DNA of 64,000 nucleotides, taken from assembly GCA_037043015.1 (NCBI GenBank), contig CM073322.1, forward strand, positions 21,914,364 to 21,978,363, in the 5' to 3' direction. Of the stretch, positions 1 through 64,000 are shown in pieces. Both the position numbers and the translations under genes were made by a program. Position 1 is the first letter of the stretch. Every line of letters begins with the position of its first letter. The DNA is from Bryum argenteum. Lineage: Eukaryota; Streptophyta; Bryopsida; Bryales; Bryaceae. The notes under the pieces are model-generated. The model worked only from the letters and a program-made list of their open reading frames with translations. It made no database searches and had not been told where the DNA came from.

Positions 1-132
1 TTGCCATGCTCCAAAGAAGATCCTACGGTTGGATTTTCCATTTTCATCTTTTATTTGTTTTTACGCAGTTTTGAAAAAATCAGCATTATTACCAACTGTT
101 AGGAGCTTTACCCCCCCTTGGGCGTTTAGGGG
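1..132. mobile_element. Terminal part of a TTAA-flanked (piggyBac-type) non-autonomous element
   Basis: The sequence ends in GCGTTTAGGGG followed at 133-136 by TTAA. The same terminus, inverted, bounds the complete MITE at 2823-3082. Both copies also share an internal GATCCTACGGTTGGAT block (about 20-35 here, inverted near 2920-2936). The other end lies outside the window. The superfamily is inferred only from the TTAA flank and the CCC-type terminus. Confidence 0.6.
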
Positions 133-136
133 TTAA

Positions 137-892
137 GTTTTGGTATTGCTTCTTACTTTAGTATAATTTTGCTTCTAATCTTAGTTTAATATGGCTAGTG
201 TGATCTTCAAAATTGGTATCTTATCAAGTTTACTTCTAACAAACCAAGTTTGTATCAACTTTGAAATGATGCCAAAAGTTATTGGTAAATTATTTCGTTT
301 TGTAAAATTTTACTAACTTGTTTATTTTAAATACATTCAAATAGAATTGTTTGTAGTGAATAGTAATGTACAATTTTATATTGCATCTAAAATTTTAGAA
401 ATGTGAACCTCAATGCATATGAAGAGAAGTACAGTACCCTCCAACAAGTGTTGCAACACACTCTGTTTTTTCACTTAAAACATATCCCATGGCCTGTTTT
501 AGAATGGTGGTGTTAGCATGATAATCATCACATCTCCATGAGATTTTTTGCATCATGGAAGGTGTTCCAGTTACCTTCATACACCAAGCATTTTCTAAAT
601 ATAAAGAGGCATCCATTGCCATGTGTCTACCAAAATTGCCATCATGCTTAAAAATCTTGGAAAAGGGTACCCTTCTTAATGTGATCACTTCTTCTCTGGG
701 ATATCAGATTTTGAGTATGTTTGAGCTTGGGAGGGTCCAAAGATACACATACTTGTTTGTAAGTCATCTTGATGGTACACATTTCTTAGAAAAGTTGTGT
801 GCAACAAGTCCTGTTTGTCAAACATATCGTTTACGTGTTGTTGTTAGGACCTTTTTATCAAACTTTTTGTGGATGTAAGTGTTGTTTGAGGA
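137..892. other. AT-rich stretch without a recognised gene
   Basis: Open frames here are short (for example 555-878 +, and 410-688 on the other strand) and I recognise no domain in them. The stretch may be 5' flank of the Tc1-like element that follows, but I could not find its terminal inverted repeats. Confidence 0.3.
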
Positions 893-1923
893 TTGTGCAC
901 CATGACAAGGAGTTATGTATCAAATGATATACGACACATGATAGTTGGTATGCAGAAAGCTAGCATGTCGGTGAGTGAAATTGGAAACATTGTAGGAAGG
1001 CCAAAATCGACTATTTCAAGGATTCTCAAGCGATTTAGAATTAGTGGCTCTGTATTGCCAACAAGTAGATCCGGTAGGCCGAAAAACATGAGTGATCGAG
1101 ATAGGAGAAGGCTCCATAGAGATCTTAGTAGTAATCGTCGTGCTCCTCTTGCGGTGTGCGGCAATGTGACATCTTCCGTGGGCATGTCGACTTTACGTAA
1201 AGAGCTTCATGAGCTTGGTATTAACAGTTGCATTGCAGTGAAGAAACCATTCTTGAGTGACATACACAAGGCAAAGAGGTTGGCTTTTGCAAATGGGCAC
1301 TTGCATTGGACGATTGACAATTGGAGTAATGTGATTTGGACCGATGAGTCATCCTTTGAAGTTGGAAAACCATCACGCCAAATTCGTGTAATGCGCGAAA
1401 AGCATATGAACGCTACAACTACAATTGCTTAGCACCTACATTCAAATCCGGAAGGACTTCAATTATGGTATGGGGTGCTATCACTGGCTCTTCTAAGTCT
1501 TATTTGGTGTTAATTCCTCCTAATAGACGCACTGCCAAAGACTTTGTAGAGATAGTATCTCAAGGAGCATTAGAGCATTATTATTGGCACCATGACCACT
1601 CACGAGCACCTCATTTTAATGGAGGATGGTGCTCCAAAGACATGGTAGTAATATACAAAAAAGATTGGAGACAAAGAACTTGGATTGAAAAAGCTTGAAT
1701 GGCCACCAAATTCTCCCGACCCTAATCCTATAGAGAATGTCCGGAAGCAAGTTATAGATCAAGTGCAACAGAGAAATAGACCACGAAACAAAGACGAAAT
1801 GTGGACATCGATCAATCGGCTTGGGAGGATATACCTCAAGAAAGCATCAAGAAGTTGATTTCAACAATGCCAACCCGGATGAAAGTCGTAATAGCGGCTC
1901 AAGGTGGTAGCACTCAATGGTAG
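893..1923 (+). pseudogene. Broken Tc1/mariner-type transposase
   Basis: This was a cut-and-paste transposase of the Tc1 group. The first frame (893-1432) gives two helix-turn-helix regions: one around residues 20-55 (VSEIGNIVGRPKSTISRILK) and a second after the SGRPK linker. It then gives the first catalytic aspartate in WTDESSFE. Another frame carries MVWGAI and then MEDGAP (second aspartate, near 1619-1636). After that come WPPNSPDPNP and IENV with the acidic third residue, about 35 residues after the second aspartate, so DD(34-35)E-like. The reading frame is lost near 1400, there are two adjacent stops near 1645 and another frame change near 1810-1860, so it cannot make an enzyme. Terminal repeats were not found. 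The family is confident; the clade within Tc1 is not. Confidence 0.85.
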
Positions 1924-2818
1924 TAGGTGTTCCATTTCTTGTAGAATATTTGTTAGTGAGTAAGACATATTGTAAACTTCATATCATATTAGGCTTCTAT
2001 ACTACTATAGCTTTGTAATGATACCTTATTTGACTTTATTTGATCAAATTTTGATTTAATATATGAGTTTGATTTCCTTAGCCTAGAATATGAATGAATG
2101 GAAACTATGAAAATACTTTAGAGCCACATAGAGGAGAATTTTACCTACATAGTATGCATCTTTGTAATACCAAGAATGTGAACAATGATATATCCTATAG
2201 ATTGGTGCAATCAAATTTTAAAAAATCATCATATATATTTCTCAGTTAATTTTTTTTGAAATTAAGTGAAAAAGATAAAATAATTCATCAAAAATAGAGA
2301 TTTTGTTTTTTAACATTGACATTTTATGAACACGTGAAGGGTCCATAACACAAAAGATTTAATAGGATAAATTTGATAAAATCCTCCCATTTTGAAAATG
2401 AATTAGAGAATTTCAAGAGTTCACAAAATGGTTGCAAGACTTGTTGGAGGGTAGTGTACATGAGTTTGTACTAAAGTAATTGTCACAACTATGTAATATT
2501 TTAATTTATTGTAGTATTTATGAGTTTATGCTGACGAAGTTAACTTATTGTGTCAGCAGACTAATGCATGGGATCTGGGTTGAGAAACAATTGTTATATT
2601 GTGTATATGATTATTTTCATTATTAGATCCGATCATTCTAGCACTAAATAAATCAAATTCTTAATTATTCCTCAAAATCATTATATTCAAATGTCAAGAA
2701 CTATGATTTATGGTGTATAAAATGTATTATATTGAACCTTGTGAGTATTCCAGTAACAAAATACATGTTTGGGGTCATTAAAGTTACATTTCCAACTCGA
2801 GAAAAATTCACATTGGAT
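1924..2818. other. AT-rich intergenic sequence
   Basis: No gene or clear repeat was seen. It may include 3' flank of the Tc1-like element. Confidence 0.3.
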
Positions 2819-2822
2819 TTAA

Positions 2823-3082
2823 CCCCTAAAGGTCCTTAATACAAAATTGTTTAAATTATCAAAAAGAACCATCTTCTACTTCAGGTGCAAAAAAACTCAA
2901 TCTAAGCATTGATTAGAAGATCCAACCGTAGGATCTTGAAGTAAACTTGACCCTTTTCTCGAATGTCAAATTTGAACCGTTGATTTTTCTCCAATTTTGA
3001 GATTATAATGGTCAAAGTTGGCTGAATTTTCTCACTCCGGAAATTCCAAAAAGCGATTTTCACTTTCTTGGACCTTTAGGGG
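2823..3082. mobile_element. Complete 260-bp TTAA MITE (piggyBac-type)
   Basis: Perfect 13-bp terminal inverted repeats, CCCCTAAAGGTCC at 2823-2835 and its complement at 3070-3082, lie directly between TTAA at 2819-2822 and TTAA at 3083-3086. TTAA target duplication is the hallmark of piggyBac-group transposons. There is no coding capacity. It is related to the partial copy at 1-132 by the shared GATCCAACCGTAGGATC block. Confidence 0.85.
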
Positions 3083-3211
3083 TTAAGGAAACCAAAATTT
3101 CTTTTAGCATCTACATTTCTTAAATTAGTAGTGACGCTCTGTCATTTGATTTTAATACCTCTGTACTTTTATGTATTCAAGTCTTCATATGTATATAACA
3201 AAGATTTATAA

Positions 3212-3475
3212 TTAGTCTTGTTTGACTTTATTGTTGAACCATGCTAGAGCTTCAATTATCTTCTCACGATGGAAAATTTCTCTTTCCTTAATTTGTAGGA
3301 GATACTTGTATCGATATGCCTCAAATTGTAATTTCATAGGAACTTCTTTCTTGGATGTACCTTTATTGAGATGTTGTAGAATCAATTCATTTTCTTCTTG
3401 TAACTCCTTGATTTCATTCCTCAATCGTTGCAAATCTCTTTTGTGCAACTCTAGCTCACTTGCAACATTTGCCAT
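3212..3475 (-). CDS. Small coiled-coil ORF, unrecognised (87 aa)
   Basis: An 87-residue frame rich in Leu, Glu, Lys and Arg with heptad-like spacing (ELELHKRDLQRLRNEIKELQ, then EENELILQHL) suggests one long helix. It has no transmembrane segment or known catalytic motif. It sits between a TTAA MITE and a SINE, so it could be a remnant of a mobile element, an exon of a longer decayed gene, or a real small gene. No splice partners were identified. Confidence 0.3.
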   Translation of the reverse strand: MANVASELELHKRDLQRLRNEIKELQEENELILQHLNKGTSKKEVPMKLQFEAYRYKYLLQIKEREIFHREKIIEALAWFNNKVKQD

Positions 3476-3690
3476 GATTATATGTTTAAAATTACAACTC
3501 TCAACAATGCATTCAATAGGACCACCACAATTATAATTCTTTCTGAACTAAACAAGATAAATGATCAAGAAGTTGGCATAAGTTGCCATAAATTCTTGAG
3601 AATCACAAAAAGTGACATTTATAGTAAACCTCAACGTATATAAACATGAACAAGTTCTTTAAATATAAACATATATTTATAAGAAGAAAA

Positions 3691-3817
3691 AGTTCACAAA
3701 GTACAAGTCATTTGATCAATTGTAGAAAGTTGCAAAGGAAAAAAGTAAAAGCATAATTTAGTGTAACATTACTTATTTTGCTTGAAGTACAAGTCAAAAG
3801 AGAAGTAAAAGCGCGAA
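3691..3817. repeat. Copy 1 of a diverged direct repeat (partner 9801-9938)
   Basis: TTCACAAAGTACAA, then a TTTGAT-AATT block, a CAAAGG-AAAGTAAA block and TTGCTTG-AGTACAAGT-AA-GTAAAAGC occur in the same order here and at 9801-9938. I judge identity by eye at about three quarters. The two copies flank the SINE and the GC-rich element. Confidence 0.6.
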
Positions 3818-4035
3818 ACCCACAAAGTCTGTAAATTTCCTATGCTTGAACTGTTTTTCATTCAGCATTGGCTAAATGTTTATCTTATTTGAAAACTGAG
3901 GTATGTGGCACATCAAAGAAGAGCATAAGAAAAATCTTGTTAATTCTTGTAAGTGCAAGTTGCTTGTCAATTGCATAGCATAATTGCAACTTGAAAACTA
4001 CAAAGACCCTAAGAATGTATGTAAGACATGGTACG

Positions 4036-4375
4036 GGCACTAAAAGCCTTGGCTTGATGGTTAGGGTCCATGGTCCCCAGTGAGGAGGTTGTGGGTTATA
4101 CTCCCCATGCAGGCTTGGTGCTCACCACCCTAGTCCACACAACTATGGTGAGGGGTTCTTGGACCTCGTTGTATGAGTACCTCAAAGCCCTTTGGGGGAT
4201 ACCATGTTGGGTATCTTTAAGGCACTAGTGGCTAGGTAGAAATTAGCATAGTGTTCACCCCAACAGAGGTTCGTAGTCCCGCCATTTGTGTGATAACCAC
4301 TGGGCATTCATCCAAGGGTAGGTCGAACGAACACTTTATTCACGCCGGCCTCTAAATAGGTTGGAGTCTCTCTTC
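4036..4375 (+). repeat. tRNA-derived SINE, copy 1
   Basis: It begins GGCACTA-AAGCCTTGGC and shows a pol III A-box-like TGGCTTGATGG and, about 40 bp on, a B-box-like GGTTATACTCC. The body recurs at 19973-20318 and, 5'-truncated, at 27569-27810. Shared blocks include CCTCAAAGCCCTTTGGGGG, CACTAGTGGCTAGG and TTCACGCCGGCC, and the copies end in a T/C-rich tail (GGAGTCTCTCTTCTT). It is not coding. The tail abuts the TTAA at 4376-4379. Confidence 0.75.
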
Positions 4376-5109
4376 TTAACCCCTAAAGGTCTGAGCGTGC
4401 CGTGGCGACTGTCAAACCTCATTTTTTCGTTTTTTGCCCAAGTGAGTCCGGATAGCGGTTAGTAATAGCTAATTAGGAGAAATAAATGTCCATATCCTGG
4501 CCTACCCGGGTAATGACCGGGTAAGGTTAGCTCGGCCAGGAACCTGCTCACCCAGGAGCATCCTTAGGCTTAGTGGACAGGGTAGGGTAGCACTACCTTT
4601 TTGAATTTTCTTTTTATTTCTATCACTTGTTCTCGAGCCAGGATCCTGCCGCGTTGTATCCAGTCAGTCCGCTGCGGACCCGGATATCGCGTAGCGGCTC
4701 TTCGTGGGTTGACTCCTACCCGGGACAGAGCTGCCTCAACCGGTATACCTCAACCGGGTATGGCCAACCGGGTATGGACCGACCGGTTGAGGCCCGGTCG
4801 GTTGTTGATAACCGGGGAAGGCAGCGGCCGGGTCGGTAGCCCCGAACGGGTCGGGCGGGGAAAACCCTGGCGGCGGCGCCGACAGTCCCGGGCTGACACG
4901 CCCGAGATTAATGATGCGCCGCCAAAAGCACGGCCACCTCCCCACTCCGCCTTTTTGTCTTTAGCGGAGCAAAGCGACCGTTGCCCCCCTTTTTCCTCCC
5001 TCGTGTTTCGTGCGCATCGCCGACTCTGCCGCTCCCCTATTCTCGCACGCTGCAGCTCTCCACGCGTTCGTCCGGCACGCCATAGCCAGGAGAGGAGAGG
5101 TACAGGAGA

Positions 5110-6456
5110 ATGGCCGGGGACAGAGCTTCGCGTACCCGGTGTAAAATCATCCAAGCTGGCATTCCCATAGCGGAGGATGCCCGGGCTCAGTTGGTGCAGG
5201 ACCTCACTCGAATGGGATGCGCGGGATTGTACTGGGTGCCTTGGAACGTAGAGGACGCGGGGATCATCGAGGAGGCCGTGTCCGGACAAGACCCACCGAC
5301 CTTCGCAGACAACCCTGTCCGGGCCAAGCCGCATTTCTGGCAGGAGGCGTGTTGGAGGGCAACGTACGGCTTCCCGGACTCCTCCACAGGGTACATACAG
5401 GTGCGGAATGACCCCTCCCTCGGTGGAATGTTTCACAACCCCGCACACGAGCACGACGGATACCGGGTGGAGGACTGCGCGAATGCTCGGGAGCGGCGGT
5501 TGCTCAGATTCCTGGCCCCGATTCTCAACCCGGAGAAGCCACAGTTTGTGTCAAACCGGCTCCTGAAGGCAATCATGGAGTCCTACCTGGGCCGGAAGCG
5601 CGTAGGATGGGGGCACATCCTTGAGGAGGTGATCGTCCGGGCCTCGAAGAAGGCCGCCAGTGTGAAGGGCTGTCCCTTGGCACCATACGTGTACCACCTG
5701 TACGCGCATTACGAGTGCCTCAATCCGGGTGAGATCACCCTCCTCAGGATGCTCATGGAGGGCAGACGGGACATGTTTCCCGGGGAGCAAATTCCCGAGG
5801 TAGGAGTCCCTGCTGCGGCCAAGCTACTCCCCAGGATGCCTGCCCCCGGAGCAGGGGCACTCCCACCACCTCCACCTCCTGCGCCACCAGGACCGCCGGG
5901 CCCAGGAGAGCAGAGACCGCGGAGGACAGGAGCAGAAGCACCCCGGCCAGGAGATGAGGGAGCGCCAGGACCTGGTGCAGGAGGAACAGCCATCCTCCGA
6001 CAGAGGGAGGTCGTTCCGCTACCCCGCCCGGAGGGAGCCACCTCACCCCGGCCAGCCACCAGCCACCGGATGGCAACCCGGAGTGGGGCTGCAACCGGAT
6101 CGAGCCACCAAAGCCCGATCCTACCCGGACTGGAGGAGAGCTCCCCAATAGCGATGGCAACCCCTCCGACTGTTGCAACCACTCCGACCTCTGCGATCGC
6201 CTCTCCACCACCTCTTAGGCCGGTGCAGGGGAATGACAGTGAGGGGGAGGAGGCTCCCGTCCTGCACCGGAGGAAGTCGGGAAGAGTCCTGAGGTTCGTG
6301 GAGAGCGAATCTGCCTCCTTGCCCGGAGAACAGGGAGTGGAAGCCTCGGCCCCCGCCAGGAGAGACCGAGGCCGGGGGAGCTCTACAGCAAGGGGACCCT
6401 ACCCCGGAAGTGCAGACCCCGACCCGGGGAGTGCCAGTGGGGGACGTAACTACTGA
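5110..6456 (+). CDS. Gag-like ORF of the fossil element
   Basis: This is part of the element at 4380-9638. About 230 N-terminal residues look folded (WNVEDAGIIEEAV, HNPAHEHDGYRVED, LRFLAPILNPEKPQFVSNRL, CPLAPYVYHLYAHYE). The arrangement, a two-helix block followed by a G-x-(K/R)-x-VGWGHILEEVI-type block, resembles the plant transposon-associated domain found in large Ty3-type non-autonomous elements; this is from memory, not a search. The rest is Pro/Gly/Arg-rich and low in complexity. Described as a fossil only. Confidence 0.45.
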   Translation: MAGDRASRTRCKIIQAGIPIAEDARAQLVQDLTRMGCAGLYWVPWNVEDAGIIEEAVSGQDPPTFADNPVRAKPHFWQEACWRATYGFPDSSTGYIQVRNDPSLGGMFHNPAHEHDGYRVEDCANARERRLLRFLAPILNPEKPQFVSNRLLKAIMESYLGRKRVGWGHILEEVIVRASKKAASVKGCPLAPYVYHLYAHYECLNPGEITLLRMLMEGRRDMFPGEQIPEVGVPAAAKLLPRMPAPGAGALPPPPPPAPPGPPGPGEQRPRRTGAEAPRPGDEGAPGPGAGGTAILRQREVVPLPRPEGATSPRPATSHRMATRSGAATGSSHQSPILPGLEESSPIAMATPPTVATTPTSAIASPPPLRPVQGNDSEGEEAPVLHRRKSGRVLRFVESESASLPGEQGVEASAPARRDRGRGSSTARGPYPGSADPDPGSASGGRNY

Positions 6457-8282
6457 GGTCCTCCTCCTGGCGGATAGCCCGGCAGAAGGTCCCGGACAGC
6501 CTACAGCCACGGGAGGGATAGAGTGGGGAGACCCGCAGTATGCGAAAAAGAGGAAGGCGGACCTCCCCGCCGAGAGCCCTCGCCCGCGAGTCCGGAGAAA
6601 ACTCACGAAGCTCAGGGCGGACACTTCACCAACTCCGGCCGCCTCTCCTGTTACCCGGGCCGATCCCCTCGAACCGGTGGTCCGAGCAATCCCAGCAGTT
6701 CAACGGGCCTCACCTCCCGGGGAGAGAGAAATCCGGAGGAAGGGGAAGGGGGTGTTGGAGGAGTCCTCTGAGTCGGAGGAAGGGGAGACCACCGCACCGC
6801 ATTCGCCTGCCCACGCTACCCGGGTACACGCGGAGGCGGCACCCTCCAATGCTACCCGGGTGCCAGGATGGGAAGACTTCACCCCGCGGAGGCCGGAGTA
6901 AGACCCCAGCCTTCCTGTACCCCCATTCCGGATAACGGAAGAGCACCCTCTGCAGCCAATTGCGCATGCACTGCAGGTATGCACGCAGGAACACCTTCAG
7001 ATGCACAAGGCCCAGCGCGGTATATCCGTGGCTCTCCGAACCGGCCAAGTGGAGAGGTACCCCGACATGGTGAGGGATTTGGTCCGCGAAAATCTGCGCA
7101 GCCGGGCAAGTATCGAGGGATCCTCATCATCCTCGCGACAGGCCGGAAATTAAGCAAATGGGAGGAGGAGTTGACCAAGCAAAGTTACGCTCGGCATCTT
7201 TTCGGGCTCGGGAGGTTCCTCAGATGCACCGGAGAGGCACACCAAGGCCCACCGCTCGATGCCCAATTCCGCCCTCGAGATCGGACCTCCCAACCCGGAT
7301 GGCGGCGTACATGAAGAAGGCCGCGGAAAGGATGGAAGGAGCTCTCCGAGATGAGAGGACTCATCGGAGAGATGGCCCGACCTTTCCCGGGGGAGGCACC
7401 TCCCCGACGGTAGTAGAGACACCCCCATCCGGGGTACCCCGAAGTGACTAAGGAGGCGGGCGGAGGAGGAGGAAGAGCATACCGATCCCGTGGCCATGGA
7501 GGAGCCGATCCCGCCACCAAACCCGAGCCCGGAGAAGACCATGAGGGAGATGGGGGCCTTGCACTCCCCCAAGGACGCTCTCGGAGAGTATAGAGGCAAA
7601 CCGGGAGGCATAACCCCGGTGGAAGGAGAGGCTTCTGGATAGCAGCAGGAGGATACCCGGGTAAGGGATCCTTCCCCATTTCCCGGTCCGGATCATGGAC
7701 CCCGAGGACAGAGTCCTATTCCCGCCAAGAGGCCACAATCCAACCAGACAGAGGAGGTGAGGCCGATACCCGGCCAACCGGATTGGGAACAGAGGAGCCG
7801 CGGGCACCTCGCTGTCCGGGTTTAACCGCCCCACCGGAGCCCTCTGATAGCGAGGTCCTCCCCGAGAAGGCGCTGACCGCAGAGGCCGTCCCCCTCATCC
7901 CCAAGGACTTGATCGAGGTCCCGGAGATCGGGGAGGCACTCCCGGACACCTCAGCCCCGATGCCTTCAGGGGACACTGAGATCCTTGGGAGTGAAGAGAC
8001 CGCTCCAGTGCTCCAGGAGACGGGGAACGAGGAGGAGGAGGTCACCTCCCAACCCGGGTTGGGAGCGCAGAAGGTTGAGACCGCCGAGACTGCCGAGGCT
8101 GCGAAGTAGGATGAGCGCAACAGGAAGGACTAGGGCCAAGTTGATTGATGGCGGGTGCACCTGGCCGAGGATAGGGTTAGATTTTAGTGCCTTTATGGCG
8201 AGTAGGAGGATGACGGCGTTAGACTGACAAAGGCCGGATTTAGAAAGATTCCCTGGCGCAGGATTTTGTCCTCTTCTGGGAT

Positions 8283-8444
8283 CACTACTAGGATTTGACC
8301 CCCTTTGCTACGTTTTTATTTCCATAAAAGCCACGTTGGGGTGTAGCTTAAGCTACGTATTTGCTAAATTTGTAGCTTGAGCTACACCCCAACGTAGTTT
8401 TTATGGAAATAGAAACGTAGCAAAGGAGCCAAATCCTAGTAGTG
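8283..8444. mobile_element. CACTA-type hairpin MITE, 162 bp
   Basis: The two halves are long near-perfect inverted repeats starting CACTACTAGG and ending CCTAGTAGTG. The stem continues through CTTTGCTACGTTT and GGGGTGTAGCTTAAGCTAC, and the unpaired centre is only about 13 bp. A 3-bp direct duplication GAT (8280-8282 and 8445-8447) and the CACTA terminus fit the En/Spm (CACTA) superfamily. The high arm identity implies recent insertion into the older GC-rich fossil. Confidence 0.9.
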
Positions 8445-9800
8445 GATGCCAGGGAGGATCTGCTACTTAGCCGAGGGAAGGATACTCCCTCGGGGTCTTT
8501 TTGTGCCTTTTGCAGCACCCTAATGCAGTTGCAAGTACGCCCTTTTCTCCATTCTCATTGTGTGTGCGCGTGTGTGTGTGTGGGTGTGGGTTTGTGCAAA
8601 CTTTCCTCTTTCCTGTCTTGTAGGCTGTGCTGGGAGTGTTGCGAAGTCCAGAAGGCCCTTGCTGTCCGGGCAAGAGATAACGGTTCCGTCTTTGAACGGA
8701 GAGTAGAAAGGAGGGTAGAGAAGCTGGTAGGAGAGGAGTGCGGCCAACGAACGGCACCTCTTACTTAGGGCACTGCCTAGTCTGTCCGTGCAGCTCCCAG
8801 GATTACAGTGGCCAGGAAAGATTCCTGCCGCTTAACCGACTCCCGAGGCTGCACTCGGTCGAGTCCCCCTGGTTGCTGAAGTCCGGGTAGGCGGGTTGGT
8901 GTGTAGGTAATCGCGGTGGACTCCGGGTCAGTCGCACCACCCCCAGTCCAGTAACCCGGGTAGCGAGTTGTGATAACCGGACCATAGGAGAACCGGATTC
9001 CGACCTTTGTGACATGCGCGTGGGCCTAGAGTCCGGGCGTAGAGGGAGGTATAAGGGAAGTTCCTAACAGGGTAAGGAGAGAGAGTTTCGGTGACCTTTC
9101 CAGTCACGTTAATCAACGGGAGTAGTGGTCTAATCCCCCCACTTATTTAAATCCGGGAAAACCCCTCTGAGGTGAATACAGAGGCTAAACTAAACCATAA
9201 AGACTAAACCCCCTCTCCTCTCCTGTCCGGGCAGCTCTTCCAGGACAGGATATAGGGCACAGGGGTGATAAGACAGTACCCGGATAGCACAAATCCGGGT
9301 TAGCTAACTGGTGGAAATTGTTGTTCTTGCACTTCACAGGATCTCCGTGGAACGAATACTCGGGTTCTTGTTTGGGAAACCTCTTTTACCGCGAAAAAGG
9401 GTTATCCGGGCACGAATCGGAAAAGCACGTTACGACAGCGACCAGTAGAATATGGTGTATTTTGGTTGTATTTGGAGTGAATGCACACCTTTAATGGGTT
9501 TGAGTTCAAAGAAGAAGTTGACATTTGAATTAATGCGGTTCTAGTGAGCTAGTACGATTCCAGTTTAGAGTTTTCTTGTTGGTAGCAAATCCTAATTATA
9601 CGATAGCGTACATACTATCCCCAAGGGACTTTTAAGGGTTAAGGCATAGTACTCAGAATTGAAATCATGTGAGGAATGCAATTGCTCATATTACTGAAAA
9701 CAGAGTACTGCTTTGAACCTACTGGGACCCGTAAATTGACTTATTTGAATTTGAGACGTCTGTAGTATACGGGTACATACTCGTATTTTATTCTAGAAAA

Positions 9801-9938
9801 ATTTCACAAAGTACAATTCCTTTGATTAATTATGAAACTTTTCAAAGGCCAAAGTAAATGTACAGAATATTCTAGAAGAGTATAATTACTTGCTTTGCTT
9901 GTAGTACAAGTTAAGAAAGTAAAAGCTTGCTTCAAATA
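9801..9938. repeat. Copy 2 of the diverged direct repeat (partner 3691-3817)
   Basis: This has the same ordered blocks as 3691-3817. It lies just upstream of the symplekin-like ORF, so whatever duplicated the 3.7-kb sequence also shaped this gene's 5' flank. Confidence 0.6.
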
Positions 9939-10010
9939 CAAGTCAAAGCAAAAGTAAAGTAAAAGCTATACAAGTGAAGGAGTATAAATATATAATACAA
10001 ATATACTAGT

Positions 10011-12194
10011 ATGCCACTCTTACAAAGTCTTCTTCACATCCTCATGTTAGTAGCGCCAGTGAAGATGTCCATGCGGGAGAAGAGGCCTAGGCCTCAGCAA
10101 TTCACAAACCAACAATTGAATCAAGCTGCTAGTAAACGGCCGCGCCATAATGCTAGGCCTCAACAATTCACAAACCAACAATTGAATCAAGTTGCTAGGA
10201 AACGGCCGCGCCGTAATGCTAGGCCTCAACAATTCACAAACCCACAATTGAATCAAGCTGCTAGTAAAAGGCCGCGCCATAATGCTAGGCCTCAACAATT
10301 CACAAACCAGCAATTGAATCAAACTCTTAGTACTACTAGACCTCAACAATTCACAAACGAACAATTCAATCGAGCTTTTAGTAATACTAGACCTCAACAA
10401 TTCACAAACCAGCAATTCAATCAAGCTCTTAGTAATACTAGGCCTCAACAATCTAGAAACCAACAGGTTGATCAACCTTATGGTAATCAACCTAATGGCA
10501 ATCAACCACACTATGATGCCGTGTCTTACACAGAACGTCAACCGGGTGTTCTATATCCTTCTGGTATACCGGGCGCTAATCCAAGTAGAACAGTACGCGC
10601 CATACCGAATGGTGTTGATCATGGCTCCTATAGCGTAGCCACAGTACTATCAGCATTTGCAACTCTAATAGCTCAAGGAGAAAGTGGAGGTTCTTTTATT
10701 CAAGTTTTACTTAACAACTTGTCGCTGGACATGCTCGCTGATATTGTGATTGCCAATATGGAGCATTTTCCTAGTTCCACAGACCCTCGACCCAACGAGC
10801 CCTCTTATGTCCAAGTAAAGCAGGAGCCAGTCGAAGTGGAAAGGAGAAACATCTCAAATCCTGTTGTTCCCTTGTTGCCGCTTTCGCAAGTAAAGCAGGA
10901 GCCAGTCGAAGTAGAAAGTATAAACATCTCTAATCGACTTGTAAAGCAGGAACCGGTCGAAGTAGAAAGTATGAGCATCTCTAATCGACTTGTAAAGCAG
11001 GAGCCAGTCGAAGTAGAAAGTGTAAACATCTCTAATCGACCTGTAAAGCAGGAGCCGGTCGAAGTAGAAAGTATGAACATCTCTAATCGACCTGTAAAGC
11101 AGGGACCGGTCAGAGCAGGAAATTTGACCATCTCCGATCGAGTTGTTCCTTCGTTGCCGCTTAGCAAACCAAGAGTGCAGCTTTCTGGGGATCAAAAAGC
11201 AGCATTGTATAAATACTCGCTAGTTCGGATACTGGAGAAGCACAAAACCATAACTGCGGCTGGTGGAGGAGAGCTTCGAAGTGCCTTGTTGGCTCGATTG
11301 GCTGCTGAGATTACCGAGTTTTTGAAGGTTCTAGAAAAGCATATTTTTGCAGACTACGAAGCTCACAAGGGTCACGAGTTGGGGTTACACGTACTTTATC
11401 AACTATACGCGGATCAGCCAAGCATCTACGATCAGTTTCTGCTCTCGCTGGTACAAGGTTTGCAAGAGAAAAGCAAATCTCTCAGCCGGCTCTTGTGTGA
11501 AGCTCCTGAGGTTTCAACGACCGCTTTGAAGTTTGTTCAAGAGCTTTGTATTGCAGACTCACCGGAGCATATTACAACAGGTCTTAGTGCCTTGTGGTAT
11601 ATGATCCTGCAACGACCACCCTTACGAGACGCTTGCTTACAATTTGTTCTTACGTGCACGGTTCAGAAGTCGGAGAATACTCGAGGGAAAGCAGTTCGGT
11701 TGTTGGCCAATAAGCTATACCCGCTCCATTATGCGGCGCAAAGAATTGAAGATTTTGCGATTGAGAGCTTTTATTCGGTGGTCAATAATCAATCGGAGAG
11801 GGAAGAAAGCCATGAAAGACCCGAAGTAACAAATGGAGATGTTGTAGCTCCGATTGTTGATGAGGCTAGAACTACGAAAAGCACCGAAGCTGCAATTGAT
11901 GCTAAGGCTGGAACTGCAAAAAGCACCGAGGCTTTGTCATTACCAGAAGCTCAACAGTCTATGGCACTGTTTTTCGCCCTGTGTACTAAGAAACATGCGA
12001 TATTTCGACAGTTATTTCAGGTTTACGGAAAAGCTCCGGAAGCAGTGAAGCAAGTTATTGACGAACATATTCCCATCTTAGTCCGAACCGTTGGTTCATC
12101 TCAAGAGCTTCTCCAGCTGATTGCCGATCCCCCTTCTGGTAGCAACAATCTAGTGAAGCAGGTACAGATGGTACTGAGCACTCTAAGGGAATGA
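10011..12194 (+). CDS. Isolated symplekin/Pta1 middle region with two amplified repeat arrays (727 aa)
   Basis: Symplekin is the scaffold of the nuclear mRNA cleavage/polyadenylation machinery. Residues about 215-260 (LIAQGESGG, then LSLDMLADIVIANMEHFPSS) and about 400-727 (LARLAAE, HELGLHVLYQLYA, LCEAPEVSTTALKFVQELC, VRLLANKLYP, SLPEAQQSMALFFALCTKKH) match the central part of plant symplekin. The N-terminal HEAT region and the C-terminal domain are missing. Residues 27 to about 160 are seven 17-22-residue repeats built on RPQQFTNQQLNQ, with KRPR basic clusters. From 10815 to 11144 there are six copies of VKQ(E/G)P-VEVES-ISNR, five of them spaced exactly 51 bp. Just past the stop, another frame continues PIVKKLYK and meets GTAACT, a possible former splice donor. 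So this is probably a duplicated giant exon that lost one base, rather than a spliced retrocopy. It may be an expressed chimera or a young pseudogene. Confidence 0.75.
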   Translation: MPLLQSLLHILMLVAPVKMSMREKRPRPQQFTNQQLNQAASKRPRHNARPQQFTNQQLNQVARKRPRRNARPQQFTNPQLNQAASKRPRHNARPQQFTNQQLNQTLSTTRPQQFTNEQFNRAFSNTRPQQFTNQQFNQALSNTRPQQSRNQQVDQPYGNQPNGNQPHYDAVSYTERQPGVLYPSGIPGANPSRTVRAIPNGVDHGSYSVATVLSAFATLIAQGESGGSFIQVLLNNLSLDMLADIVIANMEHFPSSTDPRPNEPSYVQVKQEPVEVERRNISNPVVPLLPLSQVKQEPVEVESINISNRLVKQEPVEVESMSISNRLVKQEPVEVESVNISNRPVKQEPVEVESMNISNRPVKQGPVRAGNLTISDRVVPSLPLSKPRVQLSGDQKAALYKYSLVRILEKHKTITAAGGGELRSALLARLAAEITEFLKVLEKHIFADYEAHKGHELGLHVLYQLYADQPSIYDQFLLSLVQGLQEKSKSLSRLLCEAPEVSTTALKFVQELCIADSPEHITTGLSALWYMILQRPPLRDACLQFVLTCTVQKSENTRGKAVRLLANKLYPLHYAAQRIEDFAIESFYSVVNNQSEREESHERPEVTNGDVVAPIVDEARTTKSTEAAIDAKAGTAKSTEALSLPEAQQSMALFFALCTKKHAIFRQLFQVYGKAPEAVKQVIDEHIPILVRTVGSSQELLQLIADPPSGSNNLVKQVQMVLSTLRE
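10089..10490 (+). repeat. Coding tandem repeat array, 66/51-bp units
   Basis: Seven in-frame units start at 10089, 10155, 10221, 10287, 10338, 10389 and 10440. The first three are 66 bp and carry a KRPR(H/R)NA tail; the later ones are 51 bp and replace it with LSNT-like residues. The high similarity points to recent expansion by slippage or unequal exchange. Confidence 0.9.
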
Positions 12195-12459
12195 TTCCCA
12201 TTGTCAAAAAGCTGTACAAGTAACTCTGGAAACCTTGTACTGTATAGCGAAAAGCAAATGCCTGCAATCGAAGTCATTGCACATATGCGTAATACTAAGG
12301 TTCAACAACATTTTGCAAATATAAAGAAAAGGCCTCATCACACAAGGTGTTTATTCACAGGGTGGGACTAAGACCTTGCACTATCAGAAATCCACAACTC
12401 AACACAGAGAAGCAACCTACTGTGCATAAGCTCTTCTCATTTTCAGTCGATTCTCAAAG

Positions 12460-14458
12460 TCAAGATGACGGGCCATTGATCAACCCCGACATGCGACCCA
12501 CATCGAAAATCTCAATCCAGTAGCCATCAGGATCCTTGATGAACGCCAGTCCCTTCATCCTCCCTGCCACACCTCAACATTCATCAATATAAAAGATGGT
12601 GATATAAATGGTCTTCTAGTTTAGCAAAGGTCTTAGATAATGGATCCAAATGAGAGTAGAGTGCACTTTACCGTCATCCGGTCGCTTCGCAAACTCAACT
12701 CCGAGCTTCTCAAAGCGTTCACATGCTTTATAAACGTCATCAACAGTAATTCCAATGTGCCCTACCATACGTAACCAGTTCGTGTCAGAACATGCACAAG
12801 GAGTCAAAGAGCTAGATATCTTACAAATTACAGTCGGGTCTCTGTAGATGTTCCACATGCAGAAGTAACAGAACTAGACTCCGCTATTTTGAACTTATGA
12901 ATGTTAACAAGATGAAATGCATTCACAATGTGGATGAGCAAACGTAAATTAGTCCCACCAATGAAATGAAGATTCTTATGATCACAGCAATTGATATTAA
13001 ATAGGGCTCATGATTTGTATACACATGATTTGTCCATGTTATGATCTTGAACTACTGTCTATTATTGCTAATACATGTTGAATCTTGACTTTTGAGTTTA
13101 TTTTTGATGAATGTCGACACTCTATAGATGCGCTCCAGAGAATGAACAATTACAGTAGTTGTGAGAAAATTTGTACCATAGCCACGAGGTTCGCTATTCC
13201 CGTTGTGATAGCCCTTGAAGTTTGGATCTGATTCTGTCCCCCAGTTACTGGAACACACAAAGGATTGTTATCAGATTAATGTGTTGTTCAGAAAATCAGA
13301 AAGCACTGCCTGCAAATCATATACATGTATGACAAGCTATTTCGATAGAAGCTGAAATCTTTAAGGGAGAGCAACACTATTTACAGGGGAGCTTGAAAGT
13401 AAAGATACTCACTGCGTGAGCTCTAAGGTAGCTTTGCACTTGAACAAGAAAGCCGTTTTTTCTGCCGTGTCGTTGGGGATGGATTCCGGACTCTACAAAT
13501 GCACATCAGATATTCTCAGCTCTTTGGTATGGCACATTGTTAATAGGAACCAGATTATGAAATTGCTATACGTGCGGGAGAACAATTACTATTAGACAAA
13601 GATGTACAGGGTAGTGAAGAAAACTAACAGATCCTAAACTCGCAACAAAACAAGAATTTAAGCTGTTACTTAAGTATGATAGTGCGCAAACTCTTCTTAG
13701 CATATGATCGAGGTTACAGTCCTTACTTTTTTACTCCATATTCTGCTGCAATAACTTTGTTAACTCAAATTTGCATTTCAAGATCAAGGATCTCACAAAA
13801 ACACGTATAGAATGCCTATTTCCACATTCTAGTTGATTGAACAGCATTCGAGTCTGGTGCAAGAAATTGACGATGACTTCGATAAAGTAGTCTCACATTT
13901 TGATCAGATTCCAAACCCAATATTGCAACGAATAATGGAATCGTTGACTTGGTATAGTGTAAGTTTAGATGCTACAGTTTCCAAGTACGCACTCACCGAT
14001 AAATCAAACTCGACTTACAACAGTTCTATGTTATCAATAAAGGCACGAATTCCAACACCATCTCACCTCGTAGCCAAGGAAGTACAAGCTGAATTTGGCC
14101 TCTTCGAAATCGAGCCGTTTGATCAATCTGTGACATCCAAACCATCCTCGTTACAAACTCTTCAACAGCATTGAATAATCCCACATAGATACGGTTTGAC
14201 ATCTTACGTCATTCCCAGAACTTTGGAGTAAAACTCCAAGCTTACTCGCGGGTCCTTAATTCGGTACATCTGCACAGTAGGGATCAAAAATTAGCTCCCT
14301 CCATCACTCACAACAGAAGCGAAGTTGGAATTAGAGATACAATGAGAAGCAAATTGATTGCTTACAGTTTGCTGGACATGGTAGCTTTTGGTGACGGCAT
14401 CAGGGGTATCACAATAGCCCGGGTTGTTAGCAGCCGACTCCGGCACGGAATTCGACAT
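12460..14458 (-). CDS. GLX1: Glyoxalase I (lactoylglutathione lyase), 186 aa, 7 exons
   Basis: It isomerises the methylglyoxal-glutathione hemithioacetal to S-lactoylglutathione, normally in the cytosol with a bound metal. Exons on the minus strand are 14366-14458, 14208-14269, 14067-14127, 13413-13492, 13177-13247, 12672-12761 and 12460-12563; they sum to 561 bp and all phases agree. The product runs [115 protein letters not shown]. The metal ligands expected in the family are present: Gln in the QQT block, Glu of LELTH, His of GHIGI and Glu of WIEIF. Length matches the short eukaryotic enzyme. ATG at 14458 is chosen; a TTG-initiated extension upstream is less likely. A telo-box AAACCCTAA lies at about 14550-14558, 92 bp upstream. 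Confidence 0.95.
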
Positions 14459-14549
14459 GCTGCTTGCTTTCACACTCAATCGTCTGCCTCTCTGTCACCA
14501 CATAAAATGCCACGATCGTCAAAATAAACGCTCGAAGATGGAAAACCCA

Positions 14550-14558
14550 AAACCCTAA
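14550..14558. promoter_or_regulatory. Telo-box ahead of glyoxalase I
   Basis: AAACCCTAA is the interstitial-telomere motif common in promoters or leaders of plant housekeeping and ribosomal genes. It is seen here and upstream of eL37, L24 and PI4K-alpha. Function is inferred from known plant promoters. Confidence 0.45.
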
Positions 14559-14699
14559 GAACTGATCCATTTCATCCTCGCCCATACTTGGGAATGGAAG
14601 TGTGGTGGTGAGCCTTGGAAGGCACCCAAGAGGCTAAAGGATGTCGAGGGCGCCACGCATCTAGACAAAGCTCGAGTAGCTGGAAAAAAACGCGATAAC

Positions 14700-15954
14700 A
14701 ATGGCACAGCGGCCATCGCCAAACCAATAGAGCAATTGAGTCAAGAGGATTTTTGTTCTAGAAGGGGAGAGTACTTTACCGTGGAAAGGAATGTGGGAAT
14801 GCGAATGCTGGAGTGAGTGATCCGTGAATGGAAGGTGATTGTCGAGCTTGGAGGGATGATTGAATGTCTGCGATCTCTGTTGGTGGCCACTTGGCCAGTT
14901 CTCTAACATCGACATGTGCAGCGGGTTGATACCCCTGCATCGTGCACTCCGGATCCGGGTCTTGCATAGAAAATACTATAACCGGGTATCTTAAGGAATC
15001 TTCAAGTGTAAAAACTACGTTATTTCTATGGAAATGTTTTGACATACTAGGAATGATGTTTCATCCCTTGATATCTTGATCCATTAGAAAGTCACTACAT
15101 GATACTTATTTTTTGGAAATTGATTGTGTGGAAACTATTGCATGAATTTGTATTGATTAATCCATAACCCCTCAACATCCCCAATGTTGTTTTTATACAA
15201 TTTGGATGAAGGGCAGAAGCTTTGAAGAAACATAATTTTTTTGGTCAAACTTTGTTTTTGATGCAATCACTTGGGTTTCGTTGCAAATCAAGTCTTCTTC
15301 GTGTGGTAAAAATTGCAAACCTATTGAATGAAGTATGAATTAATGCTATGCATTTTAGTTAGGGCAGCTTTTGGTTTTGGGGTTTCAAACATAAGGCTTG
15401 TTTTACTATTGCGAAATGAGAATTATGTGGAACCAAGAATGAATTTTCATGAAATAATGTATGATCGTAAGTCTTGAACATGTTGAATGTCGTAAAGACG
15501 ACATTTTGGATGGAAGGCAACAACTCTGAAAAGCCATAACTTCTTCATTTGGAGTTCATTTTGGATGACATCACTTCGGTTAAGGTCTAAATCAAGTTTA
15601 GTTTCTGTGGTAAAAATTGTAAACCTGTGAAAGGAATCATGAATGAATGGCATGCAATTTAGTGAAGGCAACTCTTATTCTTGGGTTTTCAAACATTAGC
15701 CATGTTTAACCATTACAACCCAATCATGTTAAATTCAATTTAATGTTTTATGAAGAAGAAAAATAATAAAATAAAAAATAAAATAAAAAGATATTGATAA
15801 TAAATAAAAGTATAATAATAAATAAAAATTGCATCAATATGATCTTAAGTTGGAAGGTTTTTTCTCAACAATTTGTCAACAAAGATTTTTTGACGCAATG
15901 TTGTTTCTGTACTATTCTAATTAAATTTAAAATACATGGATTTTGAGAAGTTGT
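14700..15954. repeat. Degenerate tandem monomers in AT-rich DNA
   Basis: Two roughly 310-bp units, about 15170-15430 and 15490-15730, share in order GTGGTAAAAATTG-AAACCT, GAATGAA, a TGCATTT(T/A)AGT(T/G)(A/G)-G block and GGGTTTCAAACAT. Further diverged relatives continue into the inverted repeat at 15955-16865. TAACCCCTCAACATCCCCAA near 15166 resembles the TTAA-family terminus. There is no gene. Confidence 0.5.
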
Positions 15955-16865
15955 TTTTGCTTCATTTACCATTGGATTTCATTTTTTAATGTTGGGTTGG
16001 ACTCTAATGTGAGTCTAGTTGTAGTGGTAGAAACCTTAAATCCATCTAAGGTGTGAGGAAGATATGGCATGCATTTCGATGCGAGGAGTCTAGATTTGGA
16101 CTTTCGTTTCGTTTGTAAATTTTGAGGCAGTCTTCACCATTGCAAGGTTACTATTTGAACCAAGAAAGCTTAAATTGATGATTTTTTTTTAAGGTAAAGG
16201 TGCTATTGAGATGAAGGTAAACAACTTTGTAGTTGGTGATTCTTTCATTGCAATATCTTTATAATTGCATTTCACTTCAAAGTGAAAATGTTCAGATGTT
16301 GAGATGTTTTAAGAGTACTAATTTGTTGCTATTGGGCAATCTATGAGGCCTCATGACTCAAAATCTGACCCACATGATGTACAATTGAACCATTTGAGGG
16401 ATAGACTCATTTGTAACAAAAAGAACACATCTTCCAAAAAAATCATCATAAGGGGAAACAAAGGTAGTTTATTCAGATCTCAATCGCACAATCTTCTTGT
16501 AGACATATTGTACATCATGTGGGTCAAGTTGTGAGTTACGAGGCCTCCTACATAGCGAGATCATAAAGTATAAGTACTCAAAAAATATCACAAAATCTCA
16601 ACATTTTCACTTAAAGTGAAAATGCTACCTACAAACTTATTGCAATGATAAAATCATCAACTACAAAGATGTTTAATAACTTGAGAAAAATATCTATACG
16701 CAAATTATGACCTTGCAGTGCTTGAAATTGCCACAAAAATTTTGAAGGAAAAATGACCAAAACTAGGCCCATTGTACCAAAATGAATGCCATAACTTTCT
16801 TACATCTAAGATGATTTCTAAGACAAAAACTAGACTCAAAATAGAATCCAACCCAATAAATGAAA
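15955..16865. repeat. Long imperfect inverted repeat (foldback), about 0.9 kb
   Basis: The left arm, about 15955-16420, and the right arm, about 16490-16865, are reverse complements with moderate divergence. Shared blocks include TGAGTCTAGTT, ACTTTGTAGTTGGTGATT, CACTTCAAAGTGAAAATGTT, GAGGCCTCATGACTCAAAAT and CCCACATGATGTACAAT. Single-arm relatives occur at 26790-27255 (same orientation as the left arm) and 60597-60900 (inverted). No coding potential was seen. Confidence 0.7.
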
Positions 16866-16979
16866 TTGGATGAAGGAGAAACTACTCCTTGGAGGCTTCA
16901 AAAATATCGTGATGTAGGTTGCACAGTGTGTGAAGTACTTTGGACCGCTGCGGTAAAAGAGTGAGGAAAACGGTTGAAT

Positions 16980-17051
16980 GGAGAAGAGGGGCATCGATCC
17001 CCTTACCTCCCGAATGCGAATCGGGCGCTCTACCATCTGAGCTACTCCCCC
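16980..17051 (-). tRNA. tRNA-Ala (anticodon CGC)
   Basis: The 72-nt reverse-complement sequence folds into a full cloverleaf. The acceptor is GGGGGAG/CTTCTCC, the D stem GCTC/GAGC, the anticodon stem CCCGA/TCGGG around loop TTCGCAT (anticodon CGC), the variable loop 5 nt, and the T stem AGGGG/CCCCT. The third acceptor pair is G-U, the alanine identity element. The A-box TAGCTCAGATGG is canonical, and a TTTT terminator follows within about 15 nt (near 16966). No intron. CCA is not encoded, as usual for nuclear genes. Confidence 0.93.
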
Positions 17052-17169
17052 ACGGGTCGAACCGAGGTCCTGAAATAGGAAACCGAGGTCCCAAACCCAT
17101 ATGCTTGACTATCGCCCACAATCATTTCTAACTCCATCCTCACCTCTTGCACCCTTTTTCTCCTCCTTG

Positions 17170-17300
17170 ATGCTACCCTACGTTCCTGAAAATGAGAGAT
17201 TGTTGTGGAAGTCTACTCTAGGCTACTTGACATGAGAGATGGTTTTGTTCTTATACAAGTCTACCCTAGGTAACTGAAAATGAGAAATGATTCCGGGATC
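17170..17300. repeat. Three imperfect copies of a ~55-60-bp unit
   Basis: CTACCCTA-G, then CTGAAAATGAGA-AT-GATT, recurs three times in diverged form. It lies in the 3' flank of eL37. No gene was recognised between here and 17980. Confidence 0.45.
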
Positions 17301-17982
17301 TTCCAGAATAAACCAATTCTTGAATTTCCGAAAGTCAAAGCCGAAAATGTGAACACGACCATCTCCATTTTGATAAGCTAAACGCACGCTGGTATAACCT
17401 AATCAATAAACAAAACAACCAGGTTTAAGATGACAACGTTGTTTTTGAGCAACCTTGACATTGATTACCATGTTCCGAATGTCGCTTTTACTGCCTTACA
17501 CGTTTCTGCACACAAACTTTTCGCCCGACACATAACCTGTACAATCATGACTCTACCGATCCATGTACCCAAACTGATGCCAGTTTGTGTTCGAACTAAT
17601 TCCGAAGTGCTCAAACACAAAAGCCAATCTAAAAAGGAGATAAGCCGTCTTGGCTGAGAAATGATTCTATAGGCCCCAAGGCATTGAATGAGATACGAAC
17701 GTGCAGATGCACACTTGACAGGATGAGTCGATGTAATGAAGTTAAATTGACAACCAAAGGATGATGTCTTCAAGCATCATGATTGATTCTTGTTCTGGAC
17801 TAACGGTAGCCAAGTACAATCCAACACCAACGACATTGCTTCGAAATGAAGACGATAAAACCTCACAGAACGTGCTGCAAGATGATAATTCCTTCTGGTC
17901 CTCAAATTATGAATCACATAGAATCCTCCCAAAGTTGAATTACAGCCAAACTACATTGCCTCATCACGTAGCTGAACTAACT

Positions 17983-18814
<832 letters not shown>

Positions 18815-18918
18815 GGCGAGCGACGACGGCTATGGAAGTCGCGGGAGAGACGAGCTCCAACAACAGCGTTGGAAAAGAAGGATCTGAATCGCGGTTTGGG
18901 GGTTTGTCTACGCGCTCC

Positions 18919-18927
18919 AAACCCTAA
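18919..18927. promoter_or_regulatory. Telo-box upstream of eL37
   Basis: AAACCCTAA lies about 105 bp upstream of the eL37 start codon. Telo-boxes are typical of plant ribosomal-protein promoters. Confidence 0.55.
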
Positions 18928-18964
18928 TCTATACCCGGACAACGATACCCTGAAAGACAACCTC

Positions 18965-19815
18965 TACGGTATCTTTTTCTTTTTCTTCGTTCGTTTTCAT
19001 TCAATGTTACAAAGATCGTTTCCTTTTTATACAATCTTTACTTTTTTTCCTTCAGCTTTTCTTTTTCTTTATTTGTTTAGCCCTGAAATGTCCTTATCAA
19101 TTTGTATGTTTTCAAGTTTCTTTGAGGCCCAATAAATTTAAATTTGTAATATTTATTTTATTATATCACAATTTATTTTATAAATCTCATTTTATCGCAA
19201 GACTCAACAATGTGTTCCCTAATGCATGCGTCGTCAATATTGGTTGATGTTGTTTAAAATTAGTCAAATAGAAGAGTTCATTACTATGAACTCTATTTTG
19301 TTGATTATGACTTTAAACGTTTTATATCCTTCTCCATTTTACTAGATTAGAGTTACATATTTTTCAAACATTAACCATTGCAATACAATTACAGATAGAA
19401 GCAAGTATAGATTGACTTGAAGAGGAGAAAGTGAGCCTTTCCTTGATAAACTCAATTTCTTACATGACTTAGATTTTATAAACATGCAAGATTGGCAACC
19501 ACATAAATGTGGTAAGTAACGATGGTCTTCACTTTATGAATTATTTGAGCAAGTTCAAAAATCATCCTAGTTTTTTTTTTTTTTTTTAAATTAATTAATT
19601 TATTTGTTTATTTAAGTTCTTGTCCAAACATATTACAAAATACAAGATTGTACATCTAAAAACTACATAACTTATCTTCATTTTCAGCTATGACACTTTT
19701 GTGAAACACGTGTTTATTGACTGAAATAGATTGGACCGTAGAGGGATAAATTCACTTCACAAGCACGGCATAAAACACCATTTATGTTCAATTTTGCAAC
19801 AAGAATAAATTCCTT
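18965..19815. other. AT-rich intergenic, upstream of eL37
   Basis: T-rich and A-rich tracts occur (for example a T run near 19570), but no gene, RNA or clear repeat was seen. Confidence 0.3.
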
Positions 19816-19818
19816 ATT

Positions 19819-19948
19819 CACTAGTGCATACGTGGTTTGAATATTTGGAACGAGTGTACCCATAATGGCAGTGTAAACGCGAGCTCGTATTTACTATGCC
19901 ACTATGGGTCTACGGGTCCCGTATACTCAAACCACGTATGCATTGGTG
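19819..19948. mobile_element. CACTA-type MITE, 130 bp
   Basis: Termini CACTAGTGCATACGTGGTTT and the complement of GCATTGGTG form inverted repeats of about 60 bp, with a shared ACCCATA-TGGCA block. A 3-bp duplication ATT flanks it (19816-19818 and 19949-19951). It is a different subfamily from the copy at 8283-8444. Confidence 0.8.
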
Positions 19949-19972
19949 ATTTGTGTTGTAGAAACTTGTAAA

Positions 19973-20318
19973 GGCACCACAAGCCTTGGCTTGGTGGTTA
20001 GGGCTTAGGCCCCCAATGAGGAGGTTTTGGGTTCTATTCCCCATGCCGGCGTGGTACTCACCACTATAGTCCACCCAACTATTGTGGGAGGTCCTTAGAC
20101 CTTATTGTATGGGTACCTCAAAGCCCTTTGGGGGGATACTATGTCAAGTATCTTCAAGGCACTAGTAACTAGGCTAGAAACTAGCGTAATTATAGTGTCC
20201 ACCCTTGAGAGGGGGAAGTAGTATTGTTCTAATTTCCCCTTGTCCGGTGGCCATCGGGATATTAGCATTACGAACGGACACTTCATTCACGCCGGCCCCT
20301 TAGAAAGAACCGGAGTTC
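19973..20318 (+). repeat. tRNA-derived SINE, copy 2
   Basis: This is a full-length relative of 4036-4375, with A-box-like TGGCTTGGTGG and B-box-like GGTTCTATTCC (closest to the tRNA consensus of the three). Its T-rich tail appears to be interrupted by the inverted-repeat element that begins at 20319. Confidence 0.75.
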
Positions 20319-20843
20319 TACCGTAACACCAGAGCTGGTTCGTTCTCTGCCGAACGAATAATTATTTATTTTGAAAAAATAAGGTTCATTTCTTGCAAAT
20401 CGAACTATTAAAAATTCGTCTCTATATTTTTAGAGAAAAAAAAATTCGGTTGAAGTTCAGGGAGAGGGGCGGGCAGTGGAGGCGCCACCCCTCCACTGTC
20501 CCGCCCTTAGTGGTGAGGGCTGCCCCACACACCACACTTGTTTAGGGTTTAGGGTCAACAAGCAATTCTAACTATGGATTCAATCATGACTGGAGACCGA
20601 GTACAAATAGAATATCTTCTGCTGTCGTTAGTAGGAGAATCTCGATTAGTCATAGTCCCCCAGCTTTATATTGACCAATGCGATGTCACCACATACCACA
20701 GACATGATTAGTACATTCCATGTTTCAGTTTATATTGAGATTATTTTTCCTGAAATTCGTTCTTGAAGGCATGGAATTTCCGTTTTTTTTCGTTCGTTAT
20801 TTTTGGAATTATTTAGGAACGAACCAGCTATGGTGTTACGGTA
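20319..20843. mobile_element. Non-autonomous DNA transposon with ~27-bp terminal inverted repeats
   Basis: TACCGTAACACCA-AGCTGG, then TTCGTTC, at the left end is matched at 26 of 27 positions by the reverse complement of the right end. If TA is the target duplication, the element is 20321-20841. The inside is a GC-rich core with no coding capacity. The superfamily is unresolved (Tc1-like by TA). It is nested at the 3' end of a SINE. Confidence 0.7.
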
Positions 20844-21158
20844 TCTATCTATCTAGAAACTTGTAAACAATAATAGAAATCTAATTAAATAATCGGCCAC
20901 TGGTACCAATGCTTATATATACTGTGGACATTACAGTGTCCTCCAAGAAGGGAAAACGCAATGCTAATATGTTGAAAAAGGTTTGTGTACAGATGCAGAT
21001 ACACGCGTGGCTGGTCATGTCCTTCAGAGTAAGCGCCCGCTAAATCTTCGTCACATTGCTTCCCCGTTCCTTGAGCTCAAGCTCGAGAAATCGAGAGAGT
21101 GAATTTAAGCCCATCAGTGTGCGCTAAATTGAGCCCTTCCTTCGCGACGCGAGCCATC

Positions 21159-22484
21159 ATGAAGTTCTATTTGTGCGGCGGATTGGATGCGCCCGATTGG
21201 ATTCTGGCCAACATTGTGACTCTTTCTACAATTGTAAGCAGATTCTCCATTCAGATTCCTATCTCTGGTGCCATTGCTGATGCGATCTTGCACACTCGAA
21301 GAGCTATGCAGGGTTCGTTCCTTCTAGGGTTTAAGGTTCAAGGTTTTGTACCCACTATTCTTTGTCCAAAGATGCATCCGAAGCATGTTGGTGACAAACC
21401 CCTCAGAAAATATAAGCTTATTTGTATCGTCTGTTGCGAAGCCATCGGCAAGAGTGAAGGTGCTGGTGGAGTACATCATTCAACGGATTGCTGAAGGTGA
21501 TTTTGATGTAAGCTACAAATATTCTACTATTTTTCTCAAATTTAGATACATTCATAATTAATGACCCTGTTATTGATTCATTTCTCGACGTGTGTGCAGT
21601 ATGAGAATGCATTGAAAATTACAGCAGACGCATCTCTCGGTAAGTTATTGCCTTCTGGACTTAATTCTTCAGTTACTCTTCTTTCGGATCGAAATGCTAA
21701 ATGATTCTGTGTGTGCTGTAGAACAGGGGTGTCAGATGCGAAGGCGTGCATTGCAGCCCTGCATTTCATGGTCTCAAATGCTGCCAAGTTTGATGTAGAT
21801 GACACTACTCTCAGTCGTGAATTGCAACAACTCGGTTTACCCAAGGGTTAGTATCTTTCCACCGTAATCTATTCAATCGCAGCTAAAGGTGGAGTTTCCT
21901 TATACTAAAATGTGATTCCATGTCTAGCAGATTACTTTCATGGCACCATCGATTGATAGGGTATAGGGTGATTGATCGATTTGTTGCTTCTGCAGACCAT
22001 ACTGAGGCTGTTGTAAGACCATATTGGGAGCGCAGGGAAGCGATTCAATCAAAGCTCCTGCAAGAGAGTCTAAAGCGTAAGTTATTACAAATTATTTAAC
22101 ATCTTTGATTACTTATTGAGTTGGTTTACTGGATCCCTGTCTGCGGTGAGAGAGAATTTATATCACGATAATATGGAACTTGTGTAGTTCCGGCTCTTGA
22201 GATCAAGGCTTGGCAAACACAAGTAGGTGATACAACAAACGTGGTCATGCGCTTGAAGGATGATACTAAGCAGGAGAAAGATACGGATGTTGTCATATGT
22301 ATGACCGCCGAGAAGTTTCGGGTGCTTCATCATGGTGTGATCTCATGACCAGTACCTTGCAACGTTAGAAGCAGATTGGTTTTACCGTCTAAATGAGTGC
22401 TTGTAGTTGCCACTAATGATTTTTCAACACTTTGTATTGTCAGAACTGAAGACTGCTAGGGCATTGATGGACGATTACGAGTAA
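21159..22484 (+). CDS. COMMD4: COMM domain-containing protein 4, 189 aa, 7 exons
   Basis: COMMD4 is a subunit of the Commander/CCC complex that helps recycle endosomal membrane cargo in animals. Exons are 21159-21233, 21442-21507, 21600-21639, 21727-21846, 21996-22076, 22188-22334 and 22444-22484; 570 bp, all phases consistent. The N-terminus [19 protein letters not shown], the block [20 protein letters not shown], and the helix end [18 protein letters not shown] match the COMMD4 HN domain. The COMM domain follows, with V-MRLKDD and [20 protein letters not shown] before the C-terminus. It is about ten residues shorter than the human protein. An in-frame upstream ATG at 21099 would add 20 residues, but family comparison favours 21159. 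It converges on the dehydrogenase gene. Confidence 0.93.
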
Positions 22485-22983
22485 ATCTCAAGAACAAGTG
22501 TTAACTGTCAATTGTTCGAATCATGGCAGCTGGTAGAAAGAGCAGAAAAACATGTTTTGGTATGAAACAGTAGTAGTTCCAGATTGTAGATACTGTGCAA
22601 CAGGTATGTGGAAATAATCATTTTCTGTTTTATCATGAGTGTAACCATTCATCACGCATTATGAACTCGGCGTTTTCATCCTGACATAAGTGCGAGAGTG
22701 ACACAGATATCCCAAGGTTGATGATAGCAATGATTTGAGCATTTTAACATAGGATTGGAGTACAGAGCTAGAAATGCTGAAATTGGATCCTGGATTTTTG
22801 TTTATACAATAAAGAGAGGTTACAGACCTCTGCAAGTGCCACTTTACACTCGTTTTCTTTCACGTATCAATGACTATGATCTCTTCAATTGCTGAATAAT
22901 TTTCTACAATAAATATTACGGCTTGCTGATGATAACATAGGCTGACAGGAAATCACGGTTTCATGTAGCTACAGAATCAATGA

Positions 22984-25686
22984 TCATGCATTTAATATTG
23001 ACGGAGTCCGCACACTGAGACGAAGGGGTTCGAGGATATCCGTCGTGCCCGTCAGCTCTTCACTAACAGCCCACAACGAGTATGACAATTTACTATTTAC
23101 GGCTCTTGCACTTGGATTCACCTTGCGACTATTATCATAATACCCTCCTGTAACTCCTTCCATTTCGTAAGCATTCGCCAGGTAGACTGCCGTTGATGCA
23201 CCTTCTTCTGGAGTCTACATGAACCCAACACATTCCATTCAGCACTTTTTCAAGATGATTCATGTATTTCAAAAGCAGGATACCACAAGAAATTACCTTC
23301 AAACCCAATACTCTTCGCAATATTGGCCTGGCGCCGGGAATCGACGGCATTGATTGGGGGAATATGAACCGAGCCAACTGCAACAGAAACTCCAATTATC
23401 AGGAAAAAAATTACAGAATCTAGGAAGATAAGATGTTAGAGAGTTGTCTAACGTACCTCAGTATCAACAATGCCAGGGTGCATGCAGTTCGACGTCACAG
23501 GAATATTCAAGGATTTGCAACGCCGTGCAAGCTCATGAGAAAATAGACAATTCGCAAGCTTCGATTGCCCGTAAGCTTGCCATTCGTTGTACTCTGCACA
23601 CAAACACGAAATAGATAGAAAGTTATATTCTGAGAGGATTGGAATAGTAAGTAATTCCGATGAGGCATAAGCATGCAGGATACAGGGAGGCAATATCTCG
23701 GAACATGGAGAGGATTTGATACGTACTCCGATTGTATTTGTAGTTAAGATCTTCAAAGTCAAGATTTCCAAAGCGTTCCGCTGTCGAAGCCAACACCACC
23801 ACTCTTGACTTCGCTCTGTAGAATCAACTGAGAACTCGGTCAAATTACTCTCTGAGCAATTCCGATGAAATGGCAACATCTGAAGTGCCATTTTGACAAT
23901 CCAAAACTGTCATAGAGTGACCACTTATGCTTCCTGTGATGCCATTACGGAGCACCCATTCCTTCTATGTAATATTAGTATCCCTGTATCATCACCTCTC
24001 TGCTGAAATCTAACCCCCTTAAGAGTGCCATTTCAGCAGAATTTCACGTTCACTGAATTCAGCCCATCCACTTTCCAAGCTGACACTACAGCGGGAAGTG
24101 CTCACGTACCCTGGCGAAGCGCATGATTTGAGTTTGTCGAGCAATAAGGCCGTGAGTAGAAAATGACCCAAATGATTGACCTGTACGCACAATCATCAAA
24201 CCCTCAGAACAAGATTGAAGTTGTGCATACAGCTCTTCGTAATTGACCATCAGATTGTCCCGCAGACCTGAGAACCAGAAGTTTAACTGCGTGTTTGATT
24301 GATAGATGATCCGTGGCCACAAGGCTAATCCAGCCTCTAAATCCTGATATGTTCGTGGCTCTTTTGAACATGGATAATTGGTTCTTTGAAAAGTGAACGG
24401 ACTGACTGTGCAGAAGATTTGCATTAGCGATGTTCAGGTTAGAGATACTTACCCCAAACTGGTACTCAAAACCATCCTCTGTGTACTGAAGCGGGCAGGC
24501 CATTACACCTGCATTATTCACCTGTTCACCACCACTAGCATTATGATATGTATTCTCATTGCTTTCTCAGATATCAAACTATCTGACAATAAAGGCTCCG
24601 TGCAAGTGTGTGCTTACGAGAGAGTTCAAGGGAAGGCCTAAGTCCAAATACTCTTCTGCGAACTGACGAATCGACGCAAACGAAGCCAGGTCTAGCTGCA
24701 AAACTCTGCACAATCCAACGCGTTAGATTCAGTAACATCACCCAACACATTCACAGAATCTCAAGTCCTTTAAAAATCTCGCAATGTTGCGCAGCAAGGA
24801 TACTTCTAGAGGGATAGTGATTTTACAGAGAAGCAATAAAGTGCTTCCTTAAAGGCGTGGGAAGTGCCATTTTGGAAGCATAACCAACTGTGACGTTCTG
24901 CGACAAAAATGGCAGTTGGAATGTTGCCAATTTGACGGAATTGTCTCTGGGAGGATTATGTGCTGAGAAGGATGTCCTACGAAGGGCATCTGTACATAAT
25001 ATTCACTCATGGCTTTAGAATTTAATGCGATCAGAGACCTGACAGAGGAGCTGTTGGATTCACGGATGATGTCGGCCACAGCTCGCTCTCCTTTCTCCAT
25101 GTTCCTGCATGCTTCCGTGAGCCAACCCACAATTACGTCAGGAAGACTACTGACGAATAAATGCTGGATACCTCAAGAGAGAAAGTAAACATTGCTGCAA
25201 TTACACATGTGAAGATCCTCACCGATAGTGACGGACATGCCCATTCTCGCAAGCTCTGTGGCGGTCGCCTTTCCGATCCCTGGCGACACCATACAACCCA
25301 AACTCTTCAAATAGTTGCTATTTCCTCATTACCAAGATGCAAAATTCGACCATAACTCTCAGCCTGAATCACTAGAATTCCAGACTGCTCAGACACTAGG
25401 TTTCAAATGCATTCATTCCAAAGCGGTGAATTCATAACATACCAGTGTTGCCACCAGTGATGATCACATGCCGCTGGCTTGATTGAGCTGCCGTGCACAA
25501 AGTTTTCCCGCCAGTCTTTCGTCCTCTCTGCCATATCCAACATTTTCAACCTCAATTCCCCACTCCACCCAATAACCTCATCTATCAGAGAATGAAAATC
25601 CATACCTGAGTAACCTTTCCCGAAAAAGCCAACTGCAAGCTCCCCACATTGGAAACTCCCCACAAAGATCTTGAAGCAATCGACAT
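22984..25686 (-). CDS. Short-chain dehydrogenase/reductase, probably plastid-targeted, 353 aa, 11 exons
   Basis: This is an NAD(P)-dependent oxidoreductase of the classical SDR fold, nearest to retinol-dehydrogenase/protochlorophyllide-reductase-like plant SDRs. Exons on the minus strand are 25606-25686, 25443-25527, 25223-25279, 25039-25111, 24618-24705, 24453-24521, 24110-24180, 23727-23815, 23457-23593, 23297-23377 and 22984-23214; total 1,062 bp, phases agree. Motifs in order: cofactor loop TGGNTGIGKATATEL (about residue 53), VNNAGVM, VNHLGHF, STAERFGNLDFEDLNY, catalytic YGQSK (Tyr and Lys), then HPGIVDTE. The first 45 residues (MSIASRSLWGVSNVG...) are Ser/Arg/Lys-rich and lack acidic residues, like a chloroplast transit peptide. 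Substrate cannot be told. Exons 1 and 2 rest on one choice of acceptor (at 25527) and are the least certain part. Confidence 0.87.
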
Positions 25687-25719
25687 GATGCAGGCTCAGT
25701 ACAAAGCATGCACAGGGCA

Positions 25720-26640
25720 AGTGACGAAGGCCTGGAGTAAGCTAACAGGGAATGAGCAATCAGTAGTGTACGCTACTGTATGGGCATTGATGGATAATGA
25801 TGGGATTATGGGGCAGGTGAGATTGCGTGGCGTTGAAATGAGCACAGTGGGAGAGGCGACGATGTGGCCGGGCCAGAAGCAAGCAAGCTAGCATGCAAAG
25901 CAAACTGGGCATGCTGCAAAGTGCAAAATTAGCTGTGGTTAAGCTTACTGCAGGAGGCCAGGTGCCAGAGAAGGAAGGTCGGCATTCCACCACGCCGTGT
26001 GCTTTTGGAGTTTGCGGTGGGTCTCTGTTGTCGGCAGTCACCGGTGGCCTCCTCGATTGGTGGCCACCTTTTCACTTCTATTTCTGGGGCTATGAAGGAA
26101 AGAATTGATGAAGGCTCTTTTCTTTTGATGGGGGGAGCATTGAGTCATTTTGTCAAGGGCTGAAGGAACCATTTTTGGTAGACAATTTGATATGAGGCAC
26201 CTCAAATTCTTGTTCTTAGGTGAGTTAGGAACATGTCCATGAAAGTTTTACCCTCATGTGACTTGTAAAACCTAAAGAAATGCTTCATTATTCACATCTG
26301 AGTATGCTAAAATTCAAATACGAAGACCGGTCTTTGGCAATAAAACCGGCATGTCAAATTTAAGTGGATTGAATTCCAAACGGTGAGATCATGCCTTAAA
26401 ACCTTATTTACATGTATGAAAAAAGAAAAGAAAATAAAAATAAAAAAATAGAAAAATAAATAAATAATAATATCAATAAAAATCTCAATTTTAGATGAAT
26501 TTTCAAAACTTTTGCAATCTAATTGGTTTTGGGCAAATTTTGAAAATAATGAGCATATACTACAGTTTGGGTGGTTTTGGGCACAATCCAAGTAGCGGTT
26601 TCAAACTCTCATCGTAGATGTAGATATCTCCTAAAGTAGG
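25720..26640. other. No gene recognised; AT-rich with low-complexity tract
   Basis: Several short frames overlap on both strands with no known domain. An A/T-rich low-complexity tract runs about 26415-26490. Confidence 0.3.
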
Positions 26641-26789
26641 ACAAATCTTGAAGCATGAAACAACTTTTTGGAAAGGTATGGAAAAGTCCTACATCTCTCA
26701 AAATGATCCAATTTCATGTGATCTAAATATAGTAAATCGAAGGGTGACCAAATCCTAAGCTACCCACTCTAGGGGATGATTTTTGAGGA

Positions 26790-27255
26790 GCTATATCTCC
26801 TTCATCCACCGTTAGATTTCAACTTTGCTTTTTGGCATAGGTTCCAAATAGAGTTTATTTTGAGTGGTAAAATTGCAATCTAATGAAAGGTGTTTGGAAG
26901 ACAAAGTAGGAATTTGAGTGCAAGAGGTGTAGATTTGGATTTTTATTTTATTTATTTATTATTTTATTTATTATTTTCTTTTCCCTTTGTAAGTATCTTG
27001 GTAATTTTCACCCTTGCAAGGCTATTATTTGAGTCGGGGTTCTTTTTTGATTAATGAATTTTGTACAAGAGTGTTGTTGAGTTGAGGTAGGACAACTTTG
27101 TAGTTGGTGAATTCTTCATTGCATCATGTTTGTTGATAGCATTTATGCTTCAAAGTGATAATGCTCAAATTTTGTGATTTTTTTTGTACCAATATGTTAT
27201 GATTTGGCATTCTATGAGGCCTCATGACTCCAAATTTAATCCACATGAACTACAA
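26790..27255 (+). repeat. Single-arm copy of the foldback repeat family
   Basis: This is related to 15955-16420: GATTTCAA, TTTTGAGTGGTAAAATTGCAA, ACAACTTTGTAGTTGGTGAA and CATTCTATGAGGCCTCATGA occur in the same order. It runs towards a TTAA-family terminus (AGACCCCCCTTGGGTGTTGA then AGGGTTAA, ending near 27376). Confidence 0.6.
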
Positions 27256-27346
27256 AAAGTATAGTACAAGATTGTATGGTTGGAATGTAGATATCTTGCC
27301 TTCCTTTCCATTTATGACAATTTGCAAAAAATCGTGTTTCTAGGCT

Positions 27347-27376
27347 CTAGACCCCCCTTGGGTGTTGAAGGGTTAA
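27347..27376. repeat. TTAA-family terminus (right end)
   Basis: ACCCCCCTTGGGTGTTGAAG, then GGTTAA, is a diverged match to the terminus at 110-136 and, inverted, to 56192-56215. It suggests that the foldback repeat family and the TTAA elements belong together. Confidence 0.5.
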
Positions 27377-27568
27377 AAGAAACTGGATGTTGCCAAATTA
27401 AATCCAATTGGTAATAGAATTTGCAAGCATCAAAACCCATTGGTAGTTGTGATGTTGTGAGCAAAAAGAGGATTGGAGACACACAAGTGTTTGCATGTGT
27501 AGAAATATTTGACATATTCAAGTCCGGTCAAGTTTAATACATGTACTTTACAATAGTAGCTTGCTACA

Positions 27569-27810
27569 TCACCACTATAGTCCATCCAACTATGGCGGGG
27601 TTCTTGGACCTTGTTGTATGGGTACCTCAAAGCTCTTTGGAGGGAAACCATATCGGATACATCTTAGATATTATGGCTAGGTAGGAACTAACACAGTGTT
27701 CACCCCAAGAGGGATTAGTAGTCCCCCCAGTGGTGTGATGACCTCCAATCATACATTCAAGGATAGGTTGAACATACACTCTATTCACCCAACCTCTAAA
27801 TAGCTTGGAG
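27569..27810 (+). repeat. tRNA-derived SINE, copy 3 (5'-truncated)
   Basis: It starts within the family at TCACCACTATAGTCCATCC and lacks the pol III boxes. It then follows the family through GTACCTCAAAGC, ATGGCTAGGTAGGAACTA and TTCACCCAACCTCTAAATAG to the tail GGAGTTTCTCTTTTT. Confidence 0.7.
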
Positions 27811-28826
27811 TTTCTCTTTTTCTTCTCACCTTGCTACATACACGGAGCGACAATCTTTCATGTTGTCTTGTTTCCTTATATTTTTGTCAATTGGTGGAGT
27901 TCTACTTGGTTCTTGTTCTTATCTATTCAAGGTTTAACCTCATTGAGGTTGAAAAACTACAATAGTATAGTAGCTTTGTCAAGAAAATTGGTAACTTGTT
28001 GTTGGCGTGTGAGCCAATGTAAACCAATAAGATGAGTGTTTTAGTAACGGGATCTTATATCGACCTTGTTCATTGGGGCCTTGTTTATACTGACTTGGTA
28101 CGGACCAAACTACTAATTTTAGGTCCTAAGGGAGGCTTTGCATAGAACGTTAAGCTGTCTTGGAGTCGACGGAGAGCAAAATCCTTCCCAACGTGATTGG
28201 TCCATTTTTAAAGTACAAGTAATGTACCAATGAGAGAATTTGTGCCTTCTTTCGGCCCCATGCTTGGCTTGACTCCCTATGTATAGGGTCCCTAATAGAT
28301 AGTTGCTTTCCAACTTATGAGAGTACAATGTCAAACTTAAGGAAGTTGTTGACAATTGAAGAACGTTGACTAGATCCACCTAAGACATTAATATCCTTTT
28401 GTCTATGCATTGAAAGATGTTAGATGTTTATGTTGCCATTTAGTTGGTTTTTATCCACATCCTATGGGTTTTGTCGCACAACCATGAATCTTCCGTTGCT
28501 ATACTTTGGGTTGAATTCACCAAAAATTAAATTGATTAGACGTCATAGAGCGATGTTGGGGTGCATTTAGGGCCACATTGTACAAAGGGCCAAGCTAGAG
28601 ATGGGCCGTTTCATGAAAAAAATCCTCTATTGTTATTGGTCTAGTTTGAGAAATTATATCATAATGGGTGGGGGACAAGTTATGATACGACCTCCACTCC
28701 AAAAACTAGGAGATATTACAATAGAAGTCCAATTCATGTCCTTGGAGCCGTTTCTTGATTTTATCACAAAATTATTATTTCACTAGAGTACTTCATTGTG
28801 AACACTCAAATATTATTACAAATTGT

Positions 28827-28945
28827 CCTCACGGGCTAGTAAATTGACCCCGTGCCCTTGTTTTTTCATTCAAATATCAGCCTCACGGGCTAGAAAATTG
28901 ACCCCGTGCCCTTGTTTTTTCGTTCAAATATCAGCCTCACGGGCT
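28827..28945. repeat. 54-bp tandem repeat, 2.2 copies
   Basis: CCTCACGGGCTAG, then AAATTGACCCCGTGCCCTTG and TTTTTTC-TTCAAATATCAG, repeats at 28827, 28881 and (partial) 28935 with two or three differences. The surrounding 27.8-30.0 kb has no recognised gene. Confidence 0.85.
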
Positions 28946-29424
28946 TCACACATGGGAGAATTGGCCATTCTTTCATCAATTCTCTAATCTATTTTCCAAG
29001 CGACCCATTGAGGCAATCAAGCTCAAACATGTGTGCATTGGATCAGAAATTTGTTGACCTTAACTCCCCATGTAAAACTTCCCCTCGTATTCCATATGCA
29101 GCTCTACCATTGAAAACTAATATTTCGAGTTTCGAAGCAAACCGGATGATATTCCACTTCCTTGAATACTAATAAACAACAATAAAACGTGGAATCCAAT
29201 CTTACACGGTCGGTTTAAGACCCTGTCTACCATAACAACCCAAGTACAAATCAATAATGGGAATTTGAGAGACTGAGTTAACCCTAGAACGTCGGAGCCC
29301 ATAACCGTGGCCTGAACTTTGATATGTCTTACTCTGAATCCTCCATTTCGCCACTTTACCTGAAAGTAAAATATTTTATTTTATTTTTCGTAGATGTGAT
29401 CACATGCTTTTCATATGCTGTAAA

Positions 29425-29535
29425 AATTTCAGATTTTTTTGGGAAGATTTGAAATTCAAGTGAATTTTCAAAGAAAAACCAAAAATAATTCATATCAAAT
29501 ACAAATCACTTTCAAAAAATCTGAAATTTTTGGAA
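29425..29535. repeat. Small inverted repeat (~110 bp)
   Basis: AAATTTCAGATTTTTTGG on the left is complemented by TTCAAAAAATCTGAAATTTTT on the right. It could be a short MITE remnant or cruciform-forming sequence. No target duplication was recognised. Confidence 0.45.
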
Positions 29536-30121
29536 TAAGGGGACATTGTAGTGAAGAATAGCATGGTGTAATCCATGGTTTCGTGTCATGCTATATTTGA
29601 AAATTGAGAAAGAGACCCTATAGGCATGTAAACTTAAGGTGTCAGTAAATCACTAGATATTAGGAATTTCTTGAAATTCTAACTTGGAGTAGAAACAAGA
29701 CTTGGTAAGATTCATTTTATGAATTGAGCTTGAACTCAAAAGAGATCATTTAGTTGCCTAAATTTGAGACTTAATAAAAGTAGCTCCGACGTTCCAGGGC
29801 ATAGCTCAGAAGTGACTGGAGAATCTACTATTGCACGAGCAGTGTTGATAACGTGACAGGCCCCATATTTGTCAGCAAAATTAATTATAATTGCAAACTG
29901 CCCCCCATTTAAATGGAATGGTAGCCTTATTAAACTAACTAGAAATTTTCTAAGCACAGAATACTAGGCTACAAGGAAGGAGGGAAGAAAGGAAGGAAGG
30001 AGAGGGAAAGCCAGGGGAGCATGAGAAGCAGTAGGGGCATGGCGGGAGTGTGCCACGGTGGGCTATTAAAAGGCCCTGTTGGCACTAACAATAGAGCCCC
30101 TTTCATTGGCCCCTTCCTCCC

Positions 30122-30131
30122 AATTAGGGTT
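30122..30131. promoter_or_regulatory. Telo-box in PI4K-alpha 5' flank/leader
   Basis: ATTAGGGTTT (complement AAACCCTAAT) lies about 200 bp upstream of the PI4K-alpha start codon. Confidence 0.4.
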
Positions 30132-30326
30132 TTGGCCCCTACCCACCAATTCCCCACTCCCGCTTTCCTCTTTCTCCAGGCAGATCCCCTGCACCGGATG
30201 CCGGATGCTACACCTCCAATTTTTTAATTCTCACCAATTCGTTATTGCTCCCGCTTGGAATGATTGGACATGGATGTAGTTGGAGCAGATCGGGCATGAC
30301 CGGCATGTAATTTAGAGATTGGCAGG

Positions 30327-33300
30327 ATGAAGAAGGCCTTGACGGAGCTCTGCGACTTGCTTGCGGAGGATAGCTCCGTATTATCACACGGGCTGTCGTT
30401 GCTGTGGAGCCAGTGTCCGTCGCTTAAGAGTTTCAGTGATCCTGGGTTTCGACCTTCAGTGCGGCAGGTGAACGGGATCTTGACTGCCGCGAGGTACCTC
30501 TCGTTGTCAAGGGAGCCTGAGAATCGAGATGGATTGTTGGCTGTTGTGTTACAGTTCATCGCTGCGGTTCCGAGTATTTCACGGAATGAAGCTTGGCCTG
30601 GGAACTTCACATCGAAAGTGTTTGATGGCTACTTCAGGGAGTTGTTAGAGTATTTGGCTGCTATTTGCGTGAGATGGCCGGAGGTGACGGGGTTTGTGAG
30701 CAATATTCTTACGGGGTTTGTGAAGAATATCACCGAAGATGGGAGTGAGTCTGGGAGTTGGATCCGTTATCCTGCTGTTCGATCGTTGCTTGCAGCTTTG
30801 GCATTGAATTTTCCGGCTTTGGAGTTTGCGGACGCGTGTTCTTTGGCGAAGTGTATCTTGCAGCATTGGATTGTGCTCCCTGTGACGCCAGCTATAGATG
30901 CGCCGGGGTATGGTATTGTACCGCAAAGTTTGTCGGCGCAAAGCTCGCCTATACGGTTCTTTTCGTCGTCGTCTTCGTCGTCGAATGGCAAGCACAATTT
31001 TTTGAAGGATCTGAGGTCAGCGAATGGTTATATGAGTGATGGACCTACACTTTCGACCTCTCCGGAGACTAGTCCTTCTCATCATGATGCCAACGGGTTC
31101 TTCACCCCGAGTTCTACACCTGGGAGAGGTACTCCCGGTCGAGATACGCCTGGTCGCACGAATTATCACATGAATGGGAATGGGAATGGAAGCACAACTA
31201 GTAGCTCCGAGTATTTCGAGCATCATGAAGGCAGTAAACAAGCACGACAATTTCTTGCCACTTTGGGACAAGAATCCAATACGGCACTGGAGCGACAGGT
31301 GTATGGTTTCCGGTTGGTTGTCCAAATTCTGGAGAAAACAGAGACGGATGAAGACCTGGCTTCGCAATTGAGAAATATGGCTATCAGTCAGATTGGAGCT
31401 CTTTTACCTCTATTGAAGGCAAGCCTCTTTCTTTCTCTGTGCATGTCACTGTACTCTAGATTTCTCTTATTGCCCTCGGTCAATTATCTATCATCAATTT
31501 ATCGCTCCTCAGCAGGTAATAAAAAATTCAGGGGCCTGAATGTTCATATTGTTTTTACAGACTCGGAAACGCGAGTGGCCAGTAGAAGGTAATACGTTAT
31601 TGAGTAAAATGAATCTGAAGCTGCAAGCTTCAGAGGCTGCAGTCGCTGTGATAGCCATACTATTGAGATCAGAAACAGAAGGCAGGACCTCAAAGAGTAC
31701 TGTCGGTGAAAGGATTTCGAGGAGTTCCAAACAAGAGGCCTTAGTGCTGCTGTTAGATGCGGCAGAAGCTTGCATATTTTCGCTCTGGCGAAGAATGAGA
31801 TCTTGCGAGAACTTACTCGGAACACTTCTTTCTGGAATATCGAAAGCAGGTGCATCACAAGGGTACAAGATGCTGAGAGTCCTTCTTTTGCGAATGAAAT
31901 CACTTGTACTGGCAACCTGCTCTCAAGTAAGTAGAGTTTCGTATGATGCACTTTCTTAATCACTAACGAGTCCTGAATATGATCCTGAGCGACACAATTC
32001 TGGGCGACACAAATTTGAGGAATAAACTTCTGAGCGACACAAATTTGAGAGATACACTTTTGAGAGACACAATTTTCAGTGAGTTGGAGTTTCTTGGGTC
32101 AAGTTTCTCGAATCATTACCTTTGCTAAAGTTCCAATCAACTTATGAATATCTGTTACGAATTTAAGTTGTCATTTCCCAGTTGAGTATTCTAGAAAGGT
32201 TATCTTCGGAGAAGGCCTTCGTCTATCGAATTGGTCCTGTAATTGACGCAATGGGCACCAGGTTAATGGTCATCAGTGCTCACGCTATTTTAGATAATGA
32301 GAAATTCTTATCTAATATCAACAGGAACTACTCAAGTCACAAGCTTATTTTCTGTCAAACGCCTCAACGTTGTACATACGTGTGATATAGTTTATTTATA
32401 ATTGCCTTGCTAATGAGTTTGTATACAGGCTGAGGGATATCAGGGGCCTGTTTCTGAAAGTGTCACCAGAGCAGTATGCGACCTCATTGTAGCCAGCTGG
32501 GATGTGGACAGGGCTGCCATAGATTCTTATCTTTTATCATTGGCTGCACACGTTTGGGAACGTCTTGAGCAGGTGAGGGATTTATTATGGGTCTCAGGTA
32601 TAGGTGCAGAATTTCATCTATGGTGAATGTTATTAGGCGTCACTAATTTCCTTAGTTGCTACACTGTTTGAATTTCGAAATTTGAGAATAAGTGCTTGAG
32701 TTTCTACTATATCCCCATGTTTTCACTTCTGTACTCTGCTAATGGGATGGCATAATGAGCAGGAGAAGAAGTCCAAGCGGACTGTAGTCACACAATTGAA
32801 CGTGATTACACTGCTTGCGAATGTGTTGGTGATGTTGAACAAGCCGGAGGCTGTGGACCTAATCATGCCTCTATTTGCGGAGAGCTTGGCAGAGGGCGAT
32901 GCTTCTGCACCTGGTCTCATGCGACTGAAGGTGAATTTCGTTCTCGTAAATGTTTTGTCGTCAGACTGCATATGGCTATACCTGTTTCATGTGCTTAATA
33001 TGATCAAATTGTTCAAGCTAATGTGTGTTTCATGTGGAGAAGGTACTTGACGCTGTGGCGCGGATGGCTTGTTTGGGTTGTGAGAAATCATATAGAGAAG
33101 TTGTGGCGCTGCTGACTATGAGCTATTTGAACAAGATTACTAGTAAGAGCTCACGAGAGAGCAAAAGACCCGTTCCCGAAGCTGAAACAGAGCTCCTTCA
33201 GGTTGATTCATAATGACTCATTTGAAGACTTTTTTATTCTCACATTTTATGTTGTTGTAGTATCTGTGCAACGCTGGTGAGATTATGGCTTGTCTTTCGA

Positions 33301-36300
33301 GAGTTACCTAGTGAATCACATACGGTACTCATTCTGTGTGGGGGGTTGCTTTTCAGACTTTGCCTGCAGCTTTCTTGCACATTGCACAAGGCTTGAAAGA
33401 ACCAAATCTCCGTTCCGACTATCGAAAGCGTCTTCTGGCTCTTTGCTCGGACGTGAGCTCGAGTGTTGAATCAACGTCCGGCAGGTTGGTTTATTTGGGG
33501 AAGATTTTGCTTGCGCTTCTATTACACCAACTACCGTATACTCAAGTTCGATGTAATTATTTGTTTTACAGAAATGGAGCTGAGTATCTGGGGCCTCTTC
33601 TTCCCGCGGTTGCCGAAATATGTCACGACCTCCTGCCAATTCAGAATGTTGACACTTCGTTGCAGAAGTTGTTCCGCAATTTGTGGTTCTACATCGTTCT
33701 TTATGGTTTAGCTCCTTCTATCCAGAATACCCAGCATCATTTTACATATTCGAGGTCTATAAGCTCAAGTAGGAGCCGGAGCGGGAGCTCATCCAGGAGC
33801 AAAAACGGGGCTTCAAATGGTCGTGGAGTCCTCAACGTCATCCTACCAGTCTCGGGCCCGGTTTCTGGAGATGGCGCGTCGATGGACGCTGTTAATCGCC
33901 TTGCCCAATCTACTCCGCCTCTGGTAAGCTACTTTTGCTTTCAGTATGTGCTTCTTGCAACGATATTTTGAGAATGGCTTGCTAAAGAAAATATGCACCA
34001 TATGAGGAATCTCTTCTTGAATCTTGTACATATCAATGTGTTGTACGTCTTTCAGTCGTATATTCCAAGCACTCCATTATGTTCGAAGACAATAAGACTC
34101 CGTGAATTATGTGATTGTGAACCAGGTGGTGTCGTCATTGAAGTGGCTGGAGGATGAAGCTGAGCTAGCTTCGCTGTACAATACCAAGGCTAAATTCGGA
34201 AATGGGCATGAGAGAAAGTCTTCTTTTCAACGTGGCCTTTTCTCTGCTGTAGTCGGTGGACGGTTGAATGGATCATCCATTAATAATCTCTCAGGTACAC
34301 TCGACGTCTGCTTTCCTGTGACAGCCTTGTCAGTAGGTCTTGGTGGCATATTCACTTCATTCTCTTGTGAAGAGAAATTTTGTTGGTCTGTCTAGTTGTG
34401 TGATGTTTTCGAGGATGATTTAGATATGCATCATGCATCATGGATCTGAACATTGCATTATGCAGATGCCTCAAGCATCAGATGACGATTTAAGAGTCTT
34501 AATTTTGATATAACAAGTCAAAGAAAAGCAGCTCGATGTGCGAATGCTATCATTGAGGTGCTTGGAGATCCTGTTGACCTATGCTAGACCCGAAGAAGTT
34601 AAGAGCTGTGATGGTTTAAGAGTTGCACGTCTTTCATTTACGTTGTTTCGGTTATTATCAGTATTGTGAGAACCTGTTTCTCTGGACCGTTTCTGGTATA
34701 TAATGCCTCTGATGACGGGATGCATGCAATTTTATGTAATTAGTCAGATACTTCACGAGGTTTCCGGTGTGTTGCACATACTGAGGGAGTTGTATTGCTA
34801 TCTTTACTTTCTAGAATCTCTCATGAAACCTTAATTAATGCAGTGGGTTTTGTCCCAGGTGTGAAGGCCACCTATCTTTTAGCTGTTGCGCATTTGGAGA
34901 TACTGCGGTTCAGTCACAAAGGAGGTGTCATTGAAAGGAAAAGTAGGGATCTGGATCACATCAGTCTGTTGGCTTGCGTATTCAAATACTTGGAGAACCC
35001 AAGCCTTCCATCTGATCTGCACCAGTCTTTTACAGCAATAGCTCACTGCGCTTTTGATGCTGCCTTGACCTGGCTGGTATGTTGCTTCTAATATTGTTGT
35101 GAACCTTGCCACTGCTGTCGTCCAAGCTGACCGTCCTTGTAGATAGTTCGCACATTGTTTTGCCAGTTTACTTCAATGAGGTCTCCTTATGTCTTGAAAG
35201 CAGATTATCACACAGAAAAGCAGTTGATGTTAACTTTGAAAACCTTAATTGCCGTGACAGGATAAACAGGTTGCTACCAGCGGCGATAAGGTTGTTGACA
35301 AAGAGAGTGTGCTGGTTAGTCATGCATGCTTCTTGATCAAACAACAGAGACATCGTGAGGAAGCAGTTCGTGAACTTGCTGACGGTCTTCTTACTCAGCT
35401 TGCAGACAAATTTCCTCAGGTGTGTTCTTCTATGAGGCAACATATCAGATTAGTAGTTAGTTAATCCAGTAAGAATCGAGAAAGCTTCGGTTACCGTCTT
35501 CGGTTTTTATGCTCCTCAAGTTCTAAGTGTGGTGATATCAGGTGCTGTGGAACGGCCATTGTCTAGAGGCACTTCTCTGTCTCCTGTCTGAGCAACCTGG
35601 AGCTCGCCCAGGAGAGGCCCGGTCATATCTAGTCTCTCGCCCAGTTATGAATCATACGCATCAACTTGTGAAGGAATGGGTGGCCCGTGCCCTCGTTTTC
35701 GCTCCTTGCACCACTCAAGGCGTGTTGCAGGTACAATACTTCATTGTTGGATCGGGCTCTGGCTTGAACTATCGGTAGCTTCTCCCTCTAATATATTATT
35801 CTGCTTAAGTGATGAACCTGGAGGTCATTAATCTTACAGCATATTTTTCAGGAATATGTACGGCGAGTGGGTGCGTGGCAGAAGGTGTCCTCTTTGCTTG
35901 GCGAGATTCAATTCGAAACAGACGACTCTAGCACTTCAAGCATACCGGCTATACGAGCAGCAGCTGCAGCAGCTACTGGAGACGGCATGAGTAGCGCTAA
36001 TGTGAAATCCATCGAAATAGTCAGCATGAAACGGCTTCTTGATGGGAGTCTAGGTGGCTTCTCTCTCACTAATGGGTCGCATTTCGAAGAACCGTCAGCG
36101 CTTACGGTGTATCGTAATCCAGGTGATGCGATTGTGAAGACTGATGCAGCGGCCTCATTGGCAGTTCGTTATATGCATCAAATGCAACAGTTTCTGACAA
36201 GTTCCCAGCGTGGGCAGCGCGTTGATGGTGAAAAGTTCAAGGCCACTTGCTTGCAAGCCTCTGCTCTAATAATTTCTGATGTGGTATGTTACCTCGTTCA

Positions 36301-39300
36301 AAAATAATGTAGTTCTTTGCTCAAATTATAAGTCTTGAAATTCAATCCACGGTTCTGGATCCTTGATTGTGGAAGAACTGAAGTTTTTGCTTCCAGGGAG
36401 CTAGTGCAGATACACTCTCAGAAGGGTTCTCACAGCTGCTGCGCCTTTTGTGCTGGTGTCCCGCCCAAATTTTCACAGTGGAGGTAATGGAGACGGGGTT
36501 GTTTGTGTGGACATGGCTCCTAGCAGCAGCACCTCAGCTTGGGCCACTCATACTCGCAGAGCTTGTAGATGCCTGGCTGTGGACTGTTGCCAGCAAGCGG
36601 GGTCTATTTGCTGCAGGTATTGACAACTCTGGTCCCGCAGCGGAGCTGCGTCCCCATCTTGCTGCTGGTGTCCCTACGCCTCCTCCTTCCCGTGATCCTG
36701 TTGAGGGACTTATGGCGCACCGGTTATGGCTTGGTTTCCTGCTCGACCGCTTTGAGGTTAGTTTGGAAGTCGACTGGAATGTTTGGAAGGCTATGATATC
36801 AACTGTAATGCGTTTAGTCGTAGCAATTTACGAGCATCTTGAGGACTAAGAATACTCAACATAATTAGTACGGGTGAAGAGAGTTTACTTTCTATATTTG
36901 CGGATTCGAGGCATGTCCTTGTATGATATCAGTTTGAGGAACTAAGATGTATTGTATGGTTTTATTGAATGGATGCGACTATAGTCGTGTAGTCTATAAG
37001 TATCTTCATATCAAGTACTCAGCCTTCTTCTTGTTCGAGCTCTTTCAGGTGGTGAAGCATGCAGGAAGTGATCAGTTGCATTTGCTCACTCGTATGATGC
37101 AAGGATCTATGCAAGATGCATCCCACTTCTCATCACATCCAGCTGCTGCTGGCACCTTCTTTACGTTGCTGCTTTTCGGACTCAAGCTGTGTAATTGTCT
37201 GCATGAGAAAGATTGTACTGTAACTTTCGGAGCGAACTTGCTACACGATCGAATCTACAGGTTTGTGCAATTCAGAGTCACGAATAGAGTGGTCTACCTA
37301 GGAGAGCATACCGTATACTGCATAGCCTGTAAAATTGCCGGGTTCATGTGAGTCAGCTTAGACAGCGGGAAGCATTGGAGAAACTGCTCAAGCAGTCTGC
37401 CCTGACAGTCGTGTACTATTGTGTTTACAGAGCCGCTTTTGCCTGGTTTTCGGTGGAACCTGGGTGGTGTAAGGTACCTGTTCAAGGCGTGGCGAAAGAC
37501 GAAGCTGAAGCTGTAGCTTGCTTCGCTCAGTATTTCGCACAGATCAACTCTGATATTGTCAACACTGAGGAAGGATCTGTACGGTCGAAGTTCAGATCTT
37601 CAAAAGGCGCGTCCTCATCGCCGCCAAGAAGTGTACCAGAGGCTCAGGTAGTTTCTTGTTACCGAAGCCTAGTTCCCTCCCCTTTACAGGTTCGCGAAGA
37701 ACTGAGTTTGACTTTCTTTGTCTCCCATCATATTCAGGTGGGCAATCATCCAGTTTGGGGGAAAGAGAACAGCGATTTTGCTGCTAGAGAAAGGAGGAAA
37801 CTTCTATTGGTGCTTTGCCAACATGAGGCCGACAGGCTGGAGACATGGGCGTATCCTCTCAGGTAGACGCATCTATTTATGAAATACCTTACATGTACAT
37901 TTTCTTTATCAGGTGTGAAGTGAATGACCCCGTGACCTCCACTGCACCTTTTGGAAAATTTATCTTCATTTATTGTTTTGCTCAAGAGATTGTTGAGATG
38001 TTGTATCTTAAATTTTTCCCTAATGTGCAGATTTGATATGGTACCTCGTTCCAAGTCCAACTCGGAGCCGTGGGAAATCCATGTGAAGACAGCTTGGGCT
38101 GTGGATCCACGTATTGCCTTAGCCCTTGTCGCCCGTTTTCCTGGTGCCCATGCCCTAAGGACAGAGGTCACATCCATGGTCCAGGTCGGTCGACATCCTC
38201 ATCTTAGCAGGAAGCTTGTGTTAACTATGGACTTAGTGGTTTTGTTAAGGCTAGCACAGAACTCAAGAACAGGTCACATTGCACATTTTTTGGTTATTGT
38301 TGAATATATGTAATAACTTTGTGTATGTCTCACTGCAGGCGCATATTTCAGATCTGATCAATGTACCGGAGGCCCTACATTATGTCGTAACACCTTCAGC
38401 CGTGGATAAGGATTCTGACACCTTGAATTGGCTTCCACACTGGGCACTATGCTCTATCACTCAAGCTCTCAAGTTTTTAACTCCACAGTACAAGGGTCAC
38501 TCTCGTGTAATGGCTTATGTGCTTCGTGTAATGGAATCATACCCACCTGAACGAGTTACATTCTTCATGCCTCAGCTTGTACAGGCTCTTCGCTATGATC
38601 ATGGGGTAAACAGCCTTCCTACCCTTTCTGGTCTATTGGAGAAGATATTTACATGATGGCCGGAGTCTATATATTTCCATAAGATTTGAGCATCTTCCGT
38701 GCATGGATGGCCTGAAGTCATACTTTAAGTTCTGGCCTCTCTATTCTCATAGCAATGCCAAGAGCTGGGTCCTAACGCGGCAGGTTTTGACCTTTTCTTT
38801 TCATATCTGATTTCAGGGACTGGTGGAAGGTTACTTGATGGTTGCTGCACTCAGAAGCAATCTATTCGCTCATATTCTGATATGGCAACTTCAGGTAATC
38901 CAATCACCTCTGGCATTTATCACTGGAATTTAGAGCATATGTTTTACCTGAACGCTCATGTCTTCCAATGAATTGCAGGGTGAAGAAGCACCGCCTGAAG
39001 ACGAAGCACTAGAGGATATCAATCCGAAGGTACGGAAAGTATCAAGCTCAAAATACACTTATTCATGCTTCAGAGATATCTACGTTCAATATATTTGTAG
39101 TTGGAGCAGCTCAATCGCAACCTCAAGTTAGTAGCTCTCAAGAGAGTCCATGGTACAGTTTTGCATTTTCAAGAGAACTCTGCATGCGCGAGGATATTGA
39201 TGGACAGAGTGGATTGTTCTGCAGAATGCTTTGTACGAGGTTGTCCCAAGAGTGAAAAAGCGGATCATCGATAGCTTCACGCGTGAAGCCCTCACTGTAT

Positions 39301-41258
39301 ATAAAGAAGAGTTTCGTTTCTTTGATCAAGTGACATCAGTATCTGGTGTGCTTTTTCCTTTGCCCAAGGAGTCTCGCCGAGCAGCAATTCGAAAGTAAAC
39401 TATTCTTCCTTCAAACTTTCAAGATGGAATGTGCTTTGTGTGCATAGACATAATTATGTGGCATTTCTGTTGACAGACGTGATACATCATGGTCCATTCA
39501 GATTGGATTAAATTTGAACTGAATCGTTATTGCTCTTCTGTAAGCCTGGGGAGGATTTACATTGTGTCGTAGCCAATGTGCACTCTATTAAAGACTTGCA
39601 AATTTTTCAATGTAGGGAATTGGAGAAGATCGAAGTGGAAGGTGATGCGCTTTATTTGCCCACTGATCCTACCAAACTTGTTAAGGGCATCGAGCTGGAC
39701 AGTGGTATCCCTTTACAATCTGCAGCAAAAGTGCCTATCATGATAACGTTTGACGTAGTGGAGAAGAACGGAGACCCCGATCTGTTGATGCGGCAAGCAT
39801 GTATATTCAAGGTTGGTACTATTGCTAGAACTTGCTTAGTAATGTACATTCCGGTAGTATCCATCTCCTTACATCGAGTCTGTATTGGATTGAAGCGAAT
39901 CGTAGTGGTCTGAACTTTTAGTATCCACTCTTTTTGTGCGTACGTTCTTGCATTTTAGAGCATTCGTTTTGACTCTAGAAATGCGCAGGTCGGTGATGAT
40001 TGTCGACAAGATGTTCTGGCTCTTCAAGTCATTGCCCTTCTGAAAGAGATTTGGCAAGCAATTGGTCTCAACCTTTACCTCTTCCCATATGGTGTCCTTC
40101 CAACGGGCTATGGCAGAGGAATCATTGAGGTATCTCGTCACTTCATACTCACTTTATACATCTAGCATTTCATTTTAGAGGCAGTTATATCCTCTATCAA
40201 CATCTCATTCCACTTTCAAACATGTTTTCTGCATTCACCGACCTGGTTCTGTTTACAGTATTGATAGTTCCTGGTTTGGATGCAGGTTGTTCCAAATGCG
40301 AAGAGTAGGAACGAAATGGGACTAATGACAGATGGTGGTTTGCTCGAGTATTACGAACAAGCGTACGGGTCTGTGGGCTCCGACGGTTTTGAAAGAGCGC
40401 GGAACAATTTCATTGTTAGTGCTGCTGGCTACGCTGTGGCAAGTCTACTGCTACAGCCAAAGGATCGACATAACGGCAACCTTCTTTTTGACAAGTACGC
40501 TATTGAATTGCTCCATTGATGGAAGTGCTTCTAGTTTGACATTTATAGGTTATAGACCTAAAAATGCAGTGTAGTATCACTGGATCATCACAGAATGTGG
40601 TTTCAGGAAGCTGTGACGTTTTCCATTCTAATTATGTCATGGACCATGTACAGTGAGGGTCGACTTGTACACATCGACTTCGGATTTATTCTGGAAACAT
40701 CGCCCGGTGGTAATATGCGTTTCGAAAGTGCACAGTTCAAGCTCAGTCACGAAATGACCCAGCTCATCGATCCCTCAGGCCACATGAAAAGTAAATCCTG
40801 GGATTATTTCGTAAGGTAATGGCCACTCGTCACCTGTTGGCTTTTACAGCTCTGTTTCTTAATCAAGTTTTGTCGTATACGTGAAATACCAGATGATTCT
40901 AAGGTCCCGTATCGAACTTCTCTTTTGAAGGTATAGAGCTGCTATCTGTGAGTCGATATTTATGCACTGACCCACTTTGGTGACTCTGGGTTATGACAGC
41001 TTGTGCGTGAAGGGCTACCTGGCAGCAAGAAATCATATGGATGGCATAGTGAACACGGTTCTCCTCATGGTGGACAGTGGTCTTCCGTGCTTCAGTCGGG
41101 GTGATCCCATTGGGAACCTGCGGAAACGTTTCCATCCTGAGATGAGTGAGCGAGAGGCGGCAAATTTCATGATGAAGACCTGTGCGGATGCATACAACAA
41201 GTGGAGCACAGCCGGCTACGATCTGATACAATACCTCCAGCAGGGTATCGAGAAATAA
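30327..41258 (+). CDS. PI4KA1: Phosphatidylinositol 4-kinase alpha, 2,058 aa, 26 exons
   Basis: It phosphorylates phosphatidylinositol to PI4P at the plasma membrane. Exons: 30327-31418, 31561-31926, 32429-32572, 32763-32930, 33043-33201, 33357-33484, 33572-33923, 34126-34294, 34859-35076, 35261-35419, 35542-35730, 35852-36283, 36397-36756, 37049-37260, 37431-37647, 37738-37862, 38031-38184, 38339-38605, 38817-38894, 38979-39029, 39225-39394, 39616-39811, 39989-40129, 40286-40494, 40654-40815, 41000-41258; 6,177 bp, phases all agree. The N-terminus [14 protein letters not shown] matches Arabidopsis PI4K-alpha-1. Long helical-solenoid regions follow ([19 protein letters not shown]). The kinase domain has [25 protein letters not shown], catalytic KDRHNGNLL, metal-binding HIDFGF, and ends YLQQGIEK. 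Length is close to the Arabidopsis protein. Intron 1 uses a GC donor (AAG then GCAAGC). Intron 2 contains GAGCGACACAAATT-like repeats. Confidence 0.97.
31985..32085. repeat. Degenerate short tandem repeat in PI4K-alpha intron 2
   Basis: GAGCGACACAATTCTG-type units of about 15 bp recur five or six times (GGCGACACAAATTTGAG, GAGCGACACAAATTTGAG, GAGAGACACAATTT). Confidence 0.6.
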
Positions 41259-42423
41259 GATAAACACCTGCTTGGCGGACCACCATTACATTTATGATTC
41301 TTTTTTAGAGACCTAATAAACCTGCACCCTATCTGGTACTGGATTAGTTTTGCAGGTACCAGTTAACGGCAGAAACTCCATTTTACTTTTGTAACATAGT
41401 TGCTTGAGTTGGAGAGATCCGAACTACACGGTAGCATCTTACCACTTGTATCATGGCCACATGTTACAATAACTTAGACGAGGAGTGTCTTCCGAGTCGC
41501 TCGACGAATGCGGAGTATTTTAATTAGCTTAGTTAGTGATCTGTAACAATTCATGTAAGTTCAAATTTCGAACAGCAGTTTTATGAATTCAAGTTGTACA
41601 GTGAAACCTTCACTCATGTTTCTACTTCTGTCTCGTAGCCACAGTGTATATTGTTAATTTCCTCCTGAGCACTTGTACGACGGAGGCAGAGTGTTTTGCG
41701 AACATGCTTCTCGTTTCTGTACTACTACAGCGAGTTATACTCTGCACACAAATCTAAATGAAAGAATGTATGCTCCAGCTTTTTATGCCAAGCGATTGCA
41801 TGTACTACCATTCAATGACTAATCCTGGTGCGGAATATCATTTGACCTTGAGAATTGAGGTTTGCATTGCTATGTTGATAAAATGCCAAGTATGCAACCT
41901 CAAGCGTCGCCTTTACTGATCTTGAGGTGTCAAGAGAAACTACAGCATGCTCGAAGTGGTTCAAGGTGCGCGGAACTCTAACATGAAAGGTAATCTCTAG
42001 GACATAAAACATTTGCCACTGTAGTGGCTTGTAGGGACACTTCCGACATAGAAATCTGCAGGAAAAAGACTTCAGCAACTAAAGCTCACGGACAAGTGCG
42101 AAAACCCTCATTTATCCCACTACAATCCTTGACTCCCAGATCCAGGGGAAGCGATCGCTATTTGCCCAAGCTTGAAGAAGTACTTGAGCCAGCATTTGCA
42201 ATGAAACTTGAAAACAGCTGAGTTCAAAAGTCATCAGTAAAGTGTATGAACATTACAATAGCCGCTATACACAAGTTCTTGTACAGGATTACCTGCTGTA
42301 GCGCAAAAAGATGGCCTCTGATACAATGCGGCAACCTAACTATGGTGAGCGATTGCGTTCTTGCAAGCCAAGAAGCAGAAAAAAGTTTTGCAAAGGTGAC
42401 TAAACCCTAAACCCAGCGGTCAA

Positions 42424-42864
42424 TCACACCTTCCGCATGAGCAAGTAGACGCGCTGGTCGAGAGTGAGGCTGTTAAGATTGTTAGGGTCGCCCTTGAGAC
42501 ACATCAAGAGGCCGCCAAACGAGACGTAAGTCTCGACCTTAGGCGGGCCCTTGGAATCCGTGTCGCTGTACTTGTAAACCTTGCCATACATGACATACTC
42601 GTACTTGTCGGAGAGCGACTTGCGGCGGCTTTGGTCGAAGGTGCCGTCGTCCAAGGAGCCGTCCAAATTGAGCGTGGAAGCAAGCGCTAGCGTGAACTTC
42701 TCGCCCTTGTGCAGCGGGTACACGTCAATGTTCACGTCCAACAGCACGTCCATGTCGAATTGCTCGCTGTGCGCCACAATGCGCGACACCTTGTCAAATT
42801 TCTTGCCGTCTGGGTCAAGCTGCGTGATGCTGAAAATGTCCTCGAACAGTAATGGATCCGCCAT
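42424..42864 (-). CDS. NRPB8: RNA polymerase I/II/III common subunit RPB8, 146 aa, intronless
   Basis: RPB8 is shared by the three nuclear RNA polymerases and has an OB-fold-like barrel. The product shows [89 protein letters not shown] and [12 protein letters not shown], a full-length match to plant RPB8. ATG at 42864 is chosen because the family starts a few residues before the F-E-D-I-F motif; an upstream in-frame ATG at 42909 would add 15 residues. A single uninterrupted exon is notable next to intron-rich neighbours, and a retroposed origin is possible. It converges on PI4K-alpha, with about 1.2 kb between stops. Three 23-bp repeats lie in its 5' flank. Confidence 0.96.
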
Positions 42865-42950
42865 GGCGATCGATAGCCGCTCCGCAATCGAAAACTTGAG
42901 CTCTGGCAACGACGATTAGTATTCTTCCGACCTCTCACGGAGGAAATAGC

Positions 42951-43019
42951 CATTTTGTTCCCATAATCGTTCCCATTTTGTTCCCACAATCGTTCCCATT
43001 TTGTTCCCATAATCGATCC
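42951..43019. repeat. 23-bp tandem repeat x3 upstream of RPB8
   Basis: CATTTTGTTCCCATAATCGT, then TCC, is repeated three times with one or two substitutions, beginning 87 bp upstream of the RPB8 start codon. It may lie in the leader. Confidence 0.85.
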
Positions 43020-43800
43020 CTATGTGCCCTTCAATTTGAGCAGCACCTTAACTGGTTTTTAGGACAGGCCATTTTATTTGCCTTTCACTAATTGACTTTT
43101 ATTTTCTTTTATTGGACATTAAAAAAAAATTACTATGAAAATTTCTATGCATAAAAGTTGCAGAAATATATTGGCTCTTGAGTGTTTAAAAATATCAAAC
43201 ATCGCAAGAATAGAATTTAAACAAAAAAAAATCCTAAAAAAAAATTCTAAAAAAAAAAAAAAAAGTGTTACAAAAAAAATCTGAAATAAATAGTTCATTT
43301 GGATCCATGAAATAAAAATTTAACCCATAAAGTTTCAAAGGCATTATTAGCATGCTTTACCCTCAAAACTACCCTCTTTCAATGCAAGGTAAGCTTTATT
43401 TTACAATATACTTTGAAGTCTGTAACTCTAGGATCTAGTACCTATATATGTATGCTACTTGTATATGATTATGCATATTAAATCTTTGATTCAGATTGTG
43501 AGATCATAATGTTCAAAGTTGAAAAACGGTCTGTAGTATTCAAGATACAAACAAGTGAACCAAGATATATATAATAAAAATAATAATGTAAATAGAGTTA
43601 AAGAAGCACATGGAGTAGGACTCTAGTTGATTTTATATATTTTAATTATTTTTTAATCATTCAGGACAATATTTGAAAACATGCAATTGTTATTTCAAAT
43701 GGTCCTGGGACGACATGTAAATTTTTTTGCAACCTTCGGCGTTCATCGACGAACGAAGTTCTTTCCGTCGATCAGGTGGACTGAGAGTACCAACGAAGTC
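43020..43800. other. AT-rich intergenic between RPB8 and L24
   Basis: A runs (near 43120, 43222-43265) and low-complexity sequence are present. It probably holds the divergent promoters, but no core element was identified. Confidence 0.3.
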
Positions 43801-43804
43801 TCGG

Positions 43805-43813
43805 CTAGGGTTT
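43805..43813. promoter_or_regulatory. Telo-box in the L24 5' flank/leader
   Basis: CTAGGGTTT (complement AAACCCTAG) lies about 130 bp upstream of the L24 start codon. Confidence 0.45.
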
Positions 43814-43944
43814 AGGGGTCGAGTTTGCGGAATTGGTATTCGACGTTACTCACGATTCTGCGTGTCGAACAGGGCTTTTGCATTTGATGATTTGGAATTT
43901 GGGTTACAGCTTGCAATTTAGATCAGGGTTTCTCGGTCGCAAAG

Positions 43945-44885
43945 ATGGGTTACAAGGCGGCCGTGAAGGTCTTCAAGCAATGGAAAATACTGCGCGGTGA
44001 CAAGGTGCATTAGACAACAGCTCTATTTGTATGTACTCAAGGAACCTTCAAAGTCACTGATCCGTGTCGGGCGCAGGTCATGGTGATGGCGGGGAAAGAT
44101 GCAGGGCTCACGGGGACCATTGCGAAAGTGATTCGCGCTCAGAACCGCGTTATTGTCGAAGGAAGAAATCTTGTAAGTTCCATTTCTTTCTTGTTCATTC
44201 CTACATTATACCAGATCGGTGCGTAAATTCTCAACTGCAATGGCTACTCTCAGGTCAAGAAGCATATCAGGAAGACAGAAGGAAACCCTGGAGGCATTAT
44301 AACCATGGAGGCTCCATTGCATGTCTCTAATGTACAACTGGTCGATCCCGTCAACGGGTGAGCATCCACGCCCATCTCTCTACTTTGAAGGGAAATAGAT
44401 TTGCACTATCCGTCCACAGTTCCGTGGTTTTTTAGCAAGACAAGCTCTAGAGTAATCACTATTATCCCTACTCTAGGTACTGTAACTTGAATGCTACGGA
44501 GAATTCTTCGTAACAAAGCATCTTGTGTTTGCAGAGCACCTTGCCGAGTGACTTACAGATACTTGGAGGATGGCACCAAAGTTCGAGTGTCAACAGGAGG
44601 GACAGCATCAGGAAGCATCATCCCGCGCCCAGCAATATTGCTGGAGAGACGCAAACCACGCCCCACAATAGGTCAATTTCAACATACGCCTCGTTTTTTA
44701 ATTCTATGAAATAATGAGATGATTCTTGTATGTTTTCTTGTTTTTTGGGGCTGTTTATGCTTCTCTCATAAGATTTTGTGATTGTTACTACAGCTGGTTT
44801 GAAGGTCACTCCGAAGGAAGTTGCTTTAGAGAGAACTCTTGATGGAGTTGAAGGGACGCCTGGCCTTCCACAGCTTCTGAAGTGA
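43945..44885 (+). CDS. Bacterial-type (mitochondrial) ribosomal protein uL24, KOW domain, 162 aa, 5 exons
   Basis: uL24 is an assembly initiator of the large ribosomal subunit. Exons are 43945-44004, 44077-44172, 44254-44357, 44535-44671 and 44794-44885; 489 bp, phases agree. The product MGYKAAVKVFKQWKILRGDK, then VMVMAGKDAGLTGTIAKVIR (KOW motif), RVIVEGRNLVKKHIRK, APLHVSNVQLVDP, RYLEDGTKVRVSTG and SGSIIPRP matches the plant KOW-containing L24 homologue assigned to mitochondria rather than the longer plastid L24. The N-terminus lacks a long presequence, as in that plant subgroup. It is divergent from RPB8. Confidence 0.93.
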
Positions 44886-45176
44886 AGCTTTTATCTACTT
44901 CTTAGCATTAGGCGGTTACTACCAAAACTCCTAGGAAGATTGAGTTATTGGACTCTGGTTAGAACAGGGAACCTCTAGGTCATTAAGTGAGTAATATCGA
45001 AATTTTAGTGAGAAATCTGGTACCGTTATTGTACCACTATTGTGCAGTAAAACTTTCATTCATGTACTTTTGTGTTGGCACTTTTTTCTTCTCCTCCATT
45101 CGCACTGCAGACATTGCTTCGTCGTGCTTTCTGAGTTGAATTCTAAGGTTTGCTGTGTTCTCTGGCAATGTTGGTT

Positions 45177-45204
45177 CAGGGTTTAGGGTTTAGGGTTTAG
45201 GGGT
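45177..45204. repeat. Interstitial telomere-like tract
   Basis: About three and a half TTTAGGG units (plant telomere repeat) sit about 290 bp past the L24 stop. It may be a leader telo-box cluster of an unrecognised gene or a repair scar. Confidence 0.7.
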
Positions 45205-46870
45205 TGGTAGTCGTGCTTTAGCGCTGAATGCACTGATGACGAAATGGGAATGGTTTGCGAGGTTTGAAATCAGCTGAATATGCTCTGCCGCAGATTGTAT
45301 TCGTGAGTGGTGATACACTTCAAGATTGCCTTCTGGACAATTTTAAGTATGCAATTACGTGGTTCACGTTGTACGGTGGACTTCACATATGTTGGTTTTC
45401 GGAGGCACCAGTGGTGTTCTAGTCTTTTCTTGGGGGGGAAATGAAGGCTCTCTCATTATCGAAATATGTTCTAGTTTTGTCAACCTTGGTCACCAAGTGT
45501 TCTTAATATGTAGTGCAGTAACACAGCCGAGCATACAGGAGCATACACTGCAACAGTGCTACATCTTGCAGCAGAAGACCCTTTTTGTCAACGCTAGGGC
45601 TTCATCAAGGTTCCTGGTAGTCAAACGCAGCATAGATCGAAATTATACGGGGACCTTCCGCTTCAACCATGCGGTAAAGTCAAATGGAGGTATCGCAGCG
45701 ATCAGGAATTTACGAATGGAGACTGGCGCGACCAACTGGTCATTTCAACTCTTTTTAATATTATGAGGCTTGTAGAGCTTATATCTGGTGCCCTTCTCTA
45801 ATCGGCATTGTTCAGACAACAGCATTGCTCTGATATTGCTTACGAATTCATTGCTCTGATATTGTTTTGACGCGAAAGTTACGGCATCAAAGGAACTATC
45901 GTTGGAGTGAAGTTCTTCCGTCATTTCTTGTGAACGTCTTTATCGAAGCAATCATGATCATTCGCCCCCATCGCAACTTCTTCATCTAAAAGCCAGACTT
46001 TGTTCAGGAATGGTGCAGGTTCACGTTAGCTTTCCTTTCCTTGATGCTGAACGGGAGGAATCAATAAATGGTAGAAAGTAGTTTAATCAACGTCTGGAGA
46101 ACGTTCTGAGAAACAATGCTCCAACAACGTTGACTTCCTGGCTTCTGCTTCAGCACTCAAACGTTGTCTCGAGCCCTGTTGTGGTGATGTTCCAACATCG
46201 TTTCTGCCACGTTGTTAGATCCTATCACCTGCATGATCGGAGGCCAGTTACATAGAAACTTTACCAATTACGATAATATTCGAACGGATAACTGAGTGTC
46301 CAGGAGAACACTATTATCACGGAATGCTTGCATGTTTAGATAGATATATGGGCGTCTCTTTTGTGTGTTTATATCTACTTTCGAGGTCAGTAACAACTGA
46401 CTTTGAGGTGCTCTTGCGCATACAATCCTCGATGAACACTGTAGCGAATTGTTTTCCATTTTGCACATAGAAACTTGCAGTTTCAGATGCAGACATAACG
46501 TTGAATAGAACTCAAGATTTCCGATCACAATTATAAAGGAAGCAACAAATTACCACAAGTTAATGCTTTATTGGCCAACACATGTACGACTACAGAGTAT
46601 TACTTCCGGGAACAGAGTACAGTACTCGACCTGAACACAGATTCAGGATAGCTCGCTTAATACAACGGAAATTCTGAACGTTCTTCAACCAGTCTCTGAC
46701 TTCATTCGGCTGTTAGCGAAAACTTCACCAAGATGTGCCCACACGATTGACTACATGTTTATTTGCTATAGTACTGTGGTGGCCGTCGGCCAGTCAATAC
46801 AGGTTATTCTTCACTTGCTCAGAGGTTGTAGACGATGGCCCATAACAGGCAAGGCTCGCCCAACTCCTCC
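45205..46870. other. No gene recognised
   Basis: A 135-aa frame at 45359-45766 has no recognisable domain and no splice context. The rest looks like ordinary intergenic sequence and the 3' flank of the cysteine-rich gene A. Confidence 0.3.
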
Positions 46871-46874
46871 TGAA

Positions 46875-48184
46875 TTAGTAACCAATAGGAACGCAGCACT
46901 TCTTCACGCTGTCGTACTTGCTTCCCGCCTTGCACTGCTCCCCGCACTTTCCGGCACTGCCATTCACATCCCGTTTTGTCAGTCCTCAGCAAGTTGAAAA
47001 GTCGCATACAATGGATCGCATATCAGGAGTGGGCCAGTAAATCCTCTTGAATCGACCTTCAACTTGAAAACATGCCTACGGATACTGCATATATGCATGC
47101 TTTCAAGCAGTGCTTTCTGAGCTATGCGCAGGATTAGTGGTTACCTGCAGGTGGGCTCGCCGCCCTTCAGGGTGCATGGGCACTTGTTGCCGCACTTGCC
47201 ACAGTTGTACACATCCTTCGTCAAGTCCTTCTCGCATCCGTTGCTCCAGATGTTGTTGTCGCAGTTGCCATAACCGGGCTTGCACACGGGCTCGCAGCAC
47301 TTACCGTTCAGGCACTTGGTCTCCGCGTTCGCCACCTGCTTGCAGCACAACCCGCACTTGCCACAGTTCTTGGGGTCATTCTTGGTGTTGGTCTCGCATC
47401 CGTTGCTCCAGATGTTGTTGTCGCAGTTGGCATATCCGTGCTTGCACACGGGCTCGCAGCACTTGCCATTCTGGCACTTGGTGTCGGCGTTGGCTACCTG
47501 CTTGCAGCAGTTGCCACACTTGCCGCAGTTCTTGGGGTCCTTGCCGGTATCGGTCTCGCAGCCGTTCTTCCAGAGGTCGTTGTCGCAGTTACCCCAGCCG
47601 GCCGTGCAGGTGTACTTGCAGTGTCCGCCGACGCACGCGGTGACGGCATAGGGGAGAGTCTTGCACTTCTTGTGGCAGTCACCGCAGTTGTTAGGATCCT
47701 TGGAAATGCACGTCTCACAGCCGGGCTTGTATGGATCGCAGTCCTTGAATCCCGATGGGCACCTGTTCCACGCCTCAGCTCCACCTGCTCAATAACAGAG
47801 TACGGTAAGTGCGTAGAATGCGAGGGTGAATGCAGCCAATATGCTGGTAGCATGTTGTCTAATTCCACTACAGCACAAAGAACAGGAGGTGCAACTCAGT
47901 ACGTCAATTCTTGAAATTAGCTGAAACGGCATTCATTGCTGTTAGTTGATCAACTGACATGAACACTCACTTTTTTCTATAGCATGTGGATCTGGGATAA
48001 ATAACACGCAACTAATACAGAGAGACAGATGATACTCCAACTTGAAGCATTCGGTACATGTGTTGAGGAACTAAACTGAATCCGAGGTCAGTGAACAGAG
48101 GTCAGGAGATGATGAAACGTTACCAATGAGGAGCAGCATCATGGATGCTGCCACGAGCAGGGTTGCATGTTGCGAGGTCGCCAT
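46875..48184 (-). CDS. Secreted cysteine-rich repeat protein A, 260 aa, 3 exons
   Basis: Exons on the minus strand are 48124-48184, 47145-47784 and 46875-46956; 783 bp, phases agree. Residues 1-23 (MATSQHATLLVAASMMLLLI) form a signal peptide. The mature part is a run of about 48-residue cysteine units: GWGNCDNDLWKNGCETD, CGKCGNCCKQVANADTKC, GYANCDNNIWSNGCETN, CGKCGLCC, GYGNCDNNIWSNGCEKD, CGKCGNKC. The NCG-x-CG-x2-C core recalls plant STIG1-like secreted proteins, and the NGCE...CGxCG repeat recalls cysteine-repeat proteins of myxobacteria. Neither assignment was tested. Likely extracellular and disulfide-rich. Its exons are nearly identical to the inverted copy at 54172-55403, while introns differ. 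Confidence 0.85.
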
Positions 48185-48477
48185 CGTTAAGCTGTAATCA
48201 GGAACCAGAAGAGATAAGTAGGAGAGACTAGCGATGCACACTCCAAGTATTAATGCTGGTGAGAAGACTGCAATGAAGAGGAAGACAGTTCGTCGCGTTT
48301 AAGTAGTAGATGGCAGCTCAATCATTTACTGTGGACGGCACCAGAAGGATAACCGTTCAAAAACGACATAGCAAACGAAATAGGAAAGGTTGCATTTTTC
48401 TTTTGCTAAAAGGACTCGGCCGGAATAAATGGTGGTACATGAAGGACAGAAATTATGAATGTGTTTTTTTGCCATTT

Positions 48478-48564
48478 TTTCCATTTCAATAAAAATCTTG
48501 TCATTCTTTCCATTTCAATAAAAATCTTGTCATTCTTTCCATTTCAATAAAAACCCTGTCATTC
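48478..48564. repeat. 29-bp tandem repeat x3
   Basis: TTTCCATTTCAATAAAAATC, then TTGTCATTC, occurs three times, with only the third unit changed (ACCCTG). It lies about 300 bp upstream of cysteine-rich gene A. Confidence 0.9.
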
Positions 48565-48569
48565 TTTCT

Positions 48570-49545
48570 GTCATTGTGGACAACGTATGAAACTATGTCA
48601 TTTACAGGCAGTTTTCCTACTAGTGGGGGCGGTACAAAGTACATTGACATTCAGGTTCGGGGTTTACATTGAGATTCCGGGTTTTACTTTCAATCTTCTT
48701 ATTTTATTTGTTGATTTTTATGTTAGTTTCGATGCAGGAATGGAATACAGACCCTTATCGGCCTAAGCCAAGGTTAGAAGTGATTAGAGACTAAATCCAA
48801 TTTGCAATTACTGTCACATGAGGAAGTAATTTTCATTTGACATAAAAATGTGCTCTAACTGAAAACAATCTAGGGGAGAGTGCTCAAAATTGGAGCGTTA
48901 CCAATGATGAAGCACTAGGCTTCTTCACCCAAAGATGTATAATAGTTTCTTCACTCAACACTAGCATGTACTACCGGCAAACATTTTAGGGTGCAAAACT
49001 AAGGCACCATTTTAGAAACACCTATGAGACCCCATTTTAAAATTCATAGCAAATTGTAAAAAAGTCTGAAATCCACACTTACAATCCTTCCATTTACTTT
49101 CCCCATGCACGAAAATGGCTTCCACAATCCACATGTTGCTTTACCACACATTAGAAAATGCCAAATTTGAGCCATTAATGAACACTCTCTTATGCCTAGT
49201 CCAAACCGAGTTTAATAACCCTAGTATCATCAATCAGTTCATCATCACACAAGAGACTGTTGTTAATTAGTGTTATAGGGAGATTAGTGAAACGAGTAAC
49301 TTTTGGTAAGGAACACTATTTCTCACCTCTCTTAAGATTAGTGTTCTATTTGGGCCGCCATTGTAGTCAATGTCCCTTGTCTTTTTTTCAAGTCACCAAT
49401 TGCACCACTTTCAATAAATTCTTCCACTTGCAAGATAGTGTGCATGCTCTCATATTTAGTGTTATGGTTTGATAATTATTGTTGTAACACTATGATGACG
49501 AATGATATTTAGTGTTACTATTTGCAATCAACATGTGTAACACTA
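48570..49545. other. No gene recognised
   Basis: AT-rich sequence with short frames only (for example 49260-49472), none with a known domain. Confidence 0.3.
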
Positions 49546-49550
49546 CTTAA

Positions 49551-49911
49551 CCCTTAAACGGCCCTGTCAGCCCCTCGGGCTGTTTTCCTGCAGAATCTTC
49601 TCTGTAGCTCATTTGATTCTTCACTTTTTGCTTATATTTTTATATCATTGTGGTCACCTTCTTATGATGCGTCCACATAGTAAAATTTCACAATCCAAAT
49701 CACAATTTGTATGAGAGATATGTGATTTGAAAGGATTGTGGTAGGTAGGTTGGGGTTGCACAAAACCTTGTAGGAGGTTGCAAGCTCATCATTGATTGGT
49801 TCATTCATGATGCCCAAGTTCAAAAAGTGCACTATTCATGATGCCCAAGTCCAAAAGATGCTGAGATCCAATTTCGGGCTGCCCATTGGGGAGTGGAAGG
49901 CCATTTAAGGG
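49551..49911. mobile_element. TTAA MITE, 361 bp (piggyBac-type)
   Basis: Terminal repeats CCCTTAAACGGCC and the complement of GGCCATTTAAGGG (12 of 13 match) sit exactly inside TTAA 49547-49550 and TTAA 49912-49915. The inside holds a ~30-bp direct repeat around TTCATGATGCCCAAGT-CAAAA near 49803-49858. There is no coding capacity. Confidence 0.85.
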
Positions 49912-49915
49912 TTAA

Positions 49916-51196
49916 CAACTCGTGTGTAGTAGTTCTACCTGCGGAGAGATCCGATATTGCCGATCGTTGATCCCGAGCCCTGCCCACCCGAGTCAGCTCT
50001 TTCTATATGAGGAACGATCGCGTCAGGGCGATCATCTAGCGCAATGGACCAATTTGTCAACGCACATCAAGTTGACATGCCGATTGCCGGCCACGTGCCT
50101 CAGGTTGCTGAAGTCAACTCTACCGCTGGTGAAAGTCAGCGGCCATTAAGGGTACGTGAATGCTCGAGAAGAAACTCGTGCGAATCAATTTTTTTAACAG
50201 GCCTTGTAAGTTAGCACGAGATCCGTTTCTTCGATGCACCCAAAGGGCCCGATTGGATGGTTAATCCATGCCATCTCTTACTGTCGTCGTCAGTTATTAA
50301 GATCTGACTCACGAACCAGCGTGTCTGACAAAAGCATCGATATCAGAAAACAAGATGTGTTATTGGTATGCAGCATGAATCGATTCCTGTTTATCTACCC
50401 GAGTACCCGACCTGACTTTGCACCATTGTCGGTGCCTGCACTGACCATAGCCAAGACAATATTGGTAGCGATGTGCTCGTCCGGATGGAATGGACGTAGC
50501 GTATAATATTCAATCACAGCAATTGTAGAGTGCAGAGGTTAAATCGTGCCATCTGCGCGCTTCTGCATGGGTTTTGTTTCTTTTTTATTTGAAACAACCA
50601 ATATTAAACAATTGAGAAGAATACATCATGAACAAAGTAGCGAAATAAAGTAGCAAAATACTTTGGGAAGGGGAAATTTTTGTGATTTTACTGATAAACC
50701 TCACTGACTCCAAGTAACATGATCGATGCTACCCGTGTGAAGTGGCATTCCCACTGCTGTACCCCATGCCTTCCCTGCATGAGAGGCCATACTTTCGCAT
50801 GGATTTTGAGTTCTCGTCAATCGTCACGGTTTCACTTGCGAGATTCATGTGCTCGGGCATTCCATGTCAACTTGCACTGCAGTCTGCATGATTGCATTCA
50901 GTATCAATTCAATTATCCGCATCACAAACAGCTTTGATCCATGCGAAGTACTGTAGGCGTTAGTCGTACCACATTGACAGAGGATCACATATGCTTTATT
51001 TAGAAACCCTGTACATAACCTTTTCATCCTGTACTAAAGAAAGAACTGACGGTATAACGACAGTAGACAGTTTCTATTCCAAGTTTAAAGCCTTGAACAA
51101 TATCTGATGCATGCTCAGGACACAAAAGTCAACAAGCTCACTCCAAACGTGGGTTCGAGGCTTCGAGCAAGTTGGAATTTGCTCCCGTCAGGTAAC
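49916..51196. other. No gene recognised
   Basis: Short frames (49922-50149, 50234-50506, 50719-50937) show no domain I recognise and no convincing splice chain. Confidence 0.3.
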
Positions 51197-51205
51197 CTGG
51201 TGCAT

Positions 51206-51482
51206 GGATCCCTGTATTTCACTGCTACGAGCGTTTTTCGGAGCCCCAATCAGCCAATAGTATTTTTTCTTCAAGATTTGTGGAATTCTCCATTTGGACC
51301 TCCCGGTGGCCGTTTTTGATCATTTTGATTTTGAATTCAAATTTGAGGCCTGCGACCCTAAATTACCCTTCGAAGCCTACTCCTTGGCATTTAATGCTTA
51401 TACATCAAAAAACTAGGGGGCTCATTACCCATCCCCTCCCTGGGCTCCGAAAAACGCTCGTAGCAGTGAAATAGAGTGATCC
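51206..51482. mobile_element. Mutator-type MITE, 277 bp, with 9-bp target duplication
   Basis: The 41-bp terminal inverted repeats (51206-51246 and 51442-51482) differ at only two positions; their core is TATTTCACTGCTACGAGCGT. A perfect 9-bp duplication CTGGTGCAT flanks them (51197-51205 and 51483-51491). A 9-bp duplication with long terminal repeats is the Mutator (MULE) signature. The terminal-repeat identity and perfect duplication indicate a recent insertion. Confidence 0.9.
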
Positions 51483-51499
51483 CTGGTGCATGCAGGTTC

Positions 51500-54160
51500 A
51501 CTCCGACACAGGCGGTACGTACAGAACAAATTCCCGCATGTACTATTCTACACGATTCTGGATAGATCCAGGTGAAACGATTTACCAAGAAAAGGAGGTT
51601 CGATCACCACCAGCTTCAAAGAAATTAGAATCTTTGCAGTGAGCTGACGTAGACTGTAGAAGTGATTCGATAGTGACATCCTGCAGTGCAATGGAGTACA
51701 AGTACGTCACCGCTCTCCCCTCATCGAATTTGCAATGTCCCTGAATTATCATGTGCATCATCTAAACGCTCAAAAGAGTTGACCAAGTCGTCCCCACAAA
51801 ATGACATGAACGGAAGCGAAATCGTCGCAGATCGGTTCTGCGTGCAGGCGAACTGATATCTTCGATCGAGGTTATCGCATTGGACGAATTCGCCTTTCGG
51901 TGAACTTGTACCGTGCTCGTGTACTACCACCCTGGCATTGAATCGACTGTCTGCAATTATCGAAGCCCCTTGGGCACTTTAGAGAGCTCAAAATCTGGGA
52001 AGCCTTTGTGGATACCATCAAGATCGTCTGACTTCACACCACCACACTTCTTAATCACCATCCTCAACATTCATCCAGTTCGTTAGATAGATTTTGACTC
52101 ACAACAATTGCCTACCACCGGGTATTGCAGCAGGGTTGAGCTAACTCTTCAGTGGCTCAACACAACACGCTCACTGGGTAAAATTGTGTGAGCCTGGTTG
52201 AGTTTAATCTCCCAGTCTATAACCAGATCTCTCTCCCCCTCCAAATATCCTCAAAAACTATCTAAAACGCTGTAGATTCTCCAGGCGTGTATGCTATGGA
52301 CTAGATGATTTTTTTTCAATCAATGATACATTGACTGTTTCAAAAAAATAAAAGAATAAAAAAACAAATCGCAGCCCCTGACAGGATCAAGTCGAGAAAT
52401 TGAAGGTCTTGCAGTAAATGGTACTACGGTACACGACATCATAGTCATAGTCATCAGGACTACATCAAGTTTTTTCAGCTTCTCCAGTGACGAGTTTTGA
52501 ATCAACCTATTTTTAATTTGGGCTTCAAAATCGACGTTAAGATCTTATACTCTGAAGCATATACTAGGTCGATCCCAGAGTCTGCATCGATCTATGCAGC
52601 TCTACTGTATACTGTAACTGGAAGGGTGACATTATGCAGGTACCGCAATTTTGCCACTCTCAAGTCGGTGAGATACTCAAAGCTTCCTCGTAATTTACTG
52701 ACAGTAGTTTTCATACAAGATGGGTTTCCTCAAGCCAGGCATGTTCATCTTTCATCGTTCAGAGGGTCATCACTCATCAGATTCGCATGGTCATGCGTCA
52801 CTGATCAATGTAAACTCAGAAGATCGTAAGAAAATTCTAGAGCTCAGGATAAACTAAGGATGCATCAGGTAGATGCACGTTAACATAGAGGGGAAGTTTA
52901 TGCGATCAAATAATCGAGGAATGAAGCGTCCCACGTCGTTTGCATTGACGGCTCGAGGCCCCGTGCACCGACGATGAACAGATGGTAAGAGAAAGTCAAA
53001 TAGGTTGACTTATTTGCTGGTTTGCCATTCGAAGCAACCCGCACTTCATATCCATATCCACAGGGATTCTATTCTTAGTCGGTCTGCTTGTTTATACCGC
53101 GGTATGTACGAGACTACTAGAGTGTTGTAAATCAGAATGTTTTTACTGTAAAATAAGTCAATCAGTTTTTTATGTTATCCAGATGAGATGCAAAAAAGTC
53201 AAATAGTATTTTATACTATCCAGCTGAACCCCCTCGTTGACTTTGCACACCCATGGACCCGATACAAATTCGGATGCTCTGGCCTTTCATGACCTCGCAA
53301 CTAGTGAACCATAACCTAGAACAAATTGACGAGCAACTTGGCGTGATTCTGAAAACGGCCGGCGCTGTTCATTTGCCTACATACATAGTAAAGTTCGTTT
53401 AGCCAACGAACGACATCCCTATCCGAAATAAATACAGCTGCATCTTCCGATGATAAACTTCGCTACGATCAACAAAGTTCAAAGGAAGAGTCGTCTTCTT
53501 CCGCGCTCTTACTTATGACCTTTATAAGTATTTCTCGGCATTATTCGAAAATGGCTTACCATATAATTTGAAAAGCTATATTGAGGTGCAGCCATGTGCA
53601 TCCTGCCGTCGTCGCTTGTCAACAGTTCGTCCACCTTCCGGTCAATACTTGCCCTGGAGTGAATCGCGATCACCACATTGACCACACTAGATATGATAAA
53701 TAGTTGGAATGATATGTAAGCTGGTCCCTTGAACTTACCTTCCAACTCTGATTTTCATTTGGTGTTTTGATTTAATGTTACATTATTAAACCTTCAATCG
53801 AGAGAGCGTCACTTTGCGTGAAACAATAAATGCTCTTTTTACAAAAACGAAACCTTTGACAGGAAATCCGCAAGATCAAAGTCGATAAAACATCCCGGTT
53901 AGACTGATTGGGTTGACTTACCCAAACATCACCGTGTAGCCATTTGTCCATCATAACTCTTACCCAAACTCACCTGGACAAGGCTCAAGTTCGAAATCCA
54001 TTCACCACGGATCGATTCTCCTACCACCACAGTGAAAATCGTAATCACCCTCAACGGCAGCTGCTGACCCGAAATAGCTACTTAAGGAGGACTCTGGCGA
54101 GGCTCAATCACAACCTCATTTTCTATCAGTTCTCCTCGTCTCAACAATTTCCCTCTGCTC
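51500..54160. other. No confirmed gene
   Basis: A minus-strand stretch at 51719-51960 reads plausibly as an exon (acceptor TTGCAG, then DSRFNARVVVHEHGTSSPKG and SLPFMSFCGDDLVNSFERL), but I could not connect it to other exons or name it. The rest shows short frames only. Confidence 0.25.
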
Positions 54161-54171
54161 TTTACAAAGCG

Positions 54172-55403
54172 ATGGCGAACTCTGCACTGCTCGTGGCCGT
54201 CACCCTGGCGGTGATCTTCATTGGTACATCTATCTTACTCTCTTGCATGGTCGGTTTGTAGTCCTGAACTGTATACCAAGTCGGTCCGTACCTTGTAGCT
54301 TGGTTTATACATGTGCGTCTGTATGTATGTCTCAGGACAGATGTCAGTGTTTCGATGTATGGGCTTTTCGGTGAATGAGTTGATTTGACACCTGTACATC
54401 TTCGGAACTGATTCGGACTGTCTATGCCCACTAAAGAGACCTGCTTAACTTACTGAATGTTGTCATTTATGCTAAATTAGTTCAATTGTCATTTGAGCAC
54501 AGGAAGCGCTGAGGCGTGGAACAGGTGCCCATCGGGATTCAAGGACTGCGATCCATACAAGCCCGGCTGTGAGACGTGCATTTCAAGGATCCTAACAACT
54601 GCGGTGACTGCCACAAGAAGTGCAAGACTCTCCCATATGCCGTCACCGCGTGCGTCGGCGGACAATGCAAGTACACCTGCACGGCCGGCTGGGGTAACTG
54701 CGACAACGACCTCTGGAAGAACGGCTGCGAGACCGATACCGGCAAGGACCCCAAGAACTGCGGCAAGTGTGGCAACTGCTGCAAGCAGGTAGCCAACGCC
54801 GACACCAAGTGCCAGAATGGCAAGTGCTGTGAGCCCGTGTGCAAGCACGGATATGCCAACTGCGACAACAACATCTGGAGCAACGGATGCGAGACCAACA
54901 CCAAGAATGACCCCAAGAACTGTGGCAAGTGCGGGTTGTGTTGCAAGCAGGTGGCGAACGCGGAGACCAAGTGCCTGAACGGTAAGTGCTGCGAGCCCGT
55001 GTGCAAGCCCGGTTATGGCAACTGCGACAACAACATCTGGAGCAACGGATGCGAGAAGGACTTGACGAAGGATGTGTACAACTGTGGCAAGTGCGGCAAC
55101 AAGTGCCCTTGCACCCTGAAGGGCGGCGAGCCCACCTGCAGGTAATCATTGAGTCGCTGAGATCATCTTCATACATGTCTGCAGCATCTATTGAAGACTT
55201 TCTCCGTAGAAATCTACTCAGGGCTACGCACGATAATCTATCAGTTCACTCGTGATTTGTGTCCAAGTGTGCTTGACATATCATCGTGCTGAGGATTGAC
55301 AATATGGGATGTGGATGGCAGTGCCGGAAAGTGCGGGGAGCAGTGCAAGGCGGGAAGCAAGTACGACAGCGTGAAGAAGTGTTGCGTTCCCATTGGTTAC
55401 TAA
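54172..55403 (+). pseudogene. Secreted cysteine-rich repeat protein B (frameshifted copy of gene A)
   Basis: Exon positions match gene A: 54172-54223, 54503-55141 and 55322-55403. Exon 1 encodes a different signal peptide (MANSALLVAVTLAVIFI). Exon 2 is 639 bp, one base shorter than in gene A. The missing C lies in the run after GAGACGTGCATTT (near 54588) and shifts the frame after CETCIS, so the spliced transcript would not encode the cysteine repeats from the first ATG. The second frame from 54576 is still open with all repeats intact. Apart from this base, exon 2 shows only about five or six differences from gene A. Either a very young pseudogene, a gene using another start, or a sequencing error in a C run. 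Confidence 0.75.
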
Positions 55404-55449
55404 TTCAGGAGGAGCCGGTCATGAGCTACTTTCTTTGGGCGATGCAATG

Positions 55450-56190
55450 ATCGGGAGAATCGAATGAAACATGTGTTTCACTAGTTAGTAGATTATGTAG
55501 CATAAGCTGGTGGGTTGTTCGCATCAATGGAAGTCGAATTGGCTGGACAGTTCAGAGCGAAGTCTTAGTTGCAATTAGTGTGCGTCAAAGAAGTGGTCGC
55601 CGGAGCTTGATGCTTCGTCCGCATTATGTGCTCGAAACTCTGAAATGAATTGCACGGCCTGGGTTGTACTGTATTCAAGTTGTTCAGTTTCTGATTCAAT
55701 GATTTGATGCATTTAGCCCCTTAAGCCGACTAGCCTCAACTGCTAAAAAAGTCTTGCAACTACCGAAATGTTCCCTCGTTGTATACAATGTGAGCTCTTT
55801 CAAATTTTGATGTGCGTTTAGATATGTAGCCACATAATTTGGTACCTAACTTGTATGTGTATGTGTATATCAAATTAAGAATTCATATTTTTTACCAGTT
55901 GTGAGAGTGTGATGTTCAAAGTCCATTATTTAGTTGAAAATGGTGGAAATGTGAGAGCTATAGTGATTTGTCTGTAATGAGAAAAAGATGCCAAAGATTT
56001 CCTCTTTGAATTTGTGTTTGTGATTGTAACTGTGAGAATAAATTTGTTACATTTGTCGTTTTTCTGAGACAAATTGCTAATCTAGTAGGTTATGCCGTTA
56101 TGGTATAATAGTATAGTCTTATACAAAGAAAGATATATCAAAAGAGAAGTGACAACTATAATAATTCATTTTTATATTTTTGCAAGGAAT
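55450..56190. other. 3' flank of gene B and AT-rich sequence
   Basis: No gene was seen. A TTAA-family left terminus follows at 56190. Confidence 0.3.
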
Positions 56191-56215
56191 ATTAACCCCT
56201 AAGAGCCCAAGCAAG
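56190..56215. repeat. TTAA-family terminus (left end)
   Basis: TTAACCCCTAAGAGCCCAAG matches the inverted terminus at 110-136. A matching right end was not found in the window, so element length is unknown. Confidence 0.5.
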
Positions 56216-57419
56216 GAGTTTGGAAAAAAACTTAGATTTATTGTAAATTATGCATTTTGTGACTCTTATAAATTATGCTTTAAAGACAAAATGACGATCT
56301 GAATGCACAAGTAAGATTAGTTTGGTTTGATTTCTAAAATAAAAAATATTATTTTGACACTGACTTTAAGGGAATTAAACTTTGAAAAGCGATAGAAATT
56401 TCATTTTTTGATCATTAGTAGATGAAAATTGACGAGGGAGACTTAAATCGCATATTAGTTGATTTTATTGAGAAAAAGCCTCTGATAACCTAAAAGGTAG
56501 ACCATTAATTTCAATAGCTTAGATAGTGGCAAAGTAGTGAACGAGACGGAACGGACACAAGGTACTCCGGAGTCCGGACTCCACAGTCACTGCATAAGGA
56601 AAGGACTCTGCATGAGAACAGACTCCAAGATTATGTCAAAGTAGCTCCGGACTTCAGATGGAGCATCATCAAGCTTCAAACAAATCCTCATTGGACTCCA
56701 CTATGCCTGAAAAAGGACTCCGAAACAAAAGTACAAAACGGACTCAAGGACCCCATCAGAGCATCAAAACATTGAAGGACTTCAAATGGACAATTTCAGA
56801 ACTCTAATTCAGATCAAATGTAGCCTATCACCGGACTGGCAAGGACTCAGCTCACAGACTTAGCAAGGATCTTAAGGACACAAAAACTATGGTCCAAAAG
56901 GTTTCTTCAAGATCCTTTATGAGTCTGACCAGAGACCTCTGTACAAATTCAAATCGATAGAGAGAAAACAATTTGGCGATCCACGTATCAGCAAGCCAAC
57001 CATCAAACTCATCCAAGATTTCTAACAGACTCAGAAACTGTAAAATCATCAGAAAAAGAACCATCTAACAAATGACAACATGCAATTTTACGGAACTCAA
57101 GTGAAGGACCAAGAAATATAGAACGATGAGTCGATGACCACCTAGGGTTCCCAACTTTCCTCCCTCACCCCCTTGTATGTCTTTGACCTTGACGCAAGTA
57201 AGAGGTTGCTGATAGGCTGCGGAATCCAGATACCAATTGAAGTTACATTGTCTGCAAAAAACTCTTCTCTACAGCCCTCAAAGCAGCAAAGTGAAGATGT
57301 GCTTGCATGCATGCTCAACTAAACAAAATCCATGATATGTGTGTCCGCAGTCCAAGGGGACGAAGTTGTTGGCAATGTACCAATATCCACAAACGGGACA
57401 AGCATTGAGGACGTGAACT

Positions 57420-58560
57420 TTAGATAGGGCCATAGGGGTATTCCCGGATTGTTTCCAAGCGGTCTTGGAAGAAAGCCTGCCATGTCCCCTCGCTCATCTT
57501 CTTCGACTCGTCGTGTGTGCCGACAAGCACGCGTTCAAGACTTGAAACCCTACTCTGTACATTCTCTTGTCTCTCCAAGCTCTCACGCAAACACGTTTGG
57601 ACAGATCTCAAATCCGCTCGACACCCAACAATAAGTGTCCTATAGTGAGCAATTGATTTTGCTGCGAGGGCCATCAACAACGAAAGGTCATCACTGTACA
57701 CCTTGTCGGCATTGAGGGACAAGCTCAAGCATTCATTACTGCCTCTCTTACTCAACAACTTTGTGTCTTTAATCTTGGATTGAAGGAGTTTATGTTGCTC
57801 CAACAAGTTTGCCAACTCCTGCTCATGATCTTCGAACATAAGTACATAACAACCCTATCTGAGAGCATAATAGCAGCCCTCCTCGATTGATGCTCTAATT
57901 CCTCAATTTCGACTAATCTCTCTTCCCGCTATATCCAACACCCTGCCAACAAACTCTCGGTGCTCTCAATGACTCCGGATATGGCGTTCAAGTCACTCTG
58001 CACCCGACGAGGAGCAGCATTGAGAATTTGAGAGACTTCATTCTATGGACTTTTACCTTTCTTGTAACCACCTTCTTTCCGATCGCAAACTCCTCCTGAA
58101 GCTCTTCTTTGAGGGTAAGTTTTAGTACAGACGGCAACGGACCCTCCTTCCGAACCCTAACCTGCAATCAATTCTTGCCGAACACTTGGACCCCTCCTAG
58201 ACACTCACCGCCCTTTCCGATACTGATTTTCTTTTATTCTTTGAGCTACTCTCTATACCTGTGCCTTCTTAAAGCAAACTCAGCCCAATTAATGTGTTTG
58301 TTGCATGATAAGACCTCTTGCAAACTGCAAGGTAATCTCCTTGTTTGGCATAGGAGTGTCATCGTACACTCTTGTCCAGAGGTTGTAAATTGTAGCAGCC
58401 TCTTCGGGAGTTGTGTACTTAGTATACTTCTAGCCTGATTTTGAAGGCTTCGGCCCAAAATATTTCGACACTAAAGACTCTGTAATTTCATCTCGGATCT
58501 CGTCAACTATCACACCAGAGGAGGGGAGAATCGAACTGAATTTGACGCTCAACAACTTTG
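57420..58560 (-). pseudogene. Degenerate coiled-coil protein region, possibly from a mobile element
   Basis: The best-preserved piece is 57420-57839 (139 aa), with a heptad-like helix (ELANLLEQHKLLQSKIKDTK) and CLRESLERQENVQSRVSSLE. Upstream on the same strand are further remnants, including TPEEAATIYNLWTRVYDD, PMPNKEITLQFARGL and RRVQSDLNAISGVIESTESL. The region as a whole is broken. I do not recognise the family. The repeat-rich setting suggests element-derived sequence, but a decayed host gene is equally possible. Confidence 0.35.
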
Positions 58561-58616
58561 TAGCAATTTCCAAACCCTCCATCTACACAATCAACATGAA
58601 AGATCACCTTAGGATA

Positions 58617-58685
58617 TACATTGTCGCAGCAAATGAAGCAACAAGAAGATACACATTGTCGCAGCAAATGAGGCAACAAGAAGAT
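58617..58685. repeat. 35-bp tandem repeat x2
   Basis: ACATTGTCGCAGCAAATGA, then (A/G)GCAACAAGAAGAT, is duplicated with a single difference. Confidence 0.8.
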
Positions 58686-59255
58686 AGCCTTACCGCAAAA
58701 ACCAGAGCCTGACAGATCCGCACGGAGACTCAGAGTAAATGCGAAGTACAAGTCGTGGCACAGAAGGGCTATGGAAAGATGAGGGAGGATAATGCGGAAA
58801 AGAAATTTTCCTAGTTGGACGATGCATCAGCTCCCCTGCATGCTAAAGCTTGACTGAAGCTCATCTGATACCAAGAAACTGATTGCCAAGGCTGCTCATG
58901 TGAAACCCTAATCGTTGCAACAAACAAAATTTTGACCGTTCGATTTTCACATGCAAATGTACACGTCGTTGATGAAGGCTGCACACCAACCCTTAAAATT
59001 GACATCTCTGAATTTTGTATCTTCCGACTCTGTAGATGTAGGTAGCTGCAAATCTATTTCTCTTTAGTAACTGTTGTTTACAAGTACCTGACGGACTTAT
59101 AAAATTACACATTTGCAGTTTTGACCCTCTTGTTCATTTCATTTCTCAAACTAGATAAAATTTGTTTTACGGAACAATTATAAAATTTAACTTAGAGTAC
59201 ATGTATCTTTTTATCAATGCATCAAAGATAATTAATTATTTCATTGATGATATTA

Positions 59256-59488
59256 CTCCCTCCGTCTCTAGAAAAACACGTGGGATGATTTGCTAAAAAT
59301 GGTTGATTTTTCCAATGGTCTAGATTACTCATTGATATAGTTGGATATGGATTAGATGGTCTCAATTACTAATTGATATAGTTGGATATAGATTAGATGG
59401 TCTAAATTACTCATCAATATTGAATCTTGGTAATATTGTGAGAGGGGTGTTCAAATCAAATCATAGTGTTTTTCTGAGATGGAGGGAG
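59256..59488. mobile_element. Stowaway-type MITE, 233 bp
   Basis: It starts CTCCCTCCGTCTCTAGAAAA and ends in the complement (TTTTTCTGAGATGGAGGGAG) between TA dinucleotides (59254-59255 and 59489-59490), the standard Stowaway (Tc1/mariner-dependent) terminus and target. A 37-bp internal duplication (GATATAGTTGGATAT-GATTA) spans about 59334-59408. Confidence 0.93.
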
Positions 59489-59889
59489 TAATATTTTATT
59501 ATGATTCTTCAAAACTTCATAAAAATTCATGGTTTGCAAGTGTAATCTATTAATGGTAATTCAACAATTTGGAGGTAATTTGTATACAAAATATCCCATA
59601 TTACGGCAGTACCCAATTCAATTAATGGTTTAGTTATGGACCCTGGCAAAGGAGCCTAAAGCCACGCCCTATGTAATTGTAGCTTGTACCGGTGCATTTC
59701 CCTATTTCTTCGGAGTGCATGGGTGGATTGTCTCAAGATATAGGTCATATTTGTAATTGTCAACAATACTTTGGAGGTTGGAGCATGCTTATGGTTCATT
59801 ATAGGAAGCCCATTTTTTCTCATTTTGGTAGAAATAGTACCCTAGTTTGGAGCTCAAAAGCCCCCAGATTACAACATCACTGATTGAAG

Positions 59890-60065
59890 ATTGGTCTTAT
59901 TGTTTTTATCATAAATTAAAAATTAAAAATCATAGATTGAAAATTGCTCTTATTGTTATAATTATAGATTAAAAATTATAACTAATAGATTGAAGATTAA
60001 AAATCATAAATTGAAGATTAAAAATCATAAATTGAAGATTGGTCTTATTGTTTTGCGAAAAATCT
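59890..60065. repeat. AT-rich degenerate tandem array
   Basis: Units like ATAAATTGAAGATTAAAAATC recur six or more times, flanked by a CTTATTGTT(T/A)-motif duplicated at both ends. Confidence 0.7.
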
Positions 60066-60248
60066 AAACAAGAAGATTAAAATTCAAAAGTAATAGACAC
60101 TATTGGGCAAAAAATAATCTTTGCTTTAGCACCTATAAATAGTGATCTAGAGTCTAGGATCTATGATCTAGGGTTTCTAAAGTTTAGGATATTTCAAGTT
60201 TCTAGGGTCTAGGGAGATTTTGGTCTAGTTAATAAATTTCTCATAGAT

Positions 60249-60374
60249 ATAGTTGGGGTAGCCAAGTACATAGTTGGAATGCCTAATTACATAGTTGGGG
60301 TAGCCAAGCACATAGTTAGAATGCCCAATTGCATAGTTGGCACGTCCAAGTATATAGTTGGGCTCCCCAATTAC
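60249..60374. repeat. 21-bp tandem repeat x6
   Basis: ATAGTTGGGGTAGCCAAGTA-C and its variants repeat six times with an exact 21-bp period. Alternating units are most alike (units 1 and 3, 2 and 4), so the higher-order unit is 42 bp. Confidence 0.85.
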
Positions 60375-60596
60375 ATTATATTTTTCAATTTCACAATATC
60401 AAAATTTAAATTCTAAGTATTTGAGAATTTTGAAATTTTAGGGTTTTTATTCTTTACTTTAATTGTGGCCACATGTGCATTTTCTTCAAATATGCTTAAA
60501 TGAGTTATCTAAATTGAACATACCTTGGTCCAAGTTAACACCTAAATGGTTTGACTCATTGAACGCATCCTCAAGAACCGTACAATGTTGTAGTAG

Positions 60597-60900
60597 ACAT
60601 ATTGTACATCATGTTGGTCAAATTTTGAGTCATGAGGCCTCATAGATTGCAAGATCATAACGTATTAATACTCAAAAAACACCACAAAATCTCAACATTT
60701 TCACTTTGAAGTGAAAATGCTACCAATATTCCAATTACAATTAATAAATCACCAACTACAAAAATGTTTAACTTCATCTCAATAACACCCTTGAGCAAAA
60801 ACAATTCATGAGAAAAGTTACTTTGCGCAAATAATGGCCTTGCAAGTTGCAATGGTGAGAACTGCTAAAATTTTACAAAAGAATAGTCCAAAAGTCAACC
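60597..60900 (-). repeat. Single-arm copy of the foldback repeat family (inverted)
   Basis: It matches the right arm at 16490-16865: AGACATATTGTACATCATGT, CATTTTCACTTTGAAGTGAA, CACCAACTACAAA-ATGTTTAA and TGCGCAAATAATGGCCTTGC. Confidence 0.7.
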
Positions 60901-60946
60901 CTTTGCACTCAAATACATATCATCAATACATTTTCGATCTTGTCAA

Positions 60947-61545
60947 GGTTTCTATCAGGGTTGTCAAATCGGTCGACATTCGGGGTAAACCTAGTCCGCG
61001 GACGTAGTCCGGACTATGTCGACCGGGACCATAGTCCGGACCATGGTCCGGGGGGTAAATGGGAGTTACCCCGGTCCCTGGTAACTTCTGGGGCCGTTGG
61101 ATCATCCACCTGGCAGCATCTCAGCCGTCAAATCTTGATCCCCGGTCTGGCCGACCGACCCCCGGTCGCTCCGTCAGATCGGACGGCCGCCGACCGCATC
61201 AAGTCCTGGCCGTCGGATCAAGTTTGAACGTTGCGGGCCGTTGGATTGGGGCGCCGTCCGCATGCCCGACGGCCGTCGGATCCGGGCGCGGCCGACCGAC
61301 GGGTCGGTCGCAGCGGTCGGGCCGTCCGACGGACGGATCCGTCGGCAAAGCCGGCGGCCGGCCGGCCAGCGGTCGGCCGGCTCAAGCGGGCGGTCGGTCG
61401 GCTTTGGCGGGCGGTCGGCCAGCGGTCGGGCCGTCCGACGGTCGCCAGCGTCGGCCATCTGGCGGGCCGTCCGATCGGTCGGCCAGCGACCGATCGGCCG
61501 TCCGATCCAGAGCGGGCGGTCGGCTATAAAAGGCCGACCGGCCTC
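60947..61545. promoter_or_regulatory. CpG-rich island of CGGTCGG-like repeats with TATA box
   Basis: About 600 bp of very high G+C with undepleted CpG, made of interspersed CGGTCGG, GGCCGTCCGA and GCCGTTGGATC words, in otherwise AT-rich DNA. A TATA box (GGCTATAAAAGGCC) at about 61522-61535 lies roughly 230 bp upstream of the start codon of the kinase-like gene. The words GCCGTTGGATC and GCCGTCGGATC recall GC-rich terminal regions of plant transposons. Acting as a promoter is inference. Confidence 0.5.
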
Positions 61546-61755
61546 CTTTTCCCTCACTTCTTTCCTCCATTTCTCACGAAGAGAGGATGCGGAGTGTCTC
61601 TGGTCAATTCCTTGTAATTCCCGTCCACCGCTCCTTGTCTTTTGGAGGAAGGAAGTGACTTGTTATACGGGGGAGTTTTTGTTCTTTTTTTTTTTTTTTG
61701 AAGTTTTTTTAAAAACTTCACACTTTCTTTACATATTTCCTTTTTTGGGATCAAG

Positions 61756-63238
61756 ATGCCGAAGGAGAAGAAGAGGAAGGGTGGTGCGAACTTCTTTGAG
61801 AAGTTCGAGCCTCATGAGGTCCCGGGTGACGCTTGTAAGGTATTCTTGATAGAATTTACCGTCAAATTCTATGAGGCCAATGATCTTCGAGCATTGGAAA
61901 GCAAATATGTGAGATATCAGGAGGAGGGCATCGAGAAGTTCAAGCTTGAAATGAGAGATCTCATGATAGAAGTGCTTCAAAGATCCGGTGGGTAGCGAGA
62001 CAGAGAAACGAGGGTTCATGTGGTTTTGGATAATAGGGTGAAGAATGCACTGAAATCCCAAGGTTGTAATAGCCAAATATGGAAGGATGTTTCGGGAGGG
62101 TGATGAGGATTTCGTTGACGTGGTGAATAGGGTCGATTGTTTTTCACCCCAAATGAGGGCATTTTCAAAGAATTCACACCGTCGAGGCTCGGAACATGGT
62201 GGCAATCGCTGAGGGACGACAAACTCAAACCATGCGATTGACTCATTTGGTTACCATTCCGGATACAAACAAATCATACGAGTTGACAAGACGAGGTTGA
62301 AGGGACGGTATGGTACTATTATCAAAGTTCGCTTTGAAGGTGTTGCGAGGCATTGAACCATTTTGGGAATTTCTTTGCAAAAACTTCCATTCACTTCTTG
62401 ACACGACCGGAGTTGGCAAAATTGGAGCATATGAATGAGTCTATGGCGATAAGGATTGGACACCCTGGTGTGATCCGCTTTGTGGCCATTCATCCAGGTG
62501 AAGAATCAAGGCTATGCGTTTTGGTGGAATGGCGGGACTATTCGAGAGATCTTTGAACCGCGATATGGATTATGGTGACGATGTCTTTGTACATTTGAAC
62601 TTTGGGAATTACCCCGACGACGAAGTTATTCGGGCGCATCAATCGATTCGATTCCGTAAAAACGGACAGAGCTTGCTTGGGCGTTGTTGCATATCATGAA
62701 CGAGGTCCACAAGAGCCACCACCTCCATAATGATATATCTCCGGATAATATATCCTTCTCCACTTCCCCTGGCGATGAATCACGAGTGTATATCGGAGTA
62801 TGCGATTGGGGCTTCTCCACAACGGTTCAGGAACCAATGCAATCCCTTTATACATTTACAAAACGTGAGGACATGGTGGAGACCCTGCGAAAACGTTATT
62901 GGGTAGATCCACGAGTGGCGTTCTTGTACAAAGCGGGTGAGGATTTACAGGTTATTCCAAAATACTCGATTGCTTCGGAGGAGTTTGCCACGGCCCGCAT
63001 AGCACAAAGAATTAATGGGATGACCATATCTACGGCGTACGAGAGCTTACAACGTGGAAACCGAAATACTTCGGTATTCTCCAATGAAGACCTTGCACAA
63101 GCTTTCCATCTTTACATGGATAGAGTATGCAACGAGAGCCGTGACGGCGCTGGAGGGTTGTCCCATATCATCTCACGCTTTAGCGATATGTTTCATTGGC
63201 CCACGCCTCATGAGCATTTTCGGACGAATTACGAATAG
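61756..63238 (+). pseudogene. Broken atypical protein-kinase-like gene
   Basis: The first frame (61756-61995, 79 aa) starts with a Lys/Arg-rich tail MPKEKKRKGG and a predicted helical segment. Further on are fragments of a kinase fold: a glycine loop GRYGTIIKVRFEG near 62308, IGHPGVIRF near 62455-62480, then an open 184-codon piece (62684-63238). That piece holds a catalytic loop HNDISPDNI (His, Asp and Asn in the usual HxDxxxxN spacing) and DWGFS in place of DFG. The C-terminal part (DPRVAFLYKAGEDLQVIPKY) is unfamiliar. The gene is broken several times between the N-terminal and C-terminal pieces. It follows a GC island with a TATA box, so it may have been part of a mobile unit. No active kinase is expected. 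Confidence 0.5.
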
Positions 63239-63249
63239 GAAAACGTAGA

Positions 63250-64000
63250 ATTTTTGTTTTACGATATCGGTTTTATTATAGTTTATGAATTAGTATGCAT
63301 GTTCTATTTTCACTGCAACAATACTCTTTGTTTCAAATGCATTGCATGCCTTTCAAATTTTGGCCCACCAAGTACACTTATGTTTATTATAATATTTTGC
63401 CCCTTTGCACCATTTGGATGAGGCCTTTAGGGTAAAGCCCAAAAAAACCTATTGATTCAATTTTTAAGTGTTGGTTGGGTAATTCAAATTTAGCGATTTA
63501 TCTTCTATTTTTCTTCTCATATGTTTATAAGCGAATCACTACTGAAATTCCAAAAATATTTAAGTCATAATATTTACCAATTTTACAGTGGCAGCCTCCA
63601 GAAATTACCAACACAAGCTCAAAATGTATTAGTAAATTATGAATTACATATTTCAGAATTTGTCAAAATTTTAGATTATGGAAAACTGTTAGAAATAAGT
63701 TACCTCAAAAATCACAAACTCCTACACTCACATACCCCACTCTAAGTTCTTTATAATACGAAATATACGTAACGACGTGCATGTTTTACTATAGTATTGT
63801 TCGGACCTGCTTTTAGAAAATAACTTGTAAGAATGTCAATCAAGAGGAATGAGGCTCCCAAATTTTGCATGAATTTACTACACTTGATTACATATAGGGA
63901 AAAAATATGACCAAAATTTTGTTGGTAACAATCGCCAACTCCCCCTTTGCACCGTGGAGACACTGCCTCCGGAGCAAATCCCAAATAAAGTTTTAAACAA
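63250..64000. other. AT-rich sequence, no gene recognised
   Basis: Short frames only (63521-63745, 63751-63984). GAGGCCTTTAGGGTAAAGCC near 63420 faintly recalls the TTAA-family terminus but lacks TTAA. Confidence 0.3.

Follow-up and report, generated by a model that had tools for sequence, protein, structure and literature searches.

The window analysed here, a stretch of 64,000 nucleotides from Bryum argenteum, carries on its forward strand the intronless frame of a partial-symplekin retrogene (positions 10011 to 12194), referred to below as the C2 copy to distinguish it from related sequences on C1 and C4. The genome contains five matches to SAM_LFY (best E 1.1e-28), a domain characteristic of land plants and related algae. 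The sequence-only reading had described a frame of 727 codons at this position, and this is indeed open from the ATG at 10011 to the TGA at 12192-12194, with the stop-free stretch beginning at 9996. The ATG at position 10044 appears to be the likelier start codon, as it is conserved in the C4 copy, where the ATG at 10011 is not, and as a TATA box is situated at 9983. By the usual rule of thumb, transcription from a box at this position starts at approximately 10013. Downstream, and all on the forward strand, the frame encodes a Q/N-rich first coding array (10089-10490), a conserved middle segment of symplekin (10601-10790; SAFATLIAQGESG ... DIVIANMEHFPSS) which aligns to both the C4 copy (blastn, 77 %) and an intron-bearing gene on C1, an array of six VKQEP-type units (10815-11144), and a part which, by homology, is expected to be folded and corresponds to the first portion of the C-terminal HEAT region of symplekin (11181-12191). 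The assignment of the latter is based on its match to the human symplekin sequence and on its constrained codons, and it does not include the Symplekin_C part. It incorporates the longest run of residues identical in the C2 copy, the C4 copy and the C1 gene (GHELGLHVLYQLYAD, 15 residues; 11370-11414), the codons of which show only synonymous differences among the three, and a run of this length was reached in 3 of 5000 column shuffles. AlphaFold2 prediction from the single sequence of 11163-12191 yielded a poor model (mean pLDDT 47).

The proposed derivation of this frame from symplekin is borne out by a phmmer match to the human symplekin chain 6v4x_J (E 1.4e-15), as well as by its alignment to the C1 gene. 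The matched stretches comprise chain residues 371-729 and a second stretch (757-829) which is weaker when taken alone (i-Evalue 0.5). A Pfam scan of the C2 protein recovered no families at E-values up to 1. The protein lacks both the N-terminal SYMPK_PTA1_N domain (PF11935), for which the single match in the genome is located on C1, and the Symplekin_C domain (PF12295), the two genomic matches of which both fall at C1:12287509-12288380. All N-terminal and C-terminal symplekin Pfam matches of the genome are located in the intron-bearing gene at C1 12.28-12.29 Mb, so that the symplekin gene sought elsewhere in the genome was found, and its fragment matching the C2 protein contains one psi-K-x-E motif, VKEE. 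Eleven exon segments could be assembled for the homologous part of this gene, with ten introns between them, all of the GT-AG type. The C2 protein runs without a gap across seven of the ten corresponding junctions and with a three-residue gap across one, with the remaining two falling in the linker or array, where the alignment is not trustworthy and the absence of an intron cannot be judged. The absence of introns at the seven junctions aligned without a gap strongly supports the view that the C2 frame arose as a processed retrocopy of a symplekin segment. Synonymous divergence from the C1 gene amounts to 0.52-0.62, and a poly(A) tract and target-site duplications are thus unlikely to have survived. 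A second C1 sequence, at 15.38 Mb, was also weighed as a possible source and rejected, since it is incomplete and at least one of its exons contains stops. In this partial copy (L011; C1:15376000-15385900) the gap between the exons of one pair is wider than in the gene at C1:12.28 Mb.

A second intronless copy is present on C4. It comprises 461 codons, is 65-66 % identical to the C2 copy and incorporates neither the VKQEP array nor the array at 10089-10490. The two copies have matching start and end points, and both appear by eye to lack most of the long C1 stretch between the LPST segment and VKEE. They further have in common an upstream block of 40-43 bases (window 9950-9989, forward strand; 4203-4245 of the C4 locus, L009), which is probably a core promoter and has the TATA box TATAAAT (9983-9989) at its 3' end. 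The local alignment score of this block (47) was reached by none of 500 dinucleotide shuffles (maximum 33). A pattern made from its first 26-27 bases matches exactly two sites in the 258.8 Mb genome, upstream of the C2 and C4 retrogenes respectively, with no matches to the reversed-pattern control. The downstream flanks of the two copies show no similarity beyond that of shuffled sequence (score 26, against a shuffled maximum of 29). The simplest history is one retroposition, followed by the gain of a promoter and then by duplication at the DNA level, with the promoter gain and the order of these events deduced from the upstream block common to both copies. Repeated stretches (AAACTCACCGCCATTTCAAACTCAATGTACA and similar) were observed by eye just upstream of the block on C4 (L009 3900-4200).

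The substitution pattern was determined on the 372 codons aligned in the C1, C2 and C4 sequences, in trimmed blocks outside the arrays and linker, where the three-way alignment is unreliable. The branch dN/dS was 0.29 for the C2 copy (95 % bootstrap 0.19-0.42) and 0.39 for the C4 copy (0.25-0.67), and for neither copy did any of the 1000 bootstraps reach 1. The remaining branch, in which the C1 gene is combined with the stem common to the two retrogenes, has a dN/dS of 0.56 (0.36-0.96), with 1.9 % of bootstraps reaching 1 or more, and the pairwise pN/pS values are 0.43, 0.50 and 0.55. The comparison of synonymous and non-synonymous change which the sequence-only reading had called for has therefore returned a pattern that is not neutral for the folded part. 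Under neutral substitution at 0.1, 0.2, 0.29 and 0.37 changes per site, the 727-codon frame stayed open in 0 of 2000 trials at each divergence, the 343-codon core of the C2 copy in 45, 3, 1 and 0 of 2000, and the C4 frame in 40, 1, 0 and 0 of 2000. The trimmed alignment contains eleven gaps between the C2 and C4 copies and twelve between the C2 copy and the C1 gene, including a few at trimmed ends. Judged by dN/dS and frame survival, both copies are protein-coding retrogenes which have been kept by purifying selection, and not decaying pseudogenes.

Between the middle segment and the HEAT portion, five exact VKQEP motifs (10815-10829, 10890-10904, 10941-10955, 10992-11006 and 11043-11057) and one VKQGP motif (11094-11108) are encoded, in agreement with the count made previously, with start-to-start spacings of 75, 51, 51, 51 and 51 bp. 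The first unit measures 75 bp (10815-10889; VKQEPVEVERRNISNPVVPLLPLSQ) and is followed by units 2 (10890-10940; VKQEPVEVESINISNRL), 3 (10941-10991; VKQEPVEVESMSISNRL), 4 (10992-11042; VKQEPVEVESVNISNRP) and 5 (11043-11093; VKQEPVEVESMNISNRP), and by a diverged sixth unit in which the consensus glutamate is gone (11094-11144; VKQGPVRAGNLTISDRV). Tandem Repeats Finder (TRF) reports a period of 51 with 4.4 copies over 10890-11111, and the score of 367 and 91 % matches place this array far beyond chance. It lies in a linker and constitutes a coding minisatellite. The SUMO consensus psi-K-x-E occurs in the C2 protein as five VKQE, and all five of its psi-K-x-E/D motifs, as well as five of its six K-x-E/D triplets, lie within the array. 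As the units are tandem duplicates, the six motifs represent one motif multiplied rather than six independent coincidences, and their number does not by itself speak for selection on the motif. An origin of the array as dispersed repeat or transposon sequence was rejected on the basis of a genome search, which found the array itself and one weak match (E 0.005, 30 % identity) in a serine-rich frame on C8. This frame, of 357 residues, contains KSEP-type repeats and no symplekin sequence discernible by eye. It lies around C8:17285682-17285954 on the reverse strand (L019), and its repeats are VEKSEPTAVEGSSIAAP-like.

The suggestion that repeat expansion multiplied a SUMO site agrees with the distribution of psi-K-x-E/D motifs, of which the 692-residue C1 fragment contains one (VKEE), the C4 copy none and the C2 copy five. 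The C1 gene reads PSYAYVKEETMQEPVELESIDINDP, the C4 copy RSVEPVNVESIKISDR and unit 1 of the C2 copy PSYVQVKQEPVEVERRNISN. The sequence VVP(L/S)LPLS is found after unit 1 and again after unit 6. It resembles PVISLLPLS in the C1 gene, which suggests that duplication of a longer unit came first and multiplication of the 51-bp unit inside it afterwards. Codon 5 is common to units 2 and 4 and to units 3 and 5, codon 11 is common to units 3 and 5, and TRF also gives a period of 102 bp for the array, together pointing to a probable later duplication of a unit pair; the grouping at codon 17 is instead of unit 2 with 3 and of unit 4 with 5. Among units 1-5, all three variable codons of VKQEPVEVE differ synonymously, as opposed to one of the six in the remaining eight codons, the tail, where the other five are non-synonymous (Fisher p 0.048). 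When only units 2-5 are compared, the synonymous and non-synonymous counts are 2 and 0 in the core versus 0 and 3 in the tail; adding unit 6 changes the core to one synonymous and four non-synonymous variable codons. The pattern gives a hint that selection has favoured the motif in five of the units, but with three synonymous codons the numbers are too small for proof.

A further array, which the sequence-only reading did not mention, is encoded in the same frame as the VKQEP units, nearer the N-terminus (10089-10490). It comprises seven units beginning with RPQQ, the first at residue 27, with three units of 66 bp followed by units of 51 bp. The 66-bp units carry basic clusters (KRPRH/RKRPRR), which we take to resemble nuclear localisation signals. 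The sequence KRPRHNA is inherited, occurring once in the C4 copy, with KRSCHDA as its counterpart in the C1 gene, and a protein search of the genome with this array recovered only the array itself. That a second array arose in another linker favours a mutational origin for both, and indicates that the retrogene readily gains coding repeats in its linkers.

The premise that symplekin is a SUMO substrate is supported by a review stating that it is modified by SUMO2/3 (PMC9998694). Symplekin is also listed among the 20 strongest SUMO conjugates of Drosophila cells, which additionally overexpressed the E2 enzyme (PMC5241687). In a phmmer alignment with the C1 fragment, the VKEE region aligned to human symplekin without matching any human lysine, and homology between the plant VKEE and a modified human lysine is thus not established at the level of the alignment. 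A human SUMO site is presumably K483, and the modification of symplekin by SUMO was reportedly the subject of Vethantham 2007. A literature search recovered no paper joining symplekin, SUMO and K483, and the accessible portions of the literature searched contained no description of a symplekin retrogene or of a SUMO-site array in symplekin. The VKQEP copies also resemble SUMO synergy-control motifs, which are defined as P-x(0-4)-[I/V]KxE-x(0-3)-P. By eye, units 1, 2 and 5 fit this pattern, with a proline no more than four residues upstream, whereas units 3 and 4 have no upstream proline. The C2 protein is, however, not a transcription factor, and the likeness is one of sequence.

What the folded part may do can be gauged from Encephalitozoon cuniculi, where residues 160-385 of the C-terminal HEAT region of symplekin (160-591) suffice for binding to CTD3 of CPSF73, and a comparable arrangement is seen in models for further species, A. 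thaliana among them (PMC10688271). The N-terminal domain of symplekin has a human counterpart which was solved with Ssu72 (PMC10688271). By homology to another species, the folded part of the C2 protein would be the counterpart of the CPSF73 CTD3-binding portion of symplekin. Our main reading is that the middle of symplekin was copied from an mRNA into the genome of an ancestral plant, that this copy probably gained a TATA promoter and was later duplicated at the DNA level, giving the C2 and C4 loci, and that both loci have been retained by purifying selection on the kept part of the C-terminal HEAT region. Lacking the N-terminal domain and Symplekin_C, the C2 protein would sit on or compete for CPSF73, and as a partial symplekin may redirect or restrain the core cleavage module. 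Only in the C2 copy has the linker before the HEAT portion expanded as a 51-bp coding minisatellite, turning an inherited VK(x)E into five exact psi-K-x-E sites with acidic residues after them. These sites could together accept SUMO at several positions and so tune the role of the protein at CPSF73. The origin and constraint in this scheme are well supported. We infer the SUMOylation of the array and the decoy role from sequence features, the former from the motif together with the reports of SUMO modification of symplekin in other organisms. The combination of a partial symplekin engaging CPSF73 with an array acting as multi-site SUMO acceptor is accordingly a tentative one, with a probability of about 0.42.

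Between a SUMO acceptor and a neutral minisatellite within a real gene, the odds are nearly even. In the latter explanation the retrogene is functional and the copies of the SUMO consensus do no work, having arisen through slippage during replication, or through unequal exchange, in a linker which tolerates such changes and in which the inherited VKxE was included by chance. It has only a little less than an even chance of being correct. The second array, of different sequence and in another linker (10089-10490), accords with this explanation in that the gene gains repeats readily. The C4 copy is constrained yet has neither array, so that the VKQEP array is not needed for the function of the family. 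The units, being 91 % alike, look recently expanded, the glutamate of unit 6 has been lost, and the agreement of units 2 with 4 and 3 with 5, together with the 102-bp period, fits the duplication of a pair, codon 17 being the exception. The distribution of variable codons argues in the opposite direction, with 0 of 3 changing the residue in VKQEPVEVE versus 5 of 6 in the tail (units 1-5), and the probability of three synonymous codons out of three under neutrality is 0.009-0.02, a value derived from very few events.

An improbable alternative is that the repeats were selected for a use other than SUMO attachment, as a flexible, acidic, multivalent linker which drives binding or condensation together with the Q/N-rich N-terminal array and its basic clusters. 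Both arrays are located in linkers before conserved symplekin segments, and the N-terminal one is Q/N-rich with KRPR clusters, as such a linker might be; the retention of the lysine and of the glutamate at +2 beside other acidic residues in five units argues against it. The remaining alternative of a processed pseudogene with a frame open by chance, to which the truncation of both ends relative to symplekin would lend itself, was rejected on dN/dS (0.29 for C2, with 0/1000 bootstraps at or above 1) and on neutral survival of the full frame (0/2000), and is largely refuted, the frame having remained open despite 11 gaps relative to the C4 copy and 12 relative to the C1 gene, and the upstream TATA block being common to both copies.

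Several known systems resemble the partial symplekin with its array of candidate SUMO sites, each in part. Symplekin/Pta1, the scaffold of the core cleavage complex, shares with the C2 protein the homologous middle segment and the first C-terminal HEAT portion, and differs in that the C2 copy has no introns, SYMPK_PTA1_N or Symplekin_C and has two added arrays. In plants, partial polyadenylation factors are produced by RNA processing for CPSF30, FIPS, CstF77, symplekin and CFIm25, and by separate genes in the case of ESP1 and the PCFS variants, and have been proposed to redirect a subcomplex (PMC3538716). The C2 protein is similar to these partial isoforms in retaining only a subset of the modules of a polyadenylation factor. 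Unlike products of alternative processing, or of a split gene, of which the second Arabidopsis symplekin is an example, C2 and C4 form a retrogene pair with an upstream block of its own. Yeast Syc1 is likewise a truncated paralogue with one face of the contact between CPSF73 and symplekin, and represents a mirror image, resembling the C-terminus of CPSF73/Ysh1 and modelled on Pta1 (PMC10688271). The C2 protein is a symplekin fragment which would bind CPSF73, and is not homologous to Syc1. That a dedicated plant retrogene family produces a CPSF73-docking symplekin fragment, with one member converted to a multi-site SUMO acceptor and functioning as a decoy scaffold tuned by SUMO dose, is the most far-reaching form of our main reading and seems rather unlikely. 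If true, the copy number of a minisatellite would set the strength of a decoy scaffold in SUMO-tuned 3'-end processing. A constrained retrogene pair which keeps one binding portion of symplekin further provides a natural, testable case of partial factors, and the C4 copy (no array) and the C2 copy (five sites) offer a ready comparison for the effect of multiplied SUMO consensus sites on the same domain.

Other features were also observed in the window. A frame at 890-1432 (forward strand) resembles by eye part of what we take to be a Tc1/mariner-type transposase. Two frames with cysteine-rich repeats (CDNNIWSNGCET / NCGKCG; 162-bp period) are located at 47141-47788 on the reverse strand and at 54573-55145 on the forward strand. 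By eye, the stretch they share is nearly identical, in opposite orientation and approximately 7 kb apart, and the two frames look like an inverted duplication.
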